DNA from: Mytilus galloprovincialis | Lineage: Eukaryota; Mollusca; Bivalvia; Mytilida; Mytilidae | Length of the DNA: 64,000 bases | Direction: 5' to 3' | Assembly: GCF_965363235.1 (NCBI RefSeq) | Contig: NC_134848.1 | Coordinates: forward strand, 66,902,681 to 66,966,680 | In this document: positions 1 through 64,000 of the stretch, one piece after another | How the letters are laid out: every line of letters starts with the position of its first letter | How positions within the stretch are numbered: position 1 is the stretch's first letter | Made by a program: the position numbers and the translations under genes | The notes under the pieces: model-generated | Seen by the model: the letters and a program-made list of their open reading frames with translations, nothing else | The model's database searches: none | Told to the model about the DNA's origin: nothing

Positions 1-423
1 CAATACATTAACATGATTAAAGAACAAACTTAACTATTTCAAATTTAGAAAATTTGATAAATTCAAATGAAACTTAATTAACGTGTAACAATAAATAATA
101 TGCATATATAATTAATGCCAACAACAGTCCAGGAAATTTCTAGATAATAATTTACATGATTTACAATGATATTGCACATTTATACCAAAACAAATCACAG
201 ATGTTTAGCACTATATAATTTAACACAGATATGCTTTATTTTTAACACAATATAGTCTTTATCACAGATATACTTTTATCACAGAAATGCTTTTATCACA
301 GATATGCTTCTATCACATTATCCATTCTTCAGAAGTCCTGAAACTGTTAGAAAATGCCCTGCATTTGACCAACATTAAAGAAAGACATTACTGCTCCACA
401 TCATCCAGTGGTGAGACCAGTGT

Positions 424-907
424 TTAACTGAGATTTCGGTGGTGAAGAAGAGAATAGCACCGAGGACACATTATCTGCGCCAGGGCAGGTTTTGTGCAAC
501 ATTTGTTATACAACCACTGATCACAGGTGTCACATTGAAACCAATCAATGTGCGTTCCCCGGTCTCGCTTGGGAACACGTCCTAGCGGATCAGTGTCATG
601 ACAAATTTTACACAAAATCACATCAGCCTGATCGCTGGTATCAGAGACATAACCGTCAACAATGTCCATGTCAATTTCCTCGTCATCGGTACCCCCTCCT
701 GACAATATACAATAGTCGCCTGACTGTCATCCGTCTCATCGTCCGTCATGTGTATAATAACTGGAGAAAGAGCCTTGTCTCTGAGACCATCGATCTGCCA
801 GAGCTTTTCTTCATACTCCCTCACCACATGAGTCTCAAATTTAGCCCAGCGCTCCGCACTGAAATGGGACTTGGCCTCCTCAAAAAGCTTCTTACAATCT
901 TTAATTT
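424..907 (-). pseudogene. Transposase-like gene, frame-shifted C-terminal tail with PHD-like finger
   Basis: Directly after the stop at 908 the family-typical tail continues in another frame: KDCKKLFEEAKSHFSAERW, HVVREYEEKLW and an acidic TDDETDD stretch. Near 705-720 the frame changes again to a segment that opens SGGGTDDEEIDMD and ends with a zinc-finger-like block: CKIC, then FQCDTCDQWLYNKCC, then MCPRC. That spacing fits a PHD finger (CxxC...CxxC...xxxC...CxxC), with Asn at the usual His position before the last pair. PHD fingers read histone tails, so a role in chromatin targeting is inferred. Two single-nucleotide-scale frame breaks argue for decay or assembly errors. Confidence 0.68.
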
Positions 908-3900
908 TTAGGTAGAATTTTTTCTAGCTACGAAGCCTTTCGAGTCAGACCAAACCATTTCAATTGGATTGAGCTCACAATGGTAAGGGGGTAATCGTAA
1001 AACCACATGGCAATGAGCTTTTGCAAGTTCGTCTATCACATATTTTTTCTGAGGCTTGTGCTGATTTACCAAATCAAGCAGCCCAGTCTTTTCCATTCTG
1101 GGGTCATAATGAACATTGTTCTTATCCAACCATGCCGAGATACCTGGTTTATTGGCACCTGTAGAAGGTGCCCTCGACTCAGGATCTAAGTGGCTGTGAT
1201 ATGGAGCATTGTCCATTACAACTACAGACTGGGGAGATAGTCTAGGGATGAGCGTGTCTCTGAACCATTCTGTGAAGTGTTCACTATTCATTTCATCATG
1301 ATAATCCGAGCTGTTGGTTTTCGACTCAAAGATCAGGCCAACACCAGGGATGAGGCCGTGTTGAGAAGATCCAGCATCTAGGATTATCAAACGAGTGCCT
1401 TTACCAGATGGTAAAGAACGCCCGCTGCCCGCACAGTGTGGCTCAAAGACTGACATGGATGTGCTAGGTTCATCCAGCCAGTCACCCCTGACTACAATAT
1501 GTACATGATTGGAATTCAACCAAGTCTCATCTAAATACACAATATGACGCTCTTGCTGCCTGTACTTACGTATCTGACGCAGATAATGATGACGAAGAGC
1601 AACAACATTGGTATAACATTAAATATAGACTTTGCTTTACATTCGGAATATTTATTGAAATAGAAATTTGTTGAAACTTTGGAAACAATTTTTATGTCAT
1701 TCCTTTTATTATTTTAGAAATACTGTTGATTTATCCATTTTTTGTTGGTACCAGTTTTCCAGGATTGAGAAAAGTTATGTTCCATTTACATGTACTGTTG
1801 TACATTAAACCTTTAAGTTCAAGGTTTACATCAAATAATGAAAAAAATCCTAGGAAAGTTGGACTTTGCAAATTCTAAGGAATCCAAAGTTCTTATTACT
1901 TAAAAATGTTAATTTTGATATATATATTTACCGAAAACCCAGTGACTTCACTGTTCTCACTACTGTTGACAAGGATGCAGTAATGTCTTTCTCTTTCATG
2001 ACTTCATGAAGACGGGGCATGGACACCACTTCTTTCTTCCTATACATATCATATATGGTTCTCTTCACTACATTCCGGTTAAAGTCGTCCAGCTTCCAAG
2101 GCTTTGGACCAGGCTTCTGTACTGATGACTTGTGCAATTCCTTAACTGCATCCTGCACTGGATCCAAAGCCTCGATCTTCCTCTTTAAAGTACTGAGGCT
2201 TATTCCTGAAAATAGAGAGAAATTTTTTCAGAAATATAAACATTCATTTGTTTTGTGTTAAGTGTGTACACTTTAATAATCAACCAAATATGAGATAATG
2301 AGAGTATTAATCTTTTCAGGAGATTTTATAATTGTATATAATGAACACATTTTCTAGTACATTTTTTATTGTAAAGTACTGGTTTGTGTAAAGCTGTGAG
2401 TGTCACTGTATTGTTTTATTGATTTTTTTTAAGTTATGCATGTGTAAATAATTTTGATTGAATGTGATGACGTAAATGTTCTTCTGTTTTTAATGTTTCC
2501 TGAGATAATTTCAAATCTTATTTTCATGAAACTTTGGAAAATCTTTTATATATATATTAAAACGGGCTCCTTTTTTTAATTTAAAAATTCAAGATCTTAC
2601 TATTCTGAGTTATTGTATTTTATAAATTAAGAATAGGAGGATTTCAAGTTTTATAACTATAACTCATAAAAAACAGTCAGTGACTAAAGTTAAATTTTCA
2701 GACAATGAACAACAAATTGCATTAAGCAGTTTTCATGTAAGTCAAGAATTCCGATTTGCCAGTGTCTTTACCATAAATATTTACACTACCTGTTGCCTTC
2801 ACCATGCGGGACCAAGGATCACTCAAACACCATGGCTTTCCAATCTTCTTTTCCATAGTGAAAAATTTAAACATTTTTTCAAGGAGGTGTGAAACCTGTA
2901 AAAATCAATGGCAAATATAATTTTTAATTTGGACAATTTCTGTTGTTATAAAGCTTTCTGAATTGAGTGTTTTTCAATAAATTATATGAAAGTATATGGA
3001 AGTGTACAGTTTATATTTTCATGATAATTACTTAATTGTTCATGCTTGTTGTTAGATTGCTGGCTTAATAACATTTATCCTATACCACAAATTTATATGA
3101 AATATGTAGTATAATTTTTAAACTACCTTGTATCTGATGTGGATATCTTAATATTATATATGTTGTTATTATTATTGATGTCATCAGAGCTGAAGTTGTG
3201 ACAATACATGTAAATCTGACATAAAATTAATTTTCCATTCCATTATATTTCTATTCAATAAATTCATAACAGTTTTGAATCAATTTTGTAGCATTTACTT
3301 GTTTGTTATTATTCTGGTGATGCTTTACTTAAGACAATTTATAATTGTTGCATGCATTAGAAAATTTAGCATTGAAAAATGTTAATATTGTAACCAACAA
3401 TTTGACCAATTAATGGGAGATAAATCTATTTCTTGTAGGGATTATCTCCCTTAGTACACAATTCCTTGAAGGAATTCTGTTTATATAAATTGAATTTGAG
3501 TGCACAATGGATGGAATAATTTGTCAAGACACATTTGCATAACTGTTTTTGAATTTTAGGACAGTGAGTTTTTATTTCTAAAAATAAAATCTGGGCAGAC
3601 ACATATTTCTAGCATTAAAAATCCATTGTTACATAATTATCTTGTATTTTTAGTCTGATGTTAGTAATTTATTTTCCCTGACTCACTTTCCTATGAATTC
3701 AAGTCCATCATTAATTTTCCTAGATAAAAGCATCCATGTCCTTTTTTATAGGAAAAAAATAATAATGATTCAAATCATTTAGTACATATATACAATTGAA
3801 ACTTTAATGTTATGGTTTAATATTGAATAAGAGTTGTGTATTTATAATTTTCTTGAAATGGATGTCCTAGAAAATTTTATCAATGTCAATTATATTCTTA

Positions 3901-6119
3901 AAACATTCTTTATTTTAAAAGGACAATTTTGATAAAACAAATTATTTACATGTAAACAATGAAACTTCAAAATTTTATGTTTTATAATTAGAGTTGTGCA
4001 TTATATAATACTAGTGGAATTCATATCCTCATACTTTTTTTTCCTAATAATTTCCCTGTCATTTATTATCCTATGAAAAACGTCCATGCCTTTTATTTTA
4101 AAAGATAAATTTAAATGTTGTTTCTATATTGTTTTAGATTTGTGTATAAATATTTTTTTTAAATGTATGTCTCCAGACTAATTTTCTTTAAAAGGACATC
4201 ATGTCATTAGCATTCCTAGCTTATAATGTCCATATACCCTTTTTTTTTACGGAAAAAATAAATGAAACTTTCAAAATATGCTTATTTTATTAATAACTAT
4301 ATTTATAATTGAAATTACTAGAAAAACAAGCAATAGAACAATTTTTCCAAAGATAGTGAGTGCCAGAGTGACACATATTTTACTTGTTATGGACTTCTGC
4401 TCCTAGTAAAATAATGGTCAAAGACTATAGTAACAAGGATAAAAAGTCGGGCAGAAAATTTACTGTTATATAATTTACATTGCAGAAGAAGGGTGCATCA
4501 TTGTAGTTTATTGTAAATTTGATATTCAATTATTTTTTAATTCATATTCAGGTTGAGATGTGAATAATGTCCAACTCACAAATGAGTAGGTTCTAATTTA
4601 TGTTATCTTATTGTCACCGTCGTGTTTTTGTGTATATTAAATGTTCGATTTGTTATTCATCAGTTCATTTATTTCATTCATTCCATTTTCTGTTTCATCA
4701 TACTCATTATGACGATTGACTGAGACTGACGACATTTCTAATATACGTCACTGCACAATTTCATATACACATCACTACACACCTGAACGATTTAAATAGA
4801 ATAAAATATTATTGCACGAGCGCGGGAAAATATATGTACGTCTTATTTATACTTATATATAGAGATTTAGTATTTCATTAACTGAATAGCTGCCTTACAA
4901 TGCTGACGCTTAAATGCTTAAGCAATATTTACAGGTTAGTTAATTTTGTTAAAAGATTTGTATATGTTGAAATAAATGTATATTTACAGTTATCAAAAGT
5001 GGTATCAAAGTCACTGTCTAGTTATAGCCATCACGATAATTTGGTATATGTCAAGTTCACTGTGACATTATTGTAAAATAAAGGCATGTCTCTGTGCGAA
5101 CAATTTCCTCTATTTTGTTTAACCCATATTATTGCACTTACAGGTATCTGGCAGTCTTGTATAAAATTTTAGGCCAAATCATGCACTATATTTTTCTCAG
5201 GATAAATGGACTATGCAGTGTTGTTGGCTTAGTTTATTTGGTGTTTTTCACACTTCCTGCTATCTCTATTGAAGTATGTTGTAGAGACTATAATTGGTGC
5301 ATCTAATTTACTCCAAGTGCAAATGCAAAATGATGATTTCAATAATTTAGAAGTAGGATCTATCAGTGTTTAGAACTTTATGCAATTGAAAGTGAAAGCA
5401 TGAATGATGAATGTTGTGTCCAATTTTCATTTCTTGGTGTAAATATATCAGGGGCAGATCCAGCCATTTAAAGAAAAGGGGGTGGGTGTCCCAACTATAA
5501 GTCCCCATATGAATGCATTGATCATCCAATAAAAAGGGGGAACCAACCCCCCTCCCCCCTGGATCAACCAATGAATATATATAATTCTCTATTCTTTATT
5601 TTGTTAGTGGTGGCGGTGGGGATCGGAATGGGGACATATATTTAGAAATCCCACCCCTGTACCCCTTTCGCCTGGGTTGGAATTTCCCTTTAAAAAATGA
5701 CTGGATCTGCCCCTGTGTTGGGTATTTTTTTTTCTATATTATTTATATATTTTCTCCCATTATACTGTATTCTGTAATGTCTTGAATCATGTGCAAAGAT
5801 TCATGTTTTTTTACTTGCATGTACAAAACTGCAGTAGACAGGGAAGAAAAGTTTATATGAAGGGAAAAGCTGTGAATGGTGTTTTCTGAATTGCATGGGT
5901 AATCACTGTACATTATTTATGATTTTGATATATAAAAAGGGACAACTTTGAAGTTTTCAAAAACACAAGTTGACAACTGAAAACAGATGATATTCCCAAA
6001 ATTGTCAAAAAGCACTGTCAGTGATTCACATGATTTTCAGAAAACATCATTCTTGGTTTACACACAGGTTGTTATACCTCAACACTCTCGATCGTCGTTT
6101 TAGATTTCTTTCTTCCCAT
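424..6119 (-). CDS. Multi-exon DDE transposase-like gene with C-terminal PHD-like finger (probably broken)
   Basis: Spliced gene inferred from four exon blocks: 6119-6078, 2895-2790, 2205-1932 and about 1611-910, followed by a C-terminal tail to a stop at 424-426. Reading phases agree across the first three junctions. The product reads as a DNA-binding helix-turn-helix region, then a DDE_3-type catalytic core of the IS630/Tc1/mariner superfamily, then an acidic tail with a PHD-like zinc finger. Second Asp to Glu is about 83 residues apart, far longer than the 34-39 usual in Tc1/mariner and close to what I recall for the DD82E 'Sailor' group (memory, not checked). Three disruptions are visible: no clean acceptor before the catalytic exon, an early stop at 908-910, and a second frame change near 705-720. 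It could be a decayed transposon, a domesticated copy, or an intact gene with assembly indels. No terminal inverted repeats were found. Confidence 0.72.
908..1611 (-). CDS. Transposase-like gene, DDE catalytic exon
   Basis: Open frame from about 1611 to a stop at 908-910. Motifs in order: VALRHHYLRQIRKY, VYLDETWLNSN (first catalytic Asp), a glycine/serine-rich stretch with RLIILDAGS, SDYHDEMN, VVVMDNAPYHS (second Asp) and LPPYHCELNPIEMVW (Glu). These are the DDE_3 superfamily signatures of IS630/Tc1/mariner transposases, which cut and paste DNA with two metal ions. All three acidic residues are present. Just upstream (minus sense) the frame meets a stop without a usable AG acceptor, so about 20 residues that normally precede VALRHHYL are missing. 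At the 3' end KGFVARKNST meets a stop, while the expected continuation lies one frame away. Confidence 0.85.
1932..2205 (-). CDS. Transposase-like gene, exon 3 (DNA-binding domain)
   Basis: Exon between the acceptor CTATTTTCAG and the donor TTTCG|GTAAAT, 274 nt. It encodes about 91 residues that complete the first helix-turn-helix and carry a second: DDFNRNVVKRTIYDMYRKK, then a segment ending in SLSTVVRTVKSLGF. The spacing 'KRTIYDMY ... VSMPRLHEVMKEK ... LSTVVRTVKSLGF' is that of the paired HTH region of IS630/Tc1 transposases, which binds the transposon ends. It ends in phase 2, and no acceptor of matching phase was found at the conserved start of the catalytic exon. Confidence 0.72.
2790..2895 (-). 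CDS. Transposase-like gene, exon 2 (start of helix-turn-helix)
   Basis: Acceptor TTTTTACAG precedes 2895 and donor CAG|GTAGTG follows 2790. The 106-nt exon encodes VSHLLEKMFKFFTMEKK and continues to SRMVKATG. Joined in phase 1 to the next exon it gives ATGISLSTLKRK, a typical helix-turn-helix recognition segment of Tc1/IS630 transposases. The reading frame across the junction is the main support for both exons. If the candidate exon 1 is wrong, translation could start at an internal ATG at 2871 or 2856. Confidence 0.65.
2896..6077 (-). other. Long AT-rich intron (if exon 1 is correct), no other gene seen
   Basis: AT-rich DNA with many A/T runs and no convincing exon. It contains the hAT-like MITE at 5449-5715. 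A small open frame at 5094-5306 (+) has no family resemblance and I do not call it a gene. Confidence 0.5.
5449..5715. mobile_element. hAT-like MITE, 267 bp
   Basis: Terminal inverted repeats of about 22 bp: the left end starts CAGGGGCAGATCCAGCCATT and the right end is its near-complement, ending GGATCTGCCCCTG. A CAGGGGCRGATCCAG-type terminus is typical of hAT-family miniature elements in invertebrates (recalled). The interior has G-rich and C-rich stretches and no coding potential. No 8-bp target duplication is visible, so the copy is probably old or its ends are eroded. Confidence 0.65.
6078..6119 (-). CDS. Transposase-like gene, candidate exon 1 (start codon)
   Basis: An ATG in strong context (ACC before ATGG) opens 14 codons, MGRKKSKTTIESVE, then a GTATAA donor. 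The exon ends in phase 0, and the next exon (2895) opens in phase 0 behind a good TTTTTACAG acceptor, giving a 3.2-kb intron. A short basic MGRKK-type N-terminus matches what I recall of related animal transposase-like proteins. Reading past the donor hits a stop at once, so splicing is needed. Linkage to the downstream exons is inferred from phase only. Confidence 0.5.
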
Positions 6120-6306
6120 GGTAAATAATAAATACAATATGTTGAATTACGTAAGTCTGCTCGCTGCTGTATGTAAACAGAAGTTCGTCTGCTATTTATA
6201 AACGTCTTTTCTTTTATCGTCTTAACCATGACGACTCTCGAGAATTCCGAAAATATATTGTTTACATACGTCATTGTACTCCCAGGCAACACTTCCGGTA
6301 AAAACA

Positions 6307-6323
6307 ATGGCCGACTTCCAATG
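6307..6323 (+). CDS. Candidate first coding exon of an unidentified gene
   Basis: AACAATGG gives a good initiation context, followed by codons M-A-D-F-Q and a GTGAGA donor at 6324. Reading on without splicing stops at once. No downstream exon in phase 2 was recognised, so this rests only on its position just after an ETS-type site and on the donor. It may be coincidental. Confidence 0.25.
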
Positions 6324-6329
6324 GTGAGA

Positions 6330-7414
6330 TAACCTATCGGAAGCAATTCTGCACACGGTACCAGATATGTGAGCAATAAGGGGGATATTATTATTGGATT
6401 AAGTCAACACCAAAAATTATGCGTTAGGAAAACATAATTTTGAATAAACGCGGTAAGTCATTTTTACGTACGAAGCGTTTTAGCCCAACCAGAATAACCT
6501 GAAATCGACCGTACAAGTCTTGTTAAATTCCGTTTCAATTTTTGTGATAACATACTCCAATGCTGATTGTGACCAAAATTGTCTGAGTATATACAAAAAC
6601 AATAGACGGACAAGGTGAAACATACGACAGGGTTTTAAAAACACCTATTTGAAAAATAACAAAACAAAATATGTATGTTATAAAACAGATAATCTGACAA
6701 AGGTTTTAAAATAATTTTAATATTGTATACGTATATCAGTTTGTTCTATAAAATTTATAATTTTCCATTGCATGATATTGGAAGTCAAAGTTTAGAAAAG
6801 TGTAATAAATGTATTGTTAATATACAGTACCATATGTAACATGCATAATGTTTTATAATACGGAAAGTAAGAGTAATGAAGGAAAAGCATGACACACCTA
6901 TATCTCCATATACTACAAATATCGATAAGAATAGTCGTATCTGCATTTATAAAGTATAATAACACCTGGTACTAGACGGCATTTGTCATCGAATTGAATC
7001 ATAGTAATTGATATTATTAGTTGCATAGTGACCTAATACGATATATATGGGGTCAGAAAATTTCGACAAATTTATCCTACCGACTATCACAACATGTGGT
7101 ATTTAGGCTAGTGGCCTATTAAAGTGAAAAAGTCTTCAATATCGTTTGTATAAAAGGGCTTAACACCACTACTAATCGTGTTTTGAAATAAGCCCCGTCA
7201 ACTAACTTAATATGAAATATACACGGTATCCACACATTTTTTTACCAATCATATTCCTAGAAATGTATAGGAGGTAAGATAATAACAAATACTAATTAGC
7301 AAGTTAACGAAACAAGACTTTCTCAAGATTCAGCAGTAACTTAAATCGTGCATGCATGAGCCACACATATGCAATTGTTTCCTCTTTTTGTTTTTGATCT
7401 ACGACTCGATCTAC

Positions 7415-7417
<3 letters not shown>
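6330..7417. other. Gene-free AT-rich stretch
   Basis: No exon, RNA gene or recognisable repeat was seen. If the plus-strand candidate exon at 6307 is real, this would be its first intron. Confidence 0.4.
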
Positions 7418-7478
<61 letters not shown>

Positions 7479-7483
7479 CTCTC

Positions 7484-7524
<41 letters not shown>
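7418..7524. repeat. (CT)n microsatellite
   Basis: About 107 bp of near-perfect CT dinucleotides, interrupted by ATT at about 7475 and TAT at about 7488. On the plus strand it is pure pyrimidine over tens of bases. The long Ser-Leu and Arg-Glu open frames across it are artefacts of the repeat. Confidence 0.97.
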
Positions 7525-7528
<4 letters not shown>

Positions 7529-7540
7529 GATCTACGACAC

Positions 7541-7612
7541 GGTTGTTGTTTGCTATCTGGTCGGGTTGTTGTCTCTGTGACACATTCCCCATTTTCATTC
7601 TTAATTTTATTT
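7541..7612 (-). repeat. Fragment of a mussel dispersed repeat ('GGGGAATGTGTCA' family)
   Basis: Complement of the start of the repeat at 46880 (+): GGTCGGGTTGTTGTCTCTGT, then a block complementary to GAATGAAAATGGGGAATGTG. Further short fragments of the same end lie at 38243-38280, 41618-41680 and 51575-51600 (all minus) and 53135-53200 (plus). Confidence 0.7.
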
Positions 7613-7615
7613 TGT

Positions 7616-8631
7616 GTGGAAGTTATTTAATTTTCTTTATTTTTTGTATATTGTTTCTGCATTTAAAAACAAATGTTCAAAGGAATAATCGCCTATTGTA
7701 GATCTAATTTAACTATAATTAATTTAGAAAGTCAACACAAGTACTGTCAATCAGATACAACTCGATGTCATTATTGTTAACACGTACAGTATCTAGGGAA
7801 GCCTGCTGTTTTTTTACAAATAAAATTAGCTTTCTTAGTCACCCTCGAGGTTAACAGATCTATGTAGTTCTAATTTGTTTTTACCATTATTATACATTCC
7901 TAACATTTTTAACAGTCAATAAACCTTACAAGATGGAGAGTAAAATATTTCCCAAAATAAAAAAAATATATATATAAACGCATAGAAGATCAATGAATGT
8001 AAAAAATTGTTGAACACTTCAATGTGCACCTTATTACGACCCTGATTTTTTGTGCATATTATCCTATTAAACCAAAAATAAGCTTTCACATTTCTACCGA
8101 CTCAAGGTTGCTACGGACTCATACATTCTGCAAACACATGCATCAACTTTCGCTCAGTTATCGGGTGGAAGCGTTCAAAAGGTTATTGTTTTTGTGTTTC
8201 TCTTATTAATCTATATCCTTGGTTCTTAAATCACACCACTGATCAAGTAGCAAAACTAATATATTGGCTTAGGGATTGGTACCGTAAAACTCGATAAGCA
8301 TCATCAAAATAAATAAATTTCTGAATAATTTGATATAACATTTTTTTTATAAGCCGATGTATTTTAGTAACTTATTTTAAGATGCAAAACAGTAGTAGCA
8401 TTCAATAATTTTATTAATATTTAGTTAAGATAACACTTTTTGAAATTTTATCTTATTCATGTATGAATCTTTTAAGTAATTTTTAACCAAGTTAATAAAG
8501 TTTTAAGAGTCTTAAATTTTGATAGTCGATTTGATGTTGTATACTTTGTAGATTCGTGTTTGTACGAACTTGTGTATATTTGTTTTAACATGTAAAGCGC
8601 ATAGAGTAATTGTAGTGAATGAAAATGTCTT

Positions 8632-8694
<63 letters not shown>

Positions 8695-9470
8695 TATTTA
8701 CATCTACGCCTGCAAAAGTATTTACATAATGACATTTTAGTTTAGACCACACAATTGAGTATTTCTTAAGAATACTGTAGCCTCTAAACGCAAAACCAAA
8801 GATAAAGTAGTATTAAACAAAACTTTCACAATTAATCTCTAAACCAAATAATCGAAATGCCTAATGTAAATGCTACATTTACGGATGTTTCTAATATATT
8901 AACAGTGTGTCAACAAATACTTAGTTAATTCCTTATTATACGGCAATTTAATCAATCCTATTTGTGTAGAATTTACAAATTCATCAACAATATGACACTG
9001 TAAATCCCAGTGGCACAAACAGGATATTATTTCCTTGTAACAGTAGTTAAGAAATCAATTGCTTTTGATTTAAATGTCCTTGGTATATTTAGTTTTGTTG
9101 GTTAAATTATAGTGAATCCGATGTTAATAGATTCTTGATTTTAATTACGATTTTTATCATCCTTAACTTCCGTAATTTTGTAAAATGAACTTTGAAACCA
9201 GTACATAGTAATACAACTTAAGAATGGTCACGGTTGCTTTCCTGTGTGTTACGTTAATCATTTCCGATTACGTTGGTTGCGTTGACATAATGATGACTCA
9301 GCTCTACAGAAAATCATTATCAAATCTTAAAATAGATAAGAAAAAAAGTTAAAACAAAGCTTGTATAACATTTTAATTTCAGTTTTACCTTGAAATGAAG
9401 TAAGGGGTGATAAAAAAAATACAAAACTCGCAGTATATACATGTATATAAATACCGAATCAGTTCTCAAA
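7616..9470. other. Gene-free AT-rich stretch with one microsatellite
   Basis: Apart from the (TAA)n tract at 8634-8692, nothing could be assigned on either strand. Confidence 0.4.
8634..8692. repeat. (TAA)n microsatellite
   Basis: About 19 uninterrupted TAA/AAT triplets. A poly-isoleucine open frame on the other strand is an artefact. Confidence 0.97.
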
Positions 9471-9475
9471 AGCAA

Positions 9476-9535
9476 TGTGATCAAGACACATATTTTGTCG
9501 AAATGCGCAGCTAGTGTAGAAAAATTGGTACCGTT
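9476..9535 (+). repeat. Decayed hammerhead-ribozyme repeat, second family
   Basis: The 3' half matches the intact copy at 19638: stem II remnant, GTCGAAATGCGC and the trailing AAAAATTGGTACCGTTTATG. The CUGAAGA core is not conserved and the AUC cleavage triplet reads AGC, so it should be inactive. Confidence 0.65.
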
Positions 9536-9904
9536 TATGTAATTTCAATTAAATAAGATACAAAAATAACTATATTTATTCTTCTTTACCCCGGATAATT
9601 AGTGTGCGACTTTATTCAAGGTATACATTTGCATGTCCCATATCTTGACTTGCATCTAGCAATTGGTTGAAAAAAAATTATTACAAAAGGGATGATCATA
9701 AATGTAGGTTCCCATTAATAAACATTTCATTGTTATGTTGCAACCTCCCTACAGCGCCTGTATACTGAATATATACATGTATCGCCATGTTGGAATGATA
9801 TTCCTATCATAATTTACTTATTAGAACGTGTCTAGTCACAAGGAATTCATTACCAAGAGTTCCAAGTGGTGAAATTGAAATAATCCCATCGTAGTGTGTT
9901 TTTT

Positions 9905-10600
9905 TATTTTACGGACGCCATCACGAGTTGATTGACCGGCACGGAATGCCCGTTTTAGAGATGATAGCTGATACGTTCGTAATGTCAGTTCTACAATCCT
10001 GTTCCTTTTTACCGAATTTGACCATGTCGGAGCAACTCATGTCACCCGACGTTTTTAGTGAGGTTTGTGTTTTGTTTTTTGTGTACTTAAGAGATAGCTA
10101 TATTGTATTTGAAGCTTTAAGGACGTCCATCGGTAGTTTTATTGTCGCAAATTTAGTTTATCTGGCGACGCGCAGTGTAAAATCTTAATTATAGAAAATT
10201 CCGTGAAAATATGTTATCTTCTTTGGTCCCTACACTAGGTGACAATATTGGTATGTTTCCGGCCTCAAACATTAACACCGGACGTTTTCTGGCTTCTTTG
10301 TCGCATCAGAATGTAATAAAATTTGATAAAAAGAAGATTTTAGGTGCAACATGTGATTTTTTAGCTTATTATTGTAGAAATTACATGTCAATACATTCAG
10401 CTATTCAAAATATCGGCTTCCTTAGTTACAGACAAGGAGATAGAGAATTTTATGCCAACTGTTATCCAATCAGAACCATTCATACAAAATAATTGCATTA
10501 AAATATTGTTTGTCTGTTTGTCTTTTTCGTTTTTAGCTATGGCATTGCCAATTTAGTTTGAATGTCCCTTTTGGTATCTTACGTCCTTTTTTTACACCTT
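9905..10600 (+). mobile_element. Penelope-like retroelement fragment (3' end), interrupted by an insertion
   Basis: GACGCCATCACGAGTTGATT encodes the RHHELIDRxG motif found at the end of the PLE reverse-transcriptase protein (compare 47210-47960). At 10505-10600 the typical 3' untranslated tail resumes: TGTCTGTTTGTCTTTTTCGT, then a run ending in GGTATCTTACGTCC. About 400 bp of unrelated sequence lies between, including two open frames I do not recognise (10211-10492 is the longer). The copy is broken. The family call rests on recalled mussel PLE-type sequences. Confidence 0.6.
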
Positions 10601-10659
10601 CATTTAAAAGACTTAGTTAGCTATACAACAAGGTTTAACCCACCATTTTCTACGTAAGG

Positions 10660-12866
10660 ATCGTGTATGTTAATTGATAAACACTACGCTAGATATTGTG
10701 TTTTATAATTAAGAAGACATGAAAAGGAGATGAGAAATGTAAAAAGTCGAATTTTGAGAGCAAAATTAATATTTAAGGAAGGAAAAAACAATCCTTTAAT
10801 TACTTTTAGAATTGCAGATATCATTTTAGCATGCTTGGAACTAATAATATCATGTATTTGTATTTAAATTTCACCAAAATGTGGTTGTGTTAATACGCAA
10901 AACTGGTTGTCTTAACTGAAATTAATATAAGTTTTGCTTTTCCCTGACTATGGAAATCAATCAAAGAGTTTCATTACTCACAAGAGAATTACTGTGCATA
11001 TTACATGTATTACATAATTGAGAGAAAAGCTCTCTTTAAAGTGCATTACTATAGCATGTATAAATAACAGAAAGAAAACTGTCAATATTTATAATTAAAT
11101 CAGGTGCCACAAACCAACAATATATATTAATCTGTGCCTTCAAGGTTGTTTTTGATTGATGAAATAACATTGTCAGTACGTTGTGCATATCAATGATTAT
11201 ATTTATTTGTTATTTAGAAAGATATTAAAAGTTTTTACTTTACAGATTAAAATATTGAATAAAACAATACTTTTGAAATATCAAAATCAATTTTTAAAAT
11301 TTGTTTTTCCCTAGCGTCACTAGTGGGTCGTTTGTAGACAAAACGCGTTTCGGCGGAGACAATTTATAGTGTTTTTTCTTAAATGATGTTATATAAGTTT
11401 GACTTTGTATAAGCGACTTTGTACATGTTTGGTAATATGTGCAATTTACGAATGCTTTGTATCAATTAAATTGGCTCCAAAATTAACAGTTTTTAAAAAA
11501 CAGCACAAAAAGCTTTCTCACCATAAAGAATGGTATATGTAGATCTCATTTTGCTACTGCAATTTTTCTCTTAATGTAATACATGCAAAAAGGGGTACAA
11601 ACTGTCATTGTATTTTCAATTTTAGCTTTACTGACCATATTTCAAATCCAGTCATTGTGATAAGTTGTTTCCTTTTATTGTCGTGCATATCAAGACAAAA
11701 AACAAAATTAAAACGCGTAATAGTCAAAATTGAAAATACAGGCCATCAAAATATATAAGCAGTCGACTGCTTAATTTGATTCTAATCAAAATTTATTCAT
11801 CTCGACATCTTGGCTTCCATGAAACTCAAGCCCTTGGAAACGGGTATCATATGTCAAACTAGGGTGGTTATCAAGTAAAGTTAAGGAAAGTATGTGCATG
11901 TATGTATGCGCAGACGGGTGCGAATGCAGGGAAAACATTCTAAACAGTTTATTTTTTTAACTTTTGGAAGTAAAACATTAATTGTTTTTGACGTGTAAGT
12001 GTCCAGCCCAGTAATCTGATCTTATTTATTAACATAACGACAATGGAAACATTTGGAGATATAGAATGAAGCACACCAGCTATAACATACTGACCCAAAT
12101 TTCTTAGACTGGAAAGTCTGTAGGTTGGTTCCTATTTATTATATTTTTTTAAATGACAGAAACCTGTGAAAATTAATTTGAAAATTTGACCACTATGCCT
12201 TTTATGCACTCCAGTATAATATATTATATATATAAAAAAAAACGTGCAACAACATTTACAATAACAAATGTCAATGCATTCCAGAAGAAATAATAAAATT
12301 AATAATATCATTTGTTTGTTTTATAAAAACGTGGTCGTTTTGATTAAGTACAAAATGTTGTTATAATTGAAATTAATTACCTTTCAAAAACTTTAGAAAT
12401 CAATCAGGATATGTTACTCTTCACAAGAGAATGACTGTTCACATTACATAATCAAGAGAAAACATTTACAAAAGTGCATGCTATGCATATTGGAAAGTAA
12501 CCATCAACGACAACATGTATAATTAACTGTGGTAATTGTTAGTTTATAGTGTTGTTCTCTTTTTATTGTCGTTTAAATGTCAAACAAGAAAATAAAACCG
12601 CAAACATCATGTTTATAGTTAAATTCGTCTTTTACATTTATAAACGGTCGACAGATTATTTTGGTTAAAATTGAAAAAATAGGTTAATCGTAAAAGTTGG
12701 AGCATGTTTGCTCAGATATATTGTCTTTGTCTTGAATAGTCATCTGAAAATCACACAAATGTATACTACTCATTTGTTCTTTTGAAGGCTGATTCATCAG
12801 GCGAATGTATTTTATCACTTATTATAATACCATTGTGTATAACTTCAGTTTTGATTGACCAAAAAG
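10660..12866. other. Gene-free AT-rich stretch
   Basis: No exon was found. It contains a fossil hammerhead (11314-11357). Segments at about 10945-11035 and 12395-12460 resemble each other and the start of the triplicated unit (CATTA..TCACAAGAGAA..ACTGT..ATTACAT), so the tandem array at 12867 may once have extended further left. Confidence 0.4.
11314..11357 (+). repeat. Fossil hammerhead-ribozyme motif, first family
   Basis: GCGTCACTAGTGGGTCGTTT followed by GTAGACAAAACGCGTTTC aligns with the first-family ribozyme in plus orientation, opposite to the other copies. The conserved core has several departures and it should be inactive. Confidence 0.5.
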
Positions 12867-15800
12867 TTTCATTAGAGGAGATGTGTTTACACTTGAACAG
12901 ACAACGACTGTGCGTTGAGCTTTATTGTACATATAACACATTAAAATTTGCCATTGATAGTTGCAACATATAAATGATATAAGTTTACAGAAATTTGTCA
13001 AATGTAGAAAATAAAATATTTGCAAGCTACACATGATATTAGTTTACAGATATTCGAAAATTATATGAAAATGGATATTTTCAACATATAATTGATATAT
13101 GAAACGAAAACAAACAAGCATGAAGTTTTATTTCAAAACGTAAATTCTAACGCATTGGTCAAAATTAAACCGAAAAAGCAGTTGCAATAAAACCAGGGGA
13201 AAAACAATGGCACTCAAAATTATACATAACACAGATTACAAAAACACAAAACACAGCATTCAAATCACAAAACACAGTATGTAAAACTAAATACTAAGCA
13301 ACACGAATCCCGCTGAAAACTCGATTTGATCTAAAGTGGCCAGGAAGGACAAACAGATCATACGCCCAATAAGGCACCCATTATGTTACTAATGCCACTA
13401 AAACAGTGAAAAGTCTTTATCAGGAAATCACATTCGATGTACAAAGAACGGGACCAAAGTAAAACACACTGTCAGAATATCCTCGTCATCTGTGAAGAAT
13501 ATGTCTCATTCACGAACAACCGTTTTGTAATGGCCTCTGTAGAATTCCGAAGGGAGTATTTTAACTTTATTATTTTCAACGCACAAGACGATACATTAAA
13601 AAAAAAGTTATAGCTAAATTATATCTTAATTCCGGTTATGCATTAATGAGTGTATGCATGGTATACATGGTATATGTCAACTTTTTAAAGACAGAATCTT
13701 TACATAAAAAGAAAAGTATTCATAGTCTGATTTATTCTCTATTGAAGGTTATATTTATGATTTCTTTTACATTATATTCGTTCCAGCTGTTTATAGTATG
13801 TCACTTTCTGATACTGCCGGTGTACGGAAAAATCATCAAAGGAGTCAAAATAAAGCCTTGCTGACAAAAACAAGCTAACGTTATTCTGTCATCGTAGTGT
13901 CCTTGAATTGTTGACATGACCAAGGCAAATTATTATTATGTGAAAGCGTAGACACAAAACTGTACTAAGTATCCTATTTTGATTAGATTTTAGCAAATGC
14001 TATAAGGAAAACAAGATCGTTTTATATTATTTTCATTAGAGGGGATGTGTTTACACTTGAACAGACAACGACTGTGCGTTTGAGCTTTATTGTACATATA
14101 ACACATTAAAATTTGCCATTGATAGTTATGTGGATATTTGCAACATACAAATGATAAAAGTTTACAGAAATTTGTCAAATGTAGAAAAAAATATTATTTT
14201 CAAGCTATACATGATATTAGTTTACAGATATTCGAAAATTATATGAAAATGGATATTTTCAACATATAATTGATATATGAAACGAAAACAAACAAGCATG
14301 AACTTATATTTCAAAACGTATATTCCAACACATTGGTCAAAATTAAACCGAAAAGGCCGTTGCAATAAAATCAGGGGAAAAACAATGGCACTCAAAATAC
14401 ATAACACAGATTACAAAAGCACAAAATACAGCGGTATACTACTGTTGAATTTATATATACAGCATTCAAATCACAAAACACAGTATGTAAAACTAAATAC
14501 TTAGCAACACGAATCCCGCTAAAAACTCGATTTGATCTAAAGTGGTCAGGAAGGACAAACAGATCATACGCCCAATTAGGCACCCATCATGTTACTCATG
14601 CCACTAAAACAGTGAAAAGTCTTTATCAGGAAATCACATTCGATGTACAGAGAACGGGATTAAAGTAAAAAACAATGTCAGAATATCCTCGTCATCTGTG
14701 AAGAAAATGTCTCATTCACGAACAACCGTTTTGTAATGGCCTCTGTAGAATTCCGAAGGGAGTATTTTAACTTCATTATTTTTAACGCACAAGACGATAC
14801 ATTAAAAAAAAAGTTATAGCTAAATTATATCTAAAATTCTGGATAAGTATTAATGAGTGTATGCATGGTATATGTCAACTTTTTAAAGACAGAATTTTTT
14901 ATTTCCTGCTATACATAAAAAGAAAAGTATTAATAGTCTGATTTATTCTCTATTGAAGGTTTTATTTATGATTTTTTTTACATTATATTCGTTCCAGCTG
15001 TTTATAGTATGTCACTTTCTGATACTGCCGGTGAACGGAAAAATCATCAAAGGAGTCAAAATAAAGCCTTGCTGACAATAACAAGCTAACGTTATTCTGT
15101 CATCGTAGTGTCCTTGAATTGTTGACATGACCAAGGCAAATTATTATTATGTGAAAGCGTAGACACAAAACTGTACTACATGTAAGTAACCTATTTTGAT
15201 TAGATTTTAGCAAATGTTATAAGGAAAACAAGATCGTTTTATATTACTTTCATTAGAGGAGATGTGTTTACACTTGAACAGACAAAACGTATATTCCAAC
15301 TCATTGGTCCAAATCAAACCGAAAAGGCCGTTGCAATAAAACCAGGGGAAAAACAATGGCACTCAAAATACATAACACAGATTACAAAAACACAAAACAC
15401 AGCATTCAAATCACAAAACACAGTATATGTAAAACTAAATACACGAATCCCACCAATTCGATTTGATCTCAAGTGGTCAGGAAGGACAAACAGATCATAC
15501 GCCCAATAAGGCACCCATCATGTTACTCATGCCACTAAAACAGTGAAAAGTTTTAATCGGGAAATCACATTCGATGTACAGAGAACGGGACCAAAGTAAA
15601 ACACAATGTCCGAATATATCCTCATCTGTGAAGAAAAACTATCATTCACGAACAACCGTTTCGTAATGGACTCTGTAAATTCCGAAGGTAGTATTTTAAC
15701 TTAGTTATTTTTAACGCACAAGACGATACATTCAAAATAAAGTTATAGCTAAATTTAATCTACAATTCTCGTTATTTATTAATGAGTGTATGCATGGTAT

Positions 15801-16190
15801 ATGTCAACTTCTTAAAGCAGGATTTTTTATGTCCTGCTATACATAAAAAGAAAAGTATTCATAATCTGATTTATTCTCTATTGAAGGTTAAAATTAAGAT
15901 TTCTTTTACATTATATTCGTTCCAGCTGTTTATATTATGTCACTTTCTGATACGTCCGGTGTACGGAAATTGAATTGCCTAAGACGCATCACGGAGTCAA
16001 AATAAAGCATTGCTGACAAAAACAAGCTAACGTTATTCTGTCATCGTGGTGTCCTTGAATTGTTGACATAACCAAGGCAAATTATTATGTTAAAGCGTAT
16101 ATACAAAACTGTACTTAGTAACTTATTTTTGATTCGATTTTAGCAAATGTTATAAGTAAAACAAGATCGTTTTATTTTATTTTCTATTTT
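12867..16190. repeat. Tandem triplication of a ~1.0-1.2 kb unit
   Basis: Three units begin TTTCATTAGAGGRGATGTGT at 12868, 14032 and 15248 and each ends near AACAAGATCGTTTTAT. Shared landmarks recur in order: ACTCAAAAT..ACATAACACAGATTAC, AGCAACACGAATCCCGCT (units 1 and 2), GATGTACA.AGAACGGGA, TTCACGAACAACCGTTT, GAGTGTATGCATGGTATA and CTAACGTTATTCTGTCATCG. Unit 3 lacks roughly 200 bp near its start. Each unit contains a minus-strand PLE 3' tail remnant (AGCAACACGAA...GGCACCCAT). The short open frames inside are not conserved as protein, so I see no gene. Confidence 0.88.
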
Positions 16191-16199
16191 TTTTTAAGT

Positions 16200-17640
16200 T
16201 CAAATTATAAAAATGCATGTTCCCTAGTAATAACGCTTAATTCTGATCACTGCTTTTGAAATAACAAAACAGAAAATACTTAATATGTCAAATATTTGCT
16301 TAATTGATTTAGAAAATAAGTGTATTTTATGTAAATAAACTTATGACTATCCTAAGACCATCATAAGACAAATATCGTGTAGTCCCAACTTTTTTACCTA
16401 CTTTATAGGATGTCCCAAGTTAGGACCACTTTGTGAAACCTGCTGGACTTGGATATGTCGTAGGACCATCCTAAGACATGTCTTAGTCTTAAGACAGCTT
16501 CGTGAAACTGGCCTCTGGTGATAAAAGTACAAAAAAATGAATGTCATTTATAAGTAAAGGTAAAATATTGTGTAGATTGTAGTGTGTCTTTTGAAGAATT
16601 TTGATGTATTTTATTTACTGTAGAATGTTATAAATCTTTTATACGGAAACTATGTATGTGTTAATAAGATGAATGTAGAACTTATATATGCAAAAAATAT
16701 AAAATAGATTTGTTTTTAATAATAGAGTCCACCGTTTATCCCTGGACGATGGATACTTGTAAACATAGGGCCCCTTGTGTATACTTCCCTGGGTTATACA
16801 AGGTAAATTATATTCAAGTGATTTTCATTAAATGTATTTCAAGTCTTAAAAAAATATCAGTTTAAATATTATCTTTAGTAATAAAGAACTAACCACTTTA
16901 TGGAAAAACTACTCTGGGATTGAAATAAATCATGGATTGATTGGTAATATAAAATGATAATATACTGAAAACAATATGTCGACGTCTACCTTCAAACTCA
17001 TAGATTTATTGAATACTGTAACTTACAAATAGATTATCAAACATGGTAAGCAACATATAACAGAACAAAATACCATGGACAAAATAAAACATCCCAAGGT
17101 TGACTTGGACATAGAAATATGGTTTCTTTTGTTTTTCTTTCGACCTGAATTAAAATGCTAGGAAAGCACGTTTTTATATTTCCTGCTTTGTCGCATTCTT
17201 TTGTCAAAGCGTAATGCAAGTGAGAATTTAAATTGTTCAAGCTAAAATTTAGTAGACTTATTTATCGCATGTTGATCTAACTGCGGGTTAATCTCATCTG
17301 AAAAAAAAAAATCTATTTAGATTTTCACAATGTTCTAAACCAACTGATAAAATGACAAGGTTATTGGATATAATTATAAAACAGCCCGCTGCGCCAGATA
17401 AAGTATGTGTAAACAGTGATGATATCAAGGTATAGCTGATGGATCCTTTAGACTTTCTAAATGTATTATGAATTATGAAGATCTGCATTCAACTTTAAAT
17501 CACTTTTGCATATTAACTTGCCACACAGATGCATTTCACTAAGTATCAGGAGAGAGTTGAATAATTCTAAATAAAACGCCGCTAACATTGTGCAAAGTAC
17601 ATCTAAACATCATCGACCATTAGTGATTCATTCATTACTA
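16200..17640. other. Gene-free stretch with one small palindromic repeat
   Basis: At 16380-16515 there is a degenerate repeat with 'TCCTAAGACAT' and 'TTCGTGAAACTGGCC' phrases known to me from mollusc dispersed elements. Its centre, CTAAGACATGTCTTAG (16471-16486), is a perfect 16-bp palindrome. Nothing else could be assigned. Confidence 0.4.
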
Positions 17641-17649
17641 TTTACCTAG

Positions 17650-17905
17650 TGTGTGACAACATGAGAAAAACGACGAGTGCCACATGTGGATAGGATATGC
17701 TTGCCATTCCGGGGCACGTGGGATCACCCCTAGTTTTTAATGGGACTCGTGTTGCTTAGTCTTAGTTTCCTATGTTGTGTCTTGTGTACTTTTATTTGTC
17801 TGTTTGTGGGTTTTTTTAACCATGGTGTTGTCAGTTTATTTTCGATCTATAAGTTTGACTGTCCCTATGGTATATTTCGCCCTCATTTGTCGTTACGTTA
17901 TTATG
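17650..17905 (+). mobile_element. Penelope-like retroelement 3' tail
   Basis: The typical 3' tail is present: CGAGTGCCACATGTGG, GGGATCACCCCTAGTTTTTA, CTCGTGTTGCTTAGTCTTAG, GTTGTCAGTTTATTTTCGAT and GACTGTCCCTATGGTATATT. Only the untranslated 3' end and a trace of the coding end remain. It matches in complement the tails at 20108, 45500 and 47130. Broken copy. Confidence 0.72.
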
Positions 17906-19525
17906 ATTTGTTCAATAAAAGGATTACCTTTATGTAAACGTATTGCAGAATATAAAATGTAAATGGCTGGTTGTCTCAGTTTAAAATGTCTTATTGGTGT
18001 GTCGTTTTTCGGCTTGTGATTTTCACCCGTGGTGATTTTTCCTCATGGCATTGATTGTGTAACAAGTTGGATTTGTAATCATTGCAATGGGAATTTAAGT
18101 CTACACTTTATTGACATGTTGTTGCGTGTTTCGTTTATCTTATATATCTAGTTCAGGAAATAATTATGCGAAAACAAACATAAATTCGGACTGATCATTA
18201 ATTGGAGACTTTAAAGAAGAGATTAACGTTTAAGGATAGCAAAACCTATCAATATTTTCAACAAGTATAAATATATACAAATCTGTAGCTGCAGTAATGT
18301 TCTTTACATTGATAGGACCATATATAAGCTAATAAGAATGACAGAAACCAGACAAAATGTAAATAACTTGTATTTACGTCTGAGAAAATCAGATAGATAT
18401 AAATTATTCGATAGTTAATGACATACATCAATCTTAATTATTATATACGAACATTAGGACACACATTTAATTTTGGTTGCAGCATAAATATATGTAAAAA
18501 TATCAATTATAATTCAAACGACTACTTTCTATATCTTTGTTATATTGTCATCGAACCTATTTCATAGAACAAATGCCAAGACGAGATGTATGATAACTTG
18601 ACTTTGAATTGCTGTATAACCAGGAAGTTAAACTACACAACGCCTCTCATACTTATGATTGCTATGTGCTGTTTGTAACACGTAACTAGCATTTTAATTG
18701 AAAATGGATTGATGTAATAAAATCACTATATACAGTAATGTGAAATTGAAAGAGATAAGTGCATTAACAGTGCAGAACTGTGTGACTTTACTGTATATGC
18801 ACAAATTATGTGATGTTTATATTATTGAGCGGTTTAAAGAATGAACTGAGATAAGAAATTAATTACGTCAATTTCAGGTAATGTTGCATACAGGTACAGA
18901 CTTATTTGCATCTTGTCTGAAAGATAATAACATTTAGTTCTGTTACAATATTAGATATATTAAATAACTGCAAAATGACACAGTATTTAGTTATCAGTGA
19001 GCTAATTATATTTGTAACAAAACTGCATGTTGCACCACATAAAGTGGCCGTCAACAGTAATGCCATCAAGTTATAATTGATTGATTTTAAATTGAACTCT
19101 AAATCATACTCTTATTCGGCGTCAATTGATTTTAGATGTGACTGATTCGTTTATATTATGGTAGCTCAGTTGATTTTCCTTATCTAAACTCATCGTGAAT
19201 ATATAAGATATTCATAAGCAAAAAACAATGTTTCAAAAAAAACAAAAAAAAACAGAAAGATTGGTTCGTCTGACAGTAGCATCGATACACATTCATAACT
19301 CTAAAATAAACCCCAGTAAAGGAAAACAATTGCATATATGTACAGGATGTAGTTTATGCTATTTTCTGGGTTTGGCTTAAGCAGATTCGTAGACAGTATT
19401 GTTTAATTTCTTGTAAAGGTGTAACACCACCTGCTTTCCCTATAAGTCTTTATTTAATTTGCACTTTTCATTAAACTTTGCAGAAGTCATCACTGTTTTA
19501 AATAAGGAAATACTTGAATACATGA
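17906..19525. other. Gene-free AT-rich stretch
   Basis: No supported feature on either strand. Confidence 0.35.
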
Positions 19526-19714
19526 ATGAAGTTTGATCTGATTCCTTTCACGGGTTTGGCTATACTTTGTTTAACCTTTTTGATTACAGCTCTTCACCTT
19601 TTATTTAAGCTTTGTATTTCAAATATTTTGGCCACGAGCATCACTGAAGAGACATGTACTGTCGAAATGTGCATCTGGTGCAAGAATATTGGTTTTGTTT
19701 ATGTTATTATTTAT
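19526..19714 (+). repeat. Dispersed repeat carrying an intact-looking hammerhead ribozyme
   Basis: Host repeat of the ribozyme at 19638. It starts near TTTCACGGGTTTGGCTATAC and runs into the repeat at 19715. The open frame across it (67 codons) has no domain and is best seen as a by-product of the repeat. Confidence 0.6.
19638..19681 (+). ncRNA. Type-I hammerhead ribozyme motif (second family, AUC cleavage site)
   Basis: All parts fit the hammerhead consensus. Stem I is GCATCA (19638-19643) with TGGTGC (19676-19681), six pairs including one G-U. The core CTGAAGA (19644-19650) differs from CUGAUGA only at the seventh nucleotide, which is free to vary. Stem II is GACA/TGTC with a five-base loop (19651-19663), then GAA (19664-19666). 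Stem III is ATGT/GCAT with no loop (19667-19674), and C at 19675 completes the AUC triplet. A stem III this short is typical of PLE and retrozyme hammerheads, which usually work as dimers. Activity is predicted, not shown. Confidence 0.8.
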
Positions 19715-20005
19715 CCTGTCCAGTACTAGAGAAACAAATGTGCATATAGCTTCTTTGTATATAAGGAAATAACCATCACTTGAAATTAATCAATCCAAGT
19801 TCCACTTCTTTTAACCTATGTAACAGCTGCAGTAACCATGTAACTACAACTAAAAAATAATCGGTCTTAAACAACACAAGATATATGCTTATGACCATAT
19901 GTCCTGCAATGGATAATTTATCTACAGCTGTCAAGTTCAGGGGAAGTTTTTTCGAAATATTGTCTTATGCAACCGGATGTGCCGTACAATTATTAAGTGG
20001 TATAA
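19715..20005 (+). repeat. Dispersed repeat (copy 1 of 2)
   Basis: Matches 59883-60216 in the same orientation: TATCCTGTCCAGTACTA, GAAATAACCATCA, AACCATGTAAC, GTCAA.TTCA.GGGAA and GCAACCGGATGTG. No coding potential. It follows the hammerhead repeat directly, so the two may be parts of one element. Confidence 0.8.
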
Positions 20006-20107
20006 CACCTATCATTTTTATTATCTAAGTCAACAATGTGTGTTGTGCTTAACTAAAGTATTAGCATGGTTAGTTACTGACAGATTCTGTATTTGTGACA
20101 GATACAA

Positions 20108-20345
20108 TATACCAAAAAAGACAGTCAAACGCGTAAGTTGAAAATAAACTAACAACGCAATGGCTAAAAAAAACCAAAAAAACAATGGTCACAAAACACA
20201 ACATAAAAACCTTAAGACTGATTAGCACGAACCCCAACACACACTGGTGGGAACGCTTGTGACTTGGAAGTGTGAGTTTATCCTGCTCTGCAGTGACAAC
20301 CGTCGTGCTGCTAATGTTAGTACAAGCCCGGTTATATGTCTGATT
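20108..20345 (-). mobile_element. Penelope-like retroelement 3' tail
   Basis: Complement of the tail at 17650: GACAGTCAAACGCGTAAGTT, AAACTAACAACGCAATGGCT, AGCACGAACCCCAACACACA and CAACCGTCGTGCTGCTAATG. Broken and diverged. Confidence 0.65.
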
Positions 20346-20436
20346 CGGGATTGAAAATCCGTAACATGGACATTACAGAGAGAGTCTATTCATAACACTA
20401 TTATTTTCCTTAAATGATGTGAACACAGATTATTTT

Positions 20437-21040
20437 GATCAAAATCTTGAGTCAGTCAGCAGTGTAAAATATCTAGGCTGTACATTTACATCCGAACTCA
20501 GATGGAATGACCACGTAAATAACTAATGCAATAAGGCAAATCGAACAATTGGTTTCATAAAAAGAAATTTGAATATAGGATCAATTACAGTGAAGGAGAA
20601 TGCCTATAAAACATTGGTACGTCCAATTGTAGAATATGCCAGTCCAGTATGTGATCCATACCTTAAGACAGAGACTGACAGACTTGAGATGGTACAAAGA
20701 ATAGGAGTTTGCTACATATCTAACAAACATCATAACCACTCCAGCGTTAACGTAATGCTACAACATCTGGAATGGACATCCCTAGAACAAAGAAAGAAAA
20801 AAGCGAGACTCACAATGATATACAAAATAGAAAACAACAAAGTGGCCATGTCAAAGGAAGTTCGTCTAATACCACAGAAACATGCATGATAAATCCTTCC
20901 AATTACCATTCGCATCCTGATATTACCGAAAACACTCATTCTTCCCAAGAACCATCCGGGATTGGAACGCTCATCCCTATAGGGTCGTATCAGCACCGTC
21001 AGTCGAGGCCTTTAAAGCCTCGATGACAAAGCTGAATTAA
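20437..21040 (+). mobile_element. Non-LTR (LINE) retrotransposon, 3' end of the reverse-transcriptase protein
   Basis: The translation shows the C-terminal part of a Jockey/I/CR1-type LINE polyprotein: SVKYLGCTFTSELRWNDHVN, KANRTIGFIKRNLNIGS, AYKTLVRPIVEYASPV, LEMVQRIGVCYISNKH, LEWTSLEQRKKKARLTMIY and, in a shifted frame, FFPRTIRDWN and SAPSVEAFKASM. A stop interrupts it at about 20524-20526 and the frame shifts near 20880, so it is a dead 5'-truncated copy. The sequence after the final TAA is G-rich (GGGGGAGGGGG). No target duplication was identified. The exact clade is uncertain. Confidence 0.85.
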
Positions 21041-21627
21041 ATTTTGGGGGAGGGGGTGGTCGAATATGTGCAACAAACCATGGCAGTATAATTAGTCCGT
21101 TGATTGTGGCCATGATCTGGCAGAAGAAGCAGATAGAAAAAAAATAAACATCACTGAATATTTTTCATACGTTTTATATTAAATTATCATCAGTTTCTAG
21201 ACATATAAAGGCTTATAAAAGCACATTTATAGTTATTTCATCTTCTGTGTCTCATACACAAATTTAATCCAAAAAAAAAAAACATTTTGAAGCCACTGTA
21301 ATGTCGAAGCTTGTAGGATCTAAAACAAAATTAAAAAATCCGCCAAACTTATCTACATGTTATCTTTATTATGCTCGTTTCACGTATCATTTTCAATTAT
21401 AAAACAAAAACATCACAAAATTAGATAAATATTTGGGCTAGCTATATGAATAATAACATTTTTTTCCCTTTAGTTATTATTTTCTTTGCTATTAATTTGC
21501 ACTGTTAACGTTCATTTTGTATAATGTACAGTTGCCAAATCTTGAGTAAACTGCTTCACTATATACAAATATAGCTGAGTTTTATGAAGAATTACAGCTG
21601 GATAAATATTCTTGAGAAGTAGTTATA
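21040..21627. other. Gene-free AT-rich stretch
   Basis: Short poly-A and poly-T runs only; no supported feature. Confidence 0.35.
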
Positions 21628-22118
21628 AAAGGTACCAGGATTATAACTTAATACGCCAGACGCGCGTTGTGTCTACATAAGACTCATCAGCGACGCTCAT
21701 ATTAAAACATTTGAAAAGCCAAATAAATGCAAACTTGAAGAGCATTGTGGAACAAAAATTCCAATAAATTGGGCCAAATACGGCTAAGGTAATCTACTCC
21801 TAAGAAACGAAAATCCTTAGTTTATCGAAAAATACAAAGTTTTGTAACAGGAAATTTATAAAAATGACCATATACTTGATATTCATGTCAACACTGAAGT
21901 GTTGACTACTGAACTGGTGATACCCTCGGGGACGAAACGTCTACAATCAGTGACATCGACCCAGTGGTGTAAAACAGTTATCAACGGTATCAGGATTATA
22001 ATTTAAGACTCATCAGTGACACTCCTATCAAAACAGTTAAAAAGCCAAAAAAGTACAAATTTGAAGAGCATTAGGGACCCAAAATTCCAAAAAGTTGTGG
22101 CAAATACGAAGGAGAATG
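21628..22118 (-). repeat. Hammerhead-bearing repeat, tandem dimer (retrozyme-like), unit ~355 bp
   Basis: Unit 1 begins GGTACCAGGATTATAA (21631) and unit 2 begins GGTATCAGGATTATAA (21986), 355 bp later. Unit 2 is truncated after about 130 bp and has lost part of its ribozyme. Both share GACTCATCAG.GAC, TTGAAGAGCATT and CAAATACG. Unit 1 ends in a hairpin-bearing region (21888-21907) and GGTGATACCCTCGGGGAC. The ribozyme is on the minus strand, so that should be the transcribed sense. No protein coding. Confidence 0.78.
21653..21696 (-). ncRNA. Hammerhead ribozyme motif, first family (core altered)
   Basis: On the minus strand: stem I GCGTCG/TGGCGT, core CTGATGA, stem II GTCT/AGAC, stem III ACGC/GCGT and cleavage triplet GUC. 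The conserved GAA after stem II reads ACA, which should abolish or strongly reduce cleavage. Confidence 0.65.
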
Positions 22119-22663
22119 ACAAGTTGAACACATCTTCTTCATATGTTTAAATAAAACAGTCATGTGGTGAACTGGGTTTTTGTTAACAATCGATTCCATT
22201 ATTTTTATATTATTTTTTTTTTATTATATCTATGAAAAATAATACTAATGCAATTTTTAAATTTGTAGTTACTACATTTATCTCTGTATCCCTGTTACAT
22301 TAAGGGATGTTTTTTAGAAACTAATCTAGTATTATAAAGTTATTCAATATTGCAAAAAGCAGCTAGACGTTATCATGATTATCATCTATTCAAAACAATA
22401 AAATAAGGACACAAAGGACGAATATTTGACAAACAAAGCAAATATCTTAACTGTTTTTCAAATTAATTGTTGTGTAATGTGTATGAACTATCATAACACG
22501 CACATGTTGATTGTTTTCCACAAACAATAATAACTAATTCATGGCTCTCAATACACAATATTTTATTGTAATATTTTATTTAAAAGGAACGTAAATATTT
22601 GTTATTCTTCTTATATCCTATTAAATAAACTCATCATAGATACCAGGACTTAATTTTGTATAT

Positions 22664-22707
22664 ACGCCAGACGCGTGTTTCGTCTACAAAACACGCATCA
22701 GTGACGC
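22664..22707 (-). ncRNA. Hammerhead ribozyme motif, first family (degenerate unit)
   Basis: Stem I GCGTCA/TGGCGT is intact. The core reads CTGATGC instead of CTGATGA, and stem II pairing is weakened. The GAA and GUC triplets are present. Probably inactive, but it marks the unit boundary. Confidence 0.65.
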
Positions 22708-23014
22708 TCGCATCCAAAAAAGTTGAAAAGGCCAAACAAAGTACAAAGTTGAAGAGCATTGAGGACCAAGATTCCTAAAAGTTTTGCCAAATACAGCTAA
22801 GGTAATCTATGCCTGAGGAAGAAAAGCCTTAGTATTTCAAAAAATTCAAAATTGTGTAAACAGTTAGTTTATAAATATAACCATATCAATGATAATTCAT
22901 GTCAGCACAAAAAGTGCTGACTACTGGGCTTGTGATACCATCGGGGAAATAAATCTCCACCAGCAGTGGTATCGAATAAACGCATCATAGATACCAGGAC
23001 TAAGTTTTGTATAT

Positions 23015-23058
23015 ACGCCAGACGCGCGTTTCGTCTACAAAAGACTCATCAGTGACGT
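23015..23058 (-). ncRNA. Type-I hammerhead ribozyme motif, first family, intact-looking
   Basis: Minus strand, in order: stem I 5' ACGTCA (23058-23053), core CTGATGA (23052-23046), stem II GTCT-TTTGT-AGAC (23045-23033), GAA (23032-23030), stem III ACGC/GCGT with no loop (23029-23022), cleavage nucleotide C (23021), stem I 3' TGGCGT (23020-23015). Every position required by the hammerhead consensus is met. Stem I here uses an A-U pair where sister copies have G-U. The predicted cut is 3' of 23021. The near-loopless stem III suggests dimeric activity. Confidence 0.85.
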
Positions 23059-23289
23059 TCGAATCCAAAAAAGTTAAAAAGGTCAAACAAAGTACAAAGT
23101 TGAAGAGCATTGAGCATTGTTGAGGACCAAAATTCCTAAAAGTTTTGCCAGATACAGCTAAGGTAATCTATGCCTGAGGTAGAAAAGCCTTAGAATTTGA
23201 AAAAATTCAAAATTTTGTAAACAGTTAGTTTATAAATATAACCATATCAATGATAATTCATGCAACACAACAAGTGTTGTTTATATTTA

Positions 23290-23790
23290 TTGCAAAAGTT
23301 ATTTCGGTGAAGCATTGTTTAGAAATGTAATTGTCTCTTTGGAAATTACCTGTTAATTTTTCCCATAGTGCATGCAATAATAAGTGATATTTATTTGCTA
23401 TTGAAATCATTACAGAGCCTACATAATAATACCTCCAAAAACAATTTCACGAATAATTATGGCTTCATCAGAAATTAAGTCGTTAATGCAGAAATAATCG
23501 ATCAGTGATTGCCATTACAATCTTTCATCTTTTATATGTTCATTTTGGAGGGTATATTCATATTTTTTATAAGATTTAAAATTTGATAACATATAATTCC
23601 AAAGGATTTCTGGTGAATAAGGAAATCCTGCTTCCTAACCTGAAGACATGTTTCTTAAATCACGCAATCATGTTTAGTAAATTATAGAAGAACTTTGTTT
23701 TTTAAAAGGTGACGCCGTTTCTTTTAAATTTGGTATTACCAGCAGTACCTATGAGGAAAAAGCACTTTTTAAAGGTGTTGTCTATATAAA
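23290..23790. other. Gene-free AT-rich stretch
   Basis: No supported feature. Confidence 0.35.
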
Positions 23791-23796
23791 AAAAGA

Positions 23797-24105
23797 AGAT
23801 GTGGTATGATTGTCAATGAGACAACTGTCTACAAGAGACGTAAATGACACAGACATTAGCAACTATAGGTCACCGTACAGCCTTCAACAATGAGCAAAGC
23901 CCATACCGCATAGTCAGCTATAAAAGGCCCAGATATGACAATGTAAAACAATTTAAACGAGAAAACAAACGGCCTTATTTAAATAAAAAAATAAACGAAA
24001 AACAAATATGTAACACAAAAACAAACGACAACCACTGAATTACAGGCTCCTGACTTTGGACAGGCACATACATAAATAATGTGGCGGGGTTAAACATGTT
24101 AGTAT
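23797..24105 (+). repeat. Mussel dispersed repeat ('AAGATGTGGTATGATTG' family), long copy
   Basis: Starts AGAAGATGTGGTATGATTGT and runs through GACACAGACATTAGCAACTA, AGGTCACCGTACAGCCTTCA, GAGAAAACAAACGGCC, GACAACCACTGAATTACAGG and GGCGGGGTTAAACATG. I recall this as one of the commonest mussel repeats. Other copies in the window: 34422-34456, 35059-35285, 35772-35815, 42633-42745, 57872-58095, 58877-59070, 59750-59795 (plus) and 30720-30880, 40800-40835 (minus). No protein coding was recognised. Confidence 0.8.
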
Positions 24106-24109
24106 AGTA

Positions 24110-25250
24110 CTGTATAGTACTCAAGGTTGACGCGTAGAATATTTTGCAGCTTATGCTATTTGTTTTTGTCATTTCGTTTACAGAGACTTTATATTTAAAT
24201 ACATATAATTCCTTAGGTTGTGTGGTGAACAAGGGAATCCTGTTTCCTAACTAAAAGAAATGTTTTCTTAAATCATGCAATCTTGTTTGGTTGATTATAA
24301 AGGCATTTTTTTTTCAATAATAACACAATGGTTGGATAGTGAACATGTTTATACATTAACGTTGTTTTTCCGCAAGATAATAGCTATGCAATTTGCATAA
24401 AATGACGCACATTCTGATTAATATTATATTTCATGGTGCTGCTAATCCAAATACAATAATATTGGCTTATGACACTCATTACACAGGTTTGTATGGTTAT
24501 GTTCAATCAAACGAGAATATATATTTGTTATTTTTTCGATTTTTCTGTTAAAAATTTCTGATTATTACTTAATCTGTTAACTTTAATGTTGGTGTAGATA
24601 GTTTTGAAATATTATTCTCTCTACGGAAATTACCCATTGAAATATTTCCAATAATAAATGCAGTAAATGAGGACAATTTTTTTATGCTTAATTCCTAATT
24701 TCACCTGTAATATATATTAAAAAAAAATGGTTTGATAGCAAGTTATGAGCTTTTAAATTTGCCATTTGAGGAGGAACTTTCTGTTTTGAATTGACGGAGC
24801 TCGGAAATCTTGTTTGTCAGTGAACAATTTAAAATAAAACATGTTCAACTCTAAAATTTTTTTTTTTTATCCACAACCAGTAAACAGATTAATGTTATAT
24901 ATTTTTTCACTGCAATCTGTATCCATACAACGTTAAATCGTCTATTGACATGACCATAACGACATAACAGAGGAATGAGCCAACATATTAACTGGCTGGA
25001 ATCAATAAATGTCCGATTCATGTACAAAATCGAAAATAAAACATCACCTACCTTACAATCACTATTTTATGAGATATTATCGGATTTTGATACGGACAGG
25101 TAATATCATAAACGTTATTTTTCTATGGCTATGAGTCAAGTTTTGCCAAAAAGTAAAAATGCCAAGATCATTTGCGAAATTTTGTAAAATGTTATTATCA
25201 TGATGATATTATACATTAAAACATTTTTCTAACTCTTCAAGAAAAGGGGG
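24110..25250. other. Gene-free AT-rich stretch
   Basis: No supported feature. The sequence around 24220-24300 loosely repeats 23600-23700 (GGTGAAYAAGGRAATCCTG...CCTAAC, then AATCAYGCAATC). Confidence 0.4.
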
Positions 25251-25345
25251 ACGAAAGATACCAGAGGGACAGTCAATAGTTATCAAAGGTACCAGAATTA
25301 TAATTTAGTACGCCAGACGCGCGTGTCGTCTACATCAGACTTACT
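25251..25345 (-). mobile_element. PLE tail fused to a hammerhead-repeat fragment
   Basis: On the minus strand a partial first-family hammerhead (25340-25310: stem II, GAC-ACGC-GCGT-C-TGGCGTA, lacking the CUGAUGA half) runs into AATTCTGGTACCTTTGATAA and then directly into the PLE 3' tail ending GACTGTCCCTCTGGTATCTT. The two repeat families meet here without a gap. Confidence 0.65.
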
Positions 25346-25379
25346 TACTGTCCAAAGATTATCCGTTTCAAACAGTAAG

Positions 25380-26170
25380 ATCTGAGTGAGTCGTGGATGA
25401 CATAAAGACACTCATTCCAATTTATAATTGTCGGGGACGATTGTTAGTTCCTTTACTAAAGAATGATTTTAACTCTTGGTCTTGAATGATGCTAAGATCT
25501 CCTGTTTCCACATGGGAAATGGGCACATTCATATATTAGGAATTACTGCAATTACATGAAGTAGTTGTATTTTCTCGGATACTAACATCTTTATACAATT
25601 GGCTATAATCAAACACATATTTACGGGTAGATTTCTTGTATATATAACAAATAAGAGAGACTTCAGTATTATCAAAATATCCTGAATTTGTTCTTCAAGA
25701 GAACGGTTGTTAACAATAACAGCAATATTTACAAAATCAAAACCTTTATTGACATACTTTATTTTAATAAAATGTTGTTTATGATCTATAGGGTGACCAA
25801 TTTTGGGAAACATTTTTGAATTACAATGTGCCATTATAATTTGAACGATTTCATATTTAGGACTTCTATATGAAATTGTATTACAATCGTCTAAAATTTT
25901 ATTTAACTTATTTACCGATAATAAACAGAGCTTTGTTAACAGATAATGTCTGCCATTGTTTTTTGAAATAAAAATTATGTCCGAAATATTGGTATGATTG
26001 GTCAGAAATTTTCTTTGATTGCGATTTTTTCTACAACCATGAGAGCGGATTTTACGAACAGTTTTAGAAACTAAATACACAATGCTAAGTAAACATATTC
26101 GGTTCTTGATATATTTCCAATTCCAATGATATTATCATTTAGACCGAGAGGGTAGACTGTAAAGACTTGT
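25380..26170 (-). mobile_element. Penelope-like retroelement fragment, N-terminal coding region
   Basis: A 183-codon open frame plus flanks resembles the region upstream of the reverse transcriptase in mussel PLE-type proteins: GRHYLLTKLCLLSVNKLNK, DDCNTISYRSPKYEIVQI, AHCNSKMFPKIGHPIDHK and HFIKIKYVNKGFDFVNIA. This block contains two conserved cysteine/histidine positions but no catalytic RT motif. The copy is an old, broken fragment. Identification is from recalled family sequences, and the RT part at 47210-47960 belongs to the same family. Confidence 0.55.
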
Positions 26171-26284
26171 TGATATCGTATAACTTTATTCATCCGCTTC
26201 AACATTTGTACAGAAAATAAAGAAATATTTTTTTAGAAGGCTACATTGGAAAAGGTTTGATTTGTAGAAAACATAACAAATAAG

Positions 26285-26390
26285 ACTTTTAACCGGATTT
26301 GTTATAAAATAAGCAACACGACACGTGCCACGTATGTAGAAGGATCGCTTTCCTTCTGGAGCACCTATAGAAGTCCTTTCCAGTAAACAA
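26285..26390 (+). mobile_element. PLE 3' tail, opposite orientation
   Basis: AAGCAACACGACACGTGCCA then GGATCGCTTTCCTTCTGGAG matches the tail block at 17680 in plus orientation. With the minus-strand fragment just left of it, this makes a head-to-head pair of PLE debris. An antisense open frame over it (26186-26431) is not a gene. Confidence 0.55.
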
Positions 26391-26619
26391 TATATCCAAC
26401 AGTAAACACAGCTGACTGTAGTTTTATTCATAACTTCTTAGAAAAATATACTTACAAACCATTATAATTTGCAAGTGAACCTAACTGAGGTTTCACTAAT
26501 ACACGAGAGATAACTCATCTTGGAAATATTCTCGTACCTAAGTTGAACTCTGTGTTGAAATGATATTTTATTTATATAAACGTTGAGCACGCAGTTCATA
26601 CAACCCTTGTTATTTAAAA

Positions 26620-27097
26620 GAGAACAAGAATGTGTCCAAAGTACACGAATGCCCCACTCGCACTATCATTTTCCATGTTTAATGGACCGTGCAATTGGAT
26701 AAAAATTTTATTAGGCATTAAAATTAGAAAGATAATATCATAGGGAACATGTGTACTAAGTTTCAAGTTGATTGGACTTCAACTTCATCAAAAACTACCT
26801 TGCCCAAAAACTTTAACCTGAAACATGCACTTTCATTTTCTATGTTCAGTGGACCTTGAAATTGGGGTCAAAAGTTTAATTTGGCTTTAACATTAGAAAG
26901 ATCATATCATAAGTAACGTCTATACTAAGTTTCAAGTTGATTGGACTTCAACTTCATCGAAAACTACCTTGACCAAAAACTTTAACCTGAAGCGGGACAG
27001 ACGGACGACCGGACGGACAGACAGACAGACAGACGGACGAACGGACGCACAGACCAGAAAACATAATGCCCTCTACTATCGTAGGTGGGGCATAAAA
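26620..27097. repeat. Mollusc dispersed repeat with internal duplication and GACGGAC tract
   Basis: GAACAAGAATGTGTCCAAAG opens the element, and a block of about 165 bp (TTCATTTTC.ATGTT.A.TGGAC to ACTTTAACCTGAA) occurs twice, at about 26665-26825 and 26830-26994. A short GACGGAC/GACA array follows (26997-27045), then CATAATGCCC and GTAGGTGGGGCATAAAAA. GAATGCCCCAC near the left end and GTGGGGCAT near the right end are inverted copies. I recall this as a very common bivalve repeat; it is not coding. Confidence 0.8.
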
Positions 27098-27099
27098 AC

Positions 27100-29865
27100 C
27101 GGCTGAAAAAAAAGTTAGCAAACATTTACCACTTTAAAAAACTTATTCAGTATATGTTTTTAATTATGTTCTTATAGCTTTTGGTCATATGCTTAGTATA
27201 AACTTGTATATTTTAGGATCGAAACAACAATGCTGCCTGAAAAAAAAACAGATGTCCAACGTTATATTTCGAACAACTGCTTTAACTCTTGTGTGAAAAA
27301 TGACCCTATTTCCTATTATCTGATCTTCGTGAAACTTGGCAGGAACAACGTCATGTGTCAGTTTTTTGTAACATTGAAGCTGTTATTTTCTCAATTTTAT
27401 TTGACTCGGTGGCTCCTTCTTAAGCTGGAATAAGAAAAAAATGTCCAACGACTTTGATCGTTGACTCAAAGACTAAAAATAAATTTTAAAATTAGATATA
27501 GCAGAGAGTGTCTTAAAAAAGTAAATAATAACAGCATCTACCAAAAGTACAAACATTTTTCTAATTGTTCGTGAGTTAAAAAAAAGTAAATTCTATTACA
27601 GTCGTTTTTTTAAAGCGGTAGCCATTTTGTCCAAGTTAATTTTTCATTTGTCAAAGTAATTAATTCGGCTTTTTTACCTGATATTTCAGTAAATAATTTA
27701 TAATCATTAAAATAAAAGTTAGATAAATACAAACTGTCTAGATTCGTTGTTATTAACTACATTCGTATATCGTAAAGGAATAACATGCTACGAAACATTA
27801 CAAAACGGTAGCCATTTTGTCCCAAAGTCTGAAAACTTCGAAAATCATAAGAACGCTTATTTTCGACGTTTTAGTACATTTGATAAATTTATTTCAATTG
27901 AATTTTCCTGATATATAAAACAAACCGTTTGGTAAAATTAGAGAAATATATCTAAGGCTGTAGAAAAAATAATGGTGCAAGTTCACAGACTCGGAACATC
28001 GATTCGACACAGATAAATCGTTTTAGCTTTTAGTAATTGATTCTTGAAAGAGGCAAATGTTTGATTCAGAATTTCTATGATATATATCACCTTTGCAAAG
28101 ACAATTAAGAAACTACGAGACAGTCGTCTATATGTAAAAGGCAAATTTTTCGTTATGTTGTTGAAATGCCACATAATAGCTGATTACCGGTAATAGATCA
28201 TTTAAAGTCGTCCCTTTAGTAAGGTAAGTACGATGTATTCATTAAATTAAAAGTAAAAGTTTTCAAAATGTTTAAGTTTGCAACTTGTCCTGCTACACAT
28301 GTTATTACTGTCGTACTGAATCTTATCCATGTTCTAGCGAAATTGGACCTTAATTTTCTCATTATAAACTTGTATATGAAACGGACATAACTGAAGGACA
28401 AATAGGAAACAGCGACGAAAACTATGTCATTGAATTAATGATATTATGTTAGCCGTTTTTACGGACGATCCAGGAGAAGATTTCTAAACTTATAAATGTA
28501 ACTAGAGGTGACTCGTGGTAATAAGACATCACACAGAGACAGAATCAACCACCATCATTTAAAAAACAATAAAAGTTACAAATTTAAATTATCGACGTCA
28601 ATTTCAAAAAGCATTCTTTTGGTTTACAGCGTGTTGTAGAAACATCTTTCGCAAAGTTATTCAAGTAAACGAAATATAAAATCGAATTGTTCAAATTAAA
28701 TAAGATTTTGTATGCCAGGGATAGATCACCTTAGCTGTTTTTGGAAAACTTCTCGGCATTGGGTTTCTTAATGCTCTTCAACTACGTTATTTATTTGGAA
28801 TCTAAAATGTTTGATCGAAGTCAAAATGTTGGGAAATTTCAAACATTAAGGAAAGAAATAAAGTACCTATACATAAGGGAGATATATCTTTAAATTTTCT
28901 TTGAAATTGGATCTGTACCATATTGGTTTAGGGTATTAGTGACTATTCATATCGTCTATAAAATTAAAAATAATTTTCAAGAAGAGGTTTCAGCTACTAC
29001 GGCAAAGTTGATCTTCGATGAATTTGGGTACATGCAGTTTGTTTGGTGCTTTTTAGTTATCTAGCTCTTGACTTATACGTTTTTTTTAATACTCGGCGTT
29101 TCTGTTGAAGATAAATCCCAATAAAAAAGTTTTAGTTCAATCAGAATAACTGTTTTTCTTCTAAATACTCATTTTACTGTTGTCCTTGTCATATTGCATT
29201 TAATTAAAAAAAAACAAAGTCATTGCATTTTCTGTTTCTAGTCAATAATTATCATCATCCTACTACTGCCGAACCTGCAATAAAAAAAAATCAAACATCA
29301 TCGTCATAACAAGCAGCAATCAAATATTCACATACAAAAGTAAAAGTCCACACTTTAAAGATTCCTTAACTGCAATAAGTGTGTAACGATATTTTCCCAC
29401 TTGAAACAGTTATTTTTTTTTTTATTATAAGCGTGAGGCATGTTGAGATTTGAGAAATATCGTAATAGACGAGTAATAGTGGTGAACTCTGTTTATCTAC
29501 TGACTTTTATCCTTCCTTTTCAAACATTTGCAGAAAGTTGTGTTTATATGTCACGTCATCAGACATCATCAGTATTTTTTATGACGTCATAAGACATCAT
29601 CGTCTTTTTTTACGACGTCACAATCATAAATTCTAAATAAATCAAGATAATTAAACGTCATTATTAATTTTCGACCAATTATTTGCTGAGAACAGATTTT
29701 TCACTAGTGACGAGAAATATTTTTATCACACTGCTCAGGAAATACGAAAATAGCATAAAAAAAAAATTTTTGGAAATCTGCATTGATTCATAAAAAACCA
29801 GTTTTTTTATAAAACACATTGACAACATATACCATAATTTATATTCTACAATGAAGTATTTTTGG
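27100..29865. other. Gene-free stretch downstream of the EGF/Ig gene
   Basis: Searched on the minus strand for further EGF/Ig-gene exons (transmembrane segment or terminal exon in phase 1) without a convincing hit. GCGGTAGCCATTTTGTCC occurs twice (about 27615 and 27806). Otherwise AT-rich and unassigned. Confidence 0.4.
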
Positions 29866-29933
29866 CCTCACTGAAGAGACATGTATCGTCGAAATGCGCA
29901 TCTGTCGCAAGAAAATTGGTACCGTTAATTTTA

Positions 29934-29938
<5 letters not shown>
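29866..29938 (+). repeat. Hammerhead-ribozyme repeat, second family (weakened copy)
   Basis: CTCACTGAAGAGACATGTAT then CGTCGAAATGCGCATCTGTC keeps the CUGAAGA core, GAA, stem III and the AUC triplet, but the stem I arms no longer pair well and stem II is down to three good pairs. It ends ATTGGTACCGTTAATTTTATTACT, directly against the last recognised exon of the EGF/Ig gene on the other strand. Confidence 0.7.
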
Positions 29939-51727
<21,789 letters not shown>

Positions 51728-51929
51728 ATCAATTGTTCTCAAATGAATTCTCGGGCTTACATGTATGCGATAAGACTAATATTGTAACGGTCAAGTAAGG
51801 AATTCTTATAGTCAGATAAGGTGACACATGTACATGACATTATGATATCATAACCACTAACACTCTAGCGGAAGTGTTTATACAATCTTTCTAGTTCGAA
51901 AAGTTTTCAAAATTTTTAGAATTTTATAA

Positions 51930-52118
51930 TAGTTATCAATGATAATAAGTAAGTACGCCAGACGCGCGTTCGTTTACATAAGACTCATCAGTGGCGCTCG
52001 AATCAAAATATATTAAAAGCCAAACAATTATGAAGTTGAAGAGCATTGAGAATCCAAAATTCCAAAAAGTATTACCAAATACGGCTAAGGTAATCTATGC
52101 CTGGTATAACAATATTAA
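51930..52118 (-). repeat. Hammerhead-bearing repeat just upstream of the EGF/Ig first exons
   Basis: TAAGTACGCCAGACGCGCGT through TTGAAGAGCATTGAGAATCC and AATACGGCTAAGGTAATCTA. The minus-strand ribozyme (51955-51997) has stem I GCGCCA/TGGCGT and an intact CTGATGA core, but one base is missing between stem II and stem III. The remainder of the unit is lost. Confidence 0.72.
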
Positions 52119-52119
52119 C

Positions 52120-54229
52120 TGTACAAGTTTAATTGCAACAAAAGCCAATTACGACAGTTCATTTGTGAATATCTCTTTAATGATGCACAAGTAACATGTA
52201 TTAGAAAAATCAGAATTCATAAAAACAGTTCTGTGTATTAAGTGTGCACAGTTAAGGCAGTAAAGGAGTCCTCCAATTTTTTTTTAAAATAACAGTTGTA
52301 TCAAATATTTAATGAAATAAGCACATATAAAGTTTAACAAAGAATCCTTTGTATGCATTTTTATTGAAATTAATAAGTTTGTGTGACCTTATAATAATAT
52401 GAGGACTGCTATTTATCAATGAAATATTTTATTTAGATTAAGTTTTTTTGCTGTATAAGTGGCGACAACTATTCATATCATTCGGTTTATACAATTAAAG
52501 AAATGTGTAGTGATTTTCTTTTTTTTTTGTATATAAGTAACAAAAAAAAAAAAAAACGCTGACCAAATTTGCTTTTAATCTAGGAACACATTTTATTGTC
52601 CAAAAGGTCGAAGTGTAAGTCATTCGTTAGAAATCCACATGTTGGTTGACCGTTTTGAATTATCTGTTTTATAGATGACAATATCTATGTTTCAAATAGT
52701 GGAATCACAATTATTTCGATTACAAATTTATTAAAGATGGATTTTGTGTTAACGTTTTAAATCCCAATTTGAAACAGGGCTACTCAAGTTACGCATGTTA
52801 AATAATTGTTTCTCATTTGCTTTTTAAGATTGAAATTTTAGTGTTAAGGGAAGCTTTGTGTTTCCTATTTCTTATTTTGTACGGTAATTGTGTCTAGTTT
52901 TCTTATTTTCTTATTTTGTACGGTAATTGTGTCTAGTTTTCTTATTTTCTTATTTTGTACGGTAATTGAGTCTAGTTTTCTTATTTTCTTAATTTTGTAC
53001 GGTAATTGTGTCTTTGTTTTCGGAAATCAGTATCCCTATGACTGTAGTGACAATTAAAATTAAAATGTGGGACTTCATACAAAAAAAAATATCTTGATTC
53101 TTTTACAAATATATCTCATTTAAACCAAAGGGGGGCTATAAAAAAAAGAGAATGGATTTGGGGAATGTATCAACGAGACAAAAACCCTATTAAAAGGCAG
53201 AAACTATTGAAAGTTATTAGTAAAATGAGTACGAAGCAGTTAACACATGATGTAGTTTTTTGTGTTTTTTTTTTTCATTGTTGGCTTTGTAAAAGGTTAT
53301 GATAGATGTGATACAGCATATTAGATCTTTAAACTTAATCTGTTGTTCCGGTTTTATATATCAGCAAGTCTTGATTTTTATATGTTTTGTAGAGATTTAA
53401 AAAAATAACACTTGTTTTTATGATATTCTTTTTAATTTCATGTAAATCCAATGGTTAAGCCATTTCTAACTGATTTTGTTCCAATTTAGTACTGTTGCAC
53501 AAATGTCGCAAGTAGGACACATTTTTTTTAATAAAACTGCCACATCTGAGTCTGTGCCAAGTAAGATGACTGCAATTTGATATTGGTTTGTGCCTGTTAT
53601 GTTTGTGGTATGTTTACTGTTGATTTGAAAAATAATTAGATCGTTTGGTTTTTTTATTGTTCATATATTTTTATTTGACGTTGTTTAACGTGACATTTGT
53701 GGATACTTTTCAGGTGTTTGCTTTGCTTTTTTTTATAGTTTCAGTATAGTAACTATAGTTGATTAAATCCAAAAATTTCGGACATCTTAAATATAATTGT
53801 CTCATATGCAATTATAGAAATTTTTGCATTGTATATAAGACCGTATTGGGGTCAGTAATTGTTGACCAGTATGTCTTTTATTAATTGCTGATAGGAAAGT
53901 AGTTATACCATAAACATAATATTATTTTATATAATACTTGTCGATCTCTATAATGTTGTTTTTTTTAATTTTATTTTAAGTCGTACCAAATTAATCATTT
54001 ATGTTAGCTAATGGATCTATGTTAACTCCAAACCATACTCATTGCTTTAGCTTTTACATAATGGCTGACAAAAATTGTGAAATTAACTTGTGCAAATGTA
54101 TGACCATTTAATATAACAATTACACTAGACAAGAACATAAGAAACACATTATCAAGGTTATGAATTAATATTGGAAGATATATAAATGTGCGCTATAATA
54201 CATGAATTTGTGTTATCAAAATATATAAT
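52120..54229. other. Gene-free AT-rich stretch with a minisatellite
   Basis: Apart from 52871-53013 and a short repeat fragment at 53135-53200, no feature could be assigned. Confidence 0.4.
52871..53013. repeat. 39-bp minisatellite, about 3.7 copies
   Basis: Unit CTTATTTTGTACGGTAATTG followed by TGTCTAGTTTTCTTATTTT, starting at 52871, 52910, 52949 and 52988. The third copy has GAG for GTG and the fourth has one extra A. Confidence 0.95.
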
Positions 54230-54590
54230 TTAGAAGTATTTTTTGCCAACGATTAATCTTCGTCCTCCTCTTCGTCCTCCACCAAATCCCCCTCCACGTC
54301 CACCACCAAAACCTCCAATAAATCTGCCGCCAAATCCCCCTCCACGTCCACCTCCAAATCCTCCTAAAAATCTGCCGCCGATTCCTCCGGGAAATACTCC
54401 TCCCTTACCAAATCCAATCCACGGTGCTCCTATACCCCATCCATATCCACCACCTGAGCCCCAACCTATTCCTCCTGCTCCCCATCCGGGTCCTCCAAAT
54501 CCGCCCCATCCACCTATTCCTATAAAGGTGGCATTAGTGCACACTGCTGCCAGTAGTAATCCCACGGCAATTGAGAGCTTCATGTTATAC
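54230..54590 (-). CDS. Secreted glycine-rich protein, shell-matrix / shematrin-like
   Basis: 117-codon ORF from ATG (54583) to a stop at 54230. Residues 1-18, MKLSIAVGLLLAAVCTNA, form a clear signal peptide. The mature part is dominated by Gly with Trp, Phe and Arg: GGWGGFGGPGWGAGG first, then a duplicated block GGRFLGGFGGGRGGGFG / GGRFIGGFGGGRGGGFG, then GGRRGGRR and a basic-aromatic C-terminus LIVGKKYF. Gly-rich blocks with a terminal KKY-type motif recall shematrins and other mollusc shell or byssal matrix proteins (family knowledge); secretion into an extracellular matrix is inferred. TTTAG lies 7 nt before the ATG (acceptor at 54591-54592), so a 5' untranslated exon upstream is likely. 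The proline-rich frame on the other strand is its shadow. Confidence 0.82.
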
Positions 54591-54619
54591 CTAAATATAC
54601 ATCATTTTATATAAAGTAT

Positions 54620-57600
54620 GTGGTTCTATACATATTTTAATCATTTACACTTCATGATTTTAGGATGATAACGTGTATGGTATTTCATTATCCAGGTGTT
54701 TTAAGGTCTTTTAGAGATATTATATATTACTTCAATACAGTGTTTGTTAGTAGACATGATAAACTGTCATTCATTCACATTTTAGTATACATAAGCATAA
54801 TATGTTCTTCATGTTAGTAAACATATTCAAGAATGATTTTCTTGTTGGTTTGAATAAATGATCGGTTGTTGTTCGATGCCAGTACGAACCAGGCATAGAC
54901 TTCATCTATGTATAAATAAAACATATTGAAACAGTGAATACATCAAATATGTTATCATCGATAAAATAAAATGTTGCGTTTCAGAAAAAGCAGCGTAGAG
55001 TATACAGTGTTTTCCATCATTGACACAAATAACCAAAAGCCACTATTAAGACCACATACCGAGTTGTCTTATTGCGATATAAGATAGATGCAGATATATT
55101 GTACATTAATTAAATGTATAAAGCAATGGTACAACCGCTACATTTTTTTTCTATTTTAAAGGATTTTACCTTACATACAAAAAATTGGTTTATAGATTTG
55201 CCTAATTCTATGATCAGATTTGCCTGAATACATTATAGATCTGTCTGATTTCTTATAGATTTACCTGATTTCACCTTAAAAGTATACTATTTTAGTAGTT
55301 TTATAATAGATTCAAATTTTACATTAGATATTCCTGGTTGCGTTGATATTGAAACAAAATGTGTTACATAAAAACATTCCAATTTTGTAAAATAGTCATT
55401 CAAAAATCCGAGCATGATGGCCGAAACTTAAACAACAAAAATGTTGTAGATGGTCGAAACTCTTTTTTAAGTAGGACCGAATAAGGCAAGTCAAGAGGTT
55501 TAAATGTGTCTTTTATTGTATGAATATATTATATGATTTGCGCAGTTGATTTCACCAAGTGATAAAAACTAAAAGGGGAAAAGAGAGGGTACATGTTAAC
55601 TGCAAAACGGAAGACAAGTGGAACGAATCGAAAAAAACCCAAAAAATGAAATGAAATGAAAGTCATTGTTAATTAAAGTATAATGTATCAAAAAACAAAG
55701 GCAATAACAATTAAGAAAACAAGAAAGTTACACAGCTCCTGTTATGATCATTCTTAGTTAACAATAATGAAAAGGCGTTTTTAAGAAATTGGACATCACA
55801 TGAAATAACAGTATACTCAGAGATTTATTTCTTTATATTTTGCATCTATTGAAAACATAAACTTTTAAAAAAACTAGTATGCATCTACTAGTTGGAATTT
55901 AAAAAAAACTCTACTATTTAAAATTTACACTTTAAGTCGAAACGACATAAGTAAGGAATCAAAATAAGCTAAACATATTGATATGTTATGGCGTTCGTTA
56001 TCGAGACTAACGTACCTGAATTGAAAAACATAAATCTTATTCTTATAGCCTAGATTTTGAGAAGTCGTATTTTCATTTGGTAAAGTCAGGCTGATTTTAA
56101 GGTGCAAGGTCAAAGTTCAGGTATAATTATTACCCGTGGTTATTAAAAATCCCGAATACGCCTATTGGTACCGTGCTATCCGATATACACACTGAACGTA
56201 CATATAAGAATGAAATATATGTATGTGTAGCTTGTGTCCGGGATAATGTTTGAAAATAGAACTTTATGCTTCAACTCAGCGTACTGGTCTTTTAAAGCTG
56301 AATACATTCATACAATATAAACATATAACATAAATATTATTTTCAACCTGCATATGTATGTGATAGTTGCCGCAGTACATTTAGTTCTAACTTGTAATAT
56401 TATCATGGCTAAAGCCTGGCCACAAAATACTAATCGTTTATCTTACTCTTAAATTCAACGAGTGTAGTAGTGTAAATATATATCAACAATATTCATCCTT
56501 TCGAGGTTAACACAATGTACATTGCGACACAGTGGATTCAGTTCTCATTCCGTACAAATACTACGAAATAATATTAATGACACATTGCAATATATAATCG
56601 TTATGTAATCGATAAAAAACAAAGACAACACGTTAAAAACACCAAGATTTCGAAGTGCATTTGTGGGTTTACCTTCATCATGAACGACCAAAATTCGAAT
56701 ATTTGTAGGCCAATGCTTTATTAAAACTGCAATAGCTGATTCAAAATTAAAGATTATTGTTCAAAATTGTACGTTCAATAATTTCATCTGCCGACATGGT
56801 AACAAGTAATAAAAAAGTCGTCAATGAAAAAAATCTAAAAACAAATATGAGGGAATACACGTGTATTCAATAATTTGTTGCCTTGACTTACATGCAAAAA
56901 TATATTAATACTCAACACTTACATACTATTTGGCTTAATACGAGTTGATTAGTTTTTACTGTTTCTCCTAAATGATGGTCGTTTGGAATACATCAGAATT
57001 GCGTATGTTTGATAATTTTATAACTTAATCTCTGGATACCATTATCAGAGTAACATATAATATTGCTTATAGTAAACTATGTATGACAACAGGGATTTTT
57101 AACATGGTAATATGCACAATACTTTTAAAATACATTGATAAAAGTTTATCTAAGTACTCGAGTTACGGTCATCTATAAAGTTACGACCATCTTGTGTCGG
57201 TTATGATTATCATCCGAAATACTATTGTTGACATTACGACCATAACACATTAAAAGTAATGACCATCATGCTCGAATTTTTGAATGACTATTTGACTAAA
57301 ATTTGAATGATTTTATGTATCAAATTTGGTTTTAATATCAAAACCTTTACGATAAGTGTACTAATATATGAGACAAGCGATTTGGCTTAAATGAACCTTT
57401 TACTGCACGAAAATCGGAAAAGAAAAACTTCTCTCTTGAGTTGTCTCCCATATTCAGATGTTCGTAACCATCCGCTTACCACCAGTGCTTAATATACTTA
57501 AGAACACCTAATCAATATCAGAATTAGAAGCTTGATTCTGACAATCTGTATTACATTAAAGTATATCAAAATCACACCTTACCTAGTATATGTTCTTAAT

Positions 57601-57860
57601 AGTTTCACTGTGTTCCTATCATATTTCTAAAAAGTTTATATACTACATTATGCTATAAAAGATTGATGAGGAATAATTTCCAATTCATCACAAAAAAAGA
57701 CAAAAGTCTTTATTATCTTTTTTAATCACTTAATTGATGTAAAAAAATCATAAATATTCACTTATTAAAAAGTCATTCATCATAAGTCATTAGTAATGTA
57801 TATGTTATAATAATTATCCGATTTTACATAACATGCATAAGTACTTATTATATTTATTCT
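54620..57860. other. Gene-free AT-rich stretch
   Basis: Contains a degenerate tandem of 'ATAGATTTGCCTGATTT'-like units at 55191-55280 and a cluster of 'TTACGACCAT'-like words at 57140-57275. A promoter or non-coding first exon of the glycine-rich gene may lie here but could not be located. Confidence 0.4.
55191..55280. repeat. Short degenerate tandem repeat
   Basis: TATAGATTTGCCTAATTCTA, ATCAGATTTGCCTGAATACA, ATAGATCTGTCTGATTTCTT and ATAGATTTACCTGATTTC: about four units of roughly 24 bp. Confidence 0.75.
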
Positions 57861-57871
57861 ATATATATAGG

Positions 57872-58095
57872 AAGATGTGGCATTAGCGCCAATGAGACAA
57901 CTCTTCATCCAAGTATTTATAAAAGTAAGCCGTTATAGGTCAAGGTACGTCCTTAAACACGCTAAAAAGTGCCCCAAAAATTACTAGTGTAAAACCATTT
58001 TAACGGTAAACCAACGGTCTTATCTATATGAAAACAAAAAAAAACAGAAACACATATGAACCACATACACAGACGACAACCACTGAACATCAGAT
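57872..58095 (+). repeat. Mussel dispersed repeat ('AAGATGTGGTATGATTG' family)
   Basis: GAAGATGTGGCATTAGCGCC then AATGAGACAACTCTTCATCC, GTCAAGGTACGTCCTTAAAC and GACGACAACCACTGAACATC. Diverged copy of 23797-24105. Confidence 0.72.
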
Positions 58096-58571
58096 TCCTA
58101 GATTATTCTAAATATTCCAGTTGGACATTTTTATCTTAATTGATTAAAACCTTACCATATTGCATTTTTTTTTAATCAATGGACTGTAAAAAAAAACCAG
58201 TTTTATCTCCCACTTAAAAGCATATGAGTCAATTTCACACAGGAGTCTTCTCCTGTAAAATATATTTTGTATGTGTGATCGACATGGACTCCAAATATCG
58301 TTATTCTAAGCTATTTAGATATCAAAATGTTCTAAGTGCATGGGTTCACCCACAATGCCAAATGAATTAAAACATACTCTTTCCATAAAGTTTTAATAGG
58401 TTAAGATATATTTTGTACTTGCTTGGTATGTCTTCTTCTTAGAAACATTTCTAAATATGAAATATATCAAATAGTTATTTGAAAAAAATACTCTGCGGCT
58501 TCCAGATTACTGAGAAAGATTTATACACTCAAACTAATCTAAAATTGTATCTGGATAAATAATATATTTGT

Positions 58572-58853
58572 TTAAGGTGGTACCTAACACTACAGGGAGA
58601 TAACTCTGTCAAGTCAGCTAAACGTTTTAATTACGTTGTGTTATAAAAGGAATATTAAGCTTCTCAATGATCAAAATTGGGGGTTGTCTAATTGCTATAT
58701 AACCAGTGTAATTTTTCTGACAAAACGGTTGGTTCAAAATTTTTGAATTTTTTTATATTTTTGTTAAAGGGTCAAAGTAAATACTTTGACATAATTTTAT
58801 GAAAATTAAACGAGCCAAATTAATTTTAGTGAAAGTGTTGGGTACCACCTTAA
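58572..58853. mobile_element. MITE with TTAA target duplications, 274 bp
   Basis: TTAA (58572-58575), then GGTGGTACCTAACACT (58576 on) and, at the other end, AGTGTTGGGTACCACC (to 58849), then TTAA (58850-58853). The terminal inverted repeats match at 15 of 16 positions. TTAA duplication points to piggyBac-type mobilisation (inference). The interior has GGGAGATAACTCTGTCAAGT and no coding. I recall close relatives across bivalves. Confidence 0.85.
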
Positions 58854-58876
58854 AACAATTTCATGTCTTCTTACAA

Positions 58877-59070
58877 AGAAGATGTCGTATGATTGCCAAT
58901 GAGACAATCTCCACAAAAGACGAAATGACACAAAAATTAACAACTATAGGTCACTGTACGGCCTTCAACAATGATTAAAGACCATACAGTATAGTAAGCT
59001 ATAAAAGCACCGAAAAAAAATGGAAAACAATTCAAACGAGACAACTAACGGCCTTATATTATCTAAAAAA
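58877..59070 (+). repeat. Mussel dispersed repeat ('AAGATGTGGTATGATTG' family)
   Basis: AAGAAGATGTCGTATGATTG, GACAATCTCCACAAAAGACG, ATAGGTCACTGTACGGCCTT and AACGGCCTTATATTATC. It starts 24 bp after the TTAA MITE. A short third fragment follows at 59750-59795. Confidence 0.78.
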
Positions 59071-59882
59071 AAACCTTTGCCTTTTTCTTAGGATCTACCC
59101 ACAAAAACAATGTACAAAAAAACTTGTATTATGAGATGGTTTTTTTTTGGAATATAATTTTTGGAAATTCTTCTTTTATAATGTTAAGGTTTTTTTTGCT
59201 TTTAATAAATACAATACGAAGCGTTTGTTCTTGCAGAAGTCAGTTTTCAAACAGCCCCTTTGCCACTATCTAAACGTGGCTGTCGAGTTGATATAAATAC
59301 TGATCGAACTGAGTGACATGTGATAGCATTGCATACCTTTTGAAAAACACAATGACACAATACCATTTCTTAAAACACGAACATATATAATATGATGTCG
59401 TTTTAATAATGATTCAAGATCAATTAGGTTATTCATCAAAAGCATATAGTAGCAACTTTATTTACGAGGTAAATGATTAAAATAAACTATTATGTGACTA
59501 ACATAAGTACATTTAATTATATAACGATAAAATCGAAAATATACATATATACCTGTATACGTAGCTGATTTTAATGCATTGTCGACATTATCAAGAGTGA
59601 TTGATCAAAAACAGTATTTCATTATATGATGATTCACTTACATAAAACAAATTACATAAATTAATTATGAGGACATTGAATTCCTTTCTACAGCTTATTA
59701 GTAGTTAAGTTACATAAGATATATTTACGAATGTGCAATATAATAAAGAAGGTGTGGTATGATTGCCAACGAGATAACTGTCCACAAGAGACCTATTAGT
59801 CTATGTTAAATTTGCACTTTTCAAAAAAAAGCATCATTTATCTTTGTTTCAAATAAAAAAAATAATTGGTATGAGTAAAGTT

Positions 59883-60216
59883 TTATCCTGTCCAGTACTA
59901 CAGAAACAAATTCACATAACTTTTCAATGCATATAAGAAAATAACCATCATTGGAAACTAACCAATCAAGTTTCTCCCCTTACTTTATATGAGTACAAGG
60001 TTTAGTCACCATGTAACCACAAGGTTACAAAATATTCAATAGAAATCCAAAATAAAAAATAATGGGGTTTTAAATACCCAAGACATATGTTGATGAAACA
60101 GAAATGTTTTACTGCAATAAAATGTAGGATTAATTCCTTACAACTGTCAAATTCAAGGGAATACTTTCGTATACAACCGGATGTGACGTACTATGATTTG
60201 GTGGTACTTCACCTTT
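59883..60216 (+). repeat. Dispersed repeat (copy 2 of 2)
   Basis: TATCCTGTCCAGTACTACAG, AAAATAACCATCATTGGAAA, CACCATGTAACCACAAGG, CAACTGTCAAATTCAAGGGA and CAACCGGATGTGACGTACTA. Same family and orientation as 19715-20005, here without a ribozyme in front. Confidence 0.8.
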
Positions 60217-60219
60217 TAG

Positions 60220-62251
60220 GTAAAAAAAAAATTGGTATGTGTCGTTTAAACAGTTAACAGGTGGCATTTAAGACAGAACAGACTCATTGGATCGGAGTAT
60301 AGCGACCGCTCTTCCTACGAACTGTAAGCTTGTGCACTTACATTATAAACAGCAAGACTCAGCATGTAGTCTTGTACAAAGTTGTAATATTATTTAGTTA
60401 CATGCTTTAGTCCTAAATATGTATTTAATTTACCAATCTACGTCATCTAAATCATCACATGTTTTAAGTTACTCAACAATTACATGTTTTTCTTAGAACT
60501 ACTGGTTTTGATTACACTTTCGTTAAGTGCACAACTGTTTTTTATTGATATTTGCTTCCTGTGTTTTCAATTGACATTTTCTCTATGGTTTTGTTTTGTG
60601 TTATTCATTGAAAAAAGCTCAAATAAAATAGAAATGTTATCAAACAGATATTTATTCTACATGGGACGTTAAAAGTTAAAAAGTTGAAGACAAACTGACA
60701 ATGCCTCGGCAACAAAAACCCGTAAAACGACTGTAAACAACCAACAGTCGACACATCAAATCAAAACACACAGGTACAACATAGTATGCCGAATAATGCT
60801 GACAGGACACAAGTTGGTCTATAGAATGTTAAAGGCAGAACTGTGTAGGATGATAAATTGATTTTGTTAGTGCTCAAATCATGCAATGGACCAATTTGTA
60901 TGTGCAATTTGCGAACACTATACGATAATACTGTTATCAGTGTAAGTGATCAACAATAAAAACTACAAACCAATACAATCTTTAATATTTATTCATCTCG
61001 TTGACCAACGTAAAAGTGGATATTTTCAATTTATGCGATTTTGTTTTTAAGTACTCTATATCGCTTTTTAGAACTATTATACGTGCAATAAACCGAAACA
61101 CTATGTTCTTTTGTCTTGCTCTTTGCATTTTTCTTGTTTTTGAGAAATGACTTGTTTGGAATCAAGTGTCTTTGGAACCAGGATTCTCTTTTTTGTAAAA
61201 TCAGTTAAGTTTTCACAATGCTTGATTGCACTATTTGATACCTATAACATAAAAAAAATGTGTACCATTATTAAACATTCAGATAATACACCAATAGAAA
61301 AGCACCATTACGTACAAGAGCATATTTGATAATTGTATACCTTCAGGTTTTGGTTACAAAATTAACATTTATATTGGATTGAAGTTTTGTTTAGTATGCC
61401 TTATTGATTGAATGTCTTACAACTTCCAGGTAACGTTATAATTTAAGTAATATTGGTTGTATATAAATATATTAAAGTCTACTATTTCTGCTGCATATAC
61501 TATGCGTTATGTAGGGTTTCGGTGGTTAATTAGTGCTGTCTGGTTTTTTTTTAAATCTAATGTATGAACTTATAATTGCAAATGGAGTTTTACTGCTTTT
61601 AATTAAGCAGTTATTTTTATGAGTATATGATTACCTGTAACTGATTTAAAAACTATAATTTCAAGAAAATATACAATAAACAATTTATAGTAACCAAAAC
61701 ATATATTTTGTTTTAGTTTGAATAAGAATTTCTTTCATTTTTAAAATGTGGGAAAGCATTTTAAAACTTGTCAACCCTAATAAGACACATTTTAATTAGT
61801 CAATCAATCTTTGGCTTAACCTTTTCTGTAATAGTGGAGATATTACATTGATAATTTAAAAAAAGAGAAAGTCGAAAGACACCACTGGGTCATTTAAACT
61901 TAAACGTTGAAGAACTAAAGTTTGTAAACTATAAATAGGAGCGAGCACGTCCCAAAGAGGGGATCAAAACACATATTATGAAAAGTCAAATCCATTAATG
62001 ACAGCACGACAAAACAGGAAAATATTAATTAACAGAATTGTTTTTTTTTTTTTAAGCAAAAAACCGTAACAAAGAAAAAACATGAAAATTGGTCTTAATG
62101 CATGCTATCTGTCTCATTATTAACACAGATCCTGTGAAAAAAATGAATAACAATGTTTTGTTGTTTAATGTGCTATAATTATACCACGAGGATTTCAAAT
62201 GTCCAAATACGACATGTACGAGTAGCTAAAGTAAAAACAAATATAACTTAC
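60220..62251. other. Gene-free AT-rich stretch
   Basis: Possibly contains the remaining 3' exon(s) of the PhyH gene on the minus strand, but none could be recognised. The region 60660-60790 weakly resembles the complement of the PLE tail (AAACTGACAATGCCTCGGCA). Confidence 0.35.
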
Positions 62252-62403
62252 TTTCTCTAAGCGTTGATATTGTGGATGATGGTGTGGTTTACATTTTTGG
62301 TTGGACACTGTGTTGTATGCTGTCAATAAAGCCCATCTTCTGTGTGCACTGCTATTCTGACCACTACAGTGCAATAAATTGCAATGGAAAAACAGAGCAT
62401 CTC
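62252..62403 (-). CDS. PhyH-family gene, exon c (distal His and Arg)
   Basis: 152 nt between TTTTCAAG and GAGAAA|GTAAGT, phase 1 in and phase 0 out. Encodes GDALFFHCNLLHCSGQNSS, then RRWALLTAYNTVSNQK and HHHPQYQRLEK. The metal-binding His and the co-substrate Arg are intact. A 126-codon plus-strand open frame (62272-62652) overlaps it and is a shadow. Confidence 0.88.
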
Positions 62404-63934
62404 CTTGAAAAGCAATTAATCAGTTATCTTTGTAAAACGAGGACAAATATTCTACCGCTCACTATAGAACATTACAATGTTTTCATGATTTACAACATAG
62501 TTATGGAATGCATGTTTACTACAAAACTATCTCTCTTTATTCCTTCAATACAAATTGCAGACGATATTTTTCGAATCGTTAGAATTCGAAATGAGTGCAT
62601 CAATAATACAATTGGGAATTATATATTCACGCATTTTCAATGTTGGAAGTGAATGCATCGAAAGTTGACTATAAGATAACATGATTTAAATGTGTCTGAA
62701 ATTGATGTGTTGCTCTTGTGTACATTTATATGTTTACATGTGTAGGGTACTGTTATATTTATGTTAGACGCAGAATCAACATAAAAATACTGCTAGGACC
62801 TGGATATTTTCTTTCTACTGATGTGTACAGTATGTTGTTACATATTAATGATAATACATAAAAATATATAGAAATCGTACAGACTTGTTAGATGTGTTTA
62901 TCCAACTAATTTCGTGCCCTTCCAAATGCAGTAAAGAATCGTTAGCTCTGTTACAAGCTTCGAATTCTGATATCATGAATTAAAATAATAAGAAGGTGTG
63001 TTCGATCTCATTCTTAAATTATTTACTAGGCTTATCCGTAATTTTCAGGCTGGAGGAAGATGCTTAAATATGAGGATACCAGGTACATGTATATAATTTT
63101 CCCTTGGCAAACAACTATTTAAATATTAGGACGAAACAAAGTTTACAATAGCTTCTATCAAAATGAATAATTCACTATCAGGTCTTTCGAGTGTATACTA
63201 TGAAGCGGCGTCAAATCATTATGCTCATTAAGCAAAACTTAAATACATAACACATAGCAAACTTTGCATTTAGTAAAACACAAATATCAGTATATCTGTT
63301 GCAAGTGTGTAAATTCTTGCGGTAGTTCAGAAACTAATCATGATCATTTTACCAAAAATAAAATTTAGTGATATTTCACCTGGATTGAGAAGGCAGTATT
63401 TCATCGGGAAACGTTCCATTATTTTGTCAAGTCTTATAGGATCAGTGACAGTCAGTTGACCTTCTAATTTGTGGTCCAGACGTCCGCATTTATGGGAGCT
63501 TTCTACAATCTGTTAACATCAAAATCGACACAATTTTAAGTATTCTAAATGTCAATCACCGAACCATTTATTGTTTTTTATTAGATAATGTAAGCTTTCT
63601 AGATACGAATTATACATGTAGTATTGTGATACAGAATGTGATATTCATTATCTCTATGTTCAATGATGTTTTAAATTATTTTGTATTCTGTTATTTGTGT
63701 TTCATCATAGTAAGACTTCCTTATATTTTTTTTAATAATTAACCATTGATTACCATGTGTTTGTTGCATTGATTCAATTTGCTGCAAAAATATTTAAAGA
63801 CGGTCTGGAGCATTGTAATATATTCATTTTTATATATGATTACCTGTAAACATCCGTTTGTTTTCTCACATTTATCTAAGGCAATAAATACAGTCATCAT
63901 GTTAGGCTCCAAAAACTCATTTATATACCAATAT
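62252..63934 (-). CDS. Phytanoyl-CoA dioxygenase (PhyH) family gene, three internal exons (partial)
   Basis: Exons 63934-63844, 63509-63380 and 62403-62252 join in phase. Translation: YWYINEFLEPNMMTVFIALD, KCEKTNGCLQ | IVESSHKCGRLDH, LTVTDPIRLDKIMERF, KYCLLNPG | DALFFHCNLLHCSGQNSS, AHRRWALLTAYNTVSN and KPHHHPQYQRLEK. This is the C-terminal half of an Fe(II)/2-oxoglutarate dioxygenase double-stranded beta helix. The distal metal His is in LLHCSGQN and the 2-oxoglutarate-binding Arg in HRRWALL. The HxD pair should lie in an upstream exon outside the window. The sequence is nearer the PHYHD1 / ectoine-hydroxylase-like group than true PAHX (inference). The start lies beyond 64000; the 3' end after 62252 (phase 0, GTAAGT donor) was not found. 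Substrate unknown. Confidence 0.88.
63380..63509 (-). CDS. PhyH-family gene, exon b
   Basis: 130 nt between GTTAACAG and CCAG|GTGAAA, phase 0 in and phase 1 out. Encodes IVESSHKCGRLDHKLEGQL to KYCLLNP; the SHKCGRLDH block is the family's 'GSHk.G.i.H' motif. Confidence 0.88.
63844..63934 (-). CDS. PhyH-family gene, exon a
   Basis: 91 nt between TTTTTACAG and CAG|GTAATC, phase 2 in and phase 0 out. Encodes YWYINEFLEPNMMTVFIALD then KCEKTNGCLQ, the 'W.ald..t.~nG.l.~i~GSH' strand pair of the family. Confidence 0.85.
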
Positions 63935-64000
63935 CTGTAAAAATAAGTTTGCAAAAAAAAAAAAAGAAACAAAAATGATAAAATGTTCTCTTTTCGATCA

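Follow-up and report, generated by a model that had tools for sequence, protein, structure and literature searches.

A 64-kb stretch of DNA from the mussel Mytilus galloprovincialis (hereafter the window) holds a tandem dimer of a short repeat with hammerhead ribozymes on its minus strand. The locus raises two questions: whether the dimer can release RNA, and how copies of this kind re-enter DNA. The sequence-only reading had described a tandem dimer with minus-strand hammerheads and predicted cuts 351 bp apart, and this arrangement proved to be real by an Rfam match, core-pattern shuffles and repeat blocks. The bounds that it gave, 22629-23285, were nearly correct; comparison with genomic copies puts the start at 22624 and the end at about 23279-23285. 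The RNA of the dimer is the minus strand, with its 3' end at 22624 and its 5' end at about 23279-23285. The parts of the dimer are as follows.

22624..23283, minus strand: decayed retrozyme insertion of about 1.8 laps, from repeat comparison; its left end agrees with the fixed start of genomic arrays
22624..22974, minus strand: unit U1, one lap plus linker, 351 bp, from repeat comparison
22975..23283, minus strand: unit U2, the second lap, truncated at the RNA 5' side before the linker and carrying a 10-bp insertion, from repeat comparison
22914..22974, minus strand: linker with a hairpin, where the two laps meet, shorter than the linkers of other copies
23015..23058, minus strand: type I hammerhead with intact core, predicted cut between 23021 and 23020, from RF00163 (35.7 bits) and a strict motif
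22664..22707, minus strand: type I hammerhead remnant with A9 changed to C and a competing hairpin, no cut expected, from sequence and folding

Two repeat blocks define the units. The first (22619-22763 against 22970-23114) has a spacing of 351 and 92% identity without gaps, and the second (22759-22901 against 23120-23262) has 96% without gaps at a spacing of 361, not 351, because of the 10-bp insertion in U2. The cuts predicted from the sequence, between 23021 and 23020 and between 22670 and 22669, are exactly 351 bp apart. Linkers of the dimer's subfamily elsewhere in the genome are about 14 nt longer than the one at 22914..22974. U1 and U2 are 89.7% identical over 311 bp and 94.2% identical over 276 gap-free columns; the latter value, compared with 88.7-88.9% to a copy at 36.7 kb, speaks for an origin of both units in one event, while on the other side another genomic copy among the matches listed is 92% identical to U2, with U1 at 91%.

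We searched the window with the Rfam models, which include the hammerhead models that the sequence-only reading had proposed as a check. The type I model RF00163 matches 23015-23058 on the minus strand with 35.7 bits (gathering threshold 34; E 3.1e-5 over 64 kb and 4227 families), and this is the only Rfam match at gathering level in the window. A strict core pattern occurs at three places in the window, compared with 0.02 expected from shuffles, and a descriptor that includes the stems finds the same three places and no match in 100 shuffles. The claim that the ribozyme at 23015-23058 has its core positions in place is thus borne out by RF00163 and the strict pattern. The other unit's core had been called altered, and it is: the changed ribozyme is the one at 22664-22707, in U1, with the core CUGAUGC instead of CUGAUGA. 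Hammerheads require A9 for cutting. With A9 changed to C there, the dimer keeps a single ribozyme with an intact core and should be cut once at most, and therefore no unit would be released. The suggestion that the dimer yields an RNA of about 351 nt consequently finds no support; the pair of active flanking ribozymes expected of a self-releasing copy is lacking, as judged from the changed core and from folding. In isolation the strand of 22664-22707 takes the form of a long hairpin (-24.7 kcal/mol, z -5.6), and the best fold of the intact 23015-23058 is also a competing hairpin, not the hammerhead shape (-12.8 kcal/mol, z -0.8), energy folding by itself being unable to decide ribozyme activity. 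The inner differences that separate 22664-22707 from the intact ribozyme make a near-perfect hairpin stronger, the outcome expected if a quasi-palindrome were corrected by template switching.

The idea that the unit is retrozyme-like is supported by its size, tandem layout, type I ribozyme and low GC, and by the family already published for mussel. Metazoan non-LTR retrozymes have units of about 150-450 bp arranged as dimers or longer arrays, and the 351-bp units here have a canonical type I hammerhead inside them. GC over the element is 0.32-0.36 in 300-nt tiles, below 50% as in metazoan non-LTR retrozymes. Open frames within the element all stay below 110 aa, the repeat comparisons of the window revealed no conspicuous LTR pair, no tRNA was found that could form a tRNA-derived head, and exact-pattern searches of viral and prokaryote collections returned no relatives.

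M. galloprovincialis has been described as carrying about 5000 type I hammerheads of two related families, mostly in 350-390 bp repeats, with abundant RNA circles and in vitro self-cleavage slower than in a coral (PMC7229834, Cervera and de la Pena 2020). The likeness by description to these mussel retrozymes is close: repeats of about 350-390 bp, a type I hammerhead, tandem layout, related ribozyme families and low GC. The dimer, as far as its sequence can tell, is a decayed copy of this known Mytilus-type retrozyme, and the family is not new. Coral, axolotl and Nematostella non-LTR retrozymes also have, by description, type I hammerheads in short tandem repeats, with RNA circles shown for coral and axolotl; unit sizes are 220-240 bp in coral and 330 and 350 bp in axolotl, compared with 351 bp here. 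Plant LTR retrozymes, as PMC4918200 presents them, resemble the mussel elements in being non-autonomous and in forming a ribozyme-bounded RNA circle, but differ in their type III hammerhead, LTRs, primer binding site and 4-bp duplications. Penelope-like elements share tandem type I hammerheads, but they are autonomous and their ribozymes are minimal.

The dimer is not alone in the window. Six other copies could be delimited, and five further degenerate ones lie near 11.3, 19.6, 28.7, 29.9 and 43.5 kb.

21615..22108, minus strand: neighbor belonging to the other subfamily, with 1.4 laps; the ribozyme of lap 1 has a broken core (19.1 bits), and lap 2 has lost its cut site by deletion
36704..37010, minus strand: single-lap copy of the dimer's subfamily, ribozyme core broken (23.8 bits)
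43149..43447, minus strand: single-lap copy, from repeat comparison
51928..52108, minus strand: copy truncated at the RNA 5' side, from repeat comparison
25276..25342, minus strand: copy truncated at the RNA 5' side, RNA 3' end only
34134..34167, plus strand: copy truncated at the RNA 5' side, RNA 3' end only

In the 21.6-kb copy, lap 2 is 83% identical to lap 1 and equally 83% identical to U1. Intact-core type I hammerheads of a diverged subfamily lie at 19638-19681 and 29865-29908, both on the plus strand, and score 28.5 and 28.4 bits, below the gathering threshold of 34. In a genome search with 19625-19715, the best 40 of 556 candidates, all except the window's own, end at query positions 84-90 of 91, near the query end. 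The single-lap copy within 43149-43571 may be nested in an older copy of opposite orientation, a weakly supported arrangement: the left flank scores 23.6, which 13 of 500 random stretches reach, and the joined score of 46.3 is the mere sum of the sides. A candidate hammerhead on the opposite strand of the 21.6-kb linker (19 of 27 matches, 0 of 1000 shuffles) was rejected, as a core base is changed and it has no Rfam hammerhead match.

Six ribozymes of the window, aligned without gaps over 44 nt and with the copies at 25, 43 and 51 kb left out, retain their pairing in 92.4% of cells, and versions slid along the sequence reach at most 44.4%. Four of the 11 pairs are changed on both sides, a number that 8 of 500 shuffles reach. 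Further pair types show no excess over shuffles among these six ribozymes (343 of 500), which counts against the retrozyme explanation preferred below. With so few rows, conserved pairing across related ribozymes would be support, not proof.

We then turn to the genome as a whole (1.385 Gb in 331 contigs, the window lying on contig 11). A query of 22960-23265, that is U2 with a few preceding linker bases, gave 50 matches from 2454 candidates, and the unit at 21.6 kb gave 127 from 5595, the best 40 being scored in each case; 38 loci per subfamily search were taken for the analysis of arrays. Among the matches listed, copies are dispersed over at least 13 contigs. The 30-nt RNA 3' end of the sister subfamily occurs in 6575 exact genomic copies, compared with none for the reversed control, as befits a dispersed multicopy sequence. 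Within the fetched loci, a strict descriptor of the intact ribozyme fits 133 places in subfamily 1, where 142 ribozyme sites were counted, and 60 in subfamily 2, where 78 were, the site totals coming from a separate alignment and not from the descriptor. A genome search with RF00163, in which the best 74 of 224,653 candidates were scored, gave 37 matches among those listed, 29 of them over the cut-off, and none in 14 control genomes; the top match among those listed, at locus L086, has 42.4 bits.

One lap sequence of 355 bp is identical at four loci, on the large contigs 8, 1, 10 and 3; these loci hold 4.65, 6.34, 1.62 and 25.92 laps, differ in their flanks and end at unit positions 231, 123, 221 and 327, respectively. 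In the longest of these, the array L085 (G000:C3:78842600-78852590) with 25.9 laps, 24 of the 25 full laps are identical. We read the identical lap at four loci as the mark of a recent source, with the proviso that the lap numbers of these arrays may include assembly errors. The proposal that the dimer is a fossil of an active family thus gains support from these arrays of identical laps.

The ends of the arrays bear on how they arose. Of the arrays that could be scored, 37 of 39 in one subfamily and 33 of 35 in the other begin at unit positions 1-9; the exceptional starts lie at unit 15, 40, 74, 114, 222, 236 and 269. The right ends are scattered, and lap numbers are fractional, from 0.3 to about 26, with sub-lap copies included. 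The minus-strand position of the ribozyme identifies the left end, which is fixed, as the RNA 3' end, and the right end, which is scattered, as the RNA 5' end. Counted on the lap sequences, the fixed end lies beyond the ribozyme cut by 41 nt in subfamily 1 and by 46 nt in subfamily 2. We take a fixed RNA 3' end with scattered RNA 5' ends as the pattern that target-primed reverse transcription gives.

Taken as a whole, the most probable explanation, which we hold with some confidence, is that the dimer is a decayed Mytilus-type non-LTR retrozyme made by target-primed copying round a circle. Units would be transcribed, cut by their type I hammerheads and present as RNA circles, as published for M. 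galloprovincialis. The reverse transcriptase of another element would then enter the circle, or uncut tandem RNA, primed by cut target DNA, at a single point beside the hairpin linker, 41-46 nt 3' of the ribozyme cut. Its copying would cover anything from part of a lap to many laps of the circle before it stopped. A single entry and a variable stop would explain why the RNA 3' end is fixed, why the RNA 5' ends vary and why lap numbers are not whole. The dimer would be a 1.8-lap insertion of this kind, too mutated to release its own unit. The steps of entry and lap running are inferred from insertion anatomy, and lap number could also rise by unequal crossing-over or be misassembled. The broader proposition, that animal retrozymes re-enter DNA by such rolling-circle target-primed reverse transcription, with a single entry site that adjoins a hairpin and lies 41-46 nt past the cut, no target-site duplication, laps set by run length, and one source recently active at four or more loci, seems to us an even bet.

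Target-primed insertion by LINEs usually leaves a target-site duplication, and the lack of a detectable one here would count against the target-primed model. Among 36 genomic arrays there is no excess (mean 4.08 compared with 3.73; one array of the 36 reaches 8 or more, where chance gives 0.7%), and among 29 there is little (4.45 compared with 3.62; two arrays of the 29 reach 7 or more, where chance gives 2.8%). Single-element tests on seven elements of the window found nothing (p 0.26-0.94). A candidate duplication of 32-33 nt at the 21.6-kb copy was set aside, having p of only about 0.04, and three elements tested alongside gave nothing. Metazoan duplications, when present, are described in PMC7229834 as longer than 4 bp; Nematostella has 15-bp ones (PMC4918200), whereas none was detected in the mussel arrays. 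The target does show a preference: before the array start, T at -2 and A at -1 occur in 29 of 37 and 28 of 37 arrays of subfamily 2, and in 17 of 29 and 14 of 29 of subfamily 1, in agreement with the last bases of the linker. This would fit priming on RNA that continues past the start, and a preference of the enzyme explains it equally well; the bias may reflect the endonuclease, not priming.

Satellite DNA, spread by unequal crossing-over together with DNA circles and carrying the ribozyme as a passenger, would account for the long homogeneous arrays (25 full laps, 24 of them identical) and for the higher identity within than between arrays (98.8 compared with 96.2% in subfamily 1, 94.8 compared with 93.6% in subfamily 2). 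We nevertheless consider it unlikely, given the dispersal over contigs, the single fixed end opposite a scattered one, the occurrence of sub-lap copies, the ribozyme pairs maintained by two-sided changes, and the published RNA circles.

The linker invites another thought, that it serves the unit as its own antisense lock and keeps the ribozyme closed within the circle. When the window was tiled on both strands (25,126 tiles, ten ribozyme places excluded), the 21.6-kb linker was the best partner of the intact U2 ribozyme core, at -26.5 kcal/mol with the next at -22.4, and none of 2000 shuffled linkers was as strong. Within a natural intact lap, too, no other part of the unit is as good a partner as the linker (-22.0, a strength equaled by 5 of 2000). 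When that lap is folded as a circle, however, the linker pairs with itself, with 0.015 expected linker-ribozyme pairs; the 21.6-kb lap has 0.010, and the dimer's own linker pairs weakly with its own ribozyme (-16.2). The lock is appealing by duplex strength and unsupported by the modeled circles, and we think it improbable. The hammerhead itself is absent from the best fold of the natural intact circle, and forcing it costs 7.8 kcal/mol (-67.1 compared with -74.9). The competing hairpin of the isolated ribozyme and the modeled cost of the hammerhead fold in the circle would count against the circle-copying explanation.

A disfavored and quite improbable variant would have a ribozyme-cut linear monomer reverse transcribed from its own 3' end. 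Ends near the cut are indeed enriched: of arrays of one lap or more, 8 of 32 and 4 of 22 end within 7 nt of it (1.35 and 0.9 expected if uniform), counts in which the choice of full-lap loci may inflate ends just after a lap; the neighboring 87 nt hold 8 and 1 further array ends. A linear monomer would end at the cut, yet the RNA 3' end that nearly all arrays share lies 41-46 nt farther on. Five of the 8 clustered ends lie past the cut by 4-7 nt and 3 of the 4 by 1-4 nt, impossible on a cut template, so the template was uncut there; many arrays also exceed one lap. On the circle-copying explanation these ends could be stops at ribozyme structure, one of its weaker points. A Helitron-like DNA rolling circle would give tandem laps, no target-site duplication and a hairpin adjoining the fixed end, but it is very improbable by the Helitron yardstick of fixed ends and a constant base starting the right flank, as one end is unfixed, the right flanks of 29 arrays have no constant first base, and the strand and ribozyme suit an RNA element.

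Copying round a circle from a fixed entry to scattered stops would offer a concrete, testable signature of retrozyme re-entry, the route and enzyme of which are questions left open in PMC7229834 and PMC7761336. By itself the dimer locus is ordinary for mussel, and the insertion anatomy is the useful part. PMC7229834 names Penelope-like elements as a strong candidate source of the enzyme; PMC7761336 repeats this candidate and the circles, and its passages on retrozyme repeats describe them as having no motif that points to the enzyme. Relative to the consulted text of PMC7229834, in the main text of which the string "truncat" does not occur, the observations added here are that the RNA 3' end is fixed and the 5' ends vary, and that several loci share identical laps; a fixed insertion end is not described in the retrozyme texts consulted.

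The window also holds features unrelated to the retrozymes. An open frame at 908-1618 on the minus strand has a DDE_3 transposase domain (Pfam E 1.4e-14). One at 20527-20889 on the plus strand resembles the end of a LINE reverse transcriptase, with no Pfam match, and one at 54230-54601 on the minus strand is glycine-rich, begins with a signal-like stretch and may encode a secreted structural protein, likewise with no Pfam match. A 39-bp tandem repeat occupies 52861-53021 in 4.1 copies with 94% matches.
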